64,000 bases of DNA, from the NCBI GenBank assembly GCA_002702065.1, contig NZXX01000009.1:434001-498000 (forward strand), in the 5' to 3' direction. The position numbers and the translations under genes were made by a program. Of the stretch, positions 1 to 64,000 are shown one piece after another. Below the pieces are notes generated by a model. That model searched no databases. It saw only the letters and a program-made list of their open reading frames with translations, and had not been told where the DNA came from. The stretch's first letter is position 1, and each line of letters begins with the position of its first letter. Origin of the DNA: Anaerolineaceae bacterium. Lineage in GTDB: Bacteria > Chloroflexota > Anaerolineae > Aggregatilineales > Phototrophicaceae.

Positions 1-480
1 CGTCGCCTGCGAGACCAGCCCGGTGGTGTTGAGCGTGCCGCCCGGCTGCAACAGGATTTCGTCGCAGGCGCTGGCGACATAATAGGTAGCGTTGTCGTAA
101 CCCTGCGCAAAGGCGATCACCCGCTTGCCGTTCTCACGCAGGCGCAGAATACTGTTCCGCAAGGTCTGTAAATCCGCCAGCGGCATGGCAAACCCGCGCA
201 GATGCAGTATCACCCCCTGGGGGCGGGGGTCGGCTGCAATCTGCCGGAAGTAACGGTCGAGGTCAACCAAACTGGTGGGGGGTGCGCCGAAGATACGTTT
301 GCGCAGCCAGCCACGCGACTCCGGCAGGGCGGGCATCGTGGCGGGCAGCACCATCAGGATATAATCCAGCTCCTTAAACCGCCCGCGCCGCCAGTTGCCG
401 AACCGGAACCAGCCATACCGCAGCCCCCGCAGCGGGTTGATGTGCCACGAAGCAATCTTCTGCCGAAGCCGTTGGATCAT
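1..480 (-). CDS. S49 family peptidase (SppA-like), N-terminal part, cut by window edge
   Basis: The frame is open from an ATG at 480 to the first base of the window, giving 160 residues with no stop; the ORF track misses it because the end lies outside. The translation has the look of the signal peptide peptidase / protease IV family: 'GVILHLRGFAMPLADLQTLR' followed by 'GKRVIAFAQGYDNATYYVAS' and 'CDEILLQPGGTLNTTGL', which is the alternating strand/helix crotonase-like core that precedes the catalytic Ser. Family members are membrane-associated serine peptidases that degrade signal peptides or act in envelope stress. The catalytic Ser/Lys would lie beyond the window, so activity cannot be judged. 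Confidence 0.8.
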   Translation of the reverse strand, partial: MIQRLRQKIASWHINPLRGLRYGWFRFGNWRRGRFKELDYILMVLPATMPALPESRGWLRKRIFGAPPTSLVDLDRYFRQIAADPRPQGVILHLRGFAMPLADLQTLRNSILRLRENGKRVIAFAQGYDNATYYVASACDEILLQPGGTLNTTGLVSQAT

Positions 481-565
481 CGTCTACCCTTGCCACACCC
501 GTGCCAACACAGGGTATCATTGTACTACCGTTCGGCCTGATTACACGGGGAAACGGCAAAGTCTC

Positions 566-997
566 ATGAACGACAGCAGCACGTTATCACAGCTTGCAGA
601 GCTGGCGCTGGTTGCCATCGTCGGGCTTGTCCTGTTTACCGCACTGGGGATATTCGCGGCGCACCGCACCCACACCTACCCGCGCCGCCGGGCCAGCTAC
701 AGGCATCCATCGCTGTATTTCACCGGTCGCGGCACAGGTAATGTCGAAGCGGAAAGCCTGATCGAAAGCACTTACCGCATCGACTATCAGTTTTCCGGGG
801 ATGTACTGGTCAAAATCGAACTGATCGAAACAGCTACCGGCAACAGTGATACGATCCTGCTCAAGAGTGGCAGCGGCACCGCCGGGTTTCGCGTGCAGCA
901 CGCCGGGCACCATCGCCTGCACATCGAGCCGCTGCAAGAAGAAACCAGCTGGGAACTGAGCATTCAGCCCGTGGGGCAGGCGTCCGTGCGGGGCTGA
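566..997 (+). CDS. Hypothetical protein with one N-terminal membrane segment
   Basis: 143 residues from an ATG at 566; the longer track ORF starting at 395 runs antisense through the upstream peptidase and is not the likely start. Residues about 11-31 ('LALVAIVGLVLFTALGIFAA') form one hydrophobic helix followed by positive charges (HRTHTYPRRR), so the C-terminal ~110 residues may stay inside. The rest is rich in beta-strand-like sequence and recalls a small pre-peptidase C-terminal-type sandwich ('YRIDYQFSGDVLVKIELIET'), but I recognise no family. Divergent from the S49 peptidase with 85 bases between the starts, so they may share a promoter region. Confidence 0.6.
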   Translation: MNDSSTLSQLAELALVAIVGLVLFTALGIFAAHRTHTYPRRRASYRHPSLYFTGRGTGNVEAESLIESTYRIDYQFSGDVLVKIELIETATGNSDTILLKSGSGTAGFRVQHAGHHRLHIEPLQEETSWELSIQPVGQASVRG

Positions 998-1019
998 AAT
1001 ACCACAAAACGTGATCGGG

Positions 1020-1223
1020 TCAGCCAGCGTTGACAGCGCGTTTGAAAGCCGCCTTCGCCCCTTTTTCTACCCATTCAAAGCTCACCAGCTCCCACCCGGC
1101 GCGGCCATAGGTGTTTAGCCGATCGGTGAAAATGTCGGCATCGGCGTACAGGTCCGCTTCCTGGCTGGTGCTTTCCATATCCGTATCCTGAATAAAGACA
1201 ACCAGATATTCCCAAATCGGCAT
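1020..1223 (-). CDS. DUF4177-like small protein
   Basis: 67 residues starting 'MPIWEYLVVF' and carrying 'GRAGWELVSFEWVEKG', which matches the usual DUF4177 pattern of an N-terminal WEY-type strand and a GWELV motif before the last strand. Proteins of this family are small, cytoplasmic and of unknown function. It converges with the gene at 566-997 (22 bases between stops). No partner gene is obvious. The family call is from motif memory. Confidence 0.65.
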   Translation of the reverse strand: MPIWEYLVVFIQDTDMESTSQEADLYADADIFTDRLNTYGRAGWELVSFEWVEKGAKAAFKRAVNAG

Positions 1224-1297
1224 CGGTTTAGCTCCTGCATTGAGATGAGGTTTACTGCTTTTATTTTATGCCAGCCCGCTACCGTCGAGGATTAACG

Positions 1298-1657
1298 TCA
1301 CAGCGCCACCGCCACCGCCGACGCATGTTCGCGGGTATGCGTCAGGCTGATGTCCCACTGGGTGATGGACAGCTCATCGCTCACGCGGGCCGCCGCGCCG
1401 TGCAGATGCAGGGTGGGCCGTCCCCGGTGGTCGCAGCGAATTTCAATTTCGCGCCAGCTGACAACGCCGATGCCCGTACCCAATGCTTTGGCAACTGCTT
1501 CTTTGCCCGCCAGCCGCGCCGCCAGACGGTCGGGCCGGTCCTTACAGTCTTCGCGCTCGCCGGGTGTAAAAAAGCGGTTGAGGAAGCGCTCACCCAGACG
1601 GGCGATACCATTTTCCACTCGCTGAATTTCAATCAGATCAATGCCACAACGCAGCAT
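1298..1657 (-). CDS. acpS: Holo-[acyl-carrier-protein] synthase
   Basis: 119 residues, the usual length of AcpS. It transfers the 4'-phosphopantetheine group of CoA to the conserved Ser of apo-acyl carrier protein, needed for fatty acid synthesis. Family motifs visible are 'GIDLIEI' near the N-terminus with the metal-binding Asp, 'FTPGERE', and 'RLAGKEAVAKALGTG' with the Glu/Lys of the active site, then 'ISLTHTREHASAVAVAL' at the C-terminus. A GAGGAG ribosome site lies just upstream of the ATG at 1657. It is a lone gene, divergent from the secreted protein at 1836. Confidence 0.95.
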   Translation of the reverse strand: MLRCGIDLIEIQRVENGIARLGERFLNRFFTPGEREDCKDRPDRLAARLAGKEAVAKALGTGIGVVSWREIEIRCDHRGRPTLHLHGAAARVSDELSITQWDISLTHTREHASAVAVAL

Positions 1658-1835
1658 GGGTTACTCCTCAGTCAGCAGCCGGTTGGCCTGTGGTGATGTC
1701 ATCTGATCGAACCTCGCTGCGCGGCTGTCACAGATGAGCGTCTCCTCAGTATATAGCTTTCAGGCTCGACAATCGCCCCCCGGCGGTTAGAATTGGCGCT
1801 ACTTTTACCAGATGGGTGAGTGAGAGCGCAAGTTA

Positions 1836-3155
1836 ATGGGCCGCTGGATAACGGGTTTGTGCTGGGTCTTGTTCGTAACCGTCGCCGCCGCGGCACAGGA
1901 AAATGACCTGACCGCCGAAGACATTGTCATCCAAACAGAGGTCGATGCTTTTGGGCTGGAACAACCATTTGCGGTAGGGGTGCTGCGCAATCAGGGGGGC
2001 GACGCGTACCAGAATATCACCCTGTTCGCCGAAGTGTATGACGCCGACGACAACCTGATCGGTGAAGGACTGGGTTATATGGTGCGGGCCTGTGGCGAAG
2101 CGCTGATCAATTATGCCCTGCAACCAGAACACGCCGAGCCATTCTCCATTCATCTGGACATCTTCGAACCGGACATCGAAATCGACCGGGTAGCGGTGCT
2201 GGCACAGGGGGAAGCCATTTCACCCGCCGAACCAGCCGTTATCGAAAGCGGTGCCATCAGCCAGGTAACTGACGCAGAAGTGGTCGATGTCGAGTGGATT
2301 GACGGCACCAATCTGCGGTACAGCACCGGCTGCTGGCGCGATGTGTTCATCAACCGCCCGTGGTTCGAGTACAACCGCAGCACGGACAGCACCGAAGCCA
2401 TCCCCCATCCACGTACCGATGCCATTACGGGCCAGATGCGCGAACTGCTGCGCCTGGGTGATCCGGTCATTTTTAATCGCTCCTTCTTCAACTTCGCACC
2501 CGGTGGCCGCCGCGCCGTATACCAGACAGACCTGAACACGCTGGCGACAGTGGAACCGGACGGCTCGTTTGCCCGTGTGGTGTTCGATGATCTGTATAAC
2601 ATCACGCTGCAGGGCGTCAACTGGCACAAGGACAGCGGCGCTTTTGTGGCCTATTATCATGGCGGTTATGGCGACGAAGTCCTGTATCTGGTGGCCCACG
2701 CCGACGGGCAGGCCTTCAGCCAGCACCCCAAAGTCGCCATGCCATCGCAGATTGTGCCCGGTTTCGCAGCTAATGGGCGCGGCGTCGTCATCGGTACGAC
2801 CGTTGATGGCGTGACCGGCTATTACCTCAAGGCGACGACGAACGACTTCACTATCCCGATGTTCGAGGCGGAACTGCCGGGTAACAACTGGCCCGCCCCC
2901 TTCTACGAGATCACCGCTGCTGGCGACCGCTGGATTTACATCGCCCGCCCGGTCGATGGTGAAGCACGTCTGCAATGCTACAACCCGGATTCGCTGCAAC
3001 TGCACGATTACACCGCGCTGCCGCTGGACCTCGAAACCGACGAACGCGGCTGGATGTGGCTGTCCCCGGATAATCAGACGCTGGCGCTGGCGGCCAATGG
3101 CGTCAACGGTGGTTTGTGGCTGATCGACCTCACCCAGTTTGCGCCGTGCAGCTAA
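1836..3155 (+). CDS. Secreted TolB/beta-propeller-like protein of unknown function
   Basis: 439 residues. The N-terminus 'MGRWITGLCWVLFVTVAAAAQ' is a good Sec signal peptide with cleavage near Ala-Gln. Residues ~25-110 resemble an Ig-like/CARDB-type strand-rich domain ('PFAVGVLRNQGGDAYQNITL'). The remaining ~300 residues contain repeated short strands with Asp/Gly turns ('SFFNFAPGGRRAVYQTDL', 'MWLSPDNQTLALAANGV'), the pattern of a WD40/TolB-type propeller. No catalytic motif seen. It is followed within 71 bases by the GT39-like protein, so the two may be co-transcribed; I cannot assign a function. Confidence 0.75.
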   Translation: MGRWITGLCWVLFVTVAAAAQENDLTAEDIVIQTEVDAFGLEQPFAVGVLRNQGGDAYQNITLFAEVYDADDNLIGEGLGYMVRACGEALINYALQPEHAEPFSIHLDIFEPDIEIDRVAVLAQGEAISPAEPAVIESGAISQVTDAEVVDVEWIDGTNLRYSTGCWRDVFINRPWFEYNRSTDSTEAIPHPRTDAITGQMRELLRLGDPVIFNRSFFNFAPGGRRAVYQTDLNTLATVEPDGSFARVVFDDLYNITLQGVNWHKDSGAFVAYYHGGYGDEVLYLVAHADGQAFSQHPKVAMPSQIVPGFAANGRGVVIGTTVDGVTGYYLKATTNDFTIPMFEAELPGNNWPAPFYEITAAGDRWIYIARPVDGEARLQCYNPDSLQLHDYTALPLDLETDERGWMWLSPDNQTLALAANGVNGGLWLIDLTQFAPCS

Positions 3156-3187
3156 ATGCCGATTCCCCGGAATCCTCGGCGTTACCG

Positions 3188-3215
3188 GTAAGGGCGATTC
3201 GCGAATCGCCCCTAC
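3188..3215. repeat. 28-base palindromic repeat element (REP-like)
   Basis: GTAAGGGCGATTCG/CGAATCGCCCCTAC is a 14+14 inverted repeat with one mismatch; the inner 20 bases 3192-3211 are a perfect palindrome. Its ends (GTAGGGGC ... GCCCCTAC) match the outer arms of the element at 54921-54973, which suggests one dispersed family. It sits between the secreted protein and the GT39-like protein and would fall inside the over-extended ORF that starts at 3116. Confidence 0.6.
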
Positions 3216-3226
3216 AAACACCATCC

Positions 3227-5179
3227 TTGCAAAATCAGGGTATCCGCCGTCTGGAATGGGTGGCGCTGGTCGGCATCCTGCTGCTGGCGGCGGCACTGCG
3301 CCTGGGTTGGCCGGGCGTGAACTCATTCGCATTTGACGAGGCCAACCTCAGCCTGATCGCGCTGGAGATGGCCCGCGGCGGCACTTTCGCCAGTGTGGGG
3401 ATGCCCTCATCGGTGGGCGTGCCGAATTTACCGGCGGCGGCGTGGGTCTTCAGCCTGCCGTATGTTGTGTCGCCTGATCCGCTGATCGCCACGCAGTTCG
3501 TCGGCCTGCTCAGTATCGGCGTTGTGGCGGGGACATGGTGGCTGGCGCGGCGGATATGGGGCGGTTGGGCCGGGCTGACGGCGGCGCTGTTTCTGGCTGC
3601 TTCGCCCTATGCGGTCCTCTATTCCCGCAGCATCTGGTCGCAGAATCTGCTGCCGCTGTGCGGCCTGCTGTGGGCGTGGACAGCATTCCTCGGAGCCACC
3701 CGCCATAACCGGCTGGCGATTGCGGCCCATGTCTTTCTGGCCGGGTTCATCTTTCAGGTACATTTTGCGGGCGCGGCGCTGGTGCTGCCGACGCTCTATT
3801 TTTTTGTGCGCTTCCGCTGGTGGCGACACCTGCTGCCGGTCCTCATCGGCGGCGGACTGGCCCTGCTGGCGCTGCTGCCCTTCGCGCTGGAGGTGGCCTG
3901 CCGCCGCCCGGATGTCGTTGAGCAGTATCAGGCTGCGCTTGGCGGGGATACACGCTATGACCTGCAAGCCTTGGGGCATCTGCTGCAAGTCGCGCTCGGC
4001 GCCGACTGGGGCTTTCTGCTGCTCGGCAATTTGCAGCCGCCGGATTCACCGCTGCTAACAGCGCTGGCCGGGGTGGTATTACTCACCGGCCTGATTGCGA
4101 TCATCGTGCGGATTATTCGACCACGTCGCAGAACCGGACCCTACCGCCACGCGCATCGCCCGGAACACGCCATCCTTGCTGAAATCCTTATCGCATGGCT
4201 GATCGCGGCGCCGTTGTTTTTTGCGCGCCACAGCACCCCGGTCCAGATTCACTATCAACTGGCGGCGCTGCCAGCCCTGGCGCTGCTGGTCGGGGCGGGG
4301 GTGCGCTTCCTGCAATCGCGCGCACGTCTGTGGCGCATCCTGCCGCTTCTGGTCGCCATTCTCGCCGGGGTGTGGACGGTGCAGCTGGCACAGGGGCTGG
4401 ACCAGGCCGGGCGCGTGGTCACCCCCAACGGGCTGGGCACCCCGCTGAGCTACACCCGCAGCGCGGCTTACAGCGTGCCACCGGGCCAACCCGCCTTGTT
4501 TTTTACACATGGCGACGACCCGAACGTCGATGGCGAAGCAGCCGTTTTCGAAACGCTGTGGTGGGGCCGACCGCATCGCATTGTACGCGGCGGTTCGCTG
4601 CTGATCCTGCCCGATCATCCGGCCTACCTGATGGCGACGCTGTATCCCATTCAGGCGTGGGAAGAGCTTGACGCTGCCGGGCTGGCTGAAAACACACGCA
4701 CTTTGCCCCGGCGCGACGGTGAAGAACCGTTTGTCGCCATCCTCTACGATGGCGCTGCTGCCCCGCAGGGCTTTACACTGCTGGATGAGCCGGTGGCGCT
4801 GGCGGATGGCACCCAACTCGAAGGCTGGCGTGTGCGCACGGTCGGTCCCCGGCTGCGCATCTCGACCCTGTGGCGGGTGGTCGACCTGCCGGAAGCGGGC
4901 ACGTACCAGCAGTTCCACCATCTGCGGACAAGTGGTGCGCCAGACGATGCCGAGCCGTTCAAAATCACCGATGTGCCGCTGTCCGCACACCGCTGGCAGG
5001 TGGATGATCAGCTGATTGTGATGGCCGATTTTTTCATGGATGAACTGGCCGCAATCGAAGGCCCGCTGTGGGTGGATGTCGGCCATTACACCCTGCCGGA
5101 TGGCGCGCGTATTCCGCAGGTCAACAACGGCACAGACGCACTGCGATTGGGGCCATTTGAATTGCCGACGACCGAATAA
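3227..5179 (+). CDS. GT39-like polytopic membrane glycosyltransferase
   Basis: About 650 residues. An N-terminal helix is followed by 'SFAFDEANLSLIALEMARGG', the acidic first-loop motif typical of the ArnT/PMT (GT39, GT83) superfamily that moves sugars from polyprenyl-phosphate donors. Some nine or ten further hydrophobic segments run to residue ~420, then a ~230-residue soluble, probably extracytoplasmic domain. The start is uncertain: the track uses a GTG at 3116 that lies inside the previous gene and reads through the palindrome at 3188-3215. I prefer a TTG at 3227, or a GTG about 35 bases further on. Substrate unknown. Confidence 0.75.
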   Translation: MQNQGIRRLEWVALVGILLLAAALRLGWPGVNSFAFDEANLSLIALEMARGGTFASVGMPSSVGVPNLPAAAWVFSLPYVVSPDPLIATQFVGLLSIGVVAGTWWLARRIWGGWAGLTAALFLAASPYAVLYSRSIWSQNLLPLCGLLWAWTAFLGATRHNRLAIAAHVFLAGFIFQVHFAGAALVLPTLYFFVRFRWWRHLLPVLIGGGLALLALLPFALEVACRRPDVVEQYQAALGGDTRYDLQALGHLLQVALGADWGFLLLGNLQPPDSPLLTALAGVVLLTGLIAIIVRIIRPRRRTGPYRHAHRPEHAILAEILIAWLIAAPLFFARHSTPVQIHYQLAALPALALLVGAGVRFLQSRARLWRILPLLVAILAGVWTVQLAQGLDQAGRVVTPNGLGTPLSYTRSAAYSVPPGQPALFFTHGDDPNVDGEAAVFETLWWGRPHRIVRGGSLLILPDHPAYLMATLYPIQAWEELDAAGLAENTRTLPRRDGEEPFVAILYDGAAAPQGFTLLDEPVALADGTQLEGWRVRTVGPRLRISTLWRVVDLPEAGTYQQFHHLRTSGAPDDAEPFKITDVPLSAHRWQVDDQLIVMADFFMDELAAIEGPLWVDVGHYTLPDGARIPQVNNGTDALRLGPFELPTTE

Positions 5180-5230
5180 CGATTGCCCACCGCCCAACCC
5201 GCTGTCGGCGCAAATTCGGCGCTTGCCCAC

Positions 5231-5236
5231 TATAAT
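5231..5236 (+). promoter_or_regulatory. Putative -10 box (TATAAT) of the Ig/LysM gene
   Basis: A perfect TATAAT lies 49 bases upstream of the ATG at 5280. No convincing -35 hexamer sits at the right distance, so the call rests on the -10 alone. Confidence 0.4.
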
Positions 5237-5279
5237 ACAGTCAGATAAATAGCGGATGCTGTTGCTTGCAGGAGGAACC

Positions 5280-7778
5280 ATGCGAAAACACATCGGTACG
5301 ATGTTTTTGATTCTCAGCTTCATACTGGTGGGGCTGGTGGGCGCACAGGGCGATCAGGACCCAACAGCAACGCCACCACCGTCGGTCACCATCAGTTCAC
5401 CCGCCCCCGGCGCGGTGCTGCCCAACATGAACGCGATCACGGTGACCGGCACCGGTACATCGTTGTTTGAAAACAGCCTGACCGTGCAGGCGCTCGACAG
5501 CGGCGGCAATATCCTGGCGCAGCAGCCTGTAACCACCAATGCGCCGGAAGTCGGCGGCACCGGCAGTTATCAGGCGACCCTGTCCGTCAGTGTGGCTCCG
5601 GGCACCGCCGGTGTGATTCGTGCTTTTGCGGTATCTGCCAATGATGGCAGCATCGTGGCCGAATCCACCATCAATGTGACATATGGGTCGACGCCCGCAC
5701 CGTCGAGCATCACCATCAACACGCCGACCGCTGGTTCGGTGCTGCCCAACAACGGCACATTTCTGGTCAGTGGTACCGCCACGAATGTCTTTGAAGGTAA
5801 TGTTGTCGTGCAGGCGCGGGATGGCGCAGGCAATGTCCTGACCCAACAGCCCACCACCGCCCCCGGCGCGGCCCTGGGTGGAACCGGCAACTGGCAAATC
5901 AACCTGACCGTCAATGTCGCCGCTGGCACCAACGGCAGTATCCGGGCATTTTCCGAATCGCCGCAGGATGGCAGCGTCGTGGCCGAGGCGATCGTCAACG
6001 TTACTTACGGCGCCATCCCTGACGATGCCGATCTGACGATCACCTTCCCGGCAGCGGGCACCGTGGTCAACACAGCGGGCGGCGTCACCGTCAACGGCAC
6101 TTCACGCAACATCACAGACGGTAATGTCACGGTTCAGCTGCGCGACGGCAACAACCGTGTCCTCAGCGAACGCAGCGTCAAGACCAGCCCGACCCAGGGT
6201 GACGGCCAGTGGACGGCGCAGCTTGGCGCATTTTTCACCGCCAATATCCCCGGTTCGATCTATGCGTTTGCACCCGGCGTCGGCGAAGGCGGACAGTTCG
6301 TGTCGGATACGATTTTTGTCACCTTCCAGACAAATTGTGGTGTGCGGACAGATTGGCCGGTTTACATCGTGCAGCGTGGTGATACGCTCACCCGCATCGC
6401 CCAACGGGTCAGCAGCAGTGTGTCCGAACTGGCACAGGCGAACTGCTTAAACAACCCCAGCATCATCGAGGTCGGCCAGCAGCTGCGCGTACCCCGCCAG
6501 CCCATCAACCCGACACCGCCGCCGGTTCCGTCGATCATCAGCATCACCGCACCGCAGAACGGCGCCGCCGTTAACCCGGCCAGCCCGATCATCGTGACCG
6601 GCACCGGCAGTGGCCTGAGCAATGTCACCGTACAGGCGCTGGACGCCAGCAATAATGTCCTGGCAGCCCAAACCGTCGTCGTCAGCGCCGGACGCTGGCA
6701 GGCGATGTTATCGGTCGGCACCGCAACTGGCACCAGCGGGCGCATCACCGCCTTCGCGACGTCACCACAGGATGGCAGCGTAATCGCGTCGGCGTCGGTC
6801 AGCGTGTTTTTCGGCCAGCAGCCACCCAGTGGCTCGATGCTGGAAATCACCACGCCGCAGCCATTCGCGGTGCTCAACACGCAGGTGCCATCCACCATCA
6901 GCGGCACCGGCAGCGGGTTGTCCAACGCCAGCCTGGTCGTGCGCGTGCTCGATAATGACAGCAATGTGCTTGGTGATTATCCGGTAACGCTGAATGACAG
7001 CGGCAACTGGCTGGTCAATGTGACGATCGACGTCGCGCCGGGGACGTGGGGCATGATCTATGCCTATGCACAATCCCCGTCGACGGGCAGCATCGTCGCC
7101 GCCGATCTGGTCAATGTCATTTTTGGCGCAGACCAGCCCGGCCCGTTTGTCACCATCAGCGAACCAATGCCCTATTCGACAGTGGGCACCGAAAGTATCA
7201 CCGTACGGGGTTATGGGGGCCGCCTGTTCGAAGGCAATGTCGTGGTACGGGCGCTGGATAACGACGGCAACACGCTCAGCGAAGGCCCCACCATCATCAA
7301 TGCCAGCGAGATGGGCGGTGAAGGTGAGTGGGAAATCAGCCTGAGCCTGGGTGTGGTACCCGGCACGCGCGGCATCATCGAGGCTTTTTCGACCTCGCCT
7401 GAAGATGGCAGCGTGATCACCCATGCGCAGGTGCCGGTCATTTACGGCGAACCTGTCGCTGGCGAACCCTTTATCCAGATCGCCAATCCGCTGCCCGGCT
7501 CACCGATCTCGGATGCGACCGGTCTGGCGGTGATGGGTTATGCAAGCGCGCTGCCCTCGGACATCATCACGGTTCAGTTGATCGACGACGAAGGCAATAT
7601 CCTGGCATCTCGCTCGGCCAACATTGGCGGCGATACGTGGGAAGTTATGCTGACTCTGGTATCGCTGGAACCGGGCACAAGTGGGCGGCTGGTCGCCTTT
7701 GCCAGCGGCTCGAACGGCGCGGTGATCGCCCGTGACAGCTTTGATGTGCGCTTTATCGGCGATGTCGTCCTGCGCTGA
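5280..7778 (+). CDS. Secreted protein with seven Ig-like repeats and an internal LysM domain
   Basis: 832 residues from the ATG at 5280, chosen because AGGAGG lies just before it. 'MRKHIGTMFLILSFILVGLVGAQG' is a Sec signal peptide. Seven ~90-residue repeats follow, each with a P-x-x-G opening, a GTG/GYG turn, a 'VVVQALD'-like strand, GxW, 'PGTxGxIxAF' and 'SPQDGSV' motifs, like the Gmad2 class of Ig-like domains. Between repeats 3 and 4, around residue 360, is a LysM domain ('YIVQRGDTLTRIAQRVSSSV' to 'VGQQLRVP'). LysM modules bind N-acetylglucosamine polymers, so the protein may coat or cross-link an envelope polysaccharide (inference). Own promoter-like TATAAT upstream. Confidence 0.85.
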   Translation: MRKHIGTMFLILSFILVGLVGAQGDQDPTATPPPSVTISSPAPGAVLPNMNAITVTGTGTSLFENSLTVQALDSGGNILAQQPVTTNAPEVGGTGSYQATLSVSVAPGTAGVIRAFAVSANDGSIVAESTINVTYGSTPAPSSITINTPTAGSVLPNNGTFLVSGTATNVFEGNVVVQARDGAGNVLTQQPTTAPGAALGGTGNWQINLTVNVAAGTNGSIRAFSESPQDGSVVAEAIVNVTYGAIPDDADLTITFPAAGTVVNTAGGVTVNGTSRNITDGNVTVQLRDGNNRVLSERSVKTSPTQGDGQWTAQLGAFFTANIPGSIYAFAPGVGEGGQFVSDTIFVTFQTNCGVRTDWPVYIVQRGDTLTRIAQRVSSSVSELAQANCLNNPSIIEVGQQLRVPRQPINPTPPPVPSIISITAPQNGAAVNPASPIIVTGTGSGLSNVTVQALDASNNVLAAQTVVVSAGRWQAMLSVGTATGTSGRITAFATSPQDGSVIASASVSVFFGQQPPSGSMLEITTPQPFAVLNTQVPSTISGTGSGLSNASLVVRVLDNDSNVLGDYPVTLNDSGNWLVNVTIDVAPGTWGMIYAYAQSPSTGSIVAADLVNVIFGADQPGPFVTISEPMPYSTVGTESITVRGYGGRLFEGNVVVRALDNDGNTLSEGPTIINASEMGGEGEWEISLSLGVVPGTRGIIEAFSTSPEDGSVITHAQVPVIYGEPVAGEPFIQIANPLPGSPISDATGLAVMGYASALPSDIITVQLIDDEGNILASRSANIGGDTWEVMLTLVSLEPGTSGRLVAFASGSNGAVIARDSFDVRFIGDVVLR

Positions 7779-7795
7779 GTGGGGCATCCAGCGGG

Positions 7796-7827
7796 AAAAA
7801 AACAGGGAGGGCCGTCTGTGCCCTCCC
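7796..7827 (-). terminator. Rho-independent terminator of the 7852-8262 gene
   Basis: On the minus strand GGGAGGGC-acagacg-GCCCTCCC (perfect 8-bp stem) is followed by TGTTTTTTT. It lies 25 bases past the stop of the minus-strand gene. On the plus strand no U-run follows the hairpin. Confidence 0.85.
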
Positions 7828-7851
7828 ACCCTCAACGCGGTGCGGGTGGAA

Positions 7852-8262
7852 CTATTCCGCCAGCGCAAAATCCTGCCGGCTGACATCCCCTTCTGGCGGC
7901 AGCGTAAACATCAGGTCCAGCATTTGCCCCTGGGCATCTGGCCCGGCCAGCACATTGTATGCCCCGGTTTCATCCTGATACAACAGCACATGCCGCCCGG
8001 CGTCATGATATGAATCCAGCAGCAGGGGTTGATCCGGCTGCGGTGCATTTTCGTCAGCAATCAGGCTGATCAGCGGTTCTGTGCTTTGCAGCGCCGCGTT
8101 ATCCCAGATGTCGATCTGCCAGCCATCTTCCACTTCGCTGATATAGGTCGTCACGGGTGACGGGCAGACAATGACCTCGGCGGCGGGTTGGCTGCTCACG
8201 ATCAAATCCTGACATGGCTGGCCCTGCATCAGGAACCACAACAGACCAAATAGAACATTCAT
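7852..8262 (-). CDS. Small exported protein of unknown function
   Basis: 136 residues from an ATG at 8262, preferred over the track start at 8298 because it has a GAGG site upstream and begins a clean signal peptide ('MNVLFGLLWFLMQGQ'). The mature part has two early Cys ('QPCQDLIV' and 'VIVCPSP') that could form a disulfide, and a strand-rich body. No family recognised. Single gene with its own terminator downstream; transcribed away from the FHA protein gene. Confidence 0.65.
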   Translation of the reverse strand: MNVLFGLLWFLMQGQPCQDLIVSSQPAAEVIVCPSPVTTYISEVEDGWQIDIWDNAALQSTEPLISLIADENAPQPDQPLLLDSYHDAGRHVLLYQDETGAYNVLAGPDAQGQMLDLMFTLPPEGDVSRQDFALAE

Positions 8263-8352
8263 ACAAAACCTCAAGTCTGATAACGGTATAATCACCATAG
8301 AGCAAGAAACGGCGCTCGTCCCTTGAGATACGGACGAACACCCTGCGATGTG

Positions 8353-8380
8353 TTGCTAAAGATGCTCATCCGGCTACAAT
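8353..8380 (+). promoter_or_regulatory. Putative sigma70 promoter of the FHA protein gene
   Basis: TTGCTA at 8353-8358, 16 bases, then TACAAT at 8375-8380, 35 bases before the ATG at 8416. The -10 box is one arm of a perfect inverted repeat CTACAAT-cgaa-ATTGTAG (8374-8391), which could be an operator. Confidence 0.5.
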
Positions 8381-8415
8381 CGAAATTGTAGAAGTACGCA
8401 GAGGAGTCCTGTGTT

Positions 8416-10431
8416 ATGGCCTATGGTCGGCTCGACATTTTCGTGCCCGATGGCCCGATCCAAACGTTTCCACTGGCAGAAACCACTGTCTCGGTTGGCC
8501 GTTCTGCCGGGAATACAATTGTCCTGGATAACAACACCATTTCGCGTTATCACTTCAGCCTGACTTATGCAAACAAGCAGGTGTTCCTGACCGATATGGA
8601 TTCGGCCAACGGCACGTATCTGGATGGGGTGAAGCTGCCGGGCAACGAACGCCGTCAACTGATGGATGGCGACGAAATCCTCATCGGCAATCTGCGCATC
8701 ATCTATCACGAAGTGGATGATACACCGACAGTCAGGCTGGACCCGCTGGAAGACACCACACAGCGCATCGAAATGGCACTGACCAACTTCTACATCGACC
8801 TTCAGGGGCCGGGGCAGAGCGTCGCCCCCGGTGCGCATATTTCCGCTGAACTGTCGATCACCAACACAACCGACACAGACGAGCGTTATAAGGTCGAGGT
8901 CAGCGGCCCGCCGGAAGACTGGGTGCGCATCGACCGTCCCACGCCGCTGGTCGCCGCTGGTGAAACGTCGTTTATTCTGGTCAACTTCAAACCGCGCCGC
9001 CACAGCAGCAGCAAACCCGGCGACTATGACGTACGGGTACGTGTCTTCCCGAAAAACGAACCCAAGGACGTACTCGAAGCCCGGCTGACACTGACCGTGC
9101 TGGCCTACAGCGGCTTCAGCATCCAACTGGACAAAAATGATGTCGAGGCCGGCGAACGCTTTCGCATCACCGTAGAAAACACAGGCAGTGCCGAACTGCC
9201 GCTGTCGCTGCGCGGGCGCGACCCAAACAGTGAACTTGCGTTTCGGCTGGCCAATACCCGTTTTACGCTGGGGCCGGGCCAGCAGCGCGTGATCGAAGGT
9301 GAAGTACGCTCACGAAAATCTGTGCTGGTAGGCAGCCCCCGGCGCTATGCGTTTGATCTGCTGGCACAGTCGCACAATCACGCCGCCTTTACCATCCCCC
9401 TGCGCGGCCATGTCACGGTCAAGCCATCTTTGCCGGTCTGGACTCTGGCCGCACTCGCCAGCGGGCTGGCCATCGTCGCTCTGATCGCCCTTGTGGTGCT
9501 GGCGTCACTGCTGAACGCCCCGCCGCCGCCACAGCCGGTCATCAGCGAACTGACGGTCAACAGCACGCTGGTGGCACGCGGTGAAGTGCTGGAGGTCAGC
9601 TGGCAGGCAACCGATGTCACCACCCTGAACCTGAGCCTGAACGGCACGCCGGTCGCCATCGAGGCCGACCCGCAGCGGGTAAGTGTCAATGTGGATACAA
9701 CCGATTTGAACGGGGATGTTGAGGTCCGGTTGGAAGGCCACAACGGTGAACTGTCTGATATACGCAGCACCACTATACAGGTTTACGAACCGATGTCGGT
9801 CGAACGCTTCGAGGTGATGCCGGCGCAGATGGTGCGCTATGTGATCCAGCCACTCAGCGTCAACTGGGAGGTGCCGGGCGCTGTCTCGACGCGGGTCGTG
9901 GGGCTGGAAAACTTCACGGCTGAAACAATCGCCGCTGATGGGCCATCGGGTGCATCCGAGTCGATTCTGGGTATTCCGACAGATCCGCTGGTGCTGCGGC
10001 TGATCGCTGAGGACGCCTTTGGCAACATGCTGGAATCGCGCGTCACGGTCAACATGGTAAACCCGGAATGTGTCCCGGCCAGCGGCGCGGTGCGCGTTTT
10101 TGCGGGTCCCGGCCCGGCGCATCAGGTGGTGGGTACGGTGCCGGAAGCGACCATCATCAACGTGGACGCGCGCGATAACAGCGGCGGTTGGCTGCGGGTG
10201 ATCGGCCTGCCAGGTGGATTATCCGGCTGGGTGACGGCAGCAACAGTTGACTGCATGGACAGCTTCAACATCAACGACCTGCGCATCGATGCCAACGCAC
10301 CGACTCCGCCGCCCACCGCGACGGCGACACTCTCGCCAACGCCAACGGTCATCATCACGCCCACCAGCACGATGGCCGTGCCGACACTGGCCCCGCCAAC
10401 GCTGGTATCGCAGTTTACGCCATCGGGCTAA
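8416..10431 (+). CDS. FHA-Ig-like-TM-SH3 membrane signalling protein
   Basis: 671 residues. Residues ~1-100 are an FHA domain with the phosphothreonine-pocket motifs 'VSVGRSAGN', 'ISRYHF' and 'SANGTYLDGVKL'. Residues ~110-335 hold two Ig-like (NPCBM/CARDB-type) domains. One membrane helix lies around 340-362 ('LAALASGLAIVALIALVVLA'). Outside are two more Ig-like stretches, a bacterial SH3 domain ('VRVFAGPGPAHQVVGTVPEA' to 'GWVTAATVDC') and a Thr/Pro-rich tail. FHA domains read Thr phosphorylation, so it may relay Ser/Thr-kinase signals to the envelope (inference). It ends 4 bases inside the convergent dinB gene. Confidence 0.85.
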   Translation: MAYGRLDIFVPDGPIQTFPLAETTVSVGRSAGNTIVLDNNTISRYHFSLTYANKQVFLTDMDSANGTYLDGVKLPGNERRQLMDGDEILIGNLRIIYHEVDDTPTVRLDPLEDTTQRIEMALTNFYIDLQGPGQSVAPGAHISAELSITNTTDTDERYKVEVSGPPEDWVRIDRPTPLVAAGETSFILVNFKPRRHSSSKPGDYDVRVRVFPKNEPKDVLEARLTLTVLAYSGFSIQLDKNDVEAGERFRITVENTGSAELPLSLRGRDPNSELAFRLANTRFTLGPGQQRVIEGEVRSRKSVLVGSPRRYAFDLLAQSHNHAAFTIPLRGHVTVKPSLPVWTLAALASGLAIVALIALVVLASLLNAPPPPQPVISELTVNSTLVARGEVLEVSWQATDVTTLNLSLNGTPVAIEADPQRVSVNVDTTDLNGDVEVRLEGHNGELSDIRSTTIQVYEPMSVERFEVMPAQMVRYVIQPLSVNWEVPGAVSTRVVGLENFTAETIAADGPSGASESILGIPTDPLVLRLIAEDAFGNMLESRVTVNMVNPECVPASGAVRVFAGPGPAHQVVGTVPEATIINVDARDNSGGWLRVIGLPGGLSGWVTAATVDCMDSFNINDLRIDANAPTPPPTATATLSPTPTVIITPTSTMAVPTLAPPTLVSQFTPSG

Positions 10432-11621
10432 TCCTGCAAATCGCTGCCCCGGCGAATCGCGTCATCGCCAAAGCGCTCGCGCAGTTCATCGAGCGTGTTC
10501 TGCAACTGGTCCTGCGGTTTGGGTGCTGGCCGGGGTTGTTCCGCATCCCACAGGCTGAGCTGCCGGGGTTGCGGCTGCGCATCAAATCCGCTGATGCCGA
10601 CCCCGATCAGGCGGACCGGTCGCCCACGCGACCACACCACATCGAGCAGGCGTTCCGCCGCTGCATAAATCGCCTCGTCGCTGTTGATGGGCTGCGGCAG
10701 CGTCACTTGGCGGGTGAGCGTGGTAAAGTCTGACCAGCGCAGTTTGATCGACACCGTTTTCCCAAACAGACCGGATTTACGGGTGCGATGTGCGGTTTCC
10801 TCGGCAAGCTGGCGCAGCGTGCGCTTGAGCAGTTTTTCGTCGCGGACATCGTGGACAAAGGTCGTTTCGCTGCTGATGGACTTGGTTTCGCGTTCCGTTT
10901 CCACCGGGCGATCATCGACGCCGCGTGCCCGCCGCGCCATGTCATACCCCGCCTTGCCGAAGCGCTGGACCAGCGTCTGTTCGCTGTGCTGGGTCAGGTC
11001 GCCGATCGTCTGCACCCCCATCTGATTCAGCCGTTCGGCGGTTTTGGGGCCGACGCCCCACAACTCGCGGATCGACAGCGGCGCAAGAAAAGCGGCTTCA
11101 TCGCCCGGCGGCACCACGGTGATGGCATTGGGCGGGCTGCCGGTAGCGGCGGCGTCCTTGCCGATGTTGTTGGCAATCTTCGCGACCAGCTTGTTGGTCG
11201 CCACGCCGAGAGAGCAGGGCAGTTCGAGTTCGGTGCGGATGCGTGCCTGTAGCTGACGGGCAATGGTTTCGCCATCATCCGGCAGGCCGGTCACATCCAG
11301 GAAGGCCTCATCAATCGAAAGCTGTTCGACCAGCGGGGTCAGGTTGTGGAGGATAGCCATCACCTTGCGCGACATGGCGCTGTAATTCCCCATGCGGCGC
11401 GACACAATGATCAGGTCCGGGCAGCGCTGCACCGCCGTCGACATTGGCATGGCAGAGCGTACGCCAAACTGACGAGCCGCGTACGAGCAGGACGCCACCA
11501 CGCCCCGTTCCTCCGGCCTGCCGCCCACCGCGAACGGTTTGCCCTTCAGTTCCGGCTGGTGCAGCTCCTCCACCGCACAGAAAAATGCGTCCAGATCAAG
11601 ATGTAAGATGGTCCGGTTCAT
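10428..11621 (-). CDS. dinB: DNA polymerase IV (Y family)
   Basis: 397 residues, normal for Pol IV. It performs error-prone translesion synthesis across damaged templates. Palm motifs are clear: 'ILHLDLDAFFCAVEEL' with the first metal-binding Asp, 'CSYAARQFGVRSAMP', 'LSIDEAFLDVTG' with the catalytic Asp-Glu pair, and 'LGVATNKLVAKIA'. The helix-hairpin-helix thumb ('LWGVGPKTAERLNQMGV') and little finger follow. The C-terminus ends in a short tail after 'QLSLWD', resembling a clamp-binding motif. Convergent with the FHA gene (4-base overlap) and divergent from recF. Confidence 0.95.
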   Translation of the reverse strand: MNRTILHLDLDAFFCAVEELHQPELKGKPFAVGGRPEERGVVASCSYAARQFGVRSAMPMSTAVQRCPDLIIVSRRMGNYSAMSRKVMAILHNLTPLVEQLSIDEAFLDVTGLPDDGETIARQLQARIRTELELPCSLGVATNKLVAKIANNIGKDAAATGSPPNAITVVPPGDEAAFLAPLSIRELWGVGPKTAERLNQMGVQTIGDLTQHSEQTLVQRFGKAGYDMARRARGVDDRPVETERETKSISSETTFVHDVRDEKLLKRTLRQLAEETAHRTRKSGLFGKTVSIKLRWSDFTTLTRQVTLPQPINSDEAIYAAAERLLDVVWSRGRPVRLIGVGISGFDAQPQPRQLSLWDAEQPRPAPKPQDQLQNTLDELRERFGDDAIRRGSDLQD

Positions 11622-11781
11622 GCTGAGACACCATTATGACTGTCTCTGTGATGACAGCATAACAGATGTCCCAGACCCAAACAATGACACAAAATCAAAC
11701 CATCAGCCCCCGGCTGAAAACGACCCGTTTCAGGCCTATCTCAGTGTAGGCAAACACCCGTTCGAGGGTTAAAATTAGCTT

Positions 11782-12993
11782 ATGCATGTCGAACATTTGT
11801 CGCTCACCAACTTCCGCAATTACGCCCGTCTGGAATGGACTCTCCCGCGAGGGACGACGGTCATTCATGGCGCAAACGCACAGGGCAAGACCAGCCTGCT
11901 GGAAGCGATCTACTATCTGGTCACGTCCCGATCCCCCTACACCACCAGCGACCGGCAGTTGATCCACTGGCGCGCCGCCGATGATCCGATCCCCTTTGCC
12001 CGGCTGGCCGCCGAAGTCAGCACGCGCACCAGCCCGCTCGACCGCATCGAAATGACGCTGATGCTGGACAACACCAATGGCGATTCCAGCCGCTTCAAAA
12101 AGGTCGTCAAAATCAACGGGTCGGAAAAACGGGTGATGGACCTGGTCGGGCTGATCAACGTCGTGTTGTTCCTGCCGCGCGATCTGACTCTGGTTGAAGG
12201 TGCCCCGGCAGACCGGCGGCGCTTCATGAACGAGACGCTGGCACAGGTCGACGGCGACTACCTCGAAGCCCTGACGACATACGAAAAAATTATCCCCCAG
12301 CGCAACGCCCTGCTGCGCCGCATCAGTGACAAGCAGGCCGCCCCGCACGAACTGGATTACTGGGATTCGCAGTTGATCAAATCCGGGTCGATCCTGATCG
12401 CAGCCCGCCAGCGTTTCCTGCGTGAACTGGAAGCCAGTGCCCAGCAGGCGCATCATGACCTGACCGGCAAGCAGGAAACCCTGACCCTGCAATATCAGCC
12501 CAGCTTTACGCCAACCGCCGGGAACGACGGCCAGCTATCATTCAACATGACCGGGCTGGACCTGCACCGCGAAATGTCCGCCGACCAGATTGCGCCGCAG
12601 TTTGCCGACCAGTTGGAAGCCGAGAAAAGCGAGTCGGTCAAGCGCGGCATCACGCTCAGCGGCCCGCACCGCGATGAACTGCGCCTGCATATCAACGGCC
12701 ATGATGCCGGGCTGTATGGCAGCCGGGGGCAGGCCCGCACGGCGGTGATGGCACTCAAACTGGCGGAACTGACGTGGATGAAAGCGCGTATCGGGGAATG
12801 GCCGCTGCTGCTGCTGGATGAGGTCATCGCCGAACTGGACTCCGCCCGCCGCGCCTACCTGCTCGAACGACTCGACGGCGCGACTCAAACGCTGATGACC
12901 ACCACCGAGCTGGACATCTTCACCGACTCGTTCCTCGAACGCGCCGCCGTGTTGCACATCGTCAACGGCCAGATCGCCACGACGACACCCTGA
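11782..12993 (+). CDS. recF: DNA replication and repair protein RecF
   Basis: 403 residues. RecF is an SMC-like ATPase that helps load RecA at gaps with RecOR. Seen here: 'LTNFRNYARLEW' at the N-terminus, Walker A 'GANAQGKTS', the ABC signature region 'LSGPHRDEL' and Walker B 'LLLLDEVIAELD'. Unlike the usual dnaA-dnaN-recF layout, recF stands apart here and faces away from dinB, giving a small DNA-repair pair. TAAAAT at 11770-11775 is only 6 bases before the ATG and no ribosome site is visible, so the mRNA may be leaderless. Confidence 0.95.
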   Translation: MHVEHLSLTNFRNYARLEWTLPRGTTVIHGANAQGKTSLLEAIYYLVTSRSPYTTSDRQLIHWRAADDPIPFARLAAEVSTRTSPLDRIEMTLMLDNTNGDSSRFKKVVKINGSEKRVMDLVGLINVVLFLPRDLTLVEGAPADRRRFMNETLAQVDGDYLEALTTYEKIIPQRNALLRRISDKQAAPHELDYWDSQLIKSGSILIAARQRFLRELEASAQQAHHDLTGKQETLTLQYQPSFTPTAGNDGQLSFNMTGLDLHREMSADQIAPQFADQLEAEKSESVKRGITLSGPHRDELRLHINGHDAGLYGSRGQARTAVMALKLAELTWMKARIGEWPLLLLDEVIAELDSARRAYLLERLDGATQTLMTTTELDIFTDSFLERAAVLHIVNGQIATTTP

Positions 12994-13007
12994 AATGTGA
13001 GCGCAAT

Positions 13008-13457
13008 TTATAGGTCATTCGTATCCAGAATGATGGTGACCGGGCCGTCGTTGTGGATCTCGACCTGCATGATCGCGCCGAACACGCCGTTTTCAACCCG
13101 GCTCACCCCCTCGGCGCGCAGACGATCGGCGTAGTAACGGACCAGCGGTTCGGCGGTTTCGGGGCGGGCGGCCTGCACAAAGCTGGGACGTCGGCCTTTG
13201 CGGGCATCGGCGTATAGTGTGAACTGCGAGATCACCAGCACCCCCGCGCCAACATCCAGCGCCGACAGATTCATCTTGCCATCGGGGTCCTCGAACACAC
13301 GCAGATTGGCTGTCTTCTTCGCCAGCAATTCGGCTTCGGCATTCGTGTCGTCATGCGTCACGCCAACCAGCGCGACAAAGCCCATCTCCACGGACCCAAC
13401 AACCTGACTGTCAACCGTCACCTGGCCGCGGCGCACCCGCTGCAAAATGACGCGCAT
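13008..13457 (-). CDS. dtd: D-aminoacyl-tRNA deacylase
   Basis: 149 residues, the family length. Dtd hydrolyses D-aminoacyl-tRNA (and glycyl-tRNA-Ala) to keep translation stereospecific. The two family motifs are present: 'ISQFTLYADARKG' and the cross-subunit Gly-cisPro motif 'NDGPVTI' near the C-terminus. Its ATG overlaps the stop of the upstream DinB-fold gene by one base (TGATG), so the two are translationally coupled. Confidence 0.95.
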   Translation of the reverse strand: MRVILQRVRRGQVTVDSQVVGSVEMGFVALVGVTHDDTNAEAELLAKKTANLRVFEDPDGKMNLSALDVGAGVLVISQFTLYADARKGRRPSFVQAARPETAEPLVRYYADRLRAEGVSRVENGVFGAIMQVEIHNDGPVTIILDTNDL

Positions 13458-13987
13458 CAGTTGGCCGAAGCGTCATGGGGCTGAATACCTTCGACATTCT
13501 GCATGGTCTTCAGGTGGTTCTGCCAATGATGCAAAAACAGCACTTGCAGGGCTTGTTCAATCGTGAGGTAATGATTCACTGGTGGATAGAATACCTGCGT
13601 GGTAAATTTGTCGATGGGGAGGGTCTGGATAAAGTCTGCCAGCTCTTTTTCCTTTTTCTCGATACCGCGAATGGTCGTCGGCACCATCCGCCGCCGGAAA
13701 ACCTGCGCCATCACGTCGTTCATTCGATCCACCATGCGCATTGAAACAGGCGGGCGCACCCCGACCAGTGCCAGTTGAATCAGCAGCATGTGAGCGTTGT
13801 CCATGAATTGCAGGTGGCCCAGCATGGCGGCCAGCGACCAATCATGATAACGTGGCTTATACCACTGGTCTTCGGGTACGATAGTGGTCATATTGATGAC
13901 CGCCTGCCGCACCTGCCGGATATCGGCAATCAGCGCATTGCGGTCGGTTTCGCTGTCGAGGAAACGGAAGGATTGATCGAACGACAT
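13457..13987 (-). CDS. DinB-fold (YfiT-like) metal-dependent protein
   Basis: 176 residues of mainly helical sequence. The pattern 'HDWSLAAMLGHLQFMDNAHM' near residue 48-67 and 'LFLHHWQNHLKTM' near the C-terminus supplies the three spaced His expected of the DinB/DUF664 four-helix metal site. Members include thiol-dependent transferases and many uncharacterised proteins; this DinB is unrelated to Pol IV. It is first in an operon with dtd (1-base overlap) and is divergent from the large kinase-like gene. Substrate unknown. Confidence 0.7.
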   Translation of the reverse strand: MSFDQSFRFLDSETDRNALIADIRQVRQAVINMTTIVPEDQWYKPRYHDWSLAAMLGHLQFMDNAHMLLIQLALVGVRPPVSMRMVDRMNDVMAQVFRRRMVPTTIRGIEKKEKELADFIQTLPIDKFTTQVFYPPVNHYLTIEQALQVLFLHHWQNHLKTMQNVEGIQPHDASAN

Positions 13988-14106
13988 GATTTCCCTCTGC
14001 TCAATTATGTTAAAGAGTTTACGCTATTTCCAGCGCGGGCGTCAACAACCTTGCCTCTGCGCTCCCGGTGCGTAAAATTAACAGTGCCGCATGGGAGGCG
14101 GATGAC

Positions 14107-17100
14107 ATGGCCGACAGCCTGTTCGACAATCGCTATCGCTACGACTACATATACCCGCGCGGGCGCTCCGGGGAAACGCTGCGCGCCGTCGACCTGGAGG
14201 CGAATGAACGCCCGGTGGTCATCAAACGGCCCGCCCCCAACGACGCCCCACCCATCCGCGCCGGGCAGGAGGTCAGCATCCTCAACGAGCGCAAGGCGCT
14301 GGGACGGTTGGCCGGGCACCCGGTGCTGACGGAACTGCTGGGGACCGGGCAGTTCTCGGTCGGGGGCACACCCCACCAGTACATCGTCATGGAACGGGCA
14401 GAAGGCGTCATCATCGCCGATCTGGTGCTGGAATTAAGCGCACGCGGCGAGTATATGCCCGAACTGGAAATGCTGGTGATTATCGATCACCTGCTGGACC
14501 TGCTTCAGGCGGCCCACGAGCATGAGATTGTCTATAACGATGTCGACGCCAAGCATCTGTTCTGGAACCGCGATGAATACCGCCTGAAGCTGATCGACTG
14601 GGGCAACGCCGTCTTCCTCGAAGGTGACGAAGTCACGCCGCAGGGTGTCAGCCGCCAGAGCGATATTGCCCAGATCGGCGAACTGATTTATTTCATCGTG
14701 ACCGGCGGCAAACGCATCGACATCCCGCGTGACGCCGGGGAAAGTTTTCAGGTCAACTTTGGCGAAGATGGCGACCATATCCATACGCGCCTGCAAGGCA
14801 TCATCAGCCGGGCCGTGCACCCGAACCTGCGGCTGCGCTACGCCTCAATTGCGGAACTGCACAAAGAGCTTAGCGATTATCGCACGCCCATCCAGCGAGA
14901 ACGGGATTTGCTGCTGGGCCGGGTGAGCGACCGTTTGCGGCAGGACCGCAGCCGCGACGAGCTGAACGGCCTGATGAACACCGTCGAACAGGCGCTGGCC
15001 CTCGACCCCGGCTATCCCCCCGCGCGTGAGCTTCAGGACGAAATTTTCAGCCGCTTGCAACAGATCGAGATCGCTGCCGACCTCGACGCCATCCATATTT
15101 ACCTGCAAAGCGGCAACTGGTCGCGCAGCGTCGGCCTGCTCGATGAACTGCGCGGCAAGGCGCGTGGCGAGATGGCCCTGCTCATCAACCTGCTGCTGGA
15201 TATGGCGGTGATTCTGCACGACGCCGACCTGCGCCAGTCGCCCCCAGCAGTACGCGCCAGCTTCGACCATATTTTTGAGGGCAACCCGACGCAGGCGGCT
15301 CAGGTGCTGCTGACGCAAAAAGGTGAGCAGGCGCTGCAATGGCAGTTGGCGGAACGCATCGCGGCCCATATCCCCGATGTGCAGCTGCTGCGGCCCAATC
15401 TGCTGCGGTTGGAAACGGCCTTGCAACAGCTGACGACGGAAAATGTGCCGGTGACGGAACCGCAGGCCGTGCTGACCGAAATCAACGCAACGCTGAACGC
15501 GATGACCACCGCCACCAATATGCCCCTCAGCGAACTGCGCGATAATTACCGGGCCGTGGTCGATGGCCTGACCGCCCTGCAAACCCTGCTCGATGCTGTC
15601 AACGCCGGGCGCAACCTGCCCGACCGCAAACTACCTTTTTCGGTGCTGGAACGTGCCTCCAATGCGGCAATGGCCCTGGCAGACAATATTCACGTGATCG
15701 GCAAACAGGCCGCCGCCAGCCCACGCGACGCCCTCAGCGCGCTCGACAACAGCCGCGCGATTGACCCGACCAATCCGCTGTGGGATGTCATGGGCCGCCG
15801 CATCGAAGCGCTTTACGAACTGCTCGGTGTTTACCAGACGTATGTCCCAACGGCGGATGGCGCCGACCTCGCGGAATGGCTGAAGACGACCCGCGCGGAC
15901 CTGGAGCCATTTGTCGAGTATCTGTTTGACGAAATGCTGGTCGGCATGGCCGATGGCGTCGAAATCGCCGCCAAAGCGTGGGAGTCCTTTGCCGCCGCGA
16001 CGATTCAGGGCAACCGGCAGAGCGCGGTAACGGCGCTGAATCAGGCCGTTGATGGCGTCGGTACCATCAGCCCGACGCTGGCAGGCTGGTTCAACCAGCT
16101 GCGCTCGGTCATCAACGGGGCCAGTTATATTGAACGGCACGCGCTGTATGGCGGTTTGGGCCGGGCGCTGGCCGATGGCTGGGAGGCGTATGACAAGGGC
16201 CGGTTGGCAGAAGCCGAGCAGTTGGGTCAGCGGGCCTATGAGATCGCCCAGAACGACCCGCAGCGTTTCGCCGCCGACCGCCTGCGTCGCCTGTCCGAGC
16301 TAACGCGCAACTGGATCGAACGCAACGGCGTCAACGATCCCCAGACCACCAAAGCGGCCCTGGTATCGATTGAACGGCTGTTCACGGTCAGCGAAAACGA
16401 AACGCGCGAAAACTTCACCCGGCAGATGCCCAGCAAAGACACCTACCTCAAGGCGATGGGCAAGGGGCTGGTCGAACTGTACAGCCAGCGCAGCACCGCG
16501 CCGGTCCGTATCCTGTTTATGACGTATGTGATGACAGGCGTGCTGGACGCACATGAAGCCGAGATGGAAGACGCCGATTTCTGGCACGAAGCGGTCGTTC
16601 GATCACTGGAACCCCATGCGGCCAAACACCCGGCCACCCGCGCGCTGGAAGAATTTGTCACCCGCCGCCGCGATATTCTGGACGGGGCACAGTTGATCAA
16701 CGCCTTCACCGGTACGCATGTGCTGCCGGAACTGCAAAACGCGATCAACCAGATCGAGGCCAACCCACAGGCCCGCACACTCGCCGGTGGCAGCCACAGC
16801 CTGCGCGAATTGCAGGCCGCCCTGCGCGACTGGACCGACGGTGAATTTCGTCCGGCAGGCACCAAGCTGGAAAACGCCATCAGCGCTGTGGCTCAGGTGG
16901 AACAGGCCGCCGGTGTTACCCTGACGCCCTATCGCGCCTGGCTGATGGAGTTGCAGGGTGTGACTGCCGAACTATACACCCGCGCCCGGCAAATGAATAA
17001 AGTGATCGAAGCCAAGCCGGACCAGCCGGACCCGTCGCTGAGCGAAGCCCACAACTTCATTTATAAGCGGACGCTCGAAGTATTGGGCGACGATTATGTG

Positions 17101-18420
17101 CGGACGCTGAAACAATGGCGCGACAGTTACGAAGCCTTCCGCGAAACCTATACTGACACCAGCATCCGCCGCAGCGCCCGGTTAGCTCGTTTTAACGAGT
17201 TGTTCCGGGCCATGTTTATCGACCGGCACCCGGCGTATGCGCTCTACCGGCACTGGTACGAACTCACCGATCAGTCACCGGAGTTCCCTGCGCCGCCGAC
17301 CAACCAGCCCACGCCGCAGATTGACGAAGCCACCGGTGTCAGCGAAACCGAGTTCCGCGAACCGGAAATCGACGAGGAAGAAACGCCCCGGCGTCAATCA
17401 CGCTTGCCCCGTATGGTCATTCTGGGCGGCCTGCTGGGGATCGGAGTCGTCATTGTGGCGTTGATCGCCATCAATGCGCCGGGTGGGGGCAGCCCTGTTT
17501 CGGTGACGATCACCAGTACGCCAACCAATGGCCCAACCAGCAGCGCAGATGCGACTGAAACCGGCCTGGCTGTGGCAGCCATCACCGAGGAAGCGGACGC
17601 CACACAGGCGACAGCCCAGACGATCACCGACTTCAACACGCCGACGCCGCGCCCGACCACCGCCCCGGCGACAGCCACCTTGACCGAAGCTGCCGCGACG
17701 GAACCCCCGGCGGCCACATCAACCGCCACCGCAACTCATACGGCAACGGATGTCCCGCCGCCAAGCGCGACGCCAACCGCCAGCCCGACCCCGACGGCTA
17801 CGCTGCCACCACAGGGTATTCAGGGACGCCAGGAGCTGCTGCCGCTGCTTGAAAGTATGGACGCAGACACGCTCCCTTGGGACACCGAAGTTTTCGCCCC
17901 TGGCCCGGACCGCACCTTCTGGCGGCTGGGGACCGGCACATCCACCGGTGAGGAAACCCTCTACATGCGGCTGCTGCCGGAAATGCTGGAACCGTATTAT
18001 GGCAATAACGCTGCCAGCCGTATCCAGCGCCTTGAGGCAACTCTGACGCTGACCACGTTCAACCCGCCGCTGCTGCTGGATGATGCGGTTTACTTCGGGG
18101 CTTTGCTGCAAGCGGCTGATGATCCGGCTACCACTGCCGGGCTACAGGTGCAGCAGGTGCAGGCTGGGGTTATTAACCTGATGCAGCGTACCGGCGATAC
18201 GACCCGCACCGTCAGCCAGCGCTCGGTGAATGCAGCGGTCGTGCGCGTGCGGCTGGAACGCGATGTTCAAACGGGCAATGTCACCATCTTCTTTAATGAT
18301 GAGCAAATCGGCCAGCCAATGCCATTAGCCGCAGCCGATGCGCCGGTGGTGCCGGTGCTGTTCGTACGGGATGGCGGCGTGATCGTCAGCGTGTCGGACT
18401 GGCGCATAACCTTACGCTAG
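14107..18420 (+). CDS. Kinase-like receptor with long helical region, TM helix and extracellular domain
   Basis: 1437 residues from an ATG at 14107, chosen over the track start at 14068 because GGGAGG lies 8 bases upstream. Residues ~10-275 form a protein-kinase-like domain: 'PVVIKRP' with Lys40, a catalytic-loop equivalent 'YNDVDAKHLFWN' (Asp145, Asn154) and 'IDWGNA' in place of DFG. His and Arg of HRD are replaced by Tyr and Asn and no clear Gly-rich loop is seen, so it is an atypical kinase or pseudokinase. Residues ~280-1080 are helical, TPR-like. A membrane helix near 1102-1124 is followed by a Thr/Pro linker and a strand-rich outer domain of ~190 residues. Ends with a good terminator. 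Confidence 0.8.
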   Translation: MADSLFDNRYRYDYIYPRGRSGETLRAVDLEANERPVVIKRPAPNDAPPIRAGQEVSILNERKALGRLAGHPVLTELLGTGQFSVGGTPHQYIVMERAEGVIIADLVLELSARGEYMPELEMLVIIDHLLDLLQAAHEHEIVYNDVDAKHLFWNRDEYRLKLIDWGNAVFLEGDEVTPQGVSRQSDIAQIGELIYFIVTGGKRIDIPRDAGESFQVNFGEDGDHIHTRLQGIISRAVHPNLRLRYASIAELHKELSDYRTPIQRERDLLLGRVSDRLRQDRSRDELNGLMNTVEQALALDPGYPPARELQDEIFSRLQQIEIAADLDAIHIYLQSGNWSRSVGLLDELRGKARGEMALLINLLLDMAVILHDADLRQSPPAVRASFDHIFEGNPTQAAQVLLTQKGEQALQWQLAERIAAHIPDVQLLRPNLLRLETALQQLTTENVPVTEPQAVLTEINATLNAMTTATNMPLSELRDNYRAVVDGLTALQTLLDAVNAGRNLPDRKLPFSVLERASNAAMALADNIHVIGKQAAASPRDALSALDNSRAIDPTNPLWDVMGRRIEALYELLGVYQTYVPTADGADLAEWLKTTRADLEPFVEYLFDEMLVGMADGVEIAAKAWESFAAATIQGNRQSAVTALNQAVDGVGTISPTLAGWFNQLRSVINGASYIERHALYGGLGRALADGWEAYDKGRLAEAEQLGQRAYEIAQNDPQRFAADRLRRLSELTRNWIERNGVNDPQTTKAALVSIERLFTVSENETRENFTRQMPSKDTYLKAMGKGLVELYSQRSTAPVRILFMTYVMTGVLDAHEAEMEDADFWHEAVVRSLEPHAAKHPATRALEEFVTRRRDILDGAQLINAFTGTHVLPELQNAINQIEANPQARTLAGGSHSLRELQAALRDWTDGEFRPAGTKLENAISAVAQVEQAAGVTLTPYRAWLMELQGVTAELYTRARQMNKVIEAKPDQPDPSLSEAHNFIYKRTLEVLGDDYVRTLKQWRDSYEAFRETYTDTSIRRSARLARFNELFRAMFIDRHPAYALYRHWYELTDQSPEFPAPPTNQPTPQIDEATGVSETEFREPEIDEEETPRRQSRLPRMVILGGLLGIGVVIVALIAINAPGGGSPVSVTITSTPTNGPTSSADATETGLAVAAITEEADATQATAQTITDFNTPTPRPTTAPATATLTEAAATEPPAATSTATATHTATDVPPPSATPTASPTPTATLPPQGIQGRQELLPLLESMDADTLPWDTEVFAPGPDRTFWRLGTGTSTGEETLYMRLLPEMLEPYYGNNAASRIQRLEATLTLTTFNPPLLLDDAVYFGALLQAADDPATTAGLQVQQVQAGVINLMQRTGDTTRTVSQRSVNAAVVRVRLERDVQTGNVTIFFNDEQIGQPMPLAAADAPVVPVLFVRDGGVIVSVSDWRITLR

Positions 18421-18453
18421 ACAAATCCTGTCATAACCGCAAACCAATCTATG

Positions 18454-18486
18454 GGACCGATCGGGTAGTGATTCGGTCCTGTTTTT
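18454..18486 (+). terminator. Rho-independent terminator of the kinase-like receptor gene
   Basis: GGACCGA-(12)-TCGGTCC, a perfect 7-bp stem, is followed by TGTTTTT, 33 bases after the stop codon at 18420. Confidence 0.85.
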
Positions 18487-18589
18487 AGATTAATTCAATG
18501 AGAGAATTGCCATAAATATTTACTTTTTATCAAGTATTCAGTATGATATAAAAAGATGGTGCGCATGTTAACAAGAATGATCATGGCGT

Positions 18590-19741
18590 ATGGCCCTTCA
18601 AATCCAACCCCATGGACAACAGTCCGCCCATATACTCGTTGTAGATGATGATGAGTCTGTTGCCCGTTTGCTGGAAAGCATGCTCAAGCCCTATTACCGC
18701 GTTACCCTCGCGGCGGACGGCGGCGAAGCCCTTGATTTGCTCCGCTTTACATCCGTCGATCTGATCCTGTCCGATATTGATATGCCAGAAGTCAACGGTT
18801 TTGAACTGTTGACAGCCATACGCGACACCCCGGAATACACCGTCATTCCCGTCATTCTGCTATCGGCGTTGTCCGACAGTAATGACGTGGCGCACGGTCT
18901 GGAAATGGGCGCCAATGACTATCTGACCAAGCCGCTGGACCGCCCAGTCGTGCTGGCGCGCATCCGTACCCAGTTAACGCTCAAGCATCTGCTGGATTCG
19001 CAAAAGCAGATGATCGATGAACTCAAAAGCATCCAGCTCATGCGTGACCGGTTTTTCCATATCGCGTCGCATGATCTGAAAAGCCCCATGAACAACATCC
19101 GTATGGCACATTTTCTGCTGCGTTCGATGATGGAAGAAGACCCCAGCGTCGATGTCCTGCTGGATAACATCGAACTGGCTCTCGACTCCATGCGCGATAT
19201 CGTCAGCGATTTCCTCGACACCGCCGCCATCCAGAGCCAGGCGCTCGAAGTCAACCTCAGCGAAGTGATCGTCGAAGATGCGCTGTGGGATGTGATTATT
19301 CAGTTCAACATTAATGCCCAGAAAAAGAACATCGTCCTGAAGATCGAGGACGCACAGGGGCAGGTGTGGGCGGATTCGCGGCGGCTGGTGCAGGCACTCA
19401 GCAATCTGATCAGCAATGCCATCAAATACAGCCCGCGCGATAGTGTGGTCACGCTGTCGACCGCCCGTTTTGGTGATTCAATCCGTATCTTCATTCAGGA
19501 TCAGGGACCGGGCATCCCGCCCGAAGAACATGAACTTCTGTTCAGCGAATTTGCCAAGCTGAGTACCATGCCGACCGATGGTGAAGGGCGCACCGGGCTG
19601 GGGCTGTGGATTGTCAAACAGTTGATTACGCTGCAAGAAGGCACGGTCGGGGTCGAATTCCCCGAAGAAGGTGGCTCGATCTTCTGGATAGAACTGCCTG
19701 CTGCCCCCGAAGCCGTGACAAAGTACGCCGTCAATTCTTAA
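18590..19741 (+). CDS. Hybrid response regulator-histidine kinase
   Basis: 383 residues, soluble. The N-terminal REC domain has the acidic triad 'VVDDDE', phospho-acceptor Asp62 in 'LILSDIDMP' and the conserved Lys in 'YLTKPLD'. A HisKA helix pair follows with 'HIASHDLKSPMNN' (His161), then an HATPase domain with N box 'SNLISNAIKYSP', G1 'DQGPGIP' and G2 'RTGLGLWIVKQL'. Having REC before the kinase suggests it is itself controlled by an upstream kinase and passes phosphate on. No cognate regulator is next to it. The AT-rich 100 bases before the ATG probably hold its promoter. Confidence 0.9.
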   Translation: MALQIQPHGQQSAHILVVDDDESVARLLESMLKPYYRVTLAADGGEALDLLRFTSVDLILSDIDMPEVNGFELLTAIRDTPEYTVIPVILLSALSDSNDVAHGLEMGANDYLTKPLDRPVVLARIRTQLTLKHLLDSQKQMIDELKSIQLMRDRFFHIASHDLKSPMNNIRMAHFLLRSMMEEDPSVDVLLDNIELALDSMRDIVSDFLDTAAIQSQALEVNLSEVIVEDALWDVIIQFNINAQKKNIVLKIEDAQGQVWADSRRLVQALSNLISNAIKYSPRDSVVTLSTARFGDSIRIFIQDQGPGIPPEEHELLFSEFAKLSTMPTDGEGRTGLGLWIVKQLITLQEGTVGVEFPEEGGSIFWIELPAAPEAVTKYAVNS

Positions 19742-20325
19742 GCTGTATAAATCCGGATACGATCCGCCTCATCCCGCACCAGCGCATCGGGCGGATACCG
19801 CAGCACGACCGCCGTCATCCACAGATCACCGATCGCCCCGCCAGCATTGAGCACCACCACCAGCCCAACATAATAGCCGATTGAATCCGGCACAAAGACC
19901 ATCAACCCCATACCGATCAACGTCAGCACCACCAGCGGGGCCAGCGCGATAATGACAAAGTGATTGCGCGGGAACAGTGCGCTGTCAGCCGTCGCGTAAA
20001 AAACGCCTTTGCTCAGGTTCATGCCGAAGCGTGGCCTGTGCCCGGCCCAGCGGATCGCCAGCCCGTGTATCAGTTCATGCCCGCCAAATGTGACGACCAG
20101 CACCACCATCACGGCTGGCAGCCAGTGCAGGCTTTCGCTGAACGCCGTGCTGATCGGCCCGCGAAGCTGGCGGACAGTGCTCCACCACCAGCCCATCACG
20201 AGCAGCGCCAGGATCAGCGGCACCAGCGACGCCACATTCAGCCACAGCAGGGTGCGGCTCTCCGTAGCGACCAGATGTCTGACTTCGCGGTATTCAGATG
20301 GCAGGGCATGGATAGGGGTAGGCAT
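19738..20325 (-). CDS. DUF3267 putative membrane metallopeptidase
   Basis: 195 residues with four to five hydrophobic segments and the zinc-peptidase motif 'GGHELIHGLAIRWAGHRP' (His83, Glu84, His87), the hallmark of DUF3267. A possible third ligand lies after 'FVIIALAPLVVL', in the region equivalent to the NxxPxxxLDG part of site-2 proteases, but a clear Asp is not seen, so activity is unproven. Convergent with the histidine kinase gene (4-base overlap of the 3' ends). Confidence 0.75.
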   Translation of the reverse strand: MPTPIHALPSEYREVRHLVATESRTLLWLNVASLVPLILALLVMGWWWSTVRQLRGPISTAFSESLHWLPAVMVVLVVTFGGHELIHGLAIRWAGHRPRFGMNLSKGVFYATADSALFPRNHFVIIALAPLVVLTLIGMGLMVFVPDSIGYYVGLVVVLNAGGAIGDLWMTAVVLRYPPDALVRDEADRIRIYTA

Positions 20326-20432
20326 GGGTCCGGCCTTCAGCAGTCAGCAATTCAGCAGCAACTTCATTATAGGGTTGTCGCCTGATTAGCAACATGGCGT
20401 AAGTGAACTGCTGACTGCTGGTTGGGTTTATC

Positions 20433-20924
20433 TTAACCGGCGTAGCTCCAGCCAATATCCGGCAGGGTCAGGGTTTCGTCGACCGGGCCTTCCTTGCTGA
20501 CACCCGCGCCAACCACTTCACCGACCACCAGATCATGGTCGCCACCTACGTCAACAATCTGGACCACGCGGCATTCCAAATATGCGGCGGCACCATCAAC
20601 AACGGGCGCACCGGTTTCCGGTCCGGCGCTGTAATTCGCGTCTTTGACCTTATCCGGGTTTTTCTCGCGGCTCTTGGTGAAACCTTTAATCACATCGGCG
20701 TCAGCTTCATTAAAAATATTGACCGTAAAAACACGACCGGCTGAAATCAGCTGATGTGTGTAAGAAGTCTTTTGCAACCCCAACGCCACCAGCCGGGGCG
20801 AAAACGAGGCCTGGGTGATCCAGTTCGCCACCATAATATTGACATCGCTGTCGCTGCGCGAGCCAATGGCATAAAAACCATACGGCAGCATATTGAGGGC
20901 ATCTTTCATTTTGTCGTCGGACAT
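20433..20924 (-). CDS. Flavin reductase-domain protein (FMN-binding split barrel)
   Basis: 163 residues from the ATG at 20924, which has AAGGAG ten bases upstream; the track ORF to 21101 adds 59 residues without support. The sequence 'MLPYGFYAIGSRSDSDVNIM', 'NWITQASFSPRLVALGLQKT' and 'AGRVFTVNIF' matches the FMN-binding flavin reductase/flavoredoxin fold, with 'DHDLVVGEVV' as the late barrel strand. Members reduce flavins with NAD(P)H or carry FMN for electron transfer. No obvious oxygenase partner adjoins it. Its upstream region (20925-21264) holds unusual hairpins, described separately. Confidence 0.8.
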   Translation of the reverse strand: MSDDKMKDALNMLPYGFYAIGSRSDSDVNIMVANWITQASFSPRLVALGLQKTSYTHQLISAGRVFTVNIFNEADADVIKGFTKSREKNPDKVKDANYSAGPETGAPVVDGAAAYLECRVVQIVDVGGDHDLVVGEVVGAGVSKEGPVDETLTLPDIGWSYAG

Positions 20925-21030
20925 CGTGCGCTCCTTTGCGTTATTTGAAACTGAGCAACTTATAACATGACTCCGGCAGGCCGGCAACAAACGGACGACC
21001 GTCCAGTTTGCGTCACAGGCCCTGGAATCG

Positions 21031-21192
21031 AATAAGTCGTGCGTAGTGAGGGGGGACACTGGCGCACGACTTATTGAGGGAAGGGCTATGGATGGGTTCA
21101 TTGTCTGAACTCATCAGCCCGCGAATTTGGTCTTACAACACATCTCACACCACTTTGGAGGAAGGAGGAATCAACTTACCTACCAAATTCGC
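21031..21192. ncRNA. Candidate structured RNA: three consecutive hairpins in a gene-free stretch
   Basis: The 340-base gap 20925-21264 contains AATAAGTCGTGCG ... CGCACGACTTATT (perfect 13 bp, 21031-21043/21063-21075), then GGGCT-atg-GATGGGTTCA-ttgtc-TGAACTCATC-AGCCC (15 pairs, one G-U, 21083-21120), then GCGAATTTGGT ... ACCAAATTCGC (perfect 11 bp, 21121-21131/21182-21192). No ORF fits the region. No U-run follows any hairpin, so they are not simple terminators. Strand unknown; on the minus strand it would be a leader of the flavin reductase gene. No known RNA family recognised. Confidence 0.45.
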
Positions 21193-21264
21193 ATGTCTAT
21201 AAGATAGGTCTGTCGCGTAAGATACAAGTTAGGCATCCATGAGTGTCCAATGAGAGGCATCCGG

Positions 21265-22377
21265 CTAGCTACCTGGCGTCTCCGGAACGCCCACCGGACC
21301 AATGTTTTGACCGTCCGGACCGGGTACCGGCGTGCCCTGCTGGCAGGCGGTTTCGGCGTTGCTCATCTTGGCCGAGACGCCGCCATCCGCGAGCAGATTG
21401 AGCGCGTTCTGGTACTGTGGATAAGCCGAACACGGGTTGCCCTCGGCCACCCACGCATCTCCATACGCGACATACTGGTTGAACAGCAGGCGGCGCAGTT
21501 CGCCGTCACGATAATTCGGCGCAATGCTGTAGGCTTCGGAAAGCGCCTGGATTGCCCCGCCAAAATCCGTACCGATCTTGCTGCGGGCGTTCAGATACAG
21601 CGCAGCGACATAGCTCTCGTAGCGTAGTTCGCTGTCGGCGGGCAGGCCATACTTTTCCGCTTCGTCAACTAGCAGAATGGCTTCCGCCAGGTTGCCGCCA
21701 CCACGGAACAAACGCAGCGCCTGGGCACTCAGGGATTCCAGCATCAAGCCGCGCACCGCAGCCGCCTGATAGGTGCTGTCCACCGCTTCGATCACCTGAA
21801 GCAGATCAACCGCCTCGGTATACTGCCCCAGCCGCGCCGCCGTATTGGCCTGTTCCAGCAGCCCGGCCAGGTCATAGCCGTCGTCGCTGGTTTCGATCTC
21901 TGCCTCGAAGGTTTCCTCCGGTGCAGCCGTCGTCGTCGTGACTTCCGGCGTCGCTGTCGGTGTCGGCGTTTGCGTTGGCTGGTTGTTGAGATACACCGCC
22001 GTTGCCGTTTCCATCAGCTCGCCCAGCCCGGCAACACCCGGCGTCTGAGTCGCCAGAAATTGCAGGCGCGCCCCCAACAGCACCGCGTTGCCGCTGGCGA
22101 CATCACCGGGGATACGATTGAGCTGATCCTGAATTTCGGCCTGCTGGGTCGCGGTGGCAAAAGTCTGAGACTGCCGCTGGCCGGATGTCCAGCCCGCAAC
22201 ACCGGATAACAGAACGATAGCAATCGCGAAACCGACACCTGCTACGCTGACCACACCCCATAGCAAACAACCGGGCCCCTGGTCGCCTTCCTCCAGTTCC
22301 TCAAGCCGAACCGGTGGCTGACCATGCGGTGGCGTATCATCCGGCAGGCGTGGCTGTCTTTCGTCAATCGAACTCAT
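21265..22377 (-). CDS. Membrane-anchored TPR-like protein
   Basis: 370 residues. About 40 acidic/Pro residues precede one membrane helix ('LLWGVVSVAGVGFAIAIVLL', ~38-58), so the C-terminus is outside. A coiled/helical stretch, a Thr/Pro linker ('QPTQTPTPTATPEVTTTTAA') and then tetratricopeptide-like helix pairs follow ('YDLAGLLEQANTAARLGQYT', 'AIQALSEAYSIAPNYRDGEL', 'PCSAYPQYQNALNLLADGGV'). Likely an envelope scaffold; function unknown. Divergent from the glutamylcyclotransferase-like gene. Confidence 0.75.
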   Translation of the reverse strand: MSSIDERQPRLPDDTPPHGQPPVRLEELEEGDQGPGCLLWGVVSVAGVGFAIAIVLLSGVAGWTSGQRQSQTFATATQQAEIQDQLNRIPGDVASGNAVLLGARLQFLATQTPGVAGLGELMETATAVYLNNQPTQTPTPTATPEVTTTTAAPEETFEAEIETSDDGYDLAGLLEQANTAARLGQYTEAVDLLQVIEAVDSTYQAAAVRGLMLESLSAQALRLFRGGGNLAEAILLVDEAEKYGLPADSELRYESYVAALYLNARSKIGTDFGGAIQALSEAYSIAPNYRDGELRRLLFNQYVAYGDAWVAEGNPCSAYPQYQNALNLLADGGVSAKMSNAETACQQGTPVPGPDGQNIGPVGVPETPGS

Positions 22378-22504
22378 GCGTTCGTTCCCTCAGTTCCTTG
22401 CAACGGGGCGTCATTATAATCCGGTTAGGCAGTCGCGTGTAGCGTGTTTCTCAACGATTGCCCAACGGCTTGGGCGTGCGCTATCATCGACGGTGGAGGA
22501 GATG

Positions 22505-22960
22505 ATGCACTATTTTGCTTACGGCAGTAACATGGCAACGCGCATCATGCACGACTGGGGCGCAGCCTGTACCAGCGTTGGACCGGCACAGCTTGTTGGC
22601 TACCGGCTGGCCTTCACCCAGCCCTCACAGCGGTGGGGTGGCGGCGCTGCTGATGTGATCGCGGCAGATGGCGCCCATGTGTGGGGCGTGCTCTATCAGA
22701 TTGATGCTGACAGTCTGGCCGCGCTGGATCGCAAGGAAAGGTTGGGGGTGGCCTATCAGCATCTGGTATGCGACGTATTGTTGCCCGATGGAACACCCTG
22801 CCCTGCATTAACCTACACGGTGATCCACAAGGCTGACCCGGAACTGTGCCCGGCCCCCGCCTACAAAGCCACTATTCTGGAAGGCGCGCTGGAACACCAC
22901 CTGCCGCAAACTTATATCGCTTTTCTGCAAGGACTTGAAACAAGTCTTCAGTTCCGATAA
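22505..22960 (+). CDS. Gamma-glutamylcyclotransferase-family protein
   Basis: 151 residues starting at the second of two in-frame ATGs (22502, 22505), which is better spaced from GGAGGA at 22495-22500. The opening 'MHYFAYGSNM' is the nucleotide-like YGSN loop of the BtrG/GGCT fold, and 'LAALDRKERLGVAY' supplies the candidate catalytic Glu78. Family enzymes release 5-oxoproline from gamma-glutamyl peptides or act on related gamma-glutamyl amines. The much longer track ORF from 22376 has no ribosome site. Confidence 0.8.
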   Translation: MHYFAYGSNMATRIMHDWGAACTSVGPAQLVGYRLAFTQPSQRWGGGAADVIAADGAHVWGVLYQIDADSLAALDRKERLGVAYQHLVCDVLLPDGTPCPALTYTVIHKADPELCPAPAYKATILEGALEHHLPQTYIAFLQGLETSLQFR

Positions 22961-23234
22961 GCGTCATTCTCAGCCTCGAAAGAGGTATCAACGTCGATTG
23001 CTAGTTCTGGCAACCTGTATGGTGCTTATATTGCTAATTACTCAACAAGCTCTGGCTTTTGAAGCATTTGGGGTCGGATTCCTCCTGATTATTGAGCTTG
23101 CGATGCAAATGGAGTATGCTGAGTTTTGGGAAGGAGATTGCAACAGGGTGAAAAGCTGTTCCGGTTCCAATAAGCGTCATTATTGCGCTTTAAAGATATT
23201 CAGGCTTGTTGTGCAGCCGTTTCAAGCGCCTTGA
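22935..23234 (+). CDS. Doubtful small membrane ORF inside the AT-richer insert
   Basis: The frame gives up to 99 residues with one strong hydrophobic stretch ('LLVLATCMVLILLITQQALA'). It would need a TTG start within the previous gene and runs 35 bases into the convergent glycosyltransferase gene. No ribosome site is seen. It may be a remnant of an inserted gene or a chance ORF; listed only so the stretch is accounted for. Confidence 0.2.
   Translation: MKQVFSSDKRHSQPRKRYQRRLLVLATCMVLILLITQQALAFEAFGVGFLLIIELAMQMEYAEFWEGDCNRVKSCSGSNKRHYCALKIFRLVVQPFQAP
22951..23181. repeat. 18-base direct repeats flanking a 195-base AT-richer insert
   Basis: GTTCCGATAAGCGTCATT (22951-22968) and GTTCCAATAAGCGTCATT (23164-23181) differ at one position. 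The first spans the stop codon of the glutamylcyclotransferase-like gene. The DNA between is poorer in GC than its neighbours. This could be a small insertion that duplicated its target or a remnant of local duplication. Confidence 0.45.
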
Positions 23235-24288
23235 GGGTTTGCTCCGCAGCCCGCGCCCAGGTGAAGCGTTGTACCTGCACATGGCCCTTTTCACGCAGCA
23301 AGTCGCGCATTTCATCGTTGGCCGAGAGGCGTGTCATCTTGTTGACGACGGCATCCACATCCAGCGGGTCGACCAGCAGGGCCGCGTCCCCCGCCAGTTC
23401 CGGCAGGCTCGATGTGCTGCTGGTAATCACGGGGGTGCCGCAGTGCATCGCCTCCAGCACCGGGAAACCGAACCCTTCATATAAGGAAGGAAACAGCAGC
23501 GCCAGCGCCCCGGCATACAAGGCCCCTTTATCCGCGTCGTCAATATAGCCCGGCAGATGCACCCCCGGCAGCCCTTCGGCCCAGGCGTCATCGTATAACC
23601 AGCCCTTGCCCCCGGCCAGCACAAGCTGCGCGTTGTCATCCGGGTTGGCGGATCGCCACCGCTGATAGGCCTGCACAATCACTGCAATATTTTTGCGCGG
23701 TTGCAGCGTGCCCAGAAACAGAAAATAGCGTTCCGGCAGCGCATATTTGTCCCTCAAAGCAGCAATGTCCCCCACCGGCAGCGGATCGACCCCCGGATAC
23801 ACCACCTGAATTTTGCGCGGCTCGACACCAAAAATATCGACCAGGTCTTGGGCGGTAGCCTGACTATCGGCCAGCACAACGGCGGCACGCTGCACGCTGT
23901 AGGCGGTGGTCAGGTTGAGGTAGAAGCGATCAAGCGGGCGATGGGCTTCCGGGAAATAGCGAAATCCGAGATCATGTACGGTCGCGGCGGCCCGCCCGCT
24001 AAACAGAAAGGGGAGCGTGTGCGCCGGGACAAAGACCACATCCGGCTGCAACTGCTGCAAAGCCAGCGCAAAACGCACATGAGTCCACAGGCGCGGAAAC
24101 GGAATGACATGCTGCTGCACATGCGGCGAGGCCGGAAACAAATGCGCGGATGGTTGGTCGCGGAAATAAAGATGGAACTCGTGGTTCGTATTCTGCTCGA
24201 TCAGGGCGCGGATCAACTCGCGGCTGTAATGCTCCGTCCCTGTGACGCGGGCCACCGTCGTCCGGCTGGCATCAATGGCGATGCGCAT
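23200..24288 (-). CDS. GT4-type glycosyltransferase
   Basis: 362 residues from the ATG at 24288 ('MRIAIDASRT'); the track start at 24318 would overlap the upstream gene. It has the GT-B layout of family 4: N-terminal 'VTGTEHYSRELIRALIEQN', 'VYPGVDPLPV' between the domains, 'YFLFLGTLQPRKNI' opening the donor domain, and 'FPSLYEGFGFPVLEAMHCGT' with the EX7E donor-binding motif. It probably adds mannose or a similar sugar to an envelope glycan. It follows the 24296-25267 membrane protein by 7 bases, so the two are likely one operon. Confidence 0.9.
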   Translation of the reverse strand: MRIAIDASRTTVARVTGTEHYSRELIRALIEQNTNHEFHLYFRDQPSAHLFPASPHVQQHVIPFPRLWTHVRFALALQQLQPDVVFVPAHTLPFLFSGRAAATVHDLGFRYFPEAHRPLDRFYLNLTTAYSVQRAAVVLADSQATAQDLVDIFGVEPRKIQVVYPGVDPLPVGDIAALRDKYALPERYFLFLGTLQPRKNIAVIVQAYQRWRSANPDDNAQLVLAGGKGWLYDDAWAEGLPGVHLPGYIDDADKGALYAGALALLFPSLYEGFGFPVLEAMHCGTPVITSSTSSLPELAGDAALLVDPLDVDAVVNKMTRLSANDEMRDLLREKGHVQVQRFTWARAAEQTLKALETAAQQA

Positions 24289-24295
24289 CGCCGGC

Positions 24296-25267
24296 TTACT
24301 CACCCTGGCGGCGGGCAAAACGTGGCAGGATAAGCAGAATCAGGATAATCAGAATCGCAGCGGGCCACAAACCGGCCAGTACCGATGTGGTTGAGCGGGG
24401 CAGCAGGTCATTGGTCATCAGCAGGGCGACGAGGCTGCTTGCCGCCAGCAGCAAACCGGGCAGCAGCACACGGCTTTCGCCCGCCACAATGCCCGTGATA
24501 AAAAACGCGACCCCCGGCCCGATAATCAGCAGCGGCCAATCTCTGGGCAGCGTCCCCTGTGCCAGCAGCAGGGCCAGAATGCCACCAGCCAGAACAAAGT
24601 TGAGCGCAAAAAAGAGCGCCCCCAGTGCCCAGCGCCCGGATGCCAGCCAGCGGGCCAGCAAGGTGAGGCCCACGCCACCACACACCACCAGTGCCAGCAG
24701 GATCGGCGGCGGCATACCCGCACCCGTCGTCAGCGCAAAAGTCAGCCATGCACCACTGCCCACCAGCACCAGCGCCGGGACGACCGAATCGATGCGTCCG
24801 CGCTGCATCATGCTCATCGAGGGCATCGGGAAGAAAAGCTCCGGATTACGCAGACGCTCCTGCCGGTCAGCGCGGGCCTGCTCCTCAGCCTGCTGCCGGG
24901 CCAGTTCCGCCTGTTCGGCTGCTTCTTCTTCGGCCAGCACATCGTCCAGAGCAGAGATCGCCGCCAGAGCCGCGTCCAGGTCGACTTCTGGTGCAGGGGT
25001 TAAGTTCTCGCCGGTTTCCAGCGCCGCGACTTCCCCCACGTCGATGGCCTCGAATTCGGCGTCTTCCGCTTCCGCAGCAATCTCGAGGGCAGGTACTTCG
25101 TCGGCTGTGTCCTCGTCCTCAGGCGTGTCCATATCCTCGGCTTCGAGCGCCGCTTCGTCTGCGTCCGGTTCGTGCTCCACCGCATCCTGTGCCGGGGGCG
25201 CAAACCGCAGGTCCTGCTCGATGTTAGGATTATCCGGTTCGGAGGGTTGATCGTGTTTATCTGTCAT
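24296..25267 (-). CDS. Polytopic membrane protein with long acidic N-terminus
   Basis: 323 residues from the ATG at 25267; the track ORF to 25540 reads antisense through the tRNA and cannot be right. The first ~130 residues are unusually rich in Glu, Asp and Ala (for example 'DADEAALEAEDMDTPEDEDT') and then helical ('AEEEAAEQAELARQQAEEQA'), suggesting a disordered or coiled cytoplasmic arm. Residues ~165-320 hold about six hydrophobic helices. No family recognised. In an operon with the GT4 gene, so a role in envelope glycans is possible. Confidence 0.7.
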   Translation of the reverse strand: MTDKHDQPSEPDNPNIEQDLRFAPPAQDAVEHEPDADEAALEAEDMDTPEDEDTADEVPALEIAAEAEDAEFEAIDVGEVAALETGENLTPAPEVDLDAALAAISALDDVLAEEEAAEQAELARQQAEEQARADRQERLRNPELFFPMPSMSMMQRGRIDSVVPALVLVGSGAWLTFALTTGAGMPPPILLALVVCGGVGLTLLARWLASGRWALGALFFALNFVLAGGILALLLAQGTLPRDWPLLIIGPGVAFFITGIVAGESRVLLPGLLLAASSLVALLMTNDLLPRSTTSVLAGLWPAAILIILILLILPRFARRQGE

Positions 25268-25322
25268 AGCGTGTATTGTGCCGGGTTTCGTATGGTTGCG
25301 CAAGCACCCGCCTGAACCAGCC

Positions 25323-25351
25323 TTGATTGAGGGAAAGGGAACCGATATAAT
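25323..25351 (+). promoter_or_regulatory. Sigma70-type promoter of the tRNA-Cys gene
   Basis: TTGATT at 25323-25328, exactly 17 bases, then a perfect TATAAT at 25346-25351. The tRNA starts 9 bases after the -10 box, so the transcript would begin almost at the mature 5' end. Confidence 0.85.
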
Positions 25352-25360
25352 GAGCGCCAT

Positions 25361-25431
<71 letters not shown>

Positions 25432-25436
25432 CTGAT

Positions 25437-25462
25437 GGGTATCTGCAAGGATACCCTTTTTT
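25437..25462 (+). terminator. Rho-independent terminator of tRNA-Cys
   Basis: GGGTATC-tgcaag-GATACCC, a perfect 7-bp stem, followed by six T. It begins 5 bases after the tRNA discriminator. Confidence 0.9.
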
Positions 25463-25487
25463 ATTCTCGGTGTTCTCGGTGAACCGC

Positions 25488-25688
25488 ATGGCTCGACCAT
25501 CCCGCAAGCCCGAACAACCACCCCAGGATGATGAATCCACGCTGCGGCAGGCGCACCCGCACCCATCACCACTGCCGAACTACGCCCTATCATCCGTCTG
25601 CCCGGCCTGCAACACACCCACCTATCGCCTTGCCTGCAAAGTCCGCTGCCCGCGCTGCGGCTTTATGTGGGATTGCAGCGAACTCTAA
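25488..25688 (+). CDS. Small zinc-ribbon protein
   Basis: 66 residues. The C-terminal half has two Cys pairs, 'CPACNTPTYRLACKVRCPRC', the pattern of a rubredoxin-like/zinc-ribbon knuckle pair. The N-terminal 30 residues are polar and Pro-rich. ATG at 25488 is preferred to a GTG at 25470 that touches the terminator. The gene starts 26 bases after the tRNA terminator, with a weak ribosome site, so expression is not certain. Function unknown. Confidence 0.55.
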   Translation: MARPSRKPEQPPQDDESTLRQAHPHPSPLPNYALSSVCPACNTPTYRLACKVRCPRCGFMWDCSEL

Positions 25689-25788
25689 ACCCGGCACCCC
25701 TTTCCTTGCAACGATCGTTTGCGCGTTTCCTGGAAAATTACAGTTTTTATAACTTCGTTACAAGTTAACGTGTTATTAAACAAAAAAG

Positions 25789-25810
25789 GTGTTAGGTTAG
25801 TGTTAGTTAC
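25789..25810 (+). promoter_or_regulatory. Tandem 11-base direct repeats upstream of the exopolysaccharide cluster
   Basis: GTGTTAGGTTA (25789-25799) is followed directly by GTGTTAGTTAC (25800-25810), one helical turn apart, 46 bases before the start at 25856. The surrounding stretch 25689-25855 is AT-rich and gene-free. It may be a protein binding site in the cluster promoter; CGTTA-(5)-TAACG at 25756-25770 is a second possible site. Confidence 0.4.
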
Positions 25811-25855
25811 AATATATAGACTCACGTTACGATCAATCTAGTGAGGGGTCTGCTT

Positions 25856-27814
25856 GTGAACGCATCTATCGCAACGACAATGCTGCGCGCCATCTTGCGC
25901 TGGTGGTGGCTTATTGTTTTATCGGTTTCCCTGGGTGTTGGCGTTGGCTACATTGTACGCTCACAACAACCAGACCTGTACTTCTCCGAAGCCACCGTCA
26001 TTGTTGGTGCTGACTCAAATAATCCTGTTCCTACCGGTGTTGATTCTACTGTACTTGATGCCTATTCGGTCCTGATCGGGCGTAACAGCCTGCTGCAACC
26101 CGTTATCGATGATCTGGGGTTGAACATTTCGGTTCTTGACCTGATGGAGTTGATGAGCCTCGAAACCAACCGGTCGGCTTCGCTTATCACAATCGGGATT
26201 ACCGATACGGATCCGGAACGCGCAGCCGCTATCGCCAACCGAATCGTCGATGAATTGATTCGCCAGACGTCGGATCGTGCCACTTTGCTCGATCTGGAAT
26301 TTATCAACAGCCAGATTGAGGACATGCAAAACCAGATCAACAACCTGCAAAGTCAATACAACCAGCTGGTGCAAGAAGCCGCCACCATCACATCGGCGTT
26401 CGAGTTGAATCAGAACATCGAAGATCGCGGTGAGATCGAAAAATCCATTCAGGAACTGCGCACACTGCTGCTGAGCCTGATCGAGAACGCACCCCGCAGC
26501 GAGATCCAGGTATTTGAACCTGCGGACCCCAACTACTTCCCGCTGACGGCAAACAGCGTCCGCGACCTGCTCATCGCGGGTGTAGCGGGTGGCGTGTTGG
26601 CCTTGCTGACGATTGTACTGTTCACCTATTTTGATGATCGCCTGCAATGGGACGAAGAAAGTTCTGCCGAGACCATTCTTGGCATGCGCATCCTTGGGCC
26701 GCTGGGGATTATTCCCCGTAACAAGCTGCCCCTGTACGTAGAGAGTATGCCGCAATCCATTGAAACTGAGGCGATGCGCCAGTTGCGCGCGCGTATCGCG
26801 CTGGCTGCCGGGGGCGACATGCCCCATATCCTGACCGTCGTCAGCTATGACTCGGGTGAAGGCAAAACGCTGACCACCGCCAACCTTGCGCTTGAATCTG
26901 CCCAAACAGGGCTGCGCACCCTCATCATCGATGGTGATATGCGGCGGGGCGATATGCACGAAATCTTCCAGCTACCCAATATGTATGGGCTGGGCGATAT
27001 TTTGCAGAGCAACGAGCCCTTGGCCAATTTGCTGCCGAATGTCCTGCTGGATAGCGGCTACGAAAATTTGAACATTATCCCGGCGGGACGGTCCGAAGCA
27101 GACCCGGCGGCCTTGCTGGGGCGCACCCGGCTCAACAATTTGATTGATCTGCTGTCCAAGCGTTACGATGCCATTTTCATTGATGCCGTGCCAACCATCG
27201 GTGGGTCAGACTCCGTCTTTCTGGGCGAGATCAGCGACGGCGTCATTATCATCGTCAACGCACGCCGGACTCGTCTGTCCTCGCTGCGCCGGTCCAAAGA
27301 TGAATTGATGGCGGCTCCTAACGTGAATATCCTGGGCGTGGTCTTCAATCGTGTCCGGCTTCAGGTAACGTCCAAATACAACAATACCTACTACCGTCAA
27401 ACCCCGGCCCTCACCCCGGAGAAGCTCAGCCGCGAGATGGCCCGGTCCGGTTCGGGGCTGTTTGGGATGCGCCGTCACATCATTACAACCGGTCGCGGCG
27501 AACGCCTCTTCTCGGTGTCGGCCTGCGCTGCCCGGCTGGGTGTCAAACGGCGCACCGTTCAGGGCTGGATTGAAACCGGTCATTTGCAAGCCGAAAGCCG
27601 GTTCATGCGCCAGTGGATTCCCGAAAGCGCTATCGACATGGTCCTTTCTCAGCGAATCACAACCGTAGAACCGCCAACACCGGCCAGTGGCGTAAGCGAA
27701 GAATCACCAGATTCGAGCAATGGGACACATGGCACGCCTGGCGACCTGCGCGCTCAACGCGAGGCCATTCTTGACTTTGTCAGCCGTCCCAACAAATCCG
27801 ATTCAGAGAATTAG
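25856..27814 (+). CDS. Polysaccharide co-polymerase/tyrosine autokinase fused to a C-terminal HTH domain
   Basis: 652 residues from a GTG at 25856, picked because GAGGGG lies 7 bases upstream (track start 25841). Order: membrane helix (~12-32), Wzz-like periplasmic region with a coiled coil ('INSQIEDMQNQINNLQSQYN'), second helix (~240-262), then a bacterial tyrosine-kinase domain with Walker A 'SYDSGEGKTLTTANL' (~330), Walker A' 'LIIDGDMRRGDM' and 'YDAIFIDAVPTIG'. 'KYNNTYYRQ' may be the autophosphorylated Tyr cluster. After it, ~548-600 is an excisionase/MerR-like HTH ('SACAARLGVKRRTVQGWIET'), unusual in this family. It controls chain length of the exported polymer. First gene of the cluster. 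Confidence 0.88.
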   Translation: MNASIATTMLRAILRWWWLIVLSVSLGVGVGYIVRSQQPDLYFSEATVIVGADSNNPVPTGVDSTVLDAYSVLIGRNSLLQPVIDDLGLNISVLDLMELMSLETNRSASLITIGITDTDPERAAAIANRIVDELIRQTSDRATLLDLEFINSQIEDMQNQINNLQSQYNQLVQEAATITSAFELNQNIEDRGEIEKSIQELRTLLLSLIENAPRSEIQVFEPADPNYFPLTANSVRDLLIAGVAGGVLALLTIVLFTYFDDRLQWDEESSAETILGMRILGPLGIIPRNKLPLYVESMPQSIETEAMRQLRARIALAAGGDMPHILTVVSYDSGEGKTLTTANLALESAQTGLRTLIIDGDMRRGDMHEIFQLPNMYGLGDILQSNEPLANLLPNVLLDSGYENLNIIPAGRSEADPAALLGRTRLNNLIDLLSKRYDAIFIDAVPTIGGSDSVFLGEISDGVIIIVNARRTRLSSLRRSKDELMAAPNVNILGVVFNRVRLQVTSKYNNTYYRQTPALTPEKLSREMARSGSGLFGMRRHIITTGRGERLFSVSACAARLGVKRRTVQGWIETGHLQAESRFMRQWIPESAIDMVLSQRITTVEPPTPASGVSEESPDSSNGTHGTPGDLRAQREAILDFVSRPNKSDSEN

Positions 27815-27830
27815 CGATTAGGCCATAACA

Positions 27831-29279
27831 ATGCTGAACATTGCCTATCATGTTCAGAATAGGGTGCTAAGTGCCATTGGTCAGGCAAAGTATCAGCTAT
27901 TCGACAAGCACTTCATCCATACAATCCGGGTTGGATTGGTTCTGACAACAGTTCTACTCTGTCTGGTTATGGCCTTCCTGATCGGCTACAAAGGGCTGAT
28001 TGGGTTGGCCGTAATCGGCGGTGTCGCCGCGATCAGTGCGCTGGTGTTTGCTTACGCCTACACAGAATACGTTGTCATGGCGCTTATCCTGACGACGACG
28101 ATTATCGCACCACCCATTCCGCGTGACGTCACCACCACGCTGGTGCTGTTGCTCCTCCTGACTCTGATCTGGTTGTCGCGCCTGCTGCTGGTCGAGCGGT
28201 CATTCCAGTCGATTCGCCCAGCGCCGCCCAATCGGTACGTGGTTCTGTTTGGCATCATCGTGGTCATCTCCTTTATCTGGAGCCAGCTGTATGTGGATCC
28301 GCACATCGCCTACCTGCAAAACAGCAAGTTGATGCCGCGCATCGTCACGGCGATCGTGATGATTCTGTCACCGGTGGCGATGCTGCTGTTTGGTAATTTC
28401 CTCAACACAATCCATCAGATTCGCTGGATCATCTGGTTCTATATCGGCTATGGTGCGATTGCCATCATCCCCAAGTTTTTAGACTTTAGTGTGCCCATGA
28501 ATTTTAATCTGGGCGGTCAGTTACCGGTCTGGGTCAGCATCTTTGCTATGGGGCAGGTGCTCTTTAACGAGCGGTTACTGCGCTGGCAGCGTTTGGTGCT
28601 CCTCGGCATTGTCGGCGGCTGGACCTATGTTCAGTTTTTTATGGGGCGCGAGTGGATCAGCGGATGGGCGCCGCTTTTTCTGGGGTTAGGCATTGTCGTC
28701 ATGCTGCGGTCGCGCGCTGCCTTTGTGGTGCTGGTGATCATCGCCGTGGCGTACCTGATCGCCGATCAAGATGTTCTGGCGCGCCTCATCGAGGAAGAAA
28801 GCACCATATCCGGCGAGACACGCCTCGAAGCGGGTAACCTGGCGATTGATATTGCCAACGGACACTTTCTGTTTGGAACCGGGCCAACAGGTTATTACTT
28901 TTACATGGCATATATCCTGAAAGACTGGTTTCAGCTTTCCCATAACAACTATGTCGACATTTACGCCCAGCTTGGCATTTTTGGGTTCATCACCTGGATC
29001 GCCATGTGGGTCAGCATTGGCTGGCTGATCTGGCAAACCTATCGACGGCTGCCCAAGAACGGTTTCGTCGGTGGGCTGACCGTTTCGCTCTTTGCCTGTT
29101 TCTGGGTCACGCTGGTGCTGATGATGCTGGGTGACTGGGTGATTCCATTCACCTATACCCAGACCATGCGTGGCTTGAGCTATACGGTGTGGCCCTGGCT
29201 CTGGGCGGGACTGGCGATTGCGTTAATGCATTTGTGGCGCCAAAACAAACTGAGTGCCGACCCATCACAAAGCACTTGA
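27831..29279 (+). CDS. O-antigen polymerase/ligase-like membrane protein (Wzy/WaaL family)
   Basis: 482 residues with about eleven hydrophobic helices. The long loop before the late helices contains 'FQLSHNNYVDIYAQLGIFGF', the His-containing motif of the Wzy_C/O-antigen ligase family. Such proteins join lipid-linked oligosaccharide units into a polymer on the outer face of the membrane. It starts 16 bases after the tyrosine-kinase gene, so it is the second gene of the same operon and the likely polymerase for this locus. Confidence 0.88.
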   Translation: MLNIAYHVQNRVLSAIGQAKYQLFDKHFIHTIRVGLVLTTVLLCLVMAFLIGYKGLIGLAVIGGVAAISALVFAYAYTEYVVMALILTTTIIAPPIPRDVTTTLVLLLLLTLIWLSRLLLVERSFQSIRPAPPNRYVVLFGIIVVISFIWSQLYVDPHIAYLQNSKLMPRIVTAIVMILSPVAMLLFGNFLNTIHQIRWIIWFYIGYGAIAIIPKFLDFSVPMNFNLGGQLPVWVSIFAMGQVLFNERLLRWQRLVLLGIVGGWTYVQFFMGREWISGWAPLFLGLGIVVMLRSRAAFVVLVIIAVAYLIADQDVLARLIEEESTISGETRLEAGNLAIDIANGHFLFGTGPTGYYFYMAYILKDWFQLSHNNYVDIYAQLGIFGFITWIAMWVSIGWLIWQTYRRLPKNGFVGGLTVSLFACFWVTLVLMMLGDWVIPFTYTQTMRGLSYTVWPWLWAGLAIALMHLWRQNKLSADPSQST

Positions 29280-29296
29280 TTCTCAACGAGGTGATC

Positions 29297-30868
29297 ATGA
29301 CTAATCGCAAGCACTTCACCCGGTTCATTGGACTGGGGTTGCTTTGCCTCATCTTTATGCCGGCGCTGGCCGTATCCGCGCAATCGAACCCGGAGATTAT
29401 CCGGTGGCTTGCGCCGCAGTACATCGCGCAAGGCTGGTTTCCGAGTATTTCAGTTGATGAAACCGACTCGGTTTATATCGGCTGGCATGGTGGCACCGAC
29501 GATAACGAACTGCTCGACTTACTGTGGCTTGATGTCCTGCGACCGGGTGAAACGTTCGGTGATCCTGTCGATGTGGTTTTTGCGGCTGAAGGTGGCTATA
29601 CCGTTCGTTCCGCGCTGGATGTGTCGACTGATGGGGTGGTGTACGCTATGTACCGCACCCACACCAGCCACGCGCTTTCAAACGCACCAGCTGAACGAGC
29701 TGATTCTGCGCAGGAGTGGAAACAAGTCGCCCATTTTCAAAACGCGGCCTATTACCTCGATATGGTGGTCGACCGCAATAACGTTATTCACGCCATTTCG
29801 AGTGAGCAGGGTGTCAACTTACAGATCATTGACACCGGTAAACTGGCTGAAAACGCCCTGCGTGAGCGATTCCCGTGTGCTTTTTGTTCCGACCTTATCT
29901 ACCGGCGGTCTGCGGACGGCGGACGAACATGGACATCTCCCATTAACCTTTCCGAGTCGATTGATGGCTCGGAACGACCTGACATTTTCGAGGGCCACAG
30001 TGGCCGGCTGTATGTCACCTGGGATGAAGGCGCAGACTGGTACATCAGCCAGGGTGAATATCAGGATGTGCGCTTCATTTATTCGGACGATGGCGGGCAA
30101 TCCTGGTCGGACGTGATCATCCTGTCGGGCAACGAACTGCGGCATCTGCATCCAACCCAGTTTTCGCTTACAGAAATGAACAATGGCAACCTGATGGCGG
30201 TCTGGCGTTATGGGCTGGACACAGACCGGCGCATCTACTTCCAGATTTCGGAAGATCTCGGCCAGACATGGACAGAGCCGGAACCAATCCCTTACATTGT
30301 TGCCGACAACGTTCAGGATTCCGAACTCGACAAGTACGAGCTGATTACTGACCTTACAGGTGCTGTACATCTGTTTGCAGTCGGCTTTGACGAGGCTTCG
30401 TTACAGGGCCCGGCGTTATATCATATCACCTATATTCAGGGCAGCTGGCTGATCCCCAGCCGCATCTATTATGATCCTGACGTGAAGCGCCCGGAATGGC
30501 CTTCTGCTGCTGTCGGCCCGCGTAATGACCTGCACGTCGCCTGGTTTGTGCGTGTCGGTGACGGGGTCAATGCGGCAGATGTGGGTACGTTGCAGGTCTA
30601 TTATTCCTCACGGACGCCCACATTACCGGATCGTCCCGTGCTGGTTGCCTATGCCCCGACGGCGACCCCGGTCCCACTGCCAACGCGTATCCCGACATTC
30701 GAGCCAACGGCCACCATCCTGCCGACACTCGCCCCGCTGGACACCAACACGAACGTCAAGATTAATCGTGACCAGTATGCGTCGCAGACTCTTGTGGGGG
30801 CGCTGCTGGCGGTCGGGCTGCTGTGTGGTGGGCTGCTGGTGGTCACCGGTTTTCGCCGAAGACGCTAA
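29297..30868 (+). CDS. Exported BNR/sialidase-like protein with C-terminal membrane anchor
   Basis: 523 residues from the ATG at 29297 (GAGGTG upstream), not the track start at 29189. Signal peptide 'MTNRKHFTRFIGLGLLCLIF'. Three Asp-box repeats mark a six-bladed propeller: 'RSADGGRTWTSP', 'YSDDGGQSWSD', 'ISEDLGQTWTEP'. A Thr/Pro linker and a last hydrophobic helix before 'GFRRRR' anchor it outside. Asp-box propellers include sialidases and carbohydrate binders; the sialidase Arg triad cannot be confirmed by eye. Seventeen bases after the polymerase gene, so part of the operon. Confidence 0.82.
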   Translation: MTNRKHFTRFIGLGLLCLIFMPALAVSAQSNPEIIRWLAPQYIAQGWFPSISVDETDSVYIGWHGGTDDNELLDLLWLDVLRPGETFGDPVDVVFAAEGGYTVRSALDVSTDGVVYAMYRTHTSHALSNAPAERADSAQEWKQVAHFQNAAYYLDMVVDRNNVIHAISSEQGVNLQIIDTGKLAENALRERFPCAFCSDLIYRRSADGGRTWTSPINLSESIDGSERPDIFEGHSGRLYVTWDEGADWYISQGEYQDVRFIYSDDGGQSWSDVIILSGNELRHLHPTQFSLTEMNNGNLMAVWRYGLDTDRRIYFQISEDLGQTWTEPEPIPYIVADNVQDSELDKYELITDLTGAVHLFAVGFDEASLQGPALYHITYIQGSWLIPSRIYYDPDVKRPEWPSAAVGPRNDLHVAWFVRVGDGVNAADVGTLQVYYSSRTPTLPDRPVLVAYAPTATPVPLPTRIPTFEPTATILPTLAPLDTNTNVKINRDQYASQTLVGALLAVGLLCGGLLVVTGFRRRR

Positions 30869-31017
30869 TGTTGCCCCCAAATCCGGCAATTAGGGATTTG
30901 TTAGGTGCCAAATTCGCTGTATTTAATTCTGATGTAAGGCGTTTTGCATAATCTGTAGCATAGGAATAGCCAACTGATTAATCTGGTAAGAAAACCATTA
31001 CAAGAACAGGGACCGTT

Positions 31018-32340
31018 ATGCACATTGCAGTAATCGGTGGTGGCCTGATGGGGATGACACTGGCCTACTTTTTATCGGAGGCCGGACAACGCGTGACCGT
31101 GCTGGAACAGGGCAGCGCGATCGGGGGGTTACACAACCCCGCACAGCTGGCCGATAATCTGTCCATTCCGCGTTATCCCCACAATATTCATCCCGGCGAC
31201 AAGCATATTTTCAAGTTGATCAATCAACTTGGTTTGCAGGATGAAGTCTGCCGTCGCCACGCGCCATCCGGTCTCGTCCATCACGGGGATATCTACCCGC
31301 TGCGCTCCATCTGGGATTTTCTGACCTTTCGACCGCTGCGCCTGCGCGATCGTCTGCGCCTCGGCCAGACCATCCTTCAGGCTCGGCTCACCAACGACTG
31401 GCACACACTCGACCAGATACCGGTTAGAGACTGGCTGATTAAAATCGGTGGCAAGTCAAACTTCGAGCGTGTGTGGGCACCCCTGCTGGAAGCCAAGTTT
31501 GACTATGATTATGACGACGTCCCCGCGACATTTATCTGGAGCTGGCTCAACCGGGCCTCAACCCTGCGCGGCGGGCCAGATTTGCATACCTCGCTTGTCT
31601 ATTTACGCCGGGGGCCGGGCGCGCTTGTCGAGGCTATGGCCGACGCCATTCGGGCACGGGGTAATGAAATCCGTGTTCAGACACGTGTCCGCGAGATCGA
31701 AATTCATGACAACCAGATTGGCCAACTGCGGACCTACAGCGGCATCCTCGATTTTGACATGGTCGCGGCGGCCATTCCCACGCCCGAACTCAGCCACCTG
31801 CTGCTCACGGCAGACGAAACATACCGGCAGTCGCTGAGCAAAGCGCCCTATCTGGGGCTGATCTGCCCGGCGCTGGTCGTTGATCAGCCCGCATCCGAAT
31901 ACTGGACCCTGAACCTGACTGATCCCAGCAGCCCGTTTTCCAGTATTGTCACCCTGCCACACCCGGATAACGCGCAGTATCACGTCATGTATCTGCCAAA
32001 GTACACCGCGCCAGAAAATGACTGGATGGGCGTGCCCGACAGCGACATTCTGGAGGCCTGGATGATTCGGCTGCGGCAGGTCTACCCGAACCTCAAACCG
32101 GAACACATCAAACACGCCGTTGTCAATCGCACGCGCTATGTGGACCCACTGCACGCGCTCAACGCCAAAGAACGCATACCTGCTGTTCAAACACCGTATG
32201 AAGGGCTTTATCTCGCCAATACCAGTCAGGTCTACCCCGAACTGCCGACCAGCGAGGCCGTGATTGCCCACGCGCAGCGCGTTGCCCGACAGCTTCTGGC
32301 ACAACCTGTCCGCCATACACTCTCATCGACTGCTGCCTGA
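31018..32340 (+). CDS. FAD-dependent amine oxidase/protoporphyrinogen oxidase-like protein
   Basis: 440 residues. The N-terminal Rossmann motif 'MHIAVIGGGLMGMTLAYFLS' and 'VTVLEQGSAIGGL' are the dinucleotide-binding signature of the NAD(P)/FAD amine oxidase clan, which also holds UDP-galactopyranose mutases and proteins found in polysaccharide clusters. A late 'GLYLANTSQVYPELPTSEAV' resembles the FAD-closing motif. The 149 bases before it include a 7-bp hairpin (CAAATCC/GGATTTG near 30880) and probably a promoter. The substrate is unknown; it may modify a lipid-linked sugar. Confidence 0.82.
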   Translation: MHIAVIGGGLMGMTLAYFLSEAGQRVTVLEQGSAIGGLHNPAQLADNLSIPRYPHNIHPGDKHIFKLINQLGLQDEVCRRHAPSGLVHHGDIYPLRSIWDFLTFRPLRLRDRLRLGQTILQARLTNDWHTLDQIPVRDWLIKIGGKSNFERVWAPLLEAKFDYDYDDVPATFIWSWLNRASTLRGGPDLHTSLVYLRRGPGALVEAMADAIRARGNEIRVQTRVREIEIHDNQIGQLRTYSGILDFDMVAAAIPTPELSHLLLTADETYRQSLSKAPYLGLICPALVVDQPASEYWTLNLTDPSSPFSSIVTLPHPDNAQYHVMYLPKYTAPENDWMGVPDSDILEAWMIRLRQVYPNLKPEHIKHAVVNRTRYVDPLHALNAKERIPAVQTPYEGLYLANTSQVYPELPTSEAVIAHAQRVARQLLAQPVRHTLSSTAA

Positions 32341-32357
32341 AAAGATCGACAGGAATT

Positions 32358-33560
32358 ATGCGAGTCCTTCTGCTTACCCAGGTTCTGCCTTATCCGCCCG
32401 ACAGCGGCCCCAAGGTCAAGACGTACTATGTCCTGAAGTATCTCGCCCAGCATCATCAGGTGACGCTGGTGTCCTTTGTGCGCGATTCCGATCAACCCGC
32501 TTATATCCGGCATCTGGAAACCCTGTGCGAGCGCGTCGTAACCGTACCCATCACACGCTCGAAAACCCGCGACCTGCGTTTTCTGGGCGAAAGCTTGCTC
32601 AACGGTCAGCCCTGGATGATGCTGCGCGATGAGCGTCCGGAGATGCGCCAGGCGCTGGCTGATCTGGCTGCTGGCGAACCTTTCGACATCGTGCATGCCG
32701 ACCAGTTAAATATGGGGCAGTATGCGCTGCCCTTCGAAAACAGCCGCAAGGTGCTCGACCTGCACAACGCGCTGTGGATGCTGTACAAACGCACGGCGGA
32801 AACCTCGGCGCTGACCGACCCGATGAAATACATTCTGACGCGTGACTGGCCGCTGCTCAAGCGCTATGAAGGTGACTTGTGCCGCCAGTTTGATGCCGTC
32901 ACCGCCGTTACGGATGAAGACTGCCAGCTGCTGGTCGAAGCCGGTGCGCGTGATGATATTACGGTCATACCCATTGCAATCGACACCGACGAGCAGGCCC
33001 AGGTCAACCGCCGACCATCTGGCCCGCACATCACCCACATCGGCACCATGTACTGGCCGCCGAATATTCAGGGCATTACCTGGTTTCTGGAAAACGTGTA
33101 TCCGCTCATCAAGGAACAGGTGCCGGATGTCCGCTGCACGCTGATCGGATCGCGCCCGCCTGAAAGTATTGTGCAGCGCAGCCACACCGACCGCACCCTC
33201 ACCGTCACCGGCTATGTCGAAGACCCACAGCCCTTCATGGAAGATTCCAGCATGATGATCGTGCCGCTGCTGGCCGGGGGCGGCATGCGCGTCAAGATTC
33301 TGAACGCGCTGGCGCAGGGTATTCCGATGGTCAGCACCACGATTGGTTCGGAAGGCATCAAGGTGTCGCACGAAAAGGACATCCTGATCGCGGACGAACC
33401 GGCGGAATTTGCGCAGCAGTGTGTGCGCCTGCTGACGGATTATGAACTCAACACCCGGCTCACACAGGCGGGCCGCCAGACAGCCGAGCAGTATTATGAT
33501 TACCGGCAAGCCTGCCGCCCGCTCGGCGAGATTTACCGCAAGCTGGTGCCCTCCACCTGA
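32358..33560 (+). CDS. GT4-type glycosyltransferase
   Basis: 400 residues. GT-B family 4 pattern: 'MRVLLLTQVLPYPPDSGPKV' at the N-terminus, 'FDIVHADQLNMGQYALP' in the acceptor domain, 'ITHIGTMYWPPNIQGITWFL' opening the donor domain and 'VPLLAGGGMRVKILNALAQG' with the Glu-less variant of the EX7E region. It resembles the TIGR03087-type enzymes of exported polysaccharide systems. It lies 17 bases after the FAD gene, within the one-direction cluster. Confidence 0.9.
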   Translation: MRVLLLTQVLPYPPDSGPKVKTYYVLKYLAQHHQVTLVSFVRDSDQPAYIRHLETLCERVVTVPITRSKTRDLRFLGESLLNGQPWMMLRDERPEMRQALADLAAGEPFDIVHADQLNMGQYALPFENSRKVLDLHNALWMLYKRTAETSALTDPMKYILTRDWPLLKRYEGDLCRQFDAVTAVTDEDCQLLVEAGARDDITVIPIAIDTDEQAQVNRRPSGPHITHIGTMYWPPNIQGITWFLENVYPLIKEQVPDVRCTLIGSRPPESIVQRSHTDRTLTVTGYVEDPQPFMEDSSMMIVPLLAGGGMRVKILNALAQGIPMVSTTIGSEGIKVSHEKDILIADEPAEFAQQCVRLLTDYELNTRLTQAGRQTAEQYYDYRQACRPLGEIYRKLVPST

Positions 33561-33640
33561 CAACCAGCCTTTAGCCTTGTGTAAGGCGGCTCATTTACGA
33601 TGAGTTCAGGCTTGGTAACGGCAGTGGAGGCCCACAATTC

Positions 33641-34843
33641 ATGCGGATTCTGTTCGTTTGTCCTTACATCCCATCCCATATTCGCGTGCGTGCCTACAAT
33701 GTGCTGCGCGTACTTGTCGAGCGCGGCCACGATGTCACGCTGGCCGTGCTGCAACCACCGGGCGAACCTACAGACTCCCTGCCCGAACTTCGGCAATGGT
33801 GCCGCAACGTGCATGTTGTCCCCCACAGCCGGTCACAAACGCTGCTGAATGGCGCGCGCGGGCTGACTCAGAATCTGCCATTACAGGCGGCATACTCCCA
33901 CTCCGCACCATTTAACCAGCTCATCCGCAAGCTGCTGCAAATTGAAACCTTCGATGTGGCGCATGTCGAGCATCTGCGCGGCGCGGTGCTGGCTGACTCG
34001 CTGGGTGATCTGCCCATCGTGTTTGATTCAGTCGACAGCATCTCGCTGCTTTTTGAAAAGGTGCTCAAGGATGCCCCCAGCCTCAAAAGCCAGCTGATCG
34101 CATCCCTTGACCTGAAACGCACCAAAAAATTTGAGGGTAAGCTCACGGATCGCTTCCCAGAGGTGGCCGTCACCAGCGAAGCGGACCGGCAGGCATTGAT
34201 CGACCTGGGCAGCGATGGCGAGCACGTCACTGTTGTGTCGAACGGGGTGGATCTGGATTACTTCCAACCGCTAGACCTGCCCCGCAACCCGCTGCGGCTG
34301 GTCTTCACCGGCAAGATGAGCTATCACGCCAATATCGCGGCGGCGCAGGACCTGGTCGAGAAGATTATGCCGCTGGTCTGGGCAGAACAACCGGACGCAC
34401 ACTTGCAGATTGTTGGTAAAGACCCTTCCGCTGTTATTCAAATGTTAGGCGAAAACCCTAAGATTACGGTGACAGGCTTTGTTCCTGACATGCGGCCCTA
34501 TCTTGCCGAAGCCGCTGTCGCCGTCAGCACCGTGCGGTATGGCGTGGGCATCCAGAATAAAGTGCTCGAAGCGATGGCGATGGCAACCCCGGTGGTGTGT
34601 TCACCCCAGGCCTGCTCGGCAATCAGCGCCCAACAGGGTCAGGACTTACTGGTGGGGGGATCACCAGAAGCCATTGCCCGGCACATCCTCAGCCTGCTGG
34701 CAGATGCCCAGCAGCGCACCGCCGTAGGAACCGCCGGACGTCGTTACGTCGAGCAGCATCAAACGTGGGATCGTGTCGCTGCTCAGTTCGAAGACCTTTA
34801 CCAGCGAGCAATCGTCAAACGCGAACGGTTGGTTGCTGTTTAG
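33641..34843 (+). CDS. GT4-type glycosyltransferase (TIGR03087-like)
   Basis: 400 residues, clearly paralogous in layout to the gene before it. Visible are 'MRILFVCPYIPSHIRVRAYN', 'FDVAHVEHLRGAVLADSL', 'VFDSVDSISLLFEK', 'LVFTGKMSYHANIAAAQDLV' and 'VSTVRYGVGIQNKVLEAMAM'. The VDS motif in the middle is a mark of sugar transferases associated with EpsH/PEP-CTERM-type polysaccharide loci. It probably adds the next sugar of the repeat unit. Followed by the initiating phosphotransferase after 15 bases. Confidence 0.9.
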   Translation: MRILFVCPYIPSHIRVRAYNVLRVLVERGHDVTLAVLQPPGEPTDSLPELRQWCRNVHVVPHSRSQTLLNGARGLTQNLPLQAAYSHSAPFNQLIRKLLQIETFDVAHVEHLRGAVLADSLGDLPIVFDSVDSISLLFEKVLKDAPSLKSQLIASLDLKRTKKFEGKLTDRFPEVAVTSEADRQALIDLGSDGEHVTVVSNGVDLDYFQPLDLPRNPLRLVFTGKMSYHANIAAAQDLVEKIMPLVWAEQPDAHLQIVGKDPSAVIQMLGENPKITVTGFVPDMRPYLAEAAVAVSTVRYGVGIQNKVLEAMAMATPVVCSPQACSAISAQQGQDLLVGGSPEAIARHILSLLADAQQRTAVGTAGRRYVEQHQTWDRVAAQFEDLYQRAIVKRERLVAV

Positions 34844-34858
34844 CAGGAGGGACAGCCA

Positions 34859-36391
34859 ATGGGAACACGGATTCTGGATACCAGCATGGGTTCACGGTCA
34901 AACGTCCTGCCGTTTAATCCGGGACACCTGATGTATCGAGTACGTCAAAATTCAAGTTCAAAATTACGCATGGTCCAGGCGTCACTGGTCGTCATTGATA
35001 TGCTGATGGTGGCGCTGGCCTTCTGGGCAGCCTACAACATGCGCTTCGAAGGCTTTACCGCGGTCCTGTTCGACGCGGAAGGTATCAGCGACGTCGAGTT
35101 TTACCAGCAGACGGTATTTTTTCTGGTGCCGCTGTGGTTGGGCCTGTTTCTGATATTTAAGGCTTACGACCGCTCTATTCTCTTTTCCGGGCACCAGGAA
35201 TACACAAGCATCTTCAACGCCTCCACCGTCGGCATCATGCTCGTCATCGTCCTGATCTTTCTGGACATGAACCTGGTTATCGCGCGTGGCTGGTTGATCC
35301 TGGCGTGGTTGTTTTCTGTCAGCTTCGTCTGGCTCGATCGTTTTATTATCCGGCGCGTGGTTTACGAAGCACGGCGGCGCGGGCATTTCCTGACCCCAAC
35401 CTACATTGTCGGCGCCAACCCCGAAGGTATCGCTATCGCCGGTCACCTGATGAGTGCGCCGCAGCATGGCATTAACGTCATCGGTTTTCTGGATGACATG
35501 CTGGGGGCGGGCGAGGCCGTAATGCCGGATGTCGTGGTGCACGGTTCGACCGAACGTGCCGAAGAATTGTGTGGCAAATTCGGTGTCGAACGTCTGATTG
35601 TGGCGACCAGCGGCGTCGAACGTGAACACCTGCAAGCGATGTTCAAGCGGTTTGTCAACGTCGATGATGTGTCCGTCTGGCTGTCCTCCGGCATGTACGA
35701 AATGCTCACCACTGGCGTTCGCGTGCAGGACATCGGCTCGATGGCGATGATCAGCGTCAACCGGGTGCGGCTCAACGGCATCAATATGGTCGTCAAAACC
35801 GTTATCGATTACGTCGGCGCGGTATTGGGGCTGCTGGCCCTGTCACCCATCCTGCTGGGCATCATCCTGATTATGAAACGTACCGACCCCGGTCCGATCA
35901 TCTACCGGCGGCGAGTGGTCGGTGTGGGCGGCAAACAGTTCGACGCCTTCAAATTTCGCACGATGGTGGTCAACAGCGCCGAAGTGCTGGCCGAGCATCT
36001 GGCCAACAACCCGGAGGCCAAAGCCGAATGGGACAAGTACGAAAAGCTGCGCGATGACCCGCGCGTCACCCGCATTGGCGACTTTCTGCGCAAAACCAGC
36101 CTCGATGAGCTGCCGCAGTTGATCAACGTGCTGCGCGGCGAGATGAGCCTGGTTGGGCCGCGCATGATTACGCTGGACGAGGTCGAACGCTACGGGCAGT
36201 GGGACATGAATATTCACACCGTCAAGCCCGGCCTGACCGGTCTGTGGCAGATCAGCGGGCGCAGCGAAGTGTCGTATGCCGAGCGCGTGCGGCTGGATAT
36301 GCACTACATCCGCAACTATTCGTTCTGGCTCGACCTGCAAATTCTGGTGTGGACGGTGCCGGTGGTGGTGTTCCGCAAAGGGGCGTACTAG
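34859..36391 (+). CDS. Polyprenyl glycosylphosphotransferase (repeat-unit initiating enzyme)
   Basis: 510 residues from an ATG preceded by AGGAGGG. Four N-terminal membrane helices (~40-160), a CoA-binding-like middle domain ('TYIVGANPEGIAIAGHLMSA'), a fifth helix (~315-340) and the catalytic sugar-transferase domain with 'FDAFKFRTMVVNSAE', 'KTSLDELPQLINVLRGEMSL', 'VGPRMI' and 'KPGLTGLWQISGRS'. WbaP/WcaJ-type enzymes move a sugar-1-phosphate from a UDP-sugar to undecaprenyl phosphate and so start the repeat unit. It is the last gene of the cluster and is followed by a terminator. Confidence 0.95.
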   Translation: MGTRILDTSMGSRSNVLPFNPGHLMYRVRQNSSSKLRMVQASLVVIDMLMVALAFWAAYNMRFEGFTAVLFDAEGISDVEFYQQTVFFLVPLWLGLFLIFKAYDRSILFSGHQEYTSIFNASTVGIMLVIVLIFLDMNLVIARGWLILAWLFSVSFVWLDRFIIRRVVYEARRRGHFLTPTYIVGANPEGIAIAGHLMSAPQHGINVIGFLDDMLGAGEAVMPDVVVHGSTERAEELCGKFGVERLIVATSGVEREHLQAMFKRFVNVDDVSVWLSSGMYEMLTTGVRVQDIGSMAMISVNRVRLNGINMVVKTVIDYVGAVLGLLALSPILLGIILIMKRTDPGPIIYRRRVVGVGGKQFDAFKFRTMVVNSAEVLAEHLANNPEAKAEWDKYEKLRDDPRVTRIGDFLRKTSLDELPQLINVLRGEMSLVGPRMITLDEVERYGQWDMNIHTVKPGLTGLWQISGRSEVSYAERVRLDMHYIRNYSFWLDLQILVWTVPVVVFRKGAY

Positions 36392-36440
36392 TTTTACTGC
36401 GTGGGATTAAGCAATCACCCTGCCAATGTGGTTAAACAAG

Positions 36441-36472
36441 CAGGCGTCGCCGTTGATGGGACGCCTGTTTTT
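36441..36472 (+). terminator. Rho-independent terminator of the exopolysaccharide cluster
   Basis: CAGGCGTC-(11)-GACGCCTG, a perfect 8-bp stem, followed by TTTTTGTTTATTT, 50 bases after the stop of the phosphotransferase gene. Confidence 0.9.
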
Positions 36473-36474
36473 GT

Positions 36475-36927
36475 TTATTTGCTGGCGTTGTTCTGTAACC
36501 GCTTTTGTGCTTCGTACGCGACCATCGCCACAATGCCCATGAGGCCCTGCCCCTTGCCCATCGAAATCTCCTTGCCGAAGATTTTGAAGACAATATCCGT
36601 CGGGATCTCAGCCACCTGTTCCAGCGGTGCGCCAGAGCAGGCGTCTTCCAGAATGACCGACATCGCCATCGCCGACAGGCCCTGCGGGTTCAGCACATCG
36701 AAACGATATGTCAGCGTGCCGTCCGGATTTTCCAGCGCCCAGACATACGCCTCGGATTCGCACGCCGGAACCTTATGGGCGTCGTCGTAGGGTGGAGTCG
36801 CCACATCCGGCGAGACCTTGACGTCCGCAAACTGATCCGCCATTTCGATCAGATAGTCCGTGCGTTCGTTGCGATCCGTGATAAAGGTAAAATCTTCCAG
36901 CACTTCGTTGAGTTTTTGTGGCAGCAT
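36475..36927 (-). CDS. sufE: Sulfur acceptor protein SufE
   Basis: 150 residues. SufE takes persulfide sulfur from a cysteine desulfurase (SufS) and hands it to the Fe-S scaffold. The active Cys sits in 'HKVPACESEAYVWA' (Cys56), matching the family's exposed-loop motif, and 'EIPTDIVFKIFGKEISMGKG' fits the C-terminal half. It starts 3 bases after a rhodanese-type sulfurtransferase gene, a pairing that suggests joint handling of sulfane sulfur. No sufS is in the window. Confidence 0.92.
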   Translation of the reverse strand: MLPQKLNEVLEDFTFITDRNERTDYLIEMADQFADVKVSPDVATPPYDDAHKVPACESEAYVWALENPDGTLTYRFDVLNPQGLSAMAMSVILEDACSGAPLEQVAEIPTDIVFKIFGKEISMGKGQGLMGIVAMVAYEAQKRLQNNASK

Positions 36928-36930
36928 TGA

Positions 36931-37794
36931 CTATTTCTCGATGGGGACGTTAACGAGATTGCCCCATTCCGTCCAGCTTCCGTCGTAATTGCGCACCTTC
37001 GGGTAACCCAGCAGGTAAGTCAGCACGAACCAAGTATGGCTGCTGCGCTCACCGATGCGGCAGTAGGCAATGACGTCATCTTCGGGGCTAAGTCCCTGAT
37101 TGTGTTCGTAAATCTGGCGTAGTTCTTCAGCCGATTTGAACGTCCCATCCTCGGTGTTGACGGCCTGGCTCCAGGGCACATTCTTGGCACCGGGGATATG
37201 CCCGCCGCGCAGCGCACCTTCCTGCGGGTAATTCGGCATGTGCAGCAGTTCGCCGCTGAACTCCTGCGGGCTGCGGACATCCACCAGCGGTTTATCGCTC
37301 TTGATATGGGAAAGGACCTCATCGCGGAACGCCCTTACCCCGTGATCATTGCGTTCCGGCGCGGTGTAACGGGTGGGCTCGTACTGCGGTACTTCACGCG
37401 TCATATCGCGGCCTTCTTTTTCCCACTTCAGGCGACCGCCATCCATGACGCGGGCGTTCTTGTGCCCGAACAGCTGGAACACCCAGAAGGCATAGCACGC
37501 CCACCAGTTGTTCTTGTCGCCGTAAAAGACGACGGTTGTATCCGGTGTCACCCCAATCCGAGACATCAACGACTCGAAGCCCTCACGGTGCAGATAATCA
37601 CGACGCAGGGGGTCATTCAGGTCGGTGGTCCAATCGACCTGCACCGCACCGGGGATATGGCCGGACGGGTACAACAACGGATCTTCGTTCGATTCAACAA
37701 TGCGCACATCGGGGTCAGTTCGGTGTTCGGCGACCCAATCCGTGGATACCAGCATTTCCGGGTGAACGTAGCCTCTACTCGCTATATCAGACAT
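36931..37794 (-). CDS. Two-domain rhodanese-type sulfurtransferase
   Basis: 287 residues from an ATG at 37794 with GGAG nine bases upstream; the track ORF to 37917 adds 41 residues that do not look like rhodanese. Two rhodanese domains: the first ends in '[20 protein letters not shown]', with Asp where the active Cys would be, so it is structural; the second has the active loop '[20 protein letters not shown]'. Such enzymes move sulfur from thiosulfate or 3-mercaptopyruvate to acceptors. Operon with sufE (3-base gap). Divergent from the GT39 gene. Confidence 0.92.
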
Positions 37795-37942
37795 TCCACG
37801 CATCTCCGCAATCGAATAAAAAAGACGATTATCATCATAACTCGCAGAAGTCGGCACGGCAACCCCCGATGGTTTTATTAACGCATGAGTCCGACCGCCG
37901 CATGCTAGAATGTGCATGTGATGTCACGCAGGTCATACGCCC

Positions 37943-39526
37943 ATGAAAATCCTCGCCCCGGTTCGCCAACCTGTTTCGCCGTCTGCCCGCCAGCGCAGCT
38001 ATCTGTTAATCGCGGTCCTCATCGTGTTGGTGATCGGCCTGCACAGTCTGCAATTTGCCAGCCTGGATTACCGCGAGGACGAAATTCATACGCTGCGCAT
38101 GGCCCGCGAACTGAATCTGCCGGGTCTGGTGCAGTATCTGGCCGGGAACGATATTCACCCCCCGGTCTGGCGCATGCTGGCGGTGGGCTGGATCAACCTG
38201 TTTGGCATGGATGCCGGGTTAACGCGGGCGTTTTCCGGTTTGTTTACGGTGCTGACTCTGGCGTTTGTTTTCCGGCTGGCGAGTGACCTATTCACGCACC
38301 GCGTTGGCGTGCTGGCGGTCATCATTCTGGGCTGTCTGCCGTTCTTTCAGTTCTACGGGCATGAGCTGCGTCCCTATGCGGTACTGGCCATGACAGCAGC
38401 CGGTATGCAGTGGAGCCTGCTGCGCTGGATACGACATGGCAAGTTTGTCCATGCGCTGCTCTTTGTCCTGCTGGGCATACTGGCACTCTATACCCACTTC
38501 TTCGCGGTGTTCCTGCTGGCCGCACTCGCGCTGACATTTGTGCTGATCGTGCGCTGGGACCCGGCGCGCTATCTGCGGGCGTTCGGTTTATGGGCGGCTA
38601 TCGGGCTGGCCTTTTTGCCCTGGGTCATTCCGCTGCTGCACGGCATGTTTGTGCGTGACCCCGGCGGCGCTCATTACACCCTGGAGCAAAACGCCGAAGG
38701 TTGGATGGCGCTGCTGCGCGGGATGCAGGGCTTACCGCTGTTGATTCTGCCCGCGCTGCTGATCACCGTCCAGGCGGCCTATCCCTTTGCGCGTCGCAGG
38801 CCGGTCAGGGTCATGCGCTTCCCTGTCGAATGGCGGCGGTTATATGTGCTGGCGCTGCCGGTCTTCGCTCTGGGCCTCATCATTCTGACCGACCGGTTTG
38901 TCAGCATCCTGACACCACGCAATCTCATGATTATTGTGCCGTCGCTGGCGATCCTCTCGGCGGCTCTGATTGCCATCATCACGCCGCTGTTCCGCTACCT
39001 CATGATGACGCTGATTATCGCGGTGGGGTTGTTCGGGTTTCAGCCTTACAACATCACCGTACCGTATCAGGGCATCGTCGATGTGCTGACCCCCTCATTT
39101 CAGCCGACAGATCGCATTGTGACCAACATCAACCACAATGAAGTTGGCGTATCTGCGCTGGTCTATTACCTGCTCGACGTTATGCCACAGCCTATGGACG
39201 TGGACTCGATGATACACATCGTCGAACCGGGCGTGGTCGCCACATTCCAGCGGCAGCTCACCCCGGTTACACACATCCTGCGCGATGATGACCCGCAAAC
39301 CGTCGAAGCATTTGATGCCTTCCTGCAAGACACGCAGCGGGTGTGGCTGATCCAGTATGTTGGTCCGCCGTTTATGCTGGCAGATGGCCTGCTGATGGAT
39401 TCTTTTGGGCCACGCATCGAAGCCCGCTTTACCGCCTGCGCCACCCATGAACTGCCCATGCGCGTGCCTGCCGGGGCCTACTATCGCGTCATCGAGTATG
39501 GCGCACAGGTCAGCGACTGTTCATAA
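37943..39526 (+). CDS. GT39-like polytopic membrane glycosyltransferase
   Basis: 527 residues with an N-terminal helix, the first-loop motif 'ASLDYREDEIHTLRMARELN' and 'GNDIHPPVW', both typical of the ArnT/PMT superfamily in Chloroflexota and relatives, then about ten helices and a ~130-residue C-terminal outer domain. It would use a polyprenyl-phosphate sugar as donor. The acceptor is not known. It is separate from the exopolysaccharide cluster by the sulfur genes on the other strand. Confidence 0.82.
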   Translation: MKILAPVRQPVSPSARQRSYLLIAVLIVLVIGLHSLQFASLDYREDEIHTLRMARELNLPGLVQYLAGNDIHPPVWRMLAVGWINLFGMDAGLTRAFSGLFTVLTLAFVFRLASDLFTHRVGVLAVIILGCLPFFQFYGHELRPYAVLAMTAAGMQWSLLRWIRHGKFVHALLFVLLGILALYTHFFAVFLLAALALTFVLIVRWDPARYLRAFGLWAAIGLAFLPWVIPLLHGMFVRDPGGAHYTLEQNAEGWMALLRGMQGLPLLILPALLITVQAAYPFARRRPVRVMRFPVEWRRLYVLALPVFALGLIILTDRFVSILTPRNLMIIVPSLAILSAALIAIITPLFRYLMMTLIIAVGLFGFQPYNITVPYQGIVDVLTPSFQPTDRIVTNINHNEVGVSALVYYLLDVMPQPMDVDSMIHIVEPGVVATFQRQLTPVTHILRDDDPQTVEAFDAFLQDTQRVWLIQYVGPPFMLADGLLMDSFGPRIEARFTACATHELPMRVPAGAYYRVIEYGAQVSDCS

Positions 39527-39626
39527 GCGCACTATCAACCCCATCTATTGGGGGGCAACCGATCCCCCTTTGCCATTATGCTCAACTCAGGGCAATATCT
39601 GTCGACCCGGTGGTGAGAAGGGGGTC

Positions 39627-40070
39627 ATGATGGTAGTAGTTTATTATGTAACCGGGTTTATTTTTTCACTGTTTCTGATTGGTTTTTTTTCGGCCTCGCT
39701 GCGCAACGCGTATACCGGCGGCTTCGAGCTGGTGGCGTTCATCAGCCTCGACCTGCTCAGCGGATTCGGCGCGATCTTCTTTTTCCTGCTGCTGATCGCG
39801 CATTTTGTGCGGCAGTTCGCCCACACCCAGACCCAGGCACTCCCGCCTGTCGCCAGCGCCCATTACGGCCCGCCGCAGTCCACCTTTGCCCAGCGATGGG
39901 GCAAGCGGAAGTCCGCCACCTATGAGCACACCTTTTACGAAAGCCGGGTGACAGGCGAGCAGCGTCCATATCGCCTGAAGTGTGTCCAGATCAACAGCAT
40001 CCGCAGTCGCTCCGGCGGTGGGGGCCGCGCTCTGCTGGATTACGGCTATCTGGGTGCACGCCGCCGATAA
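39627..40070 (+). CDS. Small two-helix membrane protein of unknown function
   Basis: 147 residues from the ATG at 39627, with GAAGGGGG just upstream; the longer track ORF begins inside the previous gene. Two hydrophobic helices (~6-25 and ~38-62) are followed by a ~80-residue polar, basic tail ending 'LLDYGYLGARRR', probably cytoplasmic. No family recognised. Confidence 0.6.
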   Translation: MMVVVYYVTGFIFSLFLIGFFSASLRNAYTGGFELVAFISLDLLSGFGAIFFFLLLIAHFVRQFAHTQTQALPPVASAHYGPPQSTFAQRWGKRKSATYEHTFYESRVTGEQRPYRLKCVQINSIRSRSGGGGRALLDYGYLGARRR

Positions 40071-40074
40071 GCAA

Positions 40075-40105
40075 CAAAAAAGGACGGGGCATCAACCTCG
40101 TCCTT
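40075..40105 (-). terminator. Rho-independent terminator of the peptide-importer ATPase genes
   Basis: On the minus strand AAGGACGAGG-ttgatg-CCCCGTCCTT (10 pairs, one G-U) followed by TTTTGTTG. It lies 47 bases past the stop at 40152. The hairpin could also slow transcription from the convergent plus-strand gene. Confidence 0.85.
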
Positions 40106-40151
40106 CTAGCTTACTGAATGTCACTGCGTTGATGTCAACGCACGCTGCGCC

Positions 40152-41207
40152 TTAGATCACGCGGTGGCAGGCGACAAAGTGGCCCGGCGACACCTCAATC
40201 AATTCAGGATCGGGATCTTCATAGCACAGGCCAAAGCGCACCGGGCAGCGTGTGTTAAAGTTGCAGCCATGCGGCGGATTGGCCGGGCTGGGCACATCGC
40301 CGGTGAGGATGATGCGCTGGGCACGTTTTTCTTTTACCGGGTCCGGCACAGGCACCGCAGAAAGCAACGCCTGCGTGTAGGGATGTAGCGGGTTTTCGTA
40401 CAGCTCGTCCGACGGCGCCAGTTCCACTACTTTACCCAGATACATCACCGCCACACGATTACAGATATGGCGCACCATACTCAGGTCATGGGCGATGAAC
40501 AGGTAAGTCAGGTTCAGTTCTTCCTGCAAATCTTCCAGCAGATTGACCACCTGCGCCTGAATCGACACGTCCAGCGCCGAAATCGGCTCATCGGCGACGA
40601 TGAAGCTCGGTTCCAGGGCCAGGGCACGGGCGATACCAATACGCTGCCGCTGTCCGCCCGAAAATTCATGGGGATAGCGATTGACATAGTACGGGTTCAG
40701 GCCCACACGTTCAAGCAGAGATTCGACATATTCTTCCTGCTCTTTCCGGCCCATAATGTTGTGGATACGCAGCGGTTCGCTGACGATGCGACCGACCGAC
40801 ATACGCGGGTTGAGCGAGGCATACGGATCCTGGAAGATCATCTGCATCCGGCGGCGCATTTTGCGCAGCTCTTCGCCCTTCATGTCTGTCAGTTCTTTGA
40901 AGACTTCCTTGCCACTTTCGTCAGTATCCTTGATCTGCACCGAACCTTCTGTCGGTTCGTACAATTGCAATACGGTACGACCAGTGGTGCTCTTGCCGCA
41001 GCCAGACTCGCCCACAAGGCCGAGTGTTTCGCCTTTGTAAATATCGAAACTGACACCATCGACGGCTTTTACCGCGCCCACCTGCCGCTGGAAAATAATG
41101 CCAGAGCTGATCGGGAAATGTTTCTTCAGGCCGCGCACCCGGACGAGGACATCTTTATCATCCTGTTTGTTCGCAAGGGCTTCCGCCTGCGTGGTTACGC
41201 TACTCAT
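40152..41207 (-). CDS. Oligopeptide/dipeptide ABC transporter ATP-binding protein (DppF/OppF type)
   Basis: 351 residues. Walker A '[18 protein letters not shown]', signature '[20 protein letters not shown]', Walker B '[11 protein letters not shown]', and the family's C-terminal Cys-rich oligopeptide region '[15 protein letters not shown]', which binds an Fe-S cluster in some members. It powers import of small peptides with its partner upstream. ATGA overlap (4 bases) with the partner gene couples translation. Permeases and binding protein are not in the window. Confidence 0.93.
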
Positions 41208-42220
41208 ACCGGGGCTACTCCTTCAACATTCGGTTCGGTTTCCCGGACATCCACCCAACAGGCCATGACATGGGGGCCGCCGGGCTTACCGGGCACCGGC
41301 TCCAGTTTGGGTGTTTCCGTCAAACATTTTTCAATACGATAAGGACAACGAGGCGCAAACGGGCAGCCGACAATCGGGTTGCGCATATCCGGCGGCGAAC
41401 CTTCAATCGACACCAGCCGCTGATTGTGCACATCCATCCGCGGCAGCGATTGCATCAGCCCCAGCGTGTACGGATGACGGGTGTCGGCGAATACTTCTTC
41501 GACCGGACCACGTTCGACAATCGTACCCGCATACATCACGTTGATGTTGTCGGCAATACCGGCGACCACACCCAGATCATGGCTGATCCAGATAATCGCC
41601 ATGCCAAATTCCTCGCGCAGCCGCTTGACCAGATCAAGGATCTGCGCCTGGATCGTCACGTCCAGCGCCGTCGTCGGTTCATCCGCGATCAGCAGCTTCG
41701 GGTTGCATGACAGCCCCATCGCGATCATCACACGCTGGCGCATACCACCCGAAAACTGGTGCGGATAATTATCCAGCCGGCTGTCGGCGTCGGGGATGCC
41801 CACCAGCGACAGCAGTTCGGCAGCGCGCGTGCGGGCTTCCTTGTTGTTCATGCCCAGATGCAGCTTCAGCGCTTCGGTAATCTGCGAACCAATGGTGAGG
41901 ACGGGGTTCAGCGATGTCATCGGGTCCTGAAAGATCATGGCAATTTCGGACCCACGTACCAGGCGCATCTCCTCGGACGAGAGCTTGAGTAAATCCCGTC
42001 CGCGAAAGATCACCTCACCGCTTTCCACCTTGCCTGGTGGATTCGGGATCAGACCCATAATCGCCAGGGAATGGACACTCTTACCGCTGCCACTTTCGCC
42101 TACGACGCCCAGCGTTTCACCTTCGTTGAGCACATAGGACACATCGTTTACAGCGTAGATGGTCCCTTCCTGGGTATAAAATCGAGTGACGAGGTTTTTC
42201 ACCTCCATGAGCACTGCCAA
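41204..42220 (-). CDS. Oligopeptide/dipeptide ABC transporter ATP-binding protein (DppD/OppD type)
   Basis: About 338 residues. Walker A '[19 protein letters not shown]', signature '[20 protein letters not shown]', Walker B '[11 protein letters not shown]', and '[15 protein letters not shown]' near the C-terminus. The start is a judgement: a TTG at 42220 has AAGGAGG eight bases upstream; an ATG four codons later (42208) also begins the conserved '[10 protein letters not shown]'; the track start at 42280 lacks support. First gene of the pair. Upstream are two palindromes that may be operators. Confidence 0.9.
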
Positions 42221-42371
42221 AAGCGCGCCCTCCTTACTAGAAGCATCATTTTGGGCGAGAGTTTGCACGATCTTGCCCAACCTGTCAAATCTGTCGTTAT
42301 AGTTACCCGCAGAGAAGACTTAAGGTTCATCTGACTCGCGCGGTGAAAACGATATTGTGGGGTTGATGCCG

Positions 42372-42438
42372 TGCATGTTACAAGCAGGTCGGTATTGTAA
42401 CATGCATCCAGGCAACCGGACAGGTATTGTCTGACAAT
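42372..42438. promoter_or_regulatory. Two palindromes upstream of the peptide-importer genes
   Basis: TGCATGTTACAA-(11)-TTGTAACATGCA is a perfect 12-bp inverted repeat (42372-42383/42395-42406). ATTGTC-T-GACAAT is a perfect 13-base palindrome at 42426-42438. Both lie in the 302-base gap between the importer start and the end of the SWIM gene. They fit operator sites better than terminators since no U-run follows. A possible -35 TTGACA lies nearer the importer start on the minus strand. Confidence 0.45.
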
Positions 42439-42472
42439 CTGACAGCAGTATTCTCTGTGAAAAAGTGTTAAA

Positions 42473-42498
42473 GCAAAACAGGGGGCGAACCCCCTGTT
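42473..42498 (-). terminator. Rho-independent terminator of the SWIM gene
   Basis: Minus strand AACAGGGGG-ttcg-CCCCCTGTT, a perfect 9-bp stem with a UUCG loop, followed by TTGCTTT. It starts 25 bases after the stop at 42523. Confidence 0.88.
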
Positions 42499-42522
42499 GG
42501 TTGAATGCGCAATTGATGCCAA

Positions 42523-43011
42523 CTAGACCTTCTGCGCTTCGGGCAGCATCCCTTTCAGCAGGCGCTCCATCGCAATGGTGTGGCTCGACACACCGCGCAT
42601 ACGGAATGAATTGCTGTCGCAGTTCCAGGCCCCGCTGTCGTAGCTGACGCTGTGGTCGCCATTGTTGCCGCGAATGCTGACTGTAAAGCCATTGATCAGA
42701 ATACGATCTTTCTCGGTCGCATAGCGCGCGGCTTTATCGACATCGCTGACCACATTTTGTCCGGGGGCATAGGGCAGCGGCGGAATTTTGAGCATGGGCT
42801 TCAGCACACGCTCAAGGGTCATGATGTGCGGGCAGATGTAATGCGTCTGGAAACCGGGGCAGGTGCAATGCCAGCCAGACGAATCCAGCGTGACGGTGTA
42901 GGTATCGTTGTCACCCTTAAAGGTTACGTTTAATGCCTGGAAGGTCACGCGCTCCGGCTCGTTAGCATACAGCCGGGCTTTCTCGATCTGACTGATCATT
43001 CCGTAGTCCAT
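42523..43011 (-). CDS. SWIM zinc-finger protein with a second degenerate copy
   Basis: 162 residues with AAAGGAG before the ATG. The first half holds a SWIM motif, 'WHCTCPGFQTHYICPHIMTL' (CxC...CxH), which binds zinc and often DNA or protein. The second half repeats the same layout (aromatic/Tyr start, 'FTVSIRGNNGDHSVSYDSGA', then 'WNCDSNSFRMRGVSSHTIAM') but keeps only one Cys and the His, so its zinc site is probably lost. Cellular role unknown. A candidate leader RNA with a terminator precedes it. Confidence 0.78.
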   Translation of the reverse strand: MDYGMISQIEKARLYANEPERVTFQALNVTFKGDNDTYTVTLDSSGWHCTCPGFQTHYICPHIMTLERVLKPMLKIPPLPYAPGQNVVSDVDKAARYATEKDRILINGFTVSIRGNNGDHSVSYDSGAWNCDSNSFRMRGVSSHTIAMERLLKGMLPEAQKV

Positions 43012-43052
43012 TGTGACACACTCCTTTAGTAGGTATCAACCGTATACGAAAA

Positions 43053-43160
43053 AAAACACGCGGTCAGGGAGCAGCCCGAACCGCGTGCAGCGAAGTCTTT
43101 GGGGGGAACCAGTTGAATACATATCTTCATCTGGTCAGTCACATTCCTGTGGTTTCTTCA
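43053..43160 (-). ncRNA. Candidate small RNA or attenuating leader upstream of the SWIM gene
   Basis: From the promoter at 43168-43196 a transcript would start near 43160. It holds ACCAGaTGAA-(8)-TTCAaCTGGT (9 pairs, 43109-43136) and then CACGCGGT-(15)-ACCGCGTG with an inner GGG/CCC pair, followed by eight U: a strong terminator at 43053-43087. Because the SWIM start is 42 bases further on, this is either a ~105-base sRNA or a transcription attenuator. No known family recognised. Confidence 0.55.
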
Positions 43161-43167
43161 TAGCCCA

Positions 43168-43196
43168 AGTTTATGTCACTATTAAACAAATGTCAA
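43168..43196 (-). promoter_or_regulatory. Sigma70-type promoter reading toward the SWIM gene
   Basis: Minus strand: perfect TTGACA (43191-43196), 17 bases, TAAACT (43168-43173). It lies within an AT-rich stretch of the 410-base gap 43012-43421. Confidence 0.7.
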
Positions 43197-43300
43197 ACGA
43201 TTTAAACCAATTATAAACCTCTTTTTTACGCATTTTTGGTGGACTTCGCACAAGTGCGGGGCAGCGAGCTGGAGCCAGTTGTTCTCCACAGTCTCACCCC

Positions 43301-43372
43301 AAAAAACCGGCAGCGTGCGACGAGTTTATCCGCGCGGGTGGCAACCCAAATAACGCGCCTCGCGCACGCCGG
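43301..43372 (-). terminator. Long hairpin with U-run after the 2TM operon
   Basis: Minus strand CCGGCGTGCG ... CGCACG-ctg-CCGG (10 pairs with a 3-base bulge) enclosing a further GC-rich stem, followed by TTTTTT at 43301-43306. It lies 50 bases past the stop at 43422 and probably ends the three-gene operon. Confidence 0.6.
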
Positions 43373-43421
43373 GACTTGCGCCTCGTGGATATAGTACGGT
43401 GCGTTCGTAAATGCGCTGCGG

Positions 43422-43766
43422 CTAGCTGCGCGATGAACCGATGTCGTGCCAGCGAAACCAGAAATCATTCTGGTTGAAAGTATCCTGACGTTTGTGCGAT
43501 GTCTGCTCTGGCAGCAGCGCAACCGGCTGAACAACCAGTTCCTTTTGTGTCCACACCGGGCTGTGGGTCGTGTACAACAGCGACAGGTGCATCAGAATGA
43601 TGGCGAACAAAACGGAACGCAGCGCCAGTGCCAGCGGATCAACCGGCAGCAGTGCGCTCTGGAGCAGGCAAAACAGTATATAAGCGATAATGTGCAGCGA
43701 CAGCCAGGTGCGATGCTGCCCCCGGTGTATCAATTGCGGTTGATAGGCCATCAATTTAGTATCCAT
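43422..43766 (-). CDS. Small membrane protein, third gene of the 2TM operon
   Basis: 114 residues from the ATG at 43766, with GAGGGGC upstream; the track start at 43793 is less likely. Two hydrophobic helices ('LSLHIIAYILFCLLQSALLP' and 'LALRSVLFAIILMHLSLLY') in a short hairpin, basic N-terminus, polar C-terminus with several His/Trp. It overlaps the end of the preceding 2TM gene by 11 bases. It looks like a diverged 2TM-type protein without the acidic tail of its neighbours. Function unknown. Confidence 0.6.
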   Translation of the reverse strand: MDTKLMAYQPQLIHRGQHRTWLSLHIIAYILFCLLQSALLPVDPLALALRSVLFAIILMHLSLLYTTHSPVWTQKELVVQPVALLPEQTSHKRQDTFNQNDFWFRWHDIGSSRS

Positions 43767-44454
43767 GCTGCCCCTCTCGCTCGGTGTCCTCAATCACTTC
43801 CAATAATTCCCCATCATCAGTCAGCATATGTTGCAGGCGTTTGCGCTTCGGTTTGTCGCTGACCTCATTTTCATTATAGCGAGAAATGGCGTTTTGTACG
43901 GCCTGTTCACGAGCCATTAAGGAACGGGAACTATCGAACCAGTTATTGAGGGCATGCGCGCCCAATCCGATGCCCCACAGTCCAGCCACAATGAATGGAA
44001 AGGGGAAGAAGGTGGCACGCGTCACCACCAGCCAGATCAGCAGCAGCAGCACATTGATACACACATAAACCGCCGCGTGGATGCCCAGTTCTTTTTTGTG
44101 GTTGAAATCCTTTTGGGTGGCGTTGTAGATGCGCTCATAATCGGCTTCGTCGGTCATCATTTCCCAGTCAGGGCCGTAAAGCTGGCGCATGCGTTTATGC
44201 GCGGTCTGCTTGATGCGGGTGAGGCGCTTGGGTGATTTGGCCTGCCACTCGATGGCATGGGCAGCCAGCCCGGCCCCCCAGCCCATCGTAACGATCAGCG
44301 GCCAGGGGAGAATGAAGCCAGCCCGGAAGGCCATAAACCCCCACAGGCCCCACAGACAGAGGTTCACCAGCGCAAAGATGCCCAGGTGCATCATAAACTC
44401 GGCCCGATCTTTGTAGAATTTTTCGATCTGATGCCGGATATCTGTTTCGCTCAT
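43756..44454 (-). CDS. Tandem 2TM-domain membrane protein
   Basis: 232 residues. Two copies of the 2TM domain: each begins with a basic/aromatic helix ('FYKDRAEFMMHLGIFALVNL'; 'KDFNHKKELGIHAAVYVCIN'), then a helix, a short loop and a second helix ending in a 'WGxGLxAHA' motif. The domain is known from putative sensor proteins in many bacteria and its role is not established. The C-terminal tail 'KRKRLQHMLTDDGELLEVIE' matches the tail of the neighbouring gene product. Overlaps the upstream gene by 4 bases (ATGA). Confidence 0.82.
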   Translation of the reverse strand: MSETDIRHQIEKFYKDRAEFMMHLGIFALVNLCLWGLWGFMAFRAGFILPWPLIVTMGWGAGLAAHAIEWQAKSPKRLTRIKQTAHKRMRQLYGPDWEMMTDEADYERIYNATQKDFNHKKELGIHAAVYVCINVLLLLIWLVVTRATFFPFPFIVAGLWGIGLGAHALNNWFDSSRSLMAREQAVQNAISRYNENEVSDKPKRKRLQHMLTDDGELLEVIEDTEREGQHGY

Positions 44455-44717
44455 AATCGTCTGCCTTTGAGGGAGTCGCCCGCTTCATCAACGACGACGT
44501 TCAGCACTTCACCATCGTCTGTCAGGATATGCTTTCGTTTCGGACGGCGAGCCATTTCTGCACGATAGGCCTGCCAGAATGCAGGAGCCGCCGCCTGCCA
44601 AAACAGCGCCATAACCTTTGCCAGCAGCAGAAACGCAATGCTCGCCAGGGGATGCACCAGCAGCCCTACCACAACCGCCGCGACAAAGAGCGCCAGTAAT
44701 CCTGTCAGATCGCGCAT
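44451..44717 (-). CDS. Small membrane protein sharing the LTDDGE tail
   Basis: 88 residues from the ATG at 44717; the track ORF to 44834 runs through the efp terminator, so that start is rejected. Two hydrophobic stretches ('LTGLLALFVAAVVVGLLVHP', 'ASIAFLLLAKVMALFWQAA'), then a basic tail 'RRPKRKHILTDDGEVLNVVV'. This tail is close to that of the 2TM protein encoded next (KRK..H.LTDDGE.L.V). First gene of the three-gene operon. Function unknown. Confidence 0.6.
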   Translation of the reverse strand: MRDLTGLLALFVAAVVVGLLVHPLASIAFLLLAKVMALFWQAAAPAFWQAYRAEMARRPKRKHILTDDGEVLNVVVDEAGDSLKGRRL

Positions 44718-44786
44718 GATGAACGCTTTCCACACAGCCTCGTCACCCTTTAATACGCAGCCGCAGCCCCAAAAGTTACGGGAATC

Positions 44787-44814
44787 AAAAAGAGACACGA
44801 GGTTGTGTCTCTTT
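44787..44814 (-). terminator. Rho-independent terminator of efp
   Basis: Minus strand AAAGAGACAC-aacctc-GTGTCTCTTT, a perfect 10-bp stem, followed by TTGATT (five T in all from the stem end). It begins 21 bases past the efp stop. Confidence 0.85.
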
Positions 44815-44834
44815 GACCAGTTGCGGCCCGCCAT

Positions 44835-45395
44835 TTAGACGCGTGTGACGTACGTGCCGTCCTCGGTTTTTACGCGGATGGTGTCGCCCACATTCACGAA
44901 CATCGGCACTTTCACCTCAAGGCCGGATTCGGTGGTGACGCGCTTGGTCGGGTTGTTGGCCGTGTCGCCCGCCACCGCCATTTCGGCATCGGTCACTTCA
45001 TAATCCACTGTGATCGGCAGCTCGTAGTCGATAATTTCCTCGCCATAGCGCAGCAGCTTGATCGTGAGGTTTGGCTTCAGAAAATACACATCCTCGCCAA
45101 AAACGCTCCGGTTCATCTGCGGCTGTTCGTAGGTTTCGGTGTCCATAAACGTCAGAAACTCGCCGTCATCATACAAATATTCAACAGGTGTGGCTTCAAC
45201 CCGAATATCATCCACACGGTTGCCGGAGTTGTAGGTTTTTTCGGTTTGTGCGCCGGAACGCATATTGCGCACCGTGACGCGGATGGTCGCACCGCCGCGG
45301 CCCGTCTTGTTGTGCGAGTAATTCACGACCTTGAAGATTTCACCATCTTCGGTGTAAGTCGTGCCTCTGCGTAATTGATTCACATCGATTGCCAT
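44835..45395 (-). CDS. efp: Elongation factor P with an arginine tip
   Basis: 186 residues in the usual three beta-barrel layout (KOW-like domain I, OB domains II and III; 'VPMFVNVGDTIRVKTEDG' near the end). EF-P relieves ribosomes stalled at polyproline. The domain I tip reads 'NKTGRGGATIRV', with Arg33 where most EF-Ps have the Lys that receives beta-lysine or 5-aminopentanol. Its context resembles the Arg-type EF-P of Pseudomonas ('NKSGRNAA', from memory), which EarP rhamnosylates. Polyproline- and Thr/Pro-rich proteins in this window make an active EF-P plausible. Single gene with its own terminator. Confidence 0.93.
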   Translation of the reverse strand: MAIDVNQLRRGTTYTEDGEIFKVVNYSHNKTGRGGATIRVTVRNMRSGAQTEKTYNSGNRVDDIRVEATPVEYLYDDGEFLTFMDTETYEQPQMNRSVFGEDVYFLKPNLTIKLLRYGEEIIDYELPITVDYEVTDAEMAVAGDTANNPTKRVTTESGLEVKVPMFVNVGDTIRVKTEDGTYVTRV

Positions 45396-45495
45396 TGTCG
45401 CGTATCCTCAAGCCTTTTCAGGAATGTTTTCGGCAGTAGTATAACAGAACCCGTTCCCGTTGAATATCCTGCCCTCATGCGCCGAAAATCAGATT

Positions 45496-46698
45496 CTATT
45501 TCAGATGATGATCGGCAAAATCCATGTAACAATCCCAGTCGTAAGCCGTAATATCGTGCGGTCCGGTGCGCAGATGATAGCCGATCAACCCACCCGTCAC
45601 CGGCTGATCGGGAGCCGGAAAATCGTGTGCGGGCAGCCCTACCGAACCCAACAAGTCATATACCGGGCTGGCATGCACCGCGCTCAGAAATTCGCCACGC
45701 GGGTCCGCCCACAGGTCCTCGGTCGCGCTGGCAATATACAACGGGCGCGGCGCGATCAACGCCAGCAGCATGTGCTGATCGACCGGCAAGTCCGCCTCGC
45801 GCTGATCGTACTGGTGGAAATTCTGGCAGAACCAGTAAGGCGCAAGACGGTTAATGGCGGCAATCGTTTCGCCGAAACAACGCCGGAAAAGCGCCGCACC
45901 GCCACAGCCTGAATTACTGGAAATGGTAAGGGCGAAGCGTTCATCGGTGGCCCCGGCCCACAGTGCAGCCTTGCCCATGCGAGAATGACCGACCACCGCC
46001 ACCGGGCCTAAAGCCGGGTCAGTTATCAGATAATCCAGCGCACGCGATAGGCCCCACGCCCATGCGGCCAGCGTCCCCCATTCGGTCGCCGCCGGGGCGG
46101 TTTGGCCGGGACGATAGAAGCGGGTATGCACGCTGTCCCGGAACTGATCATTTTTATCCGGGGAAATATCGCCAGCGTAAATGGTCGCCACCGCGTAACC
46201 CCGGTCCACAATCTGCGACACCGGCCAGCGGCTGGTCTGGCTGCCGCGGGTGGCATCGGTTGCCCGATACTCGACAACGCCCGGACGTGCCGCAACCCAG
46301 CTGGTGGTCAGTTGAATATGCGGATCAGGCTGAATCGTATGATTACCGCGAAAGTTCAGGCCGAGAAACACAGGCACAGGCTGTTCTGTCCGCGGGCGAT
46401 ATACCAGCAGCCGGACGTGGTGGCCCGGCGCAATTTCCAGGCTGACTTGCTGCCGCACCGCGCGGCCCTCAAGCGCCTGATCGCTCATCTCATCTATCGT
46501 GGCCGTGACCTGACCCGCCGGGGGCATCGTGCCATACACGTGGGTTTCGAACAGCCGGCGCAGGTAAGCTCGCTGAGTCTGCCATTGTGCCGCCGACGTC
46601 ACGGCAGCGCCGGATTCATCCCGCAGCACATCGGGCAAGGTGTAAGCCGGAACGAGGGTTTCATCCTCGATCACGGGCGGTAATTGGTTGTCCATCAT
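45496..46698 (-). CDS. CE15-like glucuronoyl esterase/acetyl xylan esterase-like hydrolase
   Basis: 400 residues, alpha/beta hydrolase fold. 'VAVVGHSRMGKAALWAGATD' carries the nucleophile Ser in the G-x-S-R-x-G-K form used by CE15 enzymes; 'ISSNSGCGGAALFRR' is the following conserved segment, and 'LPVDQHMLLALIAPRPLYIA' provides the His region. CE15 enzymes split esters between glucuronic acid on xylan and lignin alcohols. No signal peptide is seen, which is odd for a polymer-degrading enzyme, so the substrate may be a small intracellular ester. Confidence 0.75.
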   Translation of the reverse strand: MMDNQLPPVIEDETLVPAYTLPDVLRDESGAAVTSAAQWQTQRAYLRRLFETHVYGTMPPAGQVTATIDEMSDQALEGRAVRQQVSLEIAPGHHVRLLVYRPRTEQPVPVFLGLNFRGNHTIQPDPHIQLTTSWVAARPGVVEYRATDATRGSQTSRWPVSQIVDRGYAVATIYAGDISPDKNDQFRDSVHTRFYRPGQTAPAATEWGTLAAWAWGLSRALDYLITDPALGPVAVVGHSRMGKAALWAGATDERFALTISSNSGCGGAALFRRCFGETIAAINRLAPYWFCQNFHQYDQREADLPVDQHMLLALIAPRPLYIASATEDLWADPRGEFLSAVHASPVYDLLGSVGLPAHDFPAPDQPVTGGLIGYHLRTGPHDITAYDWDCYMDFADHHLK

Positions 46699-46832
46699 CC
46701 ATCCTCTGAAGTGGTGCCATCATCGGCTTTATCATACCCTTCTTCGGACTGAAGGTTGCATTCTGGCACAAGTTGGGTTATGAAAACACAATGGCTGACA
46801 GGCCTTTATACAGCAATTCTGAGGAGCATTGC

Positions 46833-47609
46833 ATGAATCTCGATGCTTATTTCCGGCGCATCGGCTATACGGGTCTGCCTGAAACGACGCTGGAAACCCT
46901 GCGCGCCCTGCACCGTGCGCACATGCTGGCCGTGCCGTTCGAAAATCTGGATATCCACCTCCAGCAGCGCATTGTGCTGGACGAAGCGCTGTTATTCGAC
47001 AAAATTGTCCACCAGCAGCGCGGCGGGTTCTGTTACGAGCAGAATGGGCTGTTCGCGGCAGTGCTGCGTCATATGGGCTACGACGTCACCTTGCTGGAAG
47101 CGCGGGTCAATGTGCGCGAGTGGGAGGCTGGCACGCCGTTCGATCATCTGGCGCTGATGGTGCAGCTGGACGAACGCTGGCTGGTGGATGTGGGCTTTGG
47201 CGAATCCTTCCGGGAGCCGCTGCGCTTCGACTTTGGTGGCCCACAGAAACAGGCCAATGGCGTGTTCCGCGTGGTGCATGACGGTGTGGAAGGGGTTCAT
47301 GCGCGTCAGGCCAATGGCGGTGACTGGCACGATGAGTACCGGTTCCGGCTGAAGCCACGCACCCTGCGCGATTTTGTTGAAGGGTGTGACTATCACCAGT
47401 CTTCGCCGCAGTCACACTTCACGCAGCAGCGCATGTGCTCGCTGGCGACCCCCAAAGGGCGCATCACGCTCAGCGACCGGCGGCTGATCATCACCGAGAA
47501 CGGGCACCGTACCGAGCGCGATCTGGACAACGAGGCGGACTTCCAGCGGCACCTCAGCGAGCAGTTCGGCATCCATGATCTGCACTTTGCCTTAAAACGT
47601 TCTATTTGA
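46833..47609 (+). CDS. Arylamine N-acetyltransferase
   Basis: 258 residues from the ATG at 46833 (TGAGGAG upstream); the track start at 46773 is less likely. The NAT catalytic triad is clear: Cys67 in 'QQRGGFCYEQNGLF', His105 in 'TPFDHLALMV' and Asp119 in 'RWLVDVGFGESFREP'. NATs move an acetyl (or other acyl) group from CoA to arylamines and hydrazines. Divergent from the CE15-like gene and 77 bases upstream of the TIR-HAM1 gene, so co-transcription with the latter is possible but unproven. Confidence 0.92.
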   Translation: MNLDAYFRRIGYTGLPETTLETLRALHRAHMLAVPFENLDIHLQQRIVLDEALLFDKIVHQQRGGFCYEQNGLFAAVLRHMGYDVTLLEARVNVREWEAGTPFDHLALMVQLDERWLVDVGFGESFREPLRFDFGGPQKQANGVFRVVHDGVEGVHARQANGGDWHDEYRFRLKPRTLRDFVEGCDYHQSSPQSHFTQQRMCSLATPKGRITLSDRRLIITENGHRTERDLDNEADFQRHLSEQFGIHDLHFALKRSI

Positions 47610-47686
47610 TGGGTTTGCGGGTAAAATTGGGGTCCACCGAACGTCCCGGCAACGACGATTGAGGGTCTGCCCGACAGAACACACCT

Positions 47687-48676
47687 ATGAAAATCTTCGT
47701 CAGCTATGCCCGCGCCAATAAGGAAACCGTGCTGGAAATCCTCCAGCCGCTGAAAAGCCACACCATCTGGATCGATGACCGCCTGAACATTGGTCAGGAC
47801 TGGTGGGCCGTGATCGAGCAGGAGATCGCTGCCTGCCATTGTTTCCTCCTCGCCATCACGCCGCAGTCACTGGAGTCGGAATACTGCCAGCGCGAACTGG
47901 ACTACGCACGCAAGCTGAACAAACCCATCGCCCCGATCCTCATCCAGCCCGCCACCATTCCGGAAGACCTGCACAAGCTGCAACTCATCGACCTGTGCGC
48001 CGGGCTGACCGCGACAACCACGATTGCCTTGCTCAACGGCCTGTTCGAAATCGAGCGACAGGTGTTTAACCCGCTGCGTAATCCCGGCAGCAATGGGGAA
48101 GCACCTACCCAGCATCTGTCGATATCTGACCTGTATTTCGTCAGTGTCAGCAGGACCAAACGGTTGATCTACGAACAGATACTGGGGGCGAAATTACAGT
48201 TTATGCCGATTGAGGTGGATGAGCTTCAGCGGGTTGACCCGGTTGAAGTGGCATCGCGCAAAGTGGTAACCGCGTGGCAGATCGTCCAGAAACCTGTGTT
48301 TGTCGAACAGACGGCACTGGCCGTGCGGGCATGGGGTGGGCTGCCGGGGGGCATGACGAATGTCTTTACCAGTGCAATGGGGATGGGCAACCTGTGTCGC
48401 GCACTGAATGCCTTTGATGACCATTATGCCGAGGCTATCTCCGTGATTGCGTTCAGCGATGGCGACATCCGGCGCACGTTTGTCGGCGCACTGCCGGGTG
48501 AGATCGCCAGTCGGCCTCGCGGCGAAGGCTATCGCTGGAATCCGATTTTTATCCCGCAGGGGTTCGACAAGACGTTTGGCGAAATGAACGAAGAAGAAGT
48601 CCTCTCGATCTCCATGCGCCGCCGTGCCATTGTCGATTTTATGCGCTTCTTGCAGAGCAATTATGTGCTGGATTGA
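47687..48676 (+). CDS. TIR-HAM1 fusion: TIR domain joined to a degenerate ITPase-like domain
   Basis: 329 residues. Residues 1-~130 are a TIR domain: 'MKIFVSYARANKE', 'IWIDDRLNIGQDWW' and 'TPQSLESEYCQREL' with Glu70 at the position of the NADase Glu. Residues ~148-329 follow the HAM1/ITPA/RdgB fold: 'YFVSVSRTKRLIYEQIL' (TGN-x-x-K region, Lys158), 'VEVASRKVVTA' (Lys192), 'VFVEQTALAVRAWGGLPG', 'SRPRGEGYRWNPIFIP' and 'DKTFGEM'. Compared with human ITPA, catalytic Asp72 is Gln208, Asp152 is Asn285 and His177 is Met310. It should bind rather than hydrolyse a nucleotide, pointing to a sensor-effector defence protein (inference). Its 3' end overlaps the convergent Rieske gene by 16 bases. Confidence 0.85.
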   Translation: MKIFVSYARANKETVLEILQPLKSHTIWIDDRLNIGQDWWAVIEQEIAACHCFLLAITPQSLESEYCQRELDYARKLNKPIAPILIQPATIPEDLHKLQLIDLCAGLTATTTIALLNGLFEIERQVFNPLRNPGSNGEAPTQHLSISDLYFVSVSRTKRLIYEQILGAKLQFMPIEVDELQRVDPVEVASRKVVTAWQIVQKPVFVEQTALAVRAWGGLPGGMTNVFTSAMGMGNLCRALNAFDDHYAEAISVIAFSDGDIRRTFVGALPGEIASRPRGEGYRWNPIFIPQGFDKTFGEMNEEEVLSISMRRRAIVDFMRFLQSNYVLD

Positions 48677-49788
48677 TCGCGTGTCAGAAATTCGTGCACC
48701 AGTGATTGAAAATGATGCACGCCGTTCTCGCGCTTGACAGAAAAGCGGCCCTTATCATAGGCCAGTGATTGCAGACCCTTCTGCACATTCTCGCAGATTT
48801 CGATGTCTTCCTGCTGAATTTCGTCGCTGAAGGCAATAATCTGCTGCATACTCTCCCAGCCAGCGCCGGTGCCCGGTGGCTCGAAATACCACTCGAAGAT
48901 CGTCAGCGTTTTGTCGTGGCCCACCGGCAGGATGATATTGATCGACGTGTTATCCAGATAGACGTTGAGCATCACATTGGGGAAAATCCAGTAGTACAGG
49001 GCATCCTGCTCACCATCGCCGCTGCGCACATAACGCCGGTCATAATGCTCCCCATTGCGCACGTCGCGGATGGGTGCATGCTGTTTGGAGTAGTAGCGAA
49101 AGGTTTCGACGCGATACTGGTCATAATCCAGCTCGCGGAACAGGCCGGGATGCGCGATGGGCAGGTGATAGCCTTCGAGGTAATTGTCGACGTAGACTTT
49201 CCAGTTGCAGTCGATCAGATAGTCGCGCCGCTCGACCATGCGCATGTGGTCGATCTGAAAACCCTTGCTCACGATCTCGTCATGGATCGGGCCGTAAATG
49301 TGGTTCATGGGCGCAGCATCGGGGTCGAGGTTCACGAAGATCCAAGGACCCCAGGCTTCGACCTGCACCGGCTGCAAGCACACGGCTGCTTTCTGCCAAC
49401 CGGCCACCCCGTCAAACTCCGGGGCGTTCAGCAGGCTGCCATCGAGGCTATAGGTCCAGCCATGATATTTGCATTGCAGGCTTTTGCGGTTGCCTTTGCC
49501 CAGCGCGACCGGCCCGGCCCGGTGCAGGCAGACATTGTAAAACGCCCGCAGTATCTCATCCTGCCCGCGCGTGACGACCAGCGGCTGGCCCACCACTTCG
49601 CAGGTGAAAAAGTCACCGGGGCGCAGCACGCTGTCGACATGACCGACGGGCTGCCACGTCTTCCAGAAGATATGCGATTTTTCCAGTTCCAGAAATTGCG
49701 GTTCCGTATACCACCGCGCCGGTAGCGTTTCGGCCTGAGCAAGATCAGATGTAGGCGTGTAGTCGCTCAGGTCGAACGGCTGGTTCAT
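48661..49788 (-). CDS. Rieske non-heme iron oxygenase, alpha subunit type
   Basis: 375 residues. Rieske centre: 'VCLHRAGPV' (Cys87, His89) and 'QCKYHGWTYSLDG' (Cys106, His109). The catalytic domain has the mononuclear iron motif 'VDNYLEGYHLPIAHPGL' with two His and a later Asp region. The closest general types are choline/carnitine/glycine-betaine monooxygenases and ring-hydroxylating dioxygenases; a reductase partner is not encoded nearby. The start overlaps the rho stop by 4 bases (ATGA), an uncommon linkage. Substrate unknown. Confidence 0.9.
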   Translation of the reverse strand: MNQPFDLSDYTPTSDLAQAETLPARWYTEPQFLELEKSHIFWKTWQPVGHVDSVLRPGDFFTCEVVGQPLVVTRGQDEILRAFYNVCLHRAGPVALGKGNRKSLQCKYHGWTYSLDGSLLNAPEFDGVAGWQKAAVCLQPVQVEAWGPWIFVNLDPDAAPMNHIYGPIHDEIVSKGFQIDHMRMVERRDYLIDCNWKVYVDNYLEGYHLPIAHPGLFRELDYDQYRVETFRYYSKQHAPIRDVRNGEHYDRRYVRSGDGEQDALYYWIFPNVMLNVYLDNTSINIILPVGHDKTLTIFEWYFEPPGTGAGWESMQQIIAFSDEIQQEDIEICENVQKGLQSLAYDKGRFSVKRENGVHHFQSLVHEFLTRDQSST

Positions 49789-51086
49789 CGCTCGAAGCTG
49801 CGCATCGCATTGTTGACGCTGACATTCGACCCCGGTAGGCTGTTGAGGAAATCTTCGTTGCTATCGAATTGACGGAACTGCGAAAGCAACTGTTCATAAG
49901 CGCCCACATAGCCGGTTTCGTTGTTCTCAGCCAGGTGCGCCACCATACGCCGCAGGGTATACACACGCTGCAATACATCCGGCCCCAGCAGCAGTTCTTC
50001 GCGCCGGGTGGAGGATTGTTCGATGTCGAAGGCCGGGAAGACGCGGCGTTCCTGAAGCTTACGGCTCAGGTGCAGTTCCATGTTGCCGGTACCCTTGAAC
50101 TCTTCGTAGATAACATCGTCCATCTTGCTGCCGGTGTTGACCAGACAGGTCGCGACAATCGTCAGGCTGCCGCCTTCTTCGACATTACGGGCCGCGCCAA
50201 AGATGCGCTTGGGCGGGTGAATGGCGGACGGATCAAGACCACCGGAGAGCGTACGGCCACTGGTCGGCACAACCAGGTTGTAGGCACGCGCCAGCCGGGT
50301 GATGCTGTCCAGCAGGATGACCACATGGCGGCGGCTCTCGACCAGACGCTTGGCACGGGCCAGCGCCATTTCGGCCACGCGCACATGATGCTGCACCGGA
50401 TCATCAAAGGTGGACGCGATCACTTCAGCATCAACCGACCGGTCCATGTCCGTCACTTCTTCCGGACGCTCACCAATCAGCGCGATCATCAGATGCACAT
50501 CGGGGTAATTACGGCTGATGGCGTTGGCAACATCTTTCAGGACGGATGTTTTACCCGCTTTCGGCGGCGAAACGATCAGACCACGCTGCCCCTTGCCGAT
50601 GGGCGCGATCAGATTGAGCAAACGGGTTCCGAGAATTCGTGGGTTGGTTTCGAGATTGAAGCGTTCTTCAGGAAAAATGGGGGTCAGGTCTTCAAAGTGC
50701 GGGCGGTTCTTGGCGTCTTCGGGGTTGAGGCCGTTGACCGCATCAACACGCAGCAGGCCGTAATATTTCTCTGAGTCCTTCGGCGCGCGTACCTGCCCGA
50801 TCACCATATCCCCGGTGCGAAGGTTGAAGCGGCGTATCTGCGTCTGGCTGACATAAATGTCATTGGGGCCGGGCAGATAATGCTCTGCGCGCAGAAAGCC
50901 AATGCCATCGTCGACAATTTCCAACACGCCGCCGCGCAGCTTGTGACCGCGTTTTTCGGCCTCATCGCGCAGCAATGCGAGAATCAGGTCTGGTTTTTTC
51001 AGGCGGCTGAAACCCGATACGCCTGCCTCGCGTGCGATTCGCCGCAATTCTTCGAGGTTGTTTTGTTCTAGTTGTGCAATGTCCAT
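49785..51086 (-). CDS. rho: Transcription termination factor Rho
   Basis: 433 residues, normal for Rho without large insertions. N-terminal helical domain ('[20 protein letters not shown]'), cold-shock-like RNA-binding domain ('[20 protein letters not shown]'), then the hexameric ATPase with Walker A '[16 protein letters not shown]', Walker B '[16 protein letters not shown]', the Q/R-loop '[13 protein letters not shown]' and '[13 protein letters not shown]'. Rho ends untranslated transcripts genome-wide. A ~200-base leader precedes it from the promoter at 51294-51323, room for autoregulation as known for rho elsewhere. Downstream the Rieske gene overlaps it. Confidence 0.97.
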
Positions 51087-51293
51087 AATGCTGTGAGACT
51101 CCGAGGTTAAATAACCTGCATTTCAAGTTGACAAGTTGAGAAGAGATGTGTTGTTGCGTGACACAGCCACCATTGCGGCAGGGCAAGGTGCGCGGTTCAT
51201 AAAAACCGTCCAACATTCGGGTTGATGCGGCAGGCGTAGGTTGTTTGCTGAATTTAGAAGAAGGTGGTTATAGCCTATTGACTTCGATACTCT

Positions 51294-51323
51294 ATGATAA
51301 TCATAAAAGCTGCTGCGCGTCAA
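51294..51323 (-). promoter_or_regulatory. Putative sigma70 promoter of rho
   Basis: Minus strand TTGACG (51318-51323), 18 bases, TATCAT (51294-51299). It would give a leader of about 200 bases before the rho ATG. The 394-base gap 51087-51480 otherwise holds no convincing gene. Confidence 0.6.
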
Positions 51324-51439
51324 GCTAAAATTTGGGATTTTTCGCCTATTTTTGGGATAAATACTTAATTATTGTGATATTGGTACCATACGAAGAACAA
51401 ACGCTTGCTCGTCGGCGTGCATCGCAAACGCACAACCAG

Positions 51440-51448
51440 TGCTAAAAT
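51440..51448 (+). promoter_or_regulatory. Extended -10 element of the GAF gene
   Basis: TGCTAAAAT is an extended -10 (TGnTAAAAT) 33 bases before the ATG at 51481. No clear -35 is seen, as is usual for extended -10 promoters. Confidence 0.45.
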
Positions 51449-51480
51449 AAGACAGACAACAGCGGGCAAAGGGGATCAGG

Positions 51481-52071
51481 ATGGTCACAAATACACTATC
51501 CATATTGCAGCGAGAAAACGCGCGTTTACAGGCCGAAAGCCACAGCCTGCACGAAGAAGTGACCCAGCTGCGTGGTTTTGTGGAAATTTTGTCGTCGCTG
51601 TCCTCGGCAAGCGACCGCGATAACAGCGACAAGGCCCTGTTTCCGCTACTCCATCGCGCCTTTCAGATGTCGATGGACCTGCTCAACGCGCCCGAAGGTT
51701 CGCTGCTGCTGCTGGACGAAGACACCAACCATCTGAAGTTTGTCCTCGTCAAAGGCTCATTGGCCGAACGCCTGTTGAACTTCGCCTTTCCGGCAGACGA
51801 AGGGATTGCCGGTTGGGTGATGCAGCATGCGCGCCCGGCGCTGGTGCGCGATGTGCGCCACGACCCGCGCTTCTCCGACTCCATTGATGAAGCCTTCAAA
51901 TTCCGCACCCAATCCATCGTCGCCGTACCCCTCATCGGCGATGGCAAGGTACTCGGCGTCATGGAGGCGCTCAACCAGCCGGTAGACGTCCCATTTTCTG
52001 ACCTCGATGTTACGCTGCTGAACCTGATCTGCCGCTTTATGGGTGAACTGCTGATCAACACCGAAAATTAG
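51481..52071 (+). CDS. Stand-alone GAF-domain protein with N-terminal coiled coil
   Basis: 196 residues. The first ~40 residues form a leucine-heptad helix ('LSILQRENARLQAESHSLHE'), likely a dimerising coiled coil. Residues ~45-190 are a GAF domain ('APEGSLLLLDEDTNHLKFVL', 'PADEGIAGWVMQHARPALVR', 'SIVAVPLIGDGKVLGVMEAL'). GAF domains bind small molecules such as cyclic nucleotides. No output domain is fused, so it may act on a partner, for example a histidine kinase elsewhere. Divergent from rho. Confidence 0.88.
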   Translation: MVTNTLSILQRENARLQAESHSLHEEVTQLRGFVEILSSLSSASDRDNSDKALFPLLHRAFQMSMDLLNAPEGSLLLLDEDTNHLKFVLVKGSLAERLLNFAFPADEGIAGWVMQHARPALVRDVRHDPRFSDSIDEAFKFRTQSIVAVPLIGDGKVLGVMEALNQPVDVPFSDLDVTLLNLICRFMGELLINTEN

Positions 52072-52133
52072 ACCCCACCCGCAGACCATTCCTAACGGCG
52101 GCATCCTTCACATTTCTGCCTGAACAGTGGGTG

Positions 52134-52139
52134 TATAAT
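52134..52139 (+). promoter_or_regulatory. Putative -10 box (TATAAT) of the secreted repeat protein gene
   Basis: A perfect TATAAT lies 42 bases before the GTG at 52181. A transcript from it would begin near 52147, which argues against the track start (TTG at 52148). No good -35 found. Confidence 0.45.
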
Positions 52140-52180
52140 CGTTTTAGTTGCCCACAACACACGTCAAAAGGCGAAAATTG

Positions 52181-53125
52181 GTGAAGCGCACAACTTTGAT
52201 CGTCCTTGTTCTGTTGCTGTTGATTGCTCCGGGTGTCATGGCTCAGGACCCAACACCGGTCCCCATCCCGACCCTGGCAGCCCCGGTTCAGCCGGCAGCA
52301 GATAGCAATGTTCTGTCTATCCTGATTAATGCTCGTACCGACCTCGAGCTGCTGGCAAACGACCAGATCGGCGGCGACCGTCCCGCCGGTTGGAGCGGCA
52401 GTCTTGATGTCAACGACCCGCAGCTTGCGGTCCTGATCCGGCTTGACCTCGAACTCTTGATGGCCCGCCTGACCGGTCTGGAAAACGTCCCCGCAGGCTG
52501 GTTCGGTGCAGTGCCAAGCACGGCCTATGCCATTGCGCGCGATATTCGGCACGATCTCGAACTGCTGGCTGACCAGATGATTGGCCTCAGCGTGCGGCCA
52601 CCCGGTTGGGCCGGGGACGACGCCATCATGCGCTGCGACCGTTCCACCCAGAACCTGACGGCGCTGTTGCAGCGCGATAACCTGTTTGTCCCCAATGTCC
52701 TGCCGACGAATCCGAACTACTGTCAGCTTGTCGCGGTCCAGATCGGCCAGTATATGGAAGCCAACGTGCTGGCAAGCACGACCCAGCCCTCAATCGCCGC
52801 CGCACCGGGCACACAGAACACCGCAGGGGCATCTGTCGCAGGCGGCACAGCAACCGCGATAGCCGATATTGGCCTGGCTTATCTGGATCGTCATGCCTCG
52901 CGCCGGGCAGGCATGATCCCGGTTACAGCGACGTTCCAGCCGGTGGCCCGCAGTTTCGCCCAGTTCTCCCGCATGACTCTGGTACGCGGGGAAGGCTTCG
53001 AGGTTTTCGTCGACTATAAAACCACCACGATAACCGACGAACAATTCCTGAGTCTGCCGGACATCAACACGACACCTGCCAACCCGTTTTGTGATACCGC
53101 GTGGTGCGCCCGTACCGCCTCGTAA
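52181..53125 (+). CDS. Secreted protein with triple 'DLELL...PaGW' repeat
   Basis: 314 residues from a GTG at 52181 (AAAAGG upstream). Signal peptide 'RTTLIVLVLLLLIAPGVMAQ'. The mature N-terminal part has three ~40-residue repeats, each with 'R-x-DLELL' and then 'PAGW' or 'PPGW' ('ARTDLELLANDQIGGDRPAG', 'IRLDLELLMARLTGLENVPA', 'IRHDLELLADQMIGLSVRPP'). The middle is rich in Ala, Thr and Gly; the C-terminal part has two Cys close together ('FCDTAWCARTAS'). I recognise no family. Probably an exported structural or binding protein. Confidence 0.72.
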   Translation: MKRTTLIVLVLLLLIAPGVMAQDPTPVPIPTLAAPVQPAADSNVLSILINARTDLELLANDQIGGDRPAGWSGSLDVNDPQLAVLIRLDLELLMARLTGLENVPAGWFGAVPSTAYAIARDIRHDLELLADQMIGLSVRPPGWAGDDAIMRCDRSTQNLTALLQRDNLFVPNVLPTNPNYCQLVAVQIGQYMEANVLASTTQPSIAAAPGTQNTAGASVAGGTATAIADIGLAYLDRHASRRAGMIPVTATFQPVARSFAQFSRMTLVRGEGFEVFVDYKTTTITDEQFLSLPDINTTPANPFCDTAWCARTAS

Positions 53126-53240
53126 CCAGACGGTGTCCAGTCGAATGAACCGCGTGTGGAGTCGCTTCTGTGACGAACCGTGGCAATCCGCATCCTGGGT
53201 CGAAACAAGCACCAGTGCATGCGGATTGCTCGTTAAATTT

Positions 53241-53594
53241 TCAGGCGACGCCTTCCGCTTCGAACTGGCGCATGGCTTCCAGTGCTTCGCAGCCATACAT
53301 CACCGCCGGGCCACCACCCATCAGCACTGCAACGCCGATCGTCTCCAGAATTTCATCTTCGGTCGCGCCTGCTTGCAGCGCATCATGAATATGAAACGCG
53401 ATACAACCGTCGCAGCGGATGGCGATGGCGATACCCAGCGCAATCAGTTCCTTGGTTTTAACATTCAGCGAACCGGTTTCGGAGGCTTTTTCATGCAGCT
53501 TGCTGAAGCAGCCCATGGTGGTCGGAATACCCTTGCCCAGTTCTCCCATCAATTCACGCATATGATCGTAGTGTTCAGGGAAGTTTTTGGCCAT
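53241..53594 (-). CDS. AhpD-like/carboxymuconolactone decarboxylase family protein
   Basis: 117 residues, all-helical. The AhpD-type redox motif is present: 'AIRCDGCIAFHIHDALQAGA' (CxxC followed by His), in the usual place after 'LNVKTKELIALGIAIA'. Members reduce peroxiredoxins or act as small thiol peroxidases; others are ring-cleaving pathway enzymes that lack the Cys pair. Here the Cys pair favours a redox role. Divergent from the epimerase gene. Confidence 0.88.
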   Translation of the reverse strand: MAKNFPEHYDHMRELMGELGKGIPTTMGCFSKLHEKASETGSLNVKTKELIALGIAIAIRCDGCIAFHIHDALQAGATEDEILETIGVAVLMGGGPAVMYGCEALEAMRQFEAEGVA

Positions 53595-53670
53595 GTCACC
53601 CTCTACTTTGCTGGATAACGACTCAATCAGCGAGTAAAATGCCGAACTAGACTACTTATCAGGTTCTGTG

Positions 53671-53723
53671 CCATTGCGAGACGGATACCGCGAATTATCC
53701 GTTTGCAATGGTTAATCCCATTG
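53671..53723. promoter_or_regulatory. Hairpin with an alternative pairing arm upstream of the epimerase gene
   Basis: CCATTGC-gag-ACGGATA-(8)-TATCCGT-tt-GCAATGG makes a 14-pair stem (53671-53711). The right arm CAATGG can instead pair with CCCATTG at 53717-53723, a switch-like layout. It lies in the 256-base gap between the divergent AhpD-like and epimerase genes. No U-run follows. No known riboswitch recognised. Confidence 0.4.
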
Positions 53724-53850
53724 TAAAATACCCGTCTGTCTGTGACTGGTTACATATGGCTGGTTCATTAGTGATATTTTTCACAAGTTAAATTTAATCG
53801 TGCTGTAAGACGATTTCTCATTTCCGATTATCTACGTGGAGTTCCCCATC

Positions 53851-54891
53851 ATGACCGACACTTACCTTATAACCGGCGGGGCCGGATTTCTGGGAATCAA
53901 CCTGGTTCGCTATCTGCTGGAACGCGGGCACAAAGTCGTCTCGCTGGATATTGCGGATTTTGATTATCCCGAACGCAGCCAGATCACCGAGATCAAAGGC
54001 GATATCCGCGACCGGGCCAAAGTCGACGAAGCGATGCAGGGGGTGGATATTGTCATCCACACCGCGGCGGCCCTGCCCCTGTACAGCGAACAGGACATCA
54101 TGACCACCGACCTCGATGGCACGCGCAACGTCATTGATTCGGCCTATACCAACGGGGCAAAACGCTTCATCCATGTCTCCTCAACAGCCGTGTACGGCAT
54201 CCCCGACCATCATCCCCTGCGGGAAGATGACAAGCTGGATGGCGTCGGGCCTTACGGCAAAGCCAAGATCATGGCTGAGGAAGTGTGTCTGGAGTATCGC
54301 AAGAAAGGCATGTGCGTACCCATCATCCGCCCCAAGTCCTTTATCGGCCCAGAGCGCCTGGGCGTGTTCGCGCTGTTATACGACTGGGCCAAAGACGGCC
54401 ATGGTTTCCCGATGATCGGCAGCGGCAACAACCGCTACCAACTGCTCGACGTCGAAGACCTGTGCGACGCGATCTACCTGTGCGCCACGCTGGATGCGGA
54501 CAAGGCCAACGATACATTCAACATCGGGGCCAAAGAATATACGACGATGAAGGAAGACTATCAGGCGGTGCTGGACGAAGCCGGATTCGGCAAGAAGATC
54601 AGCGGATTCCCGGCAACGCCGATGATCTGGACGCTGCGGGTGCTGGAAGCCCTGAATATGTCGCCGCTGTACAAGTGGGTCTACGAAACAGCCAGCAAGG
54701 ACTCGTTCGTGTCGATTGAAAAAGCGGAGCGCGTGCTCGGCTACCAGCCCAAGTATTCCAACAAGGACGCGCTGGTCCGCAACTACAAATGGTACATCGA
54801 CAATCTGGAGAAGTTCGAGCACTCGTCGGGCGTGTCGCACCGCGTCCCGTGGAAGCAGGGTATTCTCGGCCTGGCAAAGCGATTCTTTTAA
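53851..54891 (+). CDS. NAD-dependent epimerase/dehydratase (extended SDR)
   Basis: 346 residues from the ATG at 53851 with GGAG nine bases before it; the GTG at 53836 is a weaker start. Extended-SDR motifs: 'YLITGGAGFLGINLVRYLLE' (NAD binding), 'VDIVIHTAAALPLYS', Ser in 'FIHVSSTAVYG' and 'GPYGKAKIMAEEVC' (YxxxK). The last part has 'RVLGYQPKYSNKDALVRNYK'. Members act on nucleotide sugars, sterols or polyketide-like substrates; I cannot choose. Followed by a REP-like element. Confidence 0.88.
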   Translation: MTDTYLITGGAGFLGINLVRYLLERGHKVVSLDIADFDYPERSQITEIKGDIRDRAKVDEAMQGVDIVIHTAAALPLYSEQDIMTTDLDGTRNVIDSAYTNGAKRFIHVSSTAVYGIPDHHPLREDDKLDGVGPYGKAKIMAEEVCLEYRKKGMCVPIIRPKSFIGPERLGVFALLYDWAKDGHGFPMIGSGNNRYQLLDVEDLCDAIYLCATLDADKANDTFNIGAKEYTTMKEDYQAVLDEAGFGKKISGFPATPMIWTLRVLEALNMSPLYKWVYETASKDSFVSIEKAERVLGYQPKYSNKDALVRNYKWYIDNLEKFEHSSGVSHRVPWKQGILGLAKRFF

Positions 54892-54920
54892 TAGTCCGAG
54901 TCGGTCAATTTCGTACAGTC

Positions 54921-54973
54921 GTAGGGGCGGGCCGGTGCGCCCGTCCTGGACCGGCACATAGATCAGCCCCTAC
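54921..54973. repeat. Nested palindromic repeat (REP-like)
   Basis: Outer arms GTAGGGGC (54921-54928) and GCCCCTAC (54966-54973) enclose GCCGGT (54931-54936) and ACCGGC (54950-54955). The outer arms match the ends of the palindrome at 3188-3215. It is intergenic, between the epimerase and the convergent FtsK-gamma-like gene. Confidence 0.6.
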
Positions 54974-55004
54974 AAGGCGGTCTTGCATTAAATCGTTTGT
55001 GCTT

Positions 55005-55331
55005 TTATTCCATCATGACTTCGTAGCGCCAGCCCCGGCGCGATTCGCGGCTGCGATGCTCGGTACGGCGGATGATGCCATCGGCTTCCATACAGCGGAT
55101 AAAATGCAGGGCCTGGGGGTAATCAAGCTGAAGCTGCCGCCGCAGAAACTTGACCGATGCCACCCGCAGGCGGCAAACTTCCTCCACAGCGGCATGATAC
55201 AACGCATGGTCAAACTGCACCGCCTCGTGATGCAGTGACGCGATATCGGTGAGATATTCACTCAGATGAAAGTCACGTGCCTGACGGTGGTGTTCGGGGG
55301 CTTCGATGTGTGTAAGGACGTTTAAAACCAT
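55005..55331 (-). CDS. Stand-alone FtsK-gamma-like winged-helix protein
   Basis: 108 residues. The C-terminal half 'VASVKFLRRQLQLDYPQALH' then 'MEADGII' follows the FtsK gamma domain, the winged helix that reads KOPS/SRS sequences and contacts XerD in the full-length translocase. The N-terminal half is His-rich and helical ('EAPEHHRQARDFHLSEYLTD'). No motor domain is present, so it is probably a small DNA-binding regulator derived from this fold. Divergent from the LysE gene (73 bases apart), which it may regulate (inference). Confidence 0.65.
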   Translation of the reverse strand: MVLNVLTHIEAPEHHRQARDFHLSEYLTDIASLHHEAVQFDHALYHAAVEEVCRLRVASVKFLRRQLQLDYPQALHFIRCMEADGIIRRTEHRSRESRRGWRYEVMME

Positions 55332-55404
55332 AGGTGCTATACTGGTAACCCTCTTTGATCATGGCTACTATTATAACAGCATCATGCAAAGCGGAGATTA
55401 AGCG

Positions 55405-56046
55405 ATGCCGGATTTTCAGATATTGAGCCTTTATTTTACTGCGGCGCTGGTGCTGGCGATTACGCCGGGGCCGGGCATTTTCTATGTCCTGACGCGCAGC
55501 ATCAAAGGTGGCCGCCGCGAGGGATATTATTCCTCGGTGGGCACAGCCGTCGGCGGGTTGTTTCATGTGCTGGCGGCGGCGCTGGGCCTGTCCGCGATTC
55601 TGGCAACCTCGGCAGTGGCTTTCAGCCTGGTCAAGTATCTGGGCGCGGCCTATCTGGTGTATCTGGGCATCAAAACGCTGCTGAGCAAAGCCGACACCTT
55701 TGACCCCGACGACGCCGCTGACCCGACGCTCAGAGGCAAGCAGGCGTTTTATCAGGGCATCATCACCGAAGCCCTGAACCCGAAGACCGCCTTGTTCTTT
55801 CTGGCGTTCATTCCGCAGTTTATCAACCCAGCTGCGCCGGTGGTCACGCAGTTTCTGATCCTGGGATGCATCTCCGTTTTTCTGAACACCAGCGCCGATT
55901 TTGTGGTGGCGACACTGGCCGGACCAATCGCAACACAAATGCGAAAGCGCGCCTCCCTGCGCAAAGCCCAGCGCATGCTGACCGGCGGCGGGTTGATCGC
56001 GCTGGGGGCCTACGTCGCATTTTCTGGCGGCGACCAGTCCGCTTAA
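55405..56046 (+). CDS. LysE/RhtB family amino-acid exporter
   Basis: 213 residues with six hydrophobic helices, the family's size. Conserved features: 'ALVLAITPGPGIFYVLTRSI' in helix 1, 'GTAVGGLFHVLAAALGLSAI', 'YLGAAYLVYLGIKTLL' and 'FYQGIITEALNPKTALFFLA'. Exporters of this family remove excess amino acids such as threonine, homoserine or lysine. It is followed by the VapBC-like pair 16 bases later on the same strand. Confidence 0.92.
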   Translation: MPDFQILSLYFTAALVLAITPGPGIFYVLTRSIKGGRREGYYSSVGTAVGGLFHVLAAALGLSAILATSAVAFSLVKYLGAAYLVYLGIKTLLSKADTFDPDDAADPTLRGKQAFYQGIITEALNPKTALFFLAFIPQFINPAAPVVTQFLILGCISVFLNTSADFVVATLAGPIATQMRKRASLRKAQRMLTGGGLIALGAYVAFSGGDQSA

Positions 56047-56062
56047 GTGTGAGGACAAAGAC

Positions 56063-56272
56063 ATGGCAAGCGAACGTATTGGCGACATGACGAAAGCGGA
56101 CCTTAGATCGTGGATTGTAGAAGTGATTCATGAAGAGCTAAAACGCGAGCATGAAACATCCGATCATCGAACCCCATTGGAAGTTTTCGAGTCGATGCGG
56201 AAAAACATCCTGAAAAAGCGTCCAGATCAACCGTCTGTGGTTGATATGCTACGTGAGGATCGTGATCGTTGA
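56063..56272 (+). CDS. Putative antitoxin of a VapBC-like pair
   Basis: 69 residues with GAGGAC before the ATG. It is mostly helical and charged ('LRSWIVEVIHEELKREHETS'), and the C-terminal 'RPDQPSVVDMLREDRDR' resembles the flexible acidic tail by which antitoxins wrap PIN toxins. I see no clear AbrB or ribbon-helix-helix motif, so the DNA-binding type is unknown. Its TGA overlaps the toxin's TTG start (TTGA), so the two are translationally coupled, as in type II toxin-antitoxin operons. Confidence 0.65.
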   Translation: MASERIGDMTKADLRSWIVEVIHEELKREHETSDHRTPLEVFESMRKNILKKRPDQPSVVDMLREDRDR

Positions 56273-56718
56273 GTACAGCTTACGTTGTCGATACCACCAT
56301 TCTCATGCAAAGCGTGCTTGAGGATACCAACACGAAACGGGCGCAATCCTTGCTCTACATGGCTTTGGATGCGAGTAATGTCATCCTCCATATTCCAGAG
56401 TTTGCAATGATTGAATGTGGGAACGTTTTGTGGAAACAGGTTCGTTTTCATGACGAAACAGCGGAAAACGTTCAACGAGTCTTTCAAGATTTACGAGCGT
56501 TTCCCCTCATCAAACATAGATCAGAGCACCTGCTGCCACGTGCGCTAGAGATTGGCCTGGCGCAAGGGCTAGCCGTTTATGACTGCGTGCATATTGCGCT
56601 GGCGGAGCGTCTGAACTGCCCGCTGATTACTGTGGATGTCAGGCAGGCAAACGCCGCACAGACAGCCAGTGTTCCGTTAAAACCGATTACAGATTTTCCC
56701 GAATATACGAGCGATTAG
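56269..56718 (+). CDS. PIN-domain toxin, VapC-like
   Basis: 149 residues with a TTG start. The PIN acidic set is intact: Asp8 in 'AYVVDTTILMQ', Glu49 in 'FAMIECGNVLW', Asp105 in 'LAVYDCVHIALAERLN' and Asp123 in 'PLITVDVRQA'. VapC enzymes cut tRNA or rRNA when freed from the antitoxin. The pair sits between a LysE exporter and LutB with slightly AT-richer codon use than its neighbours, which fits a laterally acquired module. Confidence 0.85.
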   Translation: MSTAYVVDTTILMQSVLEDTNTKRAQSLLYMALDASNVILHIPEFAMIECGNVLWKQVRFHDETAENVQRVFQDLRAFPLIKHRSEHLLPRALEIGLAQGLAVYDCVHIALAERLNCPLITVDVRQANAAQTASVPLKPITDFPEYTSD

Positions 56719-56728
56719 AGCAAATCTC

Positions 56729-58141
56729 ATGGAACTCAAAGCAAACAAATTTATGCAGTCGGCGACAATCGCGCTGGAAGACATTCAGCTAAAAACCGCG
56801 CTCGACCGGGGGGCGCGTTCAGCCGATGTGGCGCGCATCGCCTCGATGAACGAAACCACCGATGCCGATGGTGTCCGCCAGCAGGGGCGCGGGGCCAAAC
56901 TGCGTGCACTTTCCGACCTGCCGGACCTGCTCGAAAAGATCGAGAGCAACATCACCGGGCGCGGCGGCAATGTGCTGTGGGCGGTCGATAAGGACGAAGT
57001 CAACCAGCACATCCTCAACATCTGCCGCGAACATAACCTCAAGTTCGGCGTCAAGAGCAAGAGCATGGTCACGGAGGAAATCAACCTCGTGCCCTTCCTC
57101 AAGGAGCATGGCGTCGATATGCTGGAAACCGACCTGGGCGAGTTTGTCGTGCAGGTGGACGAAAGTCACCCCAGCCACATCGTGACGCCGATCATGCACA
57201 TGACCAAAGAGAAGGTGCACGATCTGTTCGTGAACAAGCTGAACATGCCGCCGATGGAAGGCCCGGTTGACCCGCAGGGCATGACCAAGTTCGCCCGCCG
57301 TCTGCTGCGCGAGAAATACCTCGAAGCGGATTTTGGGGTCACCGGCGGCAACTTCATGATCGCTGAAACCGGCACGGTCGTCATCTGCACCAACGAAGGC
57401 AACGGACGCCTGAGCACGGGCCTGCCGCGTGTACACATCGCCGTGGTCGGCATCGAGAAAGTCGTGCCCACGTGGGAGGATTTCGGCACCCTGGTCCAGA
57501 CTTTGCCACGCGCCGCCACCGGCCAGCGCCTGACCGTCTACGTCAGCATGTTCAATGGCGCGGCGCAGGACGAAGGCGACGGCCCGGAACATTTCTACCT
57601 GATTCTGGTCGACAATGGCCGCAGCAATATCTACGCCAGCGAGTACACCGAAGCGCTGGCCTGCATCCGCTGTGGGGCCTGCCTGAACACCTGCCCGGTG
57701 TACCAGAACGTCGGCGGCCATGCCTACGGCTCGGTGTACCCCGGCCCCATTGGGTCGATTATCACGCCGCTGCTGATGGGCAAGGAGAACGCCTCGCCGC
57801 TGCCATTTGCCAGCAGCCTGTGCGGGGCCTGTAAAGCGGCCTGCCCGGTGGACATCAATATCCCCGATATGCTGCTGGGCCTGCGCCATGACCTGCAAAA
57901 CGAACAAAGCCCGATCTGGCGTCTGGGGCTGAAGGGATACGGCGTCGCCTTCAGCAATCCGCTGCTGTTCGAGGCCGGGGCGAAGATCAGTGCCGCTGCC
58001 AGTGAAGCCTACACGCAGATCACGGGCAAGGAGAAAATTGATTCGCTGCCGCCGCCGCTGGATGGCTGGACGAATTACCGCGATCTGCCACCATTCGCCG
58101 ACGAATCCTTCCACGATTGGTGGCGGAAAAACCGGGAGTAA
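56729..58141 (+). CDS. lutB: Lactate utilisation iron-sulfur protein LutB
   Basis: 470 residues. The C-terminal half binds two 4Fe-4S clusters: 'ACIRCGACLNTCPVYQNVGG' and 'SLCGACKAACPVDINIP'. The N-terminal half ('GGNVLWAVDKDEVNQHILNI', 'ADFGVTGGNFMIAETGTVVI') is the LUD domain. LutB works with LutA and LutC to oxidise L-lactate to pyruvate. Neither partner is in the window, so either they lie elsewhere or this LutB-like protein has another electron-transfer role. Ten bases after the toxin gene. Confidence 0.92.
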   Translation: MELKANKFMQSATIALEDIQLKTALDRGARSADVARIASMNETTDADGVRQQGRGAKLRALSDLPDLLEKIESNITGRGGNVLWAVDKDEVNQHILNICREHNLKFGVKSKSMVTEEINLVPFLKEHGVDMLETDLGEFVVQVDESHPSHIVTPIMHMTKEKVHDLFVNKLNMPPMEGPVDPQGMTKFARRLLREKYLEADFGVTGGNFMIAETGTVVICTNEGNGRLSTGLPRVHIAVVGIEKVVPTWEDFGTLVQTLPRAATGQRLTVYVSMFNGAAQDEGDGPEHFYLILVDNGRSNIYASEYTEALACIRCGACLNTCPVYQNVGGHAYGSVYPGPIGSIITPLLMGKENASPLPFASSLCGACKAACPVDINIPDMLLGLRHDLQNEQSPIWRLGLKGYGVAFSNPLLFEAGAKISAAASEAYTQITGKEKIDSLPPPLDGWTNYRDLPPFADESFHDWWRKNRE

Positions 58142-58228
58142 ATTCAAGCTTCGTAAAGGTTGAAATAACAGGAGTGATGTTAGGATTGTAAGAATAGAAG
58201 GAGTGTCTTTATAGAAAGATGATGCCCC

Positions 58229-58648
58229 ATGATGAGGCCACCGATCTATTCTTCTCCTGACGACCCGGAACCTGCGAAGCCTGCATCGCGCATTTACATC
58301 CCGACCCGTGAGCGGCATGGCTGCCTGTCTGTCTGGCTGGTTCTGTACGCGATTACCGGCGTGATCGCGCTGTTTTCGGTTTCCTCGATGGTCCCGCAGT
58401 TGGTGCGGGTTTTGCCGGCACTACCTGTATACCTGTTGTTTTTGGTTATGCTGGGTGAGGTGATCTGTATTGTTGCCACGTTCTTCTGGAAAAAGTGGGG
58501 CGTTTACGGGTATCTCGTGCTGTTGACCCTCAGCATGATCCTTCGTCTGATGTTGGGCCTCTTCACGCTGCGCACCGTCGGCAGTGTGGTCTTTGGTTAC
58601 GCCATGATGTATTTCTTTGCGCTGCAAAACATAGACGACTACGAGTGA
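58229..58648 (+). CDS. Small polytopic membrane protein of unknown function
   Basis: 139 residues. A polar N-terminus of ~30 residues with Pro/Asp is followed by four hydrophobic helices ('LVLYAITGVIALFSVSSMV', 'LPVYLLFLVMLGEVICIVAT', 'YGYLVLLTLSMILRLMLGLF', 'VVFGYAMMYFFALQ'). No family recognised. Two ATGs in a row at 58229 make the exact start uncertain by one codon; an AGGAG lies ~35 bases upstream, too far to help. Confidence 0.6.
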   Translation: MMRPPIYSSPDDPEPAKPASRIYIPTRERHGCLSVWLVLYAITGVIALFSVSSMVPQLVRVLPALPVYLLFLVMLGEVICIVATFFWKKWGVYGYLVLLTLSMILRLMLGLFTLRTVGSVVFGYAMMYFFALQNIDDYE

Positions 58649-58666
58649 TACAGCCGCTGGAGTACG

Positions 58667-59518
58667 TTAACCGGGCGCGGCGCTGCCTATCCACACCTCG
58701 ATAATCTGGCGGGTGGCATCCGGCGCGGCAAGGGGGAACAAATGGCCGTAACCGGGTAACATGATATGCGTCGCTTCCGGCAGGATGGTCTGGACTTCGG
58801 CGGCGGATTCTTCGACGTAGGTGTCGGTGCTGCCGCCCTGCACGATCAATGTCGGCAGCAGACCACGCAGCGCCGGGAGTTTTTCCCACACGTCCGCGTC
58901 AATCGACAGATAATAATAGGCTTCCCACTCACGCGGCCAGGTCAGCTCCAGACCGTCACTCACAGGCCGGGTCAGGCTTTCGGCATATAACCGCACCGCC
59001 TCGTCGGTCCAGTCCCGAAACAGCGGTTTATCGCGCCAGTAAGCATACGCCTCCGCCAGGTCAGCGAACTGGTTGCGCCGTTTGAGCGCGCCATCCACCA
59101 GCGGGATACGCGGCACCTGGCCTTCCGCACGGGCAGCCTTGATCGCTTCGGTGACGAAACGGGGCAGAATGGTCGGGTCGAGCAAGATGAGCGCCTTAAA
59201 ACGTTCAGGTTGCTTGAGGGCCGCGAACAGCGTCGCAACGGCACCAAACGAATGCCCCACCCCAATCACATCATGCAGGTCGTAGGCATCCAGACCATGC
59301 AGAATGTCGTCGGCCAGTTCTTCCCACGAGCCGGGCTGTTCTGGCGGCAGACCCACCTGCGGCCACAGCGCGCGCGGCGGCAGGCTAACCACATGATAGC
59401 GGGCTGTAAACGGCTTCAACAGCGGCTGATAGACCGAGGGCGGGAATCCATTGGCAACAGCCAGGTGCAGTACAGACCCGTCTCCGCCAAAGTCGTAAAG
59501 TGGTGGTGTCGTCATCAT
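58667..59518 (-). CDS. Alpha/beta hydrolase
   Basis: 283 residues from the ATG at 59518 (or 59515); the track ORF to 59656 extends into the divergent gene. The nucleophile elbow is 'VIGVGHSFGAVATLF' (G-x-S-x-G), the acid lies near 'TLIVQGGSTDTYVEESA' and the His in 'MLPGYGHLFPL'. It is a soluble esterase/peptidase-like enzyme; substrate unknown. It shares a 49-base divergent promoter region with the hydrolase at 59568. Confidence 0.85.
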   Translation of the reverse strand: MMTTPPLYDFGGDGSVLHLAVANGFPPSVYQPLLKPFTARYHVVSLPPRALWPQVGLPPEQPGSWEELADDILHGLDAYDLHDVIGVGHSFGAVATLFAALKQPERFKALILLDPTILPRFVTEAIKAARAEGQVPRIPLVDGALKRRNQFADLAEAYAYWRDKPLFRDWTDEAVRLYAESLTRPVSDGLELTWPREWEAYYYLSIDADVWEKLPALRGLLPTLIVQGGSTDTYVEESAAEVQTILPEATHIMLPGYGHLFPLAAPDATRQIIEVWIGSAAPG

Positions 59519-59526
59519 GCGCGCAT

Positions 59527-59532
59527 TATAAT
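59527..59532. promoter_or_regulatory. Symmetric -10 box between two divergent hydrolase genes
   Basis: ATTATAAT (59525-59532) reads TATAAT on both strands, in a 49-base gap between the two divergent start codons. It could serve either gene. On the minus side the start codon follows within ~8 bases, suggesting a leaderless mRNA if used that way. Confidence 0.35.
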
Positions 59533-59567
59533 CGACGGATGAAATTCTGCCTACGGAGAGCTTGCTC

Positions 59568-60569
59568 ATGTCCCGTATCCCTGCTTTTACCCTGCCACAA
59601 CCGGCTGACCGTGCGGAATGGGAAGCACGCCGGGTCCTGCTGCGGGCGACGCTCATGCAGTTAATGGGTGATCTGCCGCCGCTGTTTACACCCCGCGCAA
59701 CAGTGGTCGATAGCGCCAGCCGGGATGGCTACCTGCTGGAAAAAATCGAGTTTGCCAATGGGCTGGACGACACGGTCTACGGCTATCTGCTGGTGCCTGA
59801 TCAACCCAACGGCGCGGCGGTGCTCTACTGTCATTATCACGGCGGGCGCTATGAACTCGGCAAGGATGAATTGTTCCAGGAAGTGTTGTGGGAGGAATGG
59901 GGCAGCGAAACCCCACGCGGTGTCGCACTGGCACAGGCGGGATACATCGTCCTGGCGATTGACTCGTATGCCTTCGGCGAACGCCAGCATCAGGGACCAG
60001 CCGGGTCACGCGAGGGTAGCCGCGAAACCGAGCACGCCCTGTTCAAGCAGTTTTTGTGGGAAGGTCGCTCGTTGTGGAGCATGATGGTTTACGACGACTG
60101 GTTGGCGCTCAATTACCTGCTGTCGCACCCGCTGGTTGAACCCGACCGCGTCGCTGTAACCGGTGCCAGCATGGGGGGCAGCCGGGCAACATGGCTGGCC
60201 GCGCTGGACGAACGCATCAAAATTGCCGCGCCCGTCATCCAGTACACGCGCTATCAGAACCTGATCGCCAGCGGCGGGCTGAATGGGCACAGCTTCTACT
60301 ACTATGTGCCGGGTGTGCTGCATGCCGGGTTGGATATGGAAGCCCTGACCGCGCTGGTCGCCCCGCGTCCGCAGATTGCGCTGGTGGGTGATCAGGACAA
60401 ATTATCGCCGGCAGATGGCATCACGCAGATTGTCGATTTCACCCGCGCCATCTATGCCCTTTACGACACGCCGGACCACTTCGAGCCGCACGTTTATACG
60501 GGGGTCGCGCATCATTACACCACCACCATGTTTGCGGACCTGCTGGCGTTTCTTAAAAAGTATCTCTAG
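59568..60569 (+). CDS. Alpha/beta hydrolase (dienelactone hydrolase/acetyl esterase-like)
   Basis: 333 residues from the ATG at 59568 with GGAGAG eight bases upstream. Motifs: 'GAAVLYCHYHGGRYELGKDE' (oxyanion HGG), nucleophile in 'VAVTGASMGGSRATWLAALD', acid in 'QIALVGDQDKLSPADG' and His in 'TGVAHHYT'. A long insertion between ~105 and 160 distinguishes it from small dienelactone hydrolases and recalls AXE/7-type esterases. Its stop lies 4 bases from the convergent citrate synthase gene. Substrate unknown. Confidence 0.83.
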   Translation: MSRIPAFTLPQPADRAEWEARRVLLRATLMQLMGDLPPLFTPRATVVDSASRDGYLLEKIEFANGLDDTVYGYLLVPDQPNGAAVLYCHYHGGRYELGKDELFQEVLWEEWGSETPRGVALAQAGYIVLAIDSYAFGERQHQGPAGSREGSRETEHALFKQFLWEGRSLWSMMVYDDWLALNYLLSHPLVEPDRVAVTGASMGGSRATWLAALDERIKIAAPVIQYTRYQNLIASGGLNGHSFYYYVPGVLHAGLDMEALTALVAPRPQIALVGDQDKLSPADGITQIVDFTRAIYALYDTPDHFEPHVYTGVAHHYTTTMFADLLAFLKKYL

Positions 60570-60573
60570 CTAG

Positions 60574-61848
60574 CTAGCGCTGCGCCAACGGCTGATAATC
60601 GCGCTCGGTGGCCCCGGTATAAATCTGGCGCGGGCGGTTGATACGGGTTTCCGGGTCGTTGCGCATTTCCTTCCACTGGGCGATCCACCCCGGCAGACGC
60701 CCCAGCGCGAACATGACCGTAAACATATTGGTCGGCAGGCCCATTGCCCGGTAGATAATGCCACTGTAAAAATCGACGTTGGGGTACAGCTTGCGCTCGA
60801 CAAAGTAGCTGTCGTTAAGGGCGATCTCCTCCAGGTTGCGGGCAATATCCAGCAGCGGGTCGGTCACACCCAGTTCGTTCAGCACATCATCAGCCGCCTG
60901 CTTCAGGATGCGGGCACGCGGGTCGAAGTTCTTGTAAACGCGATGGCCGAAACCCATGAGGCGGAATGGTGAATTTTTGTCTTTTGCCATGTCCATGTAC
61001 TTGCGATGATCGCCGCCGTCGTCCTTGATCATCTGCAGCATGTTGATGACTTCCTGATTGGCGCCACCATGCAGCGGCCCCCACAGCGCCGTCACCCCGG
61101 CCCCGATGCTGGCGAACAGGTTGGCCCGGCTGCTGCCCACCATGCGCACTGTCGACGTACTGCAATTCTGTTCATGCTCAGCATGCAGGATCAGCAGCAG
61201 ATCGAGCGCGCGTGTCAGCACGTCGGACACCTGATAATCTTCCGCCGGGACCGCGAACATCATATGCAGAAAATCGGCGGTGTAGCTCAGGTCGTTGCGC
61301 GGGTAAATGAACGGCTGGCCGATGGATTTTTTGTAGGCAAAGGCGGCGATCGTCTTGAACTTCGCCAGCAGACGAATGATGTTCAGGTCGATGCCTTCGG
61401 GGTCTTCCAGGTCCGGGTAATAAGCCGACAGCGACACGGCCATCGCCGCCATGATGGCCATGGGGTGGGCCGATGGGGGATAGCCTTCAAAGAATTTTTT
61501 CATATCTTCATGAATCAGGGTGTGGTAGGTCAGCCGGTGCTGGAAATCTGCCAGTTCGTCCTGCGTGGGCAGCTCGCCGTTAATCAGCAGGTAGCACACC
61601 TCCACAAAATTCGACTGGTCCGCCAGCTGCTCAATGGGATAGCCGCGATAATGCAGCACCCCTTCTTCGCCGTCGATAAAGGTGATACTGCTCTTGCAGG
61701 AACCGGTATTGCCATAACCGGGATCATAGGCCACTGCGCCCGTCTGGGCTCTCAGCTTGGTAAAGTCGATTGCTTTTTCGCCTTCAGAGCCTTCAAAAAC
61801 CGGGAAATCATATTCCTGATTATCAAAAAGGAGTTTCGCTGTCGTCAT
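60574..61848 (-). CDS. gltA: Citrate synthase (type II, long form)
   Basis: 424 residues. It condenses acetyl-CoA and oxaloacetate to citrate, the entry step of the TCA cycle. Active-site segments: 'SITFIDGEEGVLHYRGYPIE' near the N-terminus, 'SIGAGVTALWGPLHGGANQE' (first His), 'MGFGHRVYKNFDPRA' (second His) and 'VDFYSGIIYRAMGLPTNMFT' (Asp region). The extra N-terminal beta domain marks the NADH-sensitive type found in E. coli, though NADH sensitivity cannot be read here. Single gene with an inverted repeat in its upstream region. Confidence 0.96.
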   Translation of the reverse strand: MTTAKLLFDNQEYDFPVFEGSEGEKAIDFTKLRAQTGAVAYDPGYGNTGSCKSSITFIDGEEGVLHYRGYPIEQLADQSNFVEVCYLLINGELPTQDELADFQHRLTYHTLIHEDMKKFFEGYPPSAHPMAIMAAMAVSLSAYYPDLEDPEGIDLNIIRLLAKFKTIAAFAYKKSIGQPFIYPRNDLSYTADFLHMMFAVPAEDYQVSDVLTRALDLLLILHAEHEQNCSTSTVRMVGSSRANLFASIGAGVTALWGPLHGGANQEVINMLQMIKDDGGDHRKYMDMAKDKNSPFRLMGFGHRVYKNFDPRARILKQAADDVLNELGVTDPLLDIARNLEEIALNDSYFVERKLYPNVDFYSGIIYRAMGLPTNMFTVMFALGRLPGWIAQWKEMRNDPETRINRPRQIYTGATERDYQPLAQR

Positions 61849-61989
61849 CGGTCATCGTCCTTAATTTACGAAATACGCCTCATTCCCCAAATATAGCTTA
61901 TCTGCCGGGAAGAAAGGGTACTAATTGGTATACGGGAATGGTGTCATCTGGCACTAACCAATTGTGAATATTTTAACATTTAACCACCG

Positions 61990-62526
61990 CTACGACGACT
62001 GAATGCGGAATCCATCGAAGGCCACTTCAAAGCCTGCGCCTTGCGGTGCCGCCGCCATCATCCCGACCTGAACCGAATGAGCTGTTGTCAGATGCGCCTG
62101 CCGAATCATGGAGAAAGAAAAGCTGTCTACGGAATACTGAATTTCGAAGGTGCCCCCGGCACGCTTCAGATGCATGTAGATGGCTTCCGGGCTGGGCGAC
62201 AGCGGCACAATAGACCAGTCGGAATAGTCGCGGGTGACGACGGCGCTGGCGTGCTGCACCCCATACATAAATTCAATGCCGGTTTTCAGCCAGATCGTTT
62301 CATCCAGCCGCACCATCAGCCCGGCCTGATCATAGAGTGCGCCGTACTGCCCGCTGACGCGTACTTCCGCCTCAAAATCGCCGCTGACCACTTCATAGTA
62401 AAAATGCCCGTTGTCGACGATGCTGTCGTTGTGGGTCTTGCGCCAGAAATCAGTCGCCGCACCCGCTGCAAAACGCAACGTGCCGTCGCCCGCCTCCCAG
62501 TGTTGTGGTTCGTTCAGCCATTGCAT
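61990..62526 (-). CDS. DUF1349 (concanavalin-like) protein
   Basis: 178 residues from the ATG at 62526 (AAGGGGG upstream); the track start at 62607 is less likely. Conserved pattern of DUF1349/YteV-type jelly rolls: 'MQWLNEPQHWEAG', 'ATDFWRKTHNDSIVDNGHFY', 'YDQAGLMVRLDETIWLKTGI' and a C-terminal 'VAFDGFRIQ'. No signal peptide. Members are thought to bind or process carbohydrates, but no activity is established. Confidence 0.85.
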   Translation of the reverse strand: MQWLNEPQHWEAGDGTLRFAAGAATDFWRKTHNDSIVDNGHFYYEVVSGDFEAEVRVSGQYGALYDQAGLMVRLDETIWLKTGIEFMYGVQHASAVVTRDYSDWSIVPLSPSPEAIYMHLKRAGGTFEIQYSVDSFSFSMIRQAHLTTAHSVQVGMMAAAPQGAGFEVAFDGFRIQSS

Positions 62527-62675
62527 CTGCTGCCCCCTTACGCTCACCTGCCAAAGCCATCGGGGTGATAATACACATATCGCAAATAGCTTACAAGTCA
62601 GCTGCACTACCGGTCAGCGTCAGCGTCATTCCGGCATGGGGTATACTTCGCAAAAAGAGAAACAGGACACAGGCC

Positions 62676-63278
62676 ATGACCGGGCTGACGCTAGCACAAA
62701 TCGCCGAGCACCCCCAACTGCTGACTCAAACGATTATGACGGCTGAAGGCGAAACACTGATTCTGCGGCCACTAGCAGCAGCCGATGTGGAGAAAACGGG
62801 GCAGTTCTTAAGCGGACTGTCGGCGCAGACACGACATTTTTCGATCTTTTCCGGCTATGATACGGCGGCGGCCCAGGCGCTGTGCGAGGCGATTGCGCGA
62901 TACGACAAACTGCGCTTTGTCATTGAAGCACCGGCTGCGGGCCGAATTATCGGTATGTTGGAGTTCAGCATGGATATTACGCCAGCCGATCAGGCACGCT
63001 ACACGGCCTATGGGGTGCCGCTCGACCCGGTGACGGACTGCCGCTTTGGCCCCACCCTGGCCGACGACTACCAGGACAAAGGCATCGGCTCGCGGGTGTT
63101 CCCATTCATCATGGCGGTGGCGCGCCGGTTTGGGCAGCAGCGAATCATCCTGTGGGGTGGCGTGCTGGCGGACAATCAGCGGGCGATTCGCTATTACGAA
63201 AAGGTCGGCTTTCGGGCCTTAGGGCGCTTCACCACCGCCGACCAGCTCGACGCGATCGATATGATCCTCAACCTGTGA
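62676..63278 (+). CDS. GNAT-family N-acetyltransferase
   Basis: 200 residues from the ATG at 62676; the track start at 62505 is antisense to the DUF1349 gene. GNAT features: 'GETLILRPLAAADVEKTGQF', acetyl-CoA loop region 'YQDKGIGSRVFPFIMAVARR' (Q/RxxGxG) and 'LWGGVLADNQRAIRYYEKVG' with the C-terminal Asn-Tyr-Tyr motif. It acetylates an amine of unknown identity. Its stop is one base from the convergent LCP gene. Confidence 0.88.
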   Translation: MTGLTLAQIAEHPQLLTQTIMTAEGETLILRPLAAADVEKTGQFLSGLSAQTRHFSIFSGYDTAAAQALCEAIARYDKLRFVIEAPAAGRIIGMLEFSMDITPADQARYTAYGVPLDPVTDCRFGPTLADDYQDKGIGSRVFPFIMAVARRFGQQRIILWGGVLADNQRAIRYYEKVGFRALGRFTTADQLDAIDMILNL

Positions 63279-63279
63279 A

Positions 63280-64000
63280 TCAGCCGCCCGCGATGAGCGA
63301 CTGCATGTCTGACCCGGCAATCACCGCCACACCATCGGCGATCAGGCCATCCGCGCCCGGTTGAATACGATCCGACGGCAGGCCCATGACCGACGCCAGA
63401 TAACGGGCGGTCCAGACATGGCTGCCATAATCGCGGATCACCGTTTGGCTGCTGGTGATTTCGGCGGTGTTTCCCACCGTATCAACACTGATGCCTTTAC
63501 CCACCAGCCAGTCGCGGGTTTGCCCGGCCAGCCCGGCCACTTCGGTATTGTTAAACACCGCAATGGTCGTGTTTTCCGCCTGTGCGCGGGTGCGCAGTTC
63601 AGCTTGAGTCATGTCGGCATCGGGCGGGCTAAACACCTGCTGCACCAGCCCGCGAATGGCGTTGTAGTTGGGGAACAGCACCTGCTCGCCGGTGGCGGAT
63701 GTACCGAAGGTCACGTACAGGTTGTCGATCACACCGGAGCGGATGCTCTCACGCGGGATACGCTGCACCAGCGTGCCGAGGCTGATAATTTCATCCAGCG
63801 CCAGATCGGTCTTGAAACTGTCGCTCAGTTCATCCCACAGCGATGGGGCCTGCGCGATCAGGTTGCCGATCCCTTCAAGGCTGGTGAGTTCCTCTTTCAT
63901 CGCCGTCAGGACTTCCTGCTGCCGCCGGGCACGGTCAAAATCGGCCCCCTGGGTAGCGCGGGTGCGGGCATATTGCAGCAGCTTTTCGGCATCCAGCCGC
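63280..64000 (-). CDS. LytR-CpsA-Psr (LCP) family protein, C-terminal part, cut by window edge
   Basis: The frame stays open to the window edge, giving ~239 residues; the Met at 63900 used by the track is internal. 'LLQYARTRATQGADFDRARR' then 'QQEVLTAM' is the end of the LCP catalytic domain with its pyrophosphate-binding Arg set, and 'TTIAVFNNTEVAGLAGQTRD' onward is a LytR_C domain. LCP enzymes attach polyprenyl-linked glycopolymers to the cell wall at the outer membrane face. Possibly linked in function to the exopolysaccharide locus. Confidence 0.9.
   Translation of the reverse strand, partial: RLDAEKLLQYARTRATQGADFDRARRQQEVLTAMKEELTSLEGIGNLIAQAPSLWDELSDSFKTDLALDEIISLGTLVQRIPRESIRSGVIDNLYVTFGTSATGEQVLFPNYNAIRGLVQQVFSPPDADMTQAELRTRAQAENTTIAVFNNTEVAGLAGQTRDWLVGKGISVDTVGNTAEITSSQTVIRDYGSHVWTARYLASVMGLPSDRIQPGADGLIADGVAVIAGSDMQSLIAGG

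Follow-up and report, generated by a model that had tools for sequence, protein, structure and literature searches.

The three adjacent hairpins found at 21031-21192 of the window (the whole 64,000-nucleotide stretch of DNA analyzed here) together make up, on well-supported evidence, the folded structure of a single small regulatory RNA (sRNA) gene encoded on the minus strand. A preliminary description, made from the sequence of the window alone, had suggested a structured RNA or a protein-bound DNA element and had named an Rfam search among its checks; no Rfam family reaches its gathering threshold at the element. The RNA represents a new small-RNA family of familiar type, real, well bounded, and absent from Rfam. 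The gene is complete, with its own predicted promoter and predicted terminator on the same strand. Its features are listed below in the order in which they would be read.

21250..21254, minus strand: promoter repeat 1, CTCAT, kept in 50/50 homologs
21239..21243, minus strand: promoter repeat 2, CTCAT, kept in 50/50 homologs
21228..21232, minus strand: promoter repeat 3, CTAAC, kept in 50/50 homologs
21217..21221, minus strand: promoter repeat 4, CTTAC, kept in 50/50 homologs
21201..21206, minus strand: -10 box TATCTT (consensus TANNNT), separated from repeat 4 by exactly 10 nt
21023..21193, minus strand: small RNA gene, about 170 nt (predicted ends: 5' ~21193, 3' ~21023-21030), from covariance models R1 and R2, homologs, covariation and strand bias
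21121..21192, minus strand: 5' hairpin (third in the preliminary description), 11-bp stem and large loop; 9/10 modelled pairs with double-sided changes
21083..21120, minus strand: middle hairpin; homologs keep only its GGGC/GCCC base, and the remainder is variable
21076..21082, minus strand: C-rich single strand UUCCCUC, from alignment and fold; candidate target-pairing site
21031..21075, minus strand: 3' hairpin (first in the preliminary description), an intrinsic terminator; 10/13 stem pairs with double-sided changes
21046..21059, minus strand: apical part of the terminator, GUGUCCCCCCUCAC, near-invariant; likewise a candidate target-pairing site
21023..21030, minus strand: U-rich terminator tail, weak in the window and clear in many homologs

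Structure and covariation

All three stems are present as first described (13, about 15, and 11 bp). The arms of hairpin 1 (21031-21043 and 21063-21075) pair over 13 bp and those of hairpin 3 (21121-21131 and 21182-21192) over 11 bp, both with 100% complementarity, while the 15-bp stem of hairpin 2 (21083-21120) carries one 3-nt bulge. Read on the minus strand, 21193-21023 folds at -61.9 kcal/mol, compared with -36.5 +/- 3.7 kcal/mol for 200 shuffled sequences, a stability well beyond chance (z = -6.9).

Covariation on aligned homologs, which had been put forward as a check on the hairpins, bears out the structured RNA. In an alignment of 40 sequences, 22 of the 30 base pairs show double-sided changes, a count that none of 500 shuffles equals. 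Pairing is kept in 91.7% of cells of the same alignment, a value again reached by 0 of 500 shuffles, and drops to about 45% when partners are slid by one column; the structural model came from the sequence of the window, a choice that favors the percentage paired, and the double-sided changes are the stronger evidence. Pairing in the 5' hairpin is kept across homologs, with variation in its loop and its length. The terminator loop, CCCCCCUCAC, is near-invariant, and its stretch CCCCCUC is invariant in the 40-sequence alignment. This C-rich loop also occurs in further families of the order, and in the main family UUCCCUC lies single-stranded between hairpins 2 and 1, so that C-rich motifs occupy the loop of the terminator as well as a single-stranded stretch.

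Other readings of the same sequence were tried. A small protein was rejected, since reading frames are interrupted in the window and lengths vary, leaving no conserved frame. In the window, GUGAG of the 5' loop could pair with CUCAC of the terminator loop, but the changes seen in homologs, compared by eye, are non-compensating, and we make no claim for such a contact. The invariant C-rich apical loop and the conserved 5' hairpin could together form a protein site, as expected of a structured RNA that binds a protein, a sponge or a 6S-like regulator, in place of pairing with mRNA. We consider this improbable, given that no known protein-binding RNA family matches and that 6S RNA is located elsewhere in the same genome; on the latter ground, and with scores below thresholds, identity with a known Rfam family, 6S RNA included, was also rejected.

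Strand, terminator, and promoter

Substitutions within the stems distinguish the two strands. Counted for the minus strand, G-U pairs exceed their mirror A-C substitutions by 99 to 26 cells, and an alignment-free scan of hairpin 1 gives 48 against 11. Because of this excess the RNA is assigned to the minus strand; the sequences counted are related and the events therefore non-independent, although the bias recurs in many lineages. A plus-strand transcript, the orientation implied by the preliminary description, was rejected from the G-U/A-C bias, the side on which the promoter lies, and the side on which the terminator lies. The minus strand is also that of the neighboring TPR and flavin-reductase genes.

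The hairpins had been said to lack U-runs and, for that reason, not to be ordinary terminators. The tail in the window itself is indeed weak (UUAUUCGAUU), but a T-rich stretch (6 or more T within 9 nt) follows hairpin 1 on the minus strand in 33 of 50 homologs, whereas the plus strand has one in 3 of 50, and classic T runs follow the terminator in L056, L058, L158, and L160. Hairpin 1 is thus an intrinsic terminator on the minus strand, which leaves the original statement on terminators right only in part.

Upstream of the RNA stand four direct repeats with a period of exactly 11 bp, followed by the -10 box and then a likely start near 21193. The arrangement of four repeats, 10-nt gap, and -10 box occurs in 50 of 50 homologs, with the T and A of each repeat invariant or nearly so. 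Box scores in homologs range from 21 to 27.5, whereas 1471 control windows average 15.6 and reach at most 21. At 12 further loci found with the RNA models alone, all outside the training of the promoter profile, the box is the best site in 11, and a comparable second site appears only at L161, through a tandem duplication, and at L164, through an overlapping repeat. The search also works in the opposite direction: starting from the box alone, it led to three loci (L187, L188, and L189) with the same C-loop terminator downstream. Within its own genome, the four-repeat pattern occurs free of mismatches at the sRNA gene only. The idea of a protein-bound DNA element survives for this repeat box alone (21201-21254), just beyond the coordinates first described, and not for the hairpins. 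A scan for sigma-70 promoters found nothing, because the promoter is of a kind without a -35 box.

Only one further site in the genome combines three exact repeats with a -10 box. This site, L088 (G000:C13:164608-164650), sits 58 nt before a gene for a secreted DUF4397 protein, a candidate regulon member.

Distribution and gene neighborhood

A blastn search of 61 genomes (the source genome plus relatives) returned five clear non-coding homologs. Covariance model R1 extended this to 53 of 98 genomes of the family, with one place in each, and the minus-strand model R2, built from 40 sequences, to 62 of 154 genomes of the order, again with one copy per genome. A pattern consisting of the C-rich segment plus the terminator loop, run against 84,980 species genomes, gave 16 matches, every one in a record whose title names Chloroflexi, Anaerolineae or, once, Aggregatilineales. 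At the class level, only one (L228) of seven model-matched genomes outside the order has the promoter box; the matches lacking it, L226, L227, and L229-L232, were left out of the homolog counts. The order-level match L163 also lacks the box.

Two observations concern single lineages. In another family of the order, the genome containing L161 (G052:C3:12100-15300) encodes the complete unit of four-repeat box, RNA, and C-loop terminator twice in tandem. Genus g17, in a family otherwise rich in matches, has a model match in just one (G091) of its many genomes, a pattern that we read as either loss of the sRNA within the genus or its strong divergence.

Mobile elements often carry perfect inverted repeats, and the hairpins might on that account be the end of such an element, or a DNA-level inverted repeat with no RNA at all. 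This is very improbable. The check for a mobile-element end found a single copy in the genome and nothing matching among plasmid or phage records; the C-rich/terminator-loop pattern likewise had no match in viral contigs, and a repeat or mobile element was rejected on these findings. Strong covariation, a G-U bias toward one strand, and conservation over family and order further oppose it.

That the element is a cis-acting leader, or a 3' element, belonging to a neighboring gene (an attenuator, a riboswitch, or the 3' UTR of the TPR gene) is suggested by its position between the TPR and flavin reductase genes, all on the same strand. As regards INDEPENDENCE, the upstream TPR-like gene is kept in 37 of 62 loci and was not found in the other 25, some of which lie on short contigs, and the downstream gene varies by lineage. 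Such varying neighbors argue against a fixed cis-regulatory role, as do a promoter of the element's own, downstream of the TPR gene, and a terminator at its end; we regard a cis element as quite unlikely. The gene called TPR in the preliminary description (21265-22377, minus strand) encodes a conserved protein with one transmembrane segment that adjoins the sRNA throughout most of the family; searched against Pfam and NCBIfam, this protein had no match.

Candidate regulon and regulator

The four-repeat box has the layout of sites bound by response regulators of the OmpR/PhoB family. CpxR recognizes direct repeats of the form GTAAA-N5-GTAAA (PMC12802237), and PhoP sites of M. tuberculosis consist of 7-bp repeats with a 4-bp spacer (PMC4832192). 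Matches to the pattern in the source genome and its relatives include sites at HtrA-type proteases (L092, L094, and L225) and at a PDZ protein (L191). When the spacing of repeats was varied on a grid over 30 regions upstream of HtrA genes, precisely the combination of period 11 and gap 10 came first of 63, whether two or three repeats were required. With this box also lying ahead of HtrA-type proteases, the regulon reads as one of envelope or secretion stress, and with moderate confidence we infer an envelope-stress-type regulon, its regulator and signal being putative.

The same sRNA gene could instead be controlled by the phosphate regulator PhoB, whose sites share an identical 11-bp direct-repeat layout. 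Related boxes occur at phnC and pstC and, in one relative (G002), a CTCAT-type box occurs before pstS. Thirty regions upstream of PstS-like (PBP_like_2) genes, however, give no such peak at the 11/10 spacing (ranks 27 and 3 for two and three repeats), and the boxes associated with Pho genes are mostly of the TTAAY type while those of the sRNA are of the CTCAT type. We hold control by PhoB to be unlikely, though still a rival to the envelope-stress reading. The boxes upstream of phnC and pstC (L216, L217, and L222), which have 11-bp repeats of TTAAY/TTCAC type and the same spacing to the -10 box, probably serve as the Pho box in these bacteria.

For the envelope-stress regulon, a candidate regulator can be named. 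Among 28 OmpR-type regulators of the source genome, one has a fitting box upstream of its own gene (E ~0.0018 for the gene, ~0.05 corrected). It is encoded at L272 (G000:C1, ~902870-903700), with the repeat box upstream, together with a histidine kinase whose nearest relative is BaeS, below the curated cut-off. This protein is a candidate autoregulated regulator of the sRNA.

Proposed mechanism and comparison with known systems

As a full explanation, we favor a trans-acting, C-rich sRNA of LhrC-like type, driven by a response regulator and belonging to an envelope-stress-type regulon; we hold this to be probable, with appreciable room for doubt. A response regulator of OmpR/PhoB type would bind the four 11-bp repeats in the -35 position and recruit RNA polymerase to the -10 box 10 nt downstream, the presumed effect being activation and not repression. 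The transcript would begin at the 5' hairpin and stop at the intrinsic terminator. UUCCCUC and the terminator loop would then anneal to the G-rich ribosome-binding regions of mRNA targets, and this C-rich pairing would lower their translation. Both activation and pairing through the C-rich loop are proposed from anatomy, with LhrC as the model. A more specific reading, that this sRNA family of Anaerolineae forms the post-transcriptional branch of an envelope-stress regulon of CpxR/BaeR-like type, with a four-repeat box unique to itself and an invariant C-rich terminator loop, we advance tentatively, at somewhat less than even chances.

The family arrives with structure, strand, promoter box, terminator, and candidate regulon, and is directly testable. 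The four-repeat box, moreover, opens a way into the network of response regulators in these bacteria, most of which are uncultured.

No comparable regulatory sRNA in Chloroflexota was found in our searches of the open-access literature. 6S RNA (RF00013) and Chloroflexi-1 RNA (RF01698, PMC2864571) are also structured non-coding RNAs of Chloroflexota, but neither matches the element, and 6S RNA is encoded at a separate locus in these genomes. The Pho box and PhoP sites resemble the sRNA box in their 11-bp direct-repeat period, made of a 7-bp motif and a 4-bp spacer (PMC4832192), and differ in that PstS-like genes here lack the box peak. The Cpx system of gamma-proteobacteria shares a direct-repeat box of the OmpR family, with an 11-bp period at some of its listed sites, and has degP/htrA in its regulon (PMC12802237); the Chloroflexota box differs in having up to four CTCAT/CTAAC/CTTAC repeats. 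LhrC of Listeria monocytogenes is controlled by LisRK under envelope stress and carries UCCC motifs in a loop, in a single-stranded stretch, and in the loop of its terminator (PMC4132741), an anatomy similar to that which we infer for the Chloroflexota sRNA. LhrC is a multicopy RNA of Firmicutes, with no shared sequence shown, whereas the sRNA described here is single copy, has a four-repeat promoter box, and belongs to a different phylum. If the proposed function is correct, Chloroflexota have separately evolved a stress-sRNA circuit comparable to LhrC or to the Cpx-controlled sRNAs.

Follow-up and report, generated by a model that had tools for sequence, protein, structure and literature searches.

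A tyrosine kinase of the exopolysaccharide machinery with a predicted C-terminal winged helix-turn-helix in Anaerolineae

What does a domain of the DNA-binding type do at the end of a membrane-bound kinase of polysaccharide assembly? The question is raised by a gene at positions 25856 to 27814 of a 64,000-nucleotide stretch of DNA from an Anaerolineaceae bacterium (here called the window; all its features described below lie on the forward strand). Its product joins a Wzz/Wzc-type co-polymerase, a BY-kinase and a C-terminal winged helix-turn-helix (wHTH), and it bears on the feedback that the rest of the cell receives from capsule and exopolysaccharide assembly. Elsewhere, the targets of BY-kinases are soluble regulators or ParB; here, a DNA-binding-type domain sits inside the co-polymerase and is kept across the class. 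We found no earlier description of a BY-kinase-HTH fusion in the open-access literature searched.

Architecture and spread of the fused protein

The gene starts with a GTG codon after a GAGGGG ribosome site and ends with the stop codon at 27812-27814, its reading frame being unbroken over 652 codons. The 652-residue protein is composed of a co-polymerase, an intact-looking BY-kinase, a short tyrosine stretch and a C-terminal wHTH. Full-length homologues of 665 to 709 residues with an open frame are found in 17 other species of the window's family, which is f1 in our family numbering, and 18 orthologues are the basis of most counts given for f1. An earlier note on this DNA, made from the letters alone, had read the HTH as the continuation of one protein past the tyrosine segment and had set the limits of the tail at residues 540 to 652; the limits are right, and the unbroken frame and the homologues in the 17 other species agree with a single protein.

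The N-terminal Wzz-like part (residues 1 to 259, positions 25856 to 26632) is recognised from the AlphaFold2 model, a profile match to Wzc in the PDB and a Pfam Wzz match, which is weak in the window protein and above the cut-off in two relatives (L009 and L016). The model places two transmembrane helices in the kinase's own chain, at about residues 17-37 and 230-259, with a periplasmic domain containing long helices between them. The BY-kinase domain (residues 298 to 504, positions 26747 to 27367) matches TIGR01007 over residues 306 to 512 with 127.1 bits, against a curated cut-off of 108.05, and a profile search of PDB sequences matches the S. aureus CapA1/CapB chimera (PDB ID 4jmp) at an E value of 3e-79 and also the Wzc octamer structures. 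The residues of the ExxRxxR oligomerisation motif (E305, R308, R311), of Walker A (G334-E-G-K337), Walker A' (D359-x-D361-x-R363) and Walker B (D443) are invariant or nearly so among the 18 orthologues.

The tyrosine stretch (Y508, Y512 and Y513; residues 508 to 513, positions 27377 to 27394) was located by alignment, is disordered in the AlphaFold2 model and includes the pair Y512-Y513, which is invariant in the 18 orthologues. It holds only three tyrosines and lies before the wHTH rather than at the C-terminus, with about 140 residues coming after it. In some distant fused members, for example L179, the stretch is reduced or missing altogether. Both L179 and L172 (families f17 and f55) have few or no tyrosines after the kinase and keep the HTH, and L179 has an odd Walker A; judging from these residues, the two kinases may be catalytically changed.

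The fusion is conserved across Anaerolineae. It is present in 19 of the 98 genomes of the window's family, with one copy each, in 4 of 24 genera, and in another family of the same order (L067, with an upstream frame break in its assembly), and six further families came from a sample of 396 genomes of the class. The fused families outside f1 are f6, f12, f14, f17, f48, f52 and f55. Whether relatives share the fusion, a check proposed in the earlier note, is thus answered by the window's family and at least six other Anaerolineae families. None of the hits outside the class, within the phylum, is a fused kinase. In a kinase tree built without the tail, fused and unfused proteins fall on opposite sides of one branch with a support of 100/100; as the unfused set comprises only the relatives found by the search, a single origin is compatible with this tree and not proven by it. 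A split partner of the "Rosetta" kind, with a free HTH gene beside an unfused kinase, was absent from the unfused loci examined.

The winged helix-turn-helix and its DNA-reading face

The wHTH covers residues 549 to 600 (positions 27500 to 27655) and is of the MerR/BldC/Xis/HTH_17 type, as indicated by profiles, the AlphaFold2 model and fold comparison. In the window protein alone the domain stays below threshold, with 17.9 to 21 bits for HTH_17 (cut-off 27) and 17 to 19.6 bits for the excisionase family TIGR01764 (cut-off 28.8), and it becomes unambiguous through its relatives: HTH_17 is matched by 25 of 28 fused tails with a best E value of 2.4e-13, and four distant members from other families reach 40 to 45 bits, above the gathering score. 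The AlphaFold2 model has a pLDDT of about 94 over residues 549 to 600 and shows a strand-helix-helix-wing-helix topology. The nearest solved folds are BldC bound to DNA, the Xis of phage Pukovnik and RacA bound to DNA, with Foldseek probabilities of 0.97 to 1.00 and E values of 0.03 to 0.2, which are individually weak. A profile search of PDB sequences with the tail points to the same three families, namely Xis (PDB ID 4j2n, E value 6e-6), BldC (2e-4) and RacA (7e-4). The tail is thus confidently predicted to hold a wHTH. The excisionase/MerR-like HTH of the earlier note is borne out by this search of residues 540 to 652, and its concern that the helix pair might not fold as an HTH is met by the confident predicted fold.

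Absent from that account is a second conserved element in the tail, a C-terminal helix at residues 629 to 643 (positions 27740 to 27784) of the type LRxQRxAxLDFV. The helix, seen in alignments and in the AlphaFold2 model, is preceded by a second, disordered linker and is found only in f1 members.

The earlier note had also considered that a sequencing error might join two genes. Such an artefact, or an HTH-like segment arising by chance, would fit the scores of the window protein's HTH, which taken alone are below the Pfam and NCBIfam cut-offs. The same uninterrupted fusion in the 17 other f1 species and in other families already refutes it, and the HTH_17 scores above the gathering threshold in relatives and the confident predicted fold point the same way, leaving this explanation with a negligible probability.

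In BldC, the residue before a conserved tryptophan, Arg30, makes a specific base contact; the exchange R30A essentially abolishes DNA binding, and RacA relies on the equivalent arginine (PMC5859096). The window protein has Gly570 at this position (codon 27563-27565). All 10 fused kinases from the other families have Arg or Lys at residue 570, against 0 of 18 f1 proteins (Fisher p 8e-8, a nominal value, as the sequences are related), and residue 576 is Arg in 10 of 10 tails of the other families and replaced by other residues in f1. The tail of L175 retains an RRW helix. From the alignments, the base-reading arginine is lost in f1. The core of the domain, with S553, A556, L561, G562, W571, G575 and W587, is invariant in f1, and the wing position 585 is Arg or Lys in 18 of 18 proteins (R585 in the window protein, where R565 and R566 are also still basic). 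The net charge is positive in 16 of the 18 f1 domains, the other two being neutral or acidic overall, and the recognition helix differs among orthologues that share the same promoter element. The f1 domain kept its predicted fold while its reading face changed. The phage Xis (PDB ID 4j2n) has an Asn at the Arg30 position by alignment and belongs to a DNA-binding family, so the loss of the arginine does not prove a loss of DNA binding.

Gene cluster and promoter element

The fused gene is the first of a conserved exopolysaccharide operon. It is followed by a Wzy/O-antigen ligase-like polymerase (27831 to 29279; Pfam Wzy_C at 7.7e-7, slightly below the cut-off; 18 of 18 loci) and a BNR/sialidase-like repeat protein (29279 to 30868; profile and synteny, 17 of 18 loci). 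A second operon (31018 to 36391), assigned by profile and synteny, encodes an FAD amine oxidase-like protein (31018-32340; 14 of 18 loci), two GT4 glycosyltransferases (32358-33560 and 33641-34843; GT4 in 13 of 18 loci) and a WbaP-like sugar transferase (34859-36391; 10 of 18 loci). On the other side, a tRNA-Cys (gca; 25361-25432) and the terminator-like hairpin behind it (25437-25456) set the kinase operon apart from the upstream genes. Directly upstream of the kinase promoter lies a short ORF (25528-25688) ending in PNYALSSVCPACNTPTYRLACKVRCPRCGFMWDCSEL, a zinc-ribbon-like peptide that has a close counterpart at the corresponding position in G022 (a small ORF in L193); the stretch, taken in an unconfirmed reading frame, matched no Pfam family.

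Comparison of the orthologous upstream regions yields the promoter element TTAGG-N4-TGTTAGTT at positions 25792 to 25808, a direct TTAG repeat with an 11-bp period. The exact element is located 46 to 75 bp before the kinase start codon in 13 of the 18 orthologues; the pattern occurs 15 times in the 98 family genomes, 13 of them at the kinase promoter, and the copy described here is the only exact one in the window's genome. A candidate -10 hexamer, TAGACT (25817 to 25822), is found 10 bp past the second half-site, and across sites the pattern [TC]ANNNT is enriched at precisely the -10 offset; a consensus scan of the kinase start did not detect a sigma-70-like promoter. A MerR-type palindromic operator was dropped as a candidate, no palindrome being noticed and the conserved element being a direct repeat. 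A second copy, TTAGGGATTTGTTAGGT (30890 to 30906), has one mismatch and precedes the second operon; G022 (L050:15632) and G055 (L060:6407) each have a counterpart, which lies downstream of the kinase.

In the genome of 6.77 Mb the looser pattern TTAGG-N5-GTTAG has six sites, each of them promoter-like. Five stand before glycan genes, namely the fused kinase, the second operon, galE, rmlA and a GT2 glycosyltransferase gene, and the sixth overlaps the start of a response regulator gene. With the sites outside the window (G000:C1:400087, C3:86975 and C9:205856), the five form a candidate regulon of unlinked polysaccharide genes. The GT2 gene (region of G000:C9:205856, L230) has a triple TTAGG repeat upstream, and its element is kept in 17 of the 18 fused genomes. 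The gene itself is absent, at an E value of 1e-60, from 25 of the 26 genomes in which the search detected no fusion; the exception, G048, is an incomplete member of a fused genus and has the element too. The GT2 promoter was therefore uninformative as a contrast between fused and unfused genomes. As GT2 tracks the fused kinase in f1 genomes, it suggests one pathway split over two loci.

With 13 of 15 exact hits at the kinase promoter, the element looked convincing as a private operator of the fused kinase. This reading was weakened because the arginine is missing and because the looser repeat, with the same -10 spacing, is also present in unfused genomes. A -10-like hexamer stands at the fixed offset in 30 of 49 sites in fused genomes (offsets 25-26) and in 8 of 12 promoter-like sites in unfused ones (offset 25), the element with its -10 precedes rmlA in G001, a genome without the fusion, and the looser element gives 79 hits in 17 fused genomes versus 28 in 17 unfused genomes. 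The element was not found upstream of the distant fused kinases with an Arg-bearing HTH. The sequences thus indicate a shared class of glycan promoters. The suggestion of the earlier note that the HTH could control the cluster through the region 25689-25855 is upheld in that the region contains a strongly conserved direct repeat at 25792-25808, and it loses ground on the HTH itself, through Gly570 and the same promoter architecture in unfused genomes.

Possible functions of the tail

The Wzc protein cycles between octamer and monomer as its tyrosine tail is phosphorylated, thereby controlling Wzy (PMC11986026). We favour, with a probability of about 0.5, a variant of this Wzc/BY-kinase system in which the tail would connect the octamer, cycled by phosphorylation, with a protein partner or the nucleoid. 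A Wzc-type co-polymerase/BY-kinase would have gained a C-terminal MerR/BldC/Xis-type wHTH early in Anaerolineae. As in Wzc, the polymerase Wzy would be surrounded by an octamer of the Wzz/kinase part, and this octamer would dissolve once the tyrosine stretch, just before the wHTH, is phosphorylated. Since as many as eight tail domains would be displayed by the ring, against a single one on the phosphorylated monomer, binding by the tail would depend on avidity and be gated by the kinase cycle. In the Anaerolineae families other than f1, the tail is probably DNA-binding and would connect the export machine with promoters or the nucleoid, and phosphorylation-gated DNA binding is plausible there. 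In f1, the recognition helix has changed with the fold, the basic wing and the added C-terminal helix kept, and the loss of the base-reading arginine suggests that the tail may now serve for docking or tethering. It would most likely make weak DNA-backbone contact or bind a protein partner and in this way couple position or gene expression to the state of assembly; a classical operator-reading repressor or activator is the less likely role.

A point against docking is that the conserved promoter element sits exactly where an autoregulator would bind. As such, the wHTH would recognise TTAGG-N5-GTTAG at its own operon, the second operon, galE, rmlA and GT2, so that the assembly state controls glycan-gene transcription. 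The distance of 46 to 75 bp kept in 13 of 18 orthologues, the restriction of the looser pattern to six promoter-like sites in the genome, five before glycan genes, and the co-occurrence of GT2, its element and the fusion all speak for it, as does the near structural relative BldC, which binds direct repeats. The BldC repeat is 9 bp, however, and not 11; all f1 members lack the base-reading arginine, their recognition helices vary despite the same element, distant fused kinases with the arginine are without the upstream element, and element and -10 recur in unfused genomes, including before rmlA in G001. Autoregulation is possible on this evidence, but we do not favour it. A complete feedback in one protein seems improbable to us. 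The octameric co-polymerase/kinase would then be the transcription factor itself and would read the TTAGG direct repeats both before its own operon and before unlinked genes for sugar precursors, its avidity being set by tyrosine phosphorylation; if true, the state of polymer assembly would directly set transcription of the glycan regulon. The same promoter architecture in genomes without the fusion suggests that another regulator probably reads the element. PhoB/OmpR-type boxes are usually direct repeats with an 11-bp period and a -10 ten bases past the second half-site. This layout, together with the lack of a sigma-70-like promoter in the scan of the kinase start, makes an independent regulator unrelated to the HTH, for example a PhoB/OmpR-type response regulator, the likelier reader, and we consider it probable, even though the protein is a candidate only and the sites are commoner in fused genomes. 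This reading concerns the promoter element and can hold together with a docking or tethering tail.

The tail might also bind DNA with low specificity, either positioning the export machine as a nucleoid anchor, like RacA or CpsD-ParB, or stimulating autophosphorylation once DNA is bound, like YabT. Fold and profile searches both place RacA among the top matches, the basic wing is kept in 18 of 18 f1 proteins, and precedents exist in CpsD-ParB, which couples a BY-kinase to the chromosome in Streptococcus pneumoniae with no DNA binding detected for CpsD (PMC4574921), and in YabT, a DNA-activated membrane Ser/Thr kinase of Bacillus subtilis (PMC6333020). This role is doubtful for f1, where the Arg30-equivalent contact of RacA is lost and two domains are neutral or acidic overall. 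The lineage-specific change of the reading face makes a DNA tether and a protein dock separable by simple binding tests, and the promoter element, which joins unlinked polysaccharide genes as a candidate regulon, gives a concrete candidate operator.

The known systems each share a part of this design. The protein resembles Wzc/CapAB of the PCP-2a type (TIGR01007) in its Wzz domain with two transmembrane helices, Walker A, A' and B, ExxRxxR, a tyrosine stretch after the kinase and an adjoining Wzy-like gene, and differs in that the stretch is short and not terminal, with the wHTH and the f1 end helix in the residues beyond. With BldC, the best solved-structure match, and MerR-like proteins it shares the fold, the T-V-x-x-W-x-x-x-G helix and the basic wing, but here the domain is fused to a membrane kinase and has Gly for Arg30. 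RacA and phage Xis (HTH_17/excisionase) are precedents for a MerR-like wHTH in architectural use instead of classical transcription control, although neither is fused to a membrane kinase and RacA keeps the base-reading arginine. In CpsD-ParB a BY-kinase is likewise tied to chromosome biology through its phosphorylation state; the pneumococcal link runs via ParB, whereas the present protein has a DNA-binding-type domain of its own. YabT is also a membrane kinase with a DNA-binding region, but it is a Hanks-type kinase with a disordered basic region and no wHTH.

In other BY-kinases of the Chloroflexota, the kinase is followed by different domains, namely an FHA domain (L009:928-3132, reverse strand), a GAF domain (L137:9971-12199, forward strand) and DUF4332 (L016:1246-2904, reverse strand). 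The tail of the BY-kinase in this phylum seems to be a hot spot for domain additions.
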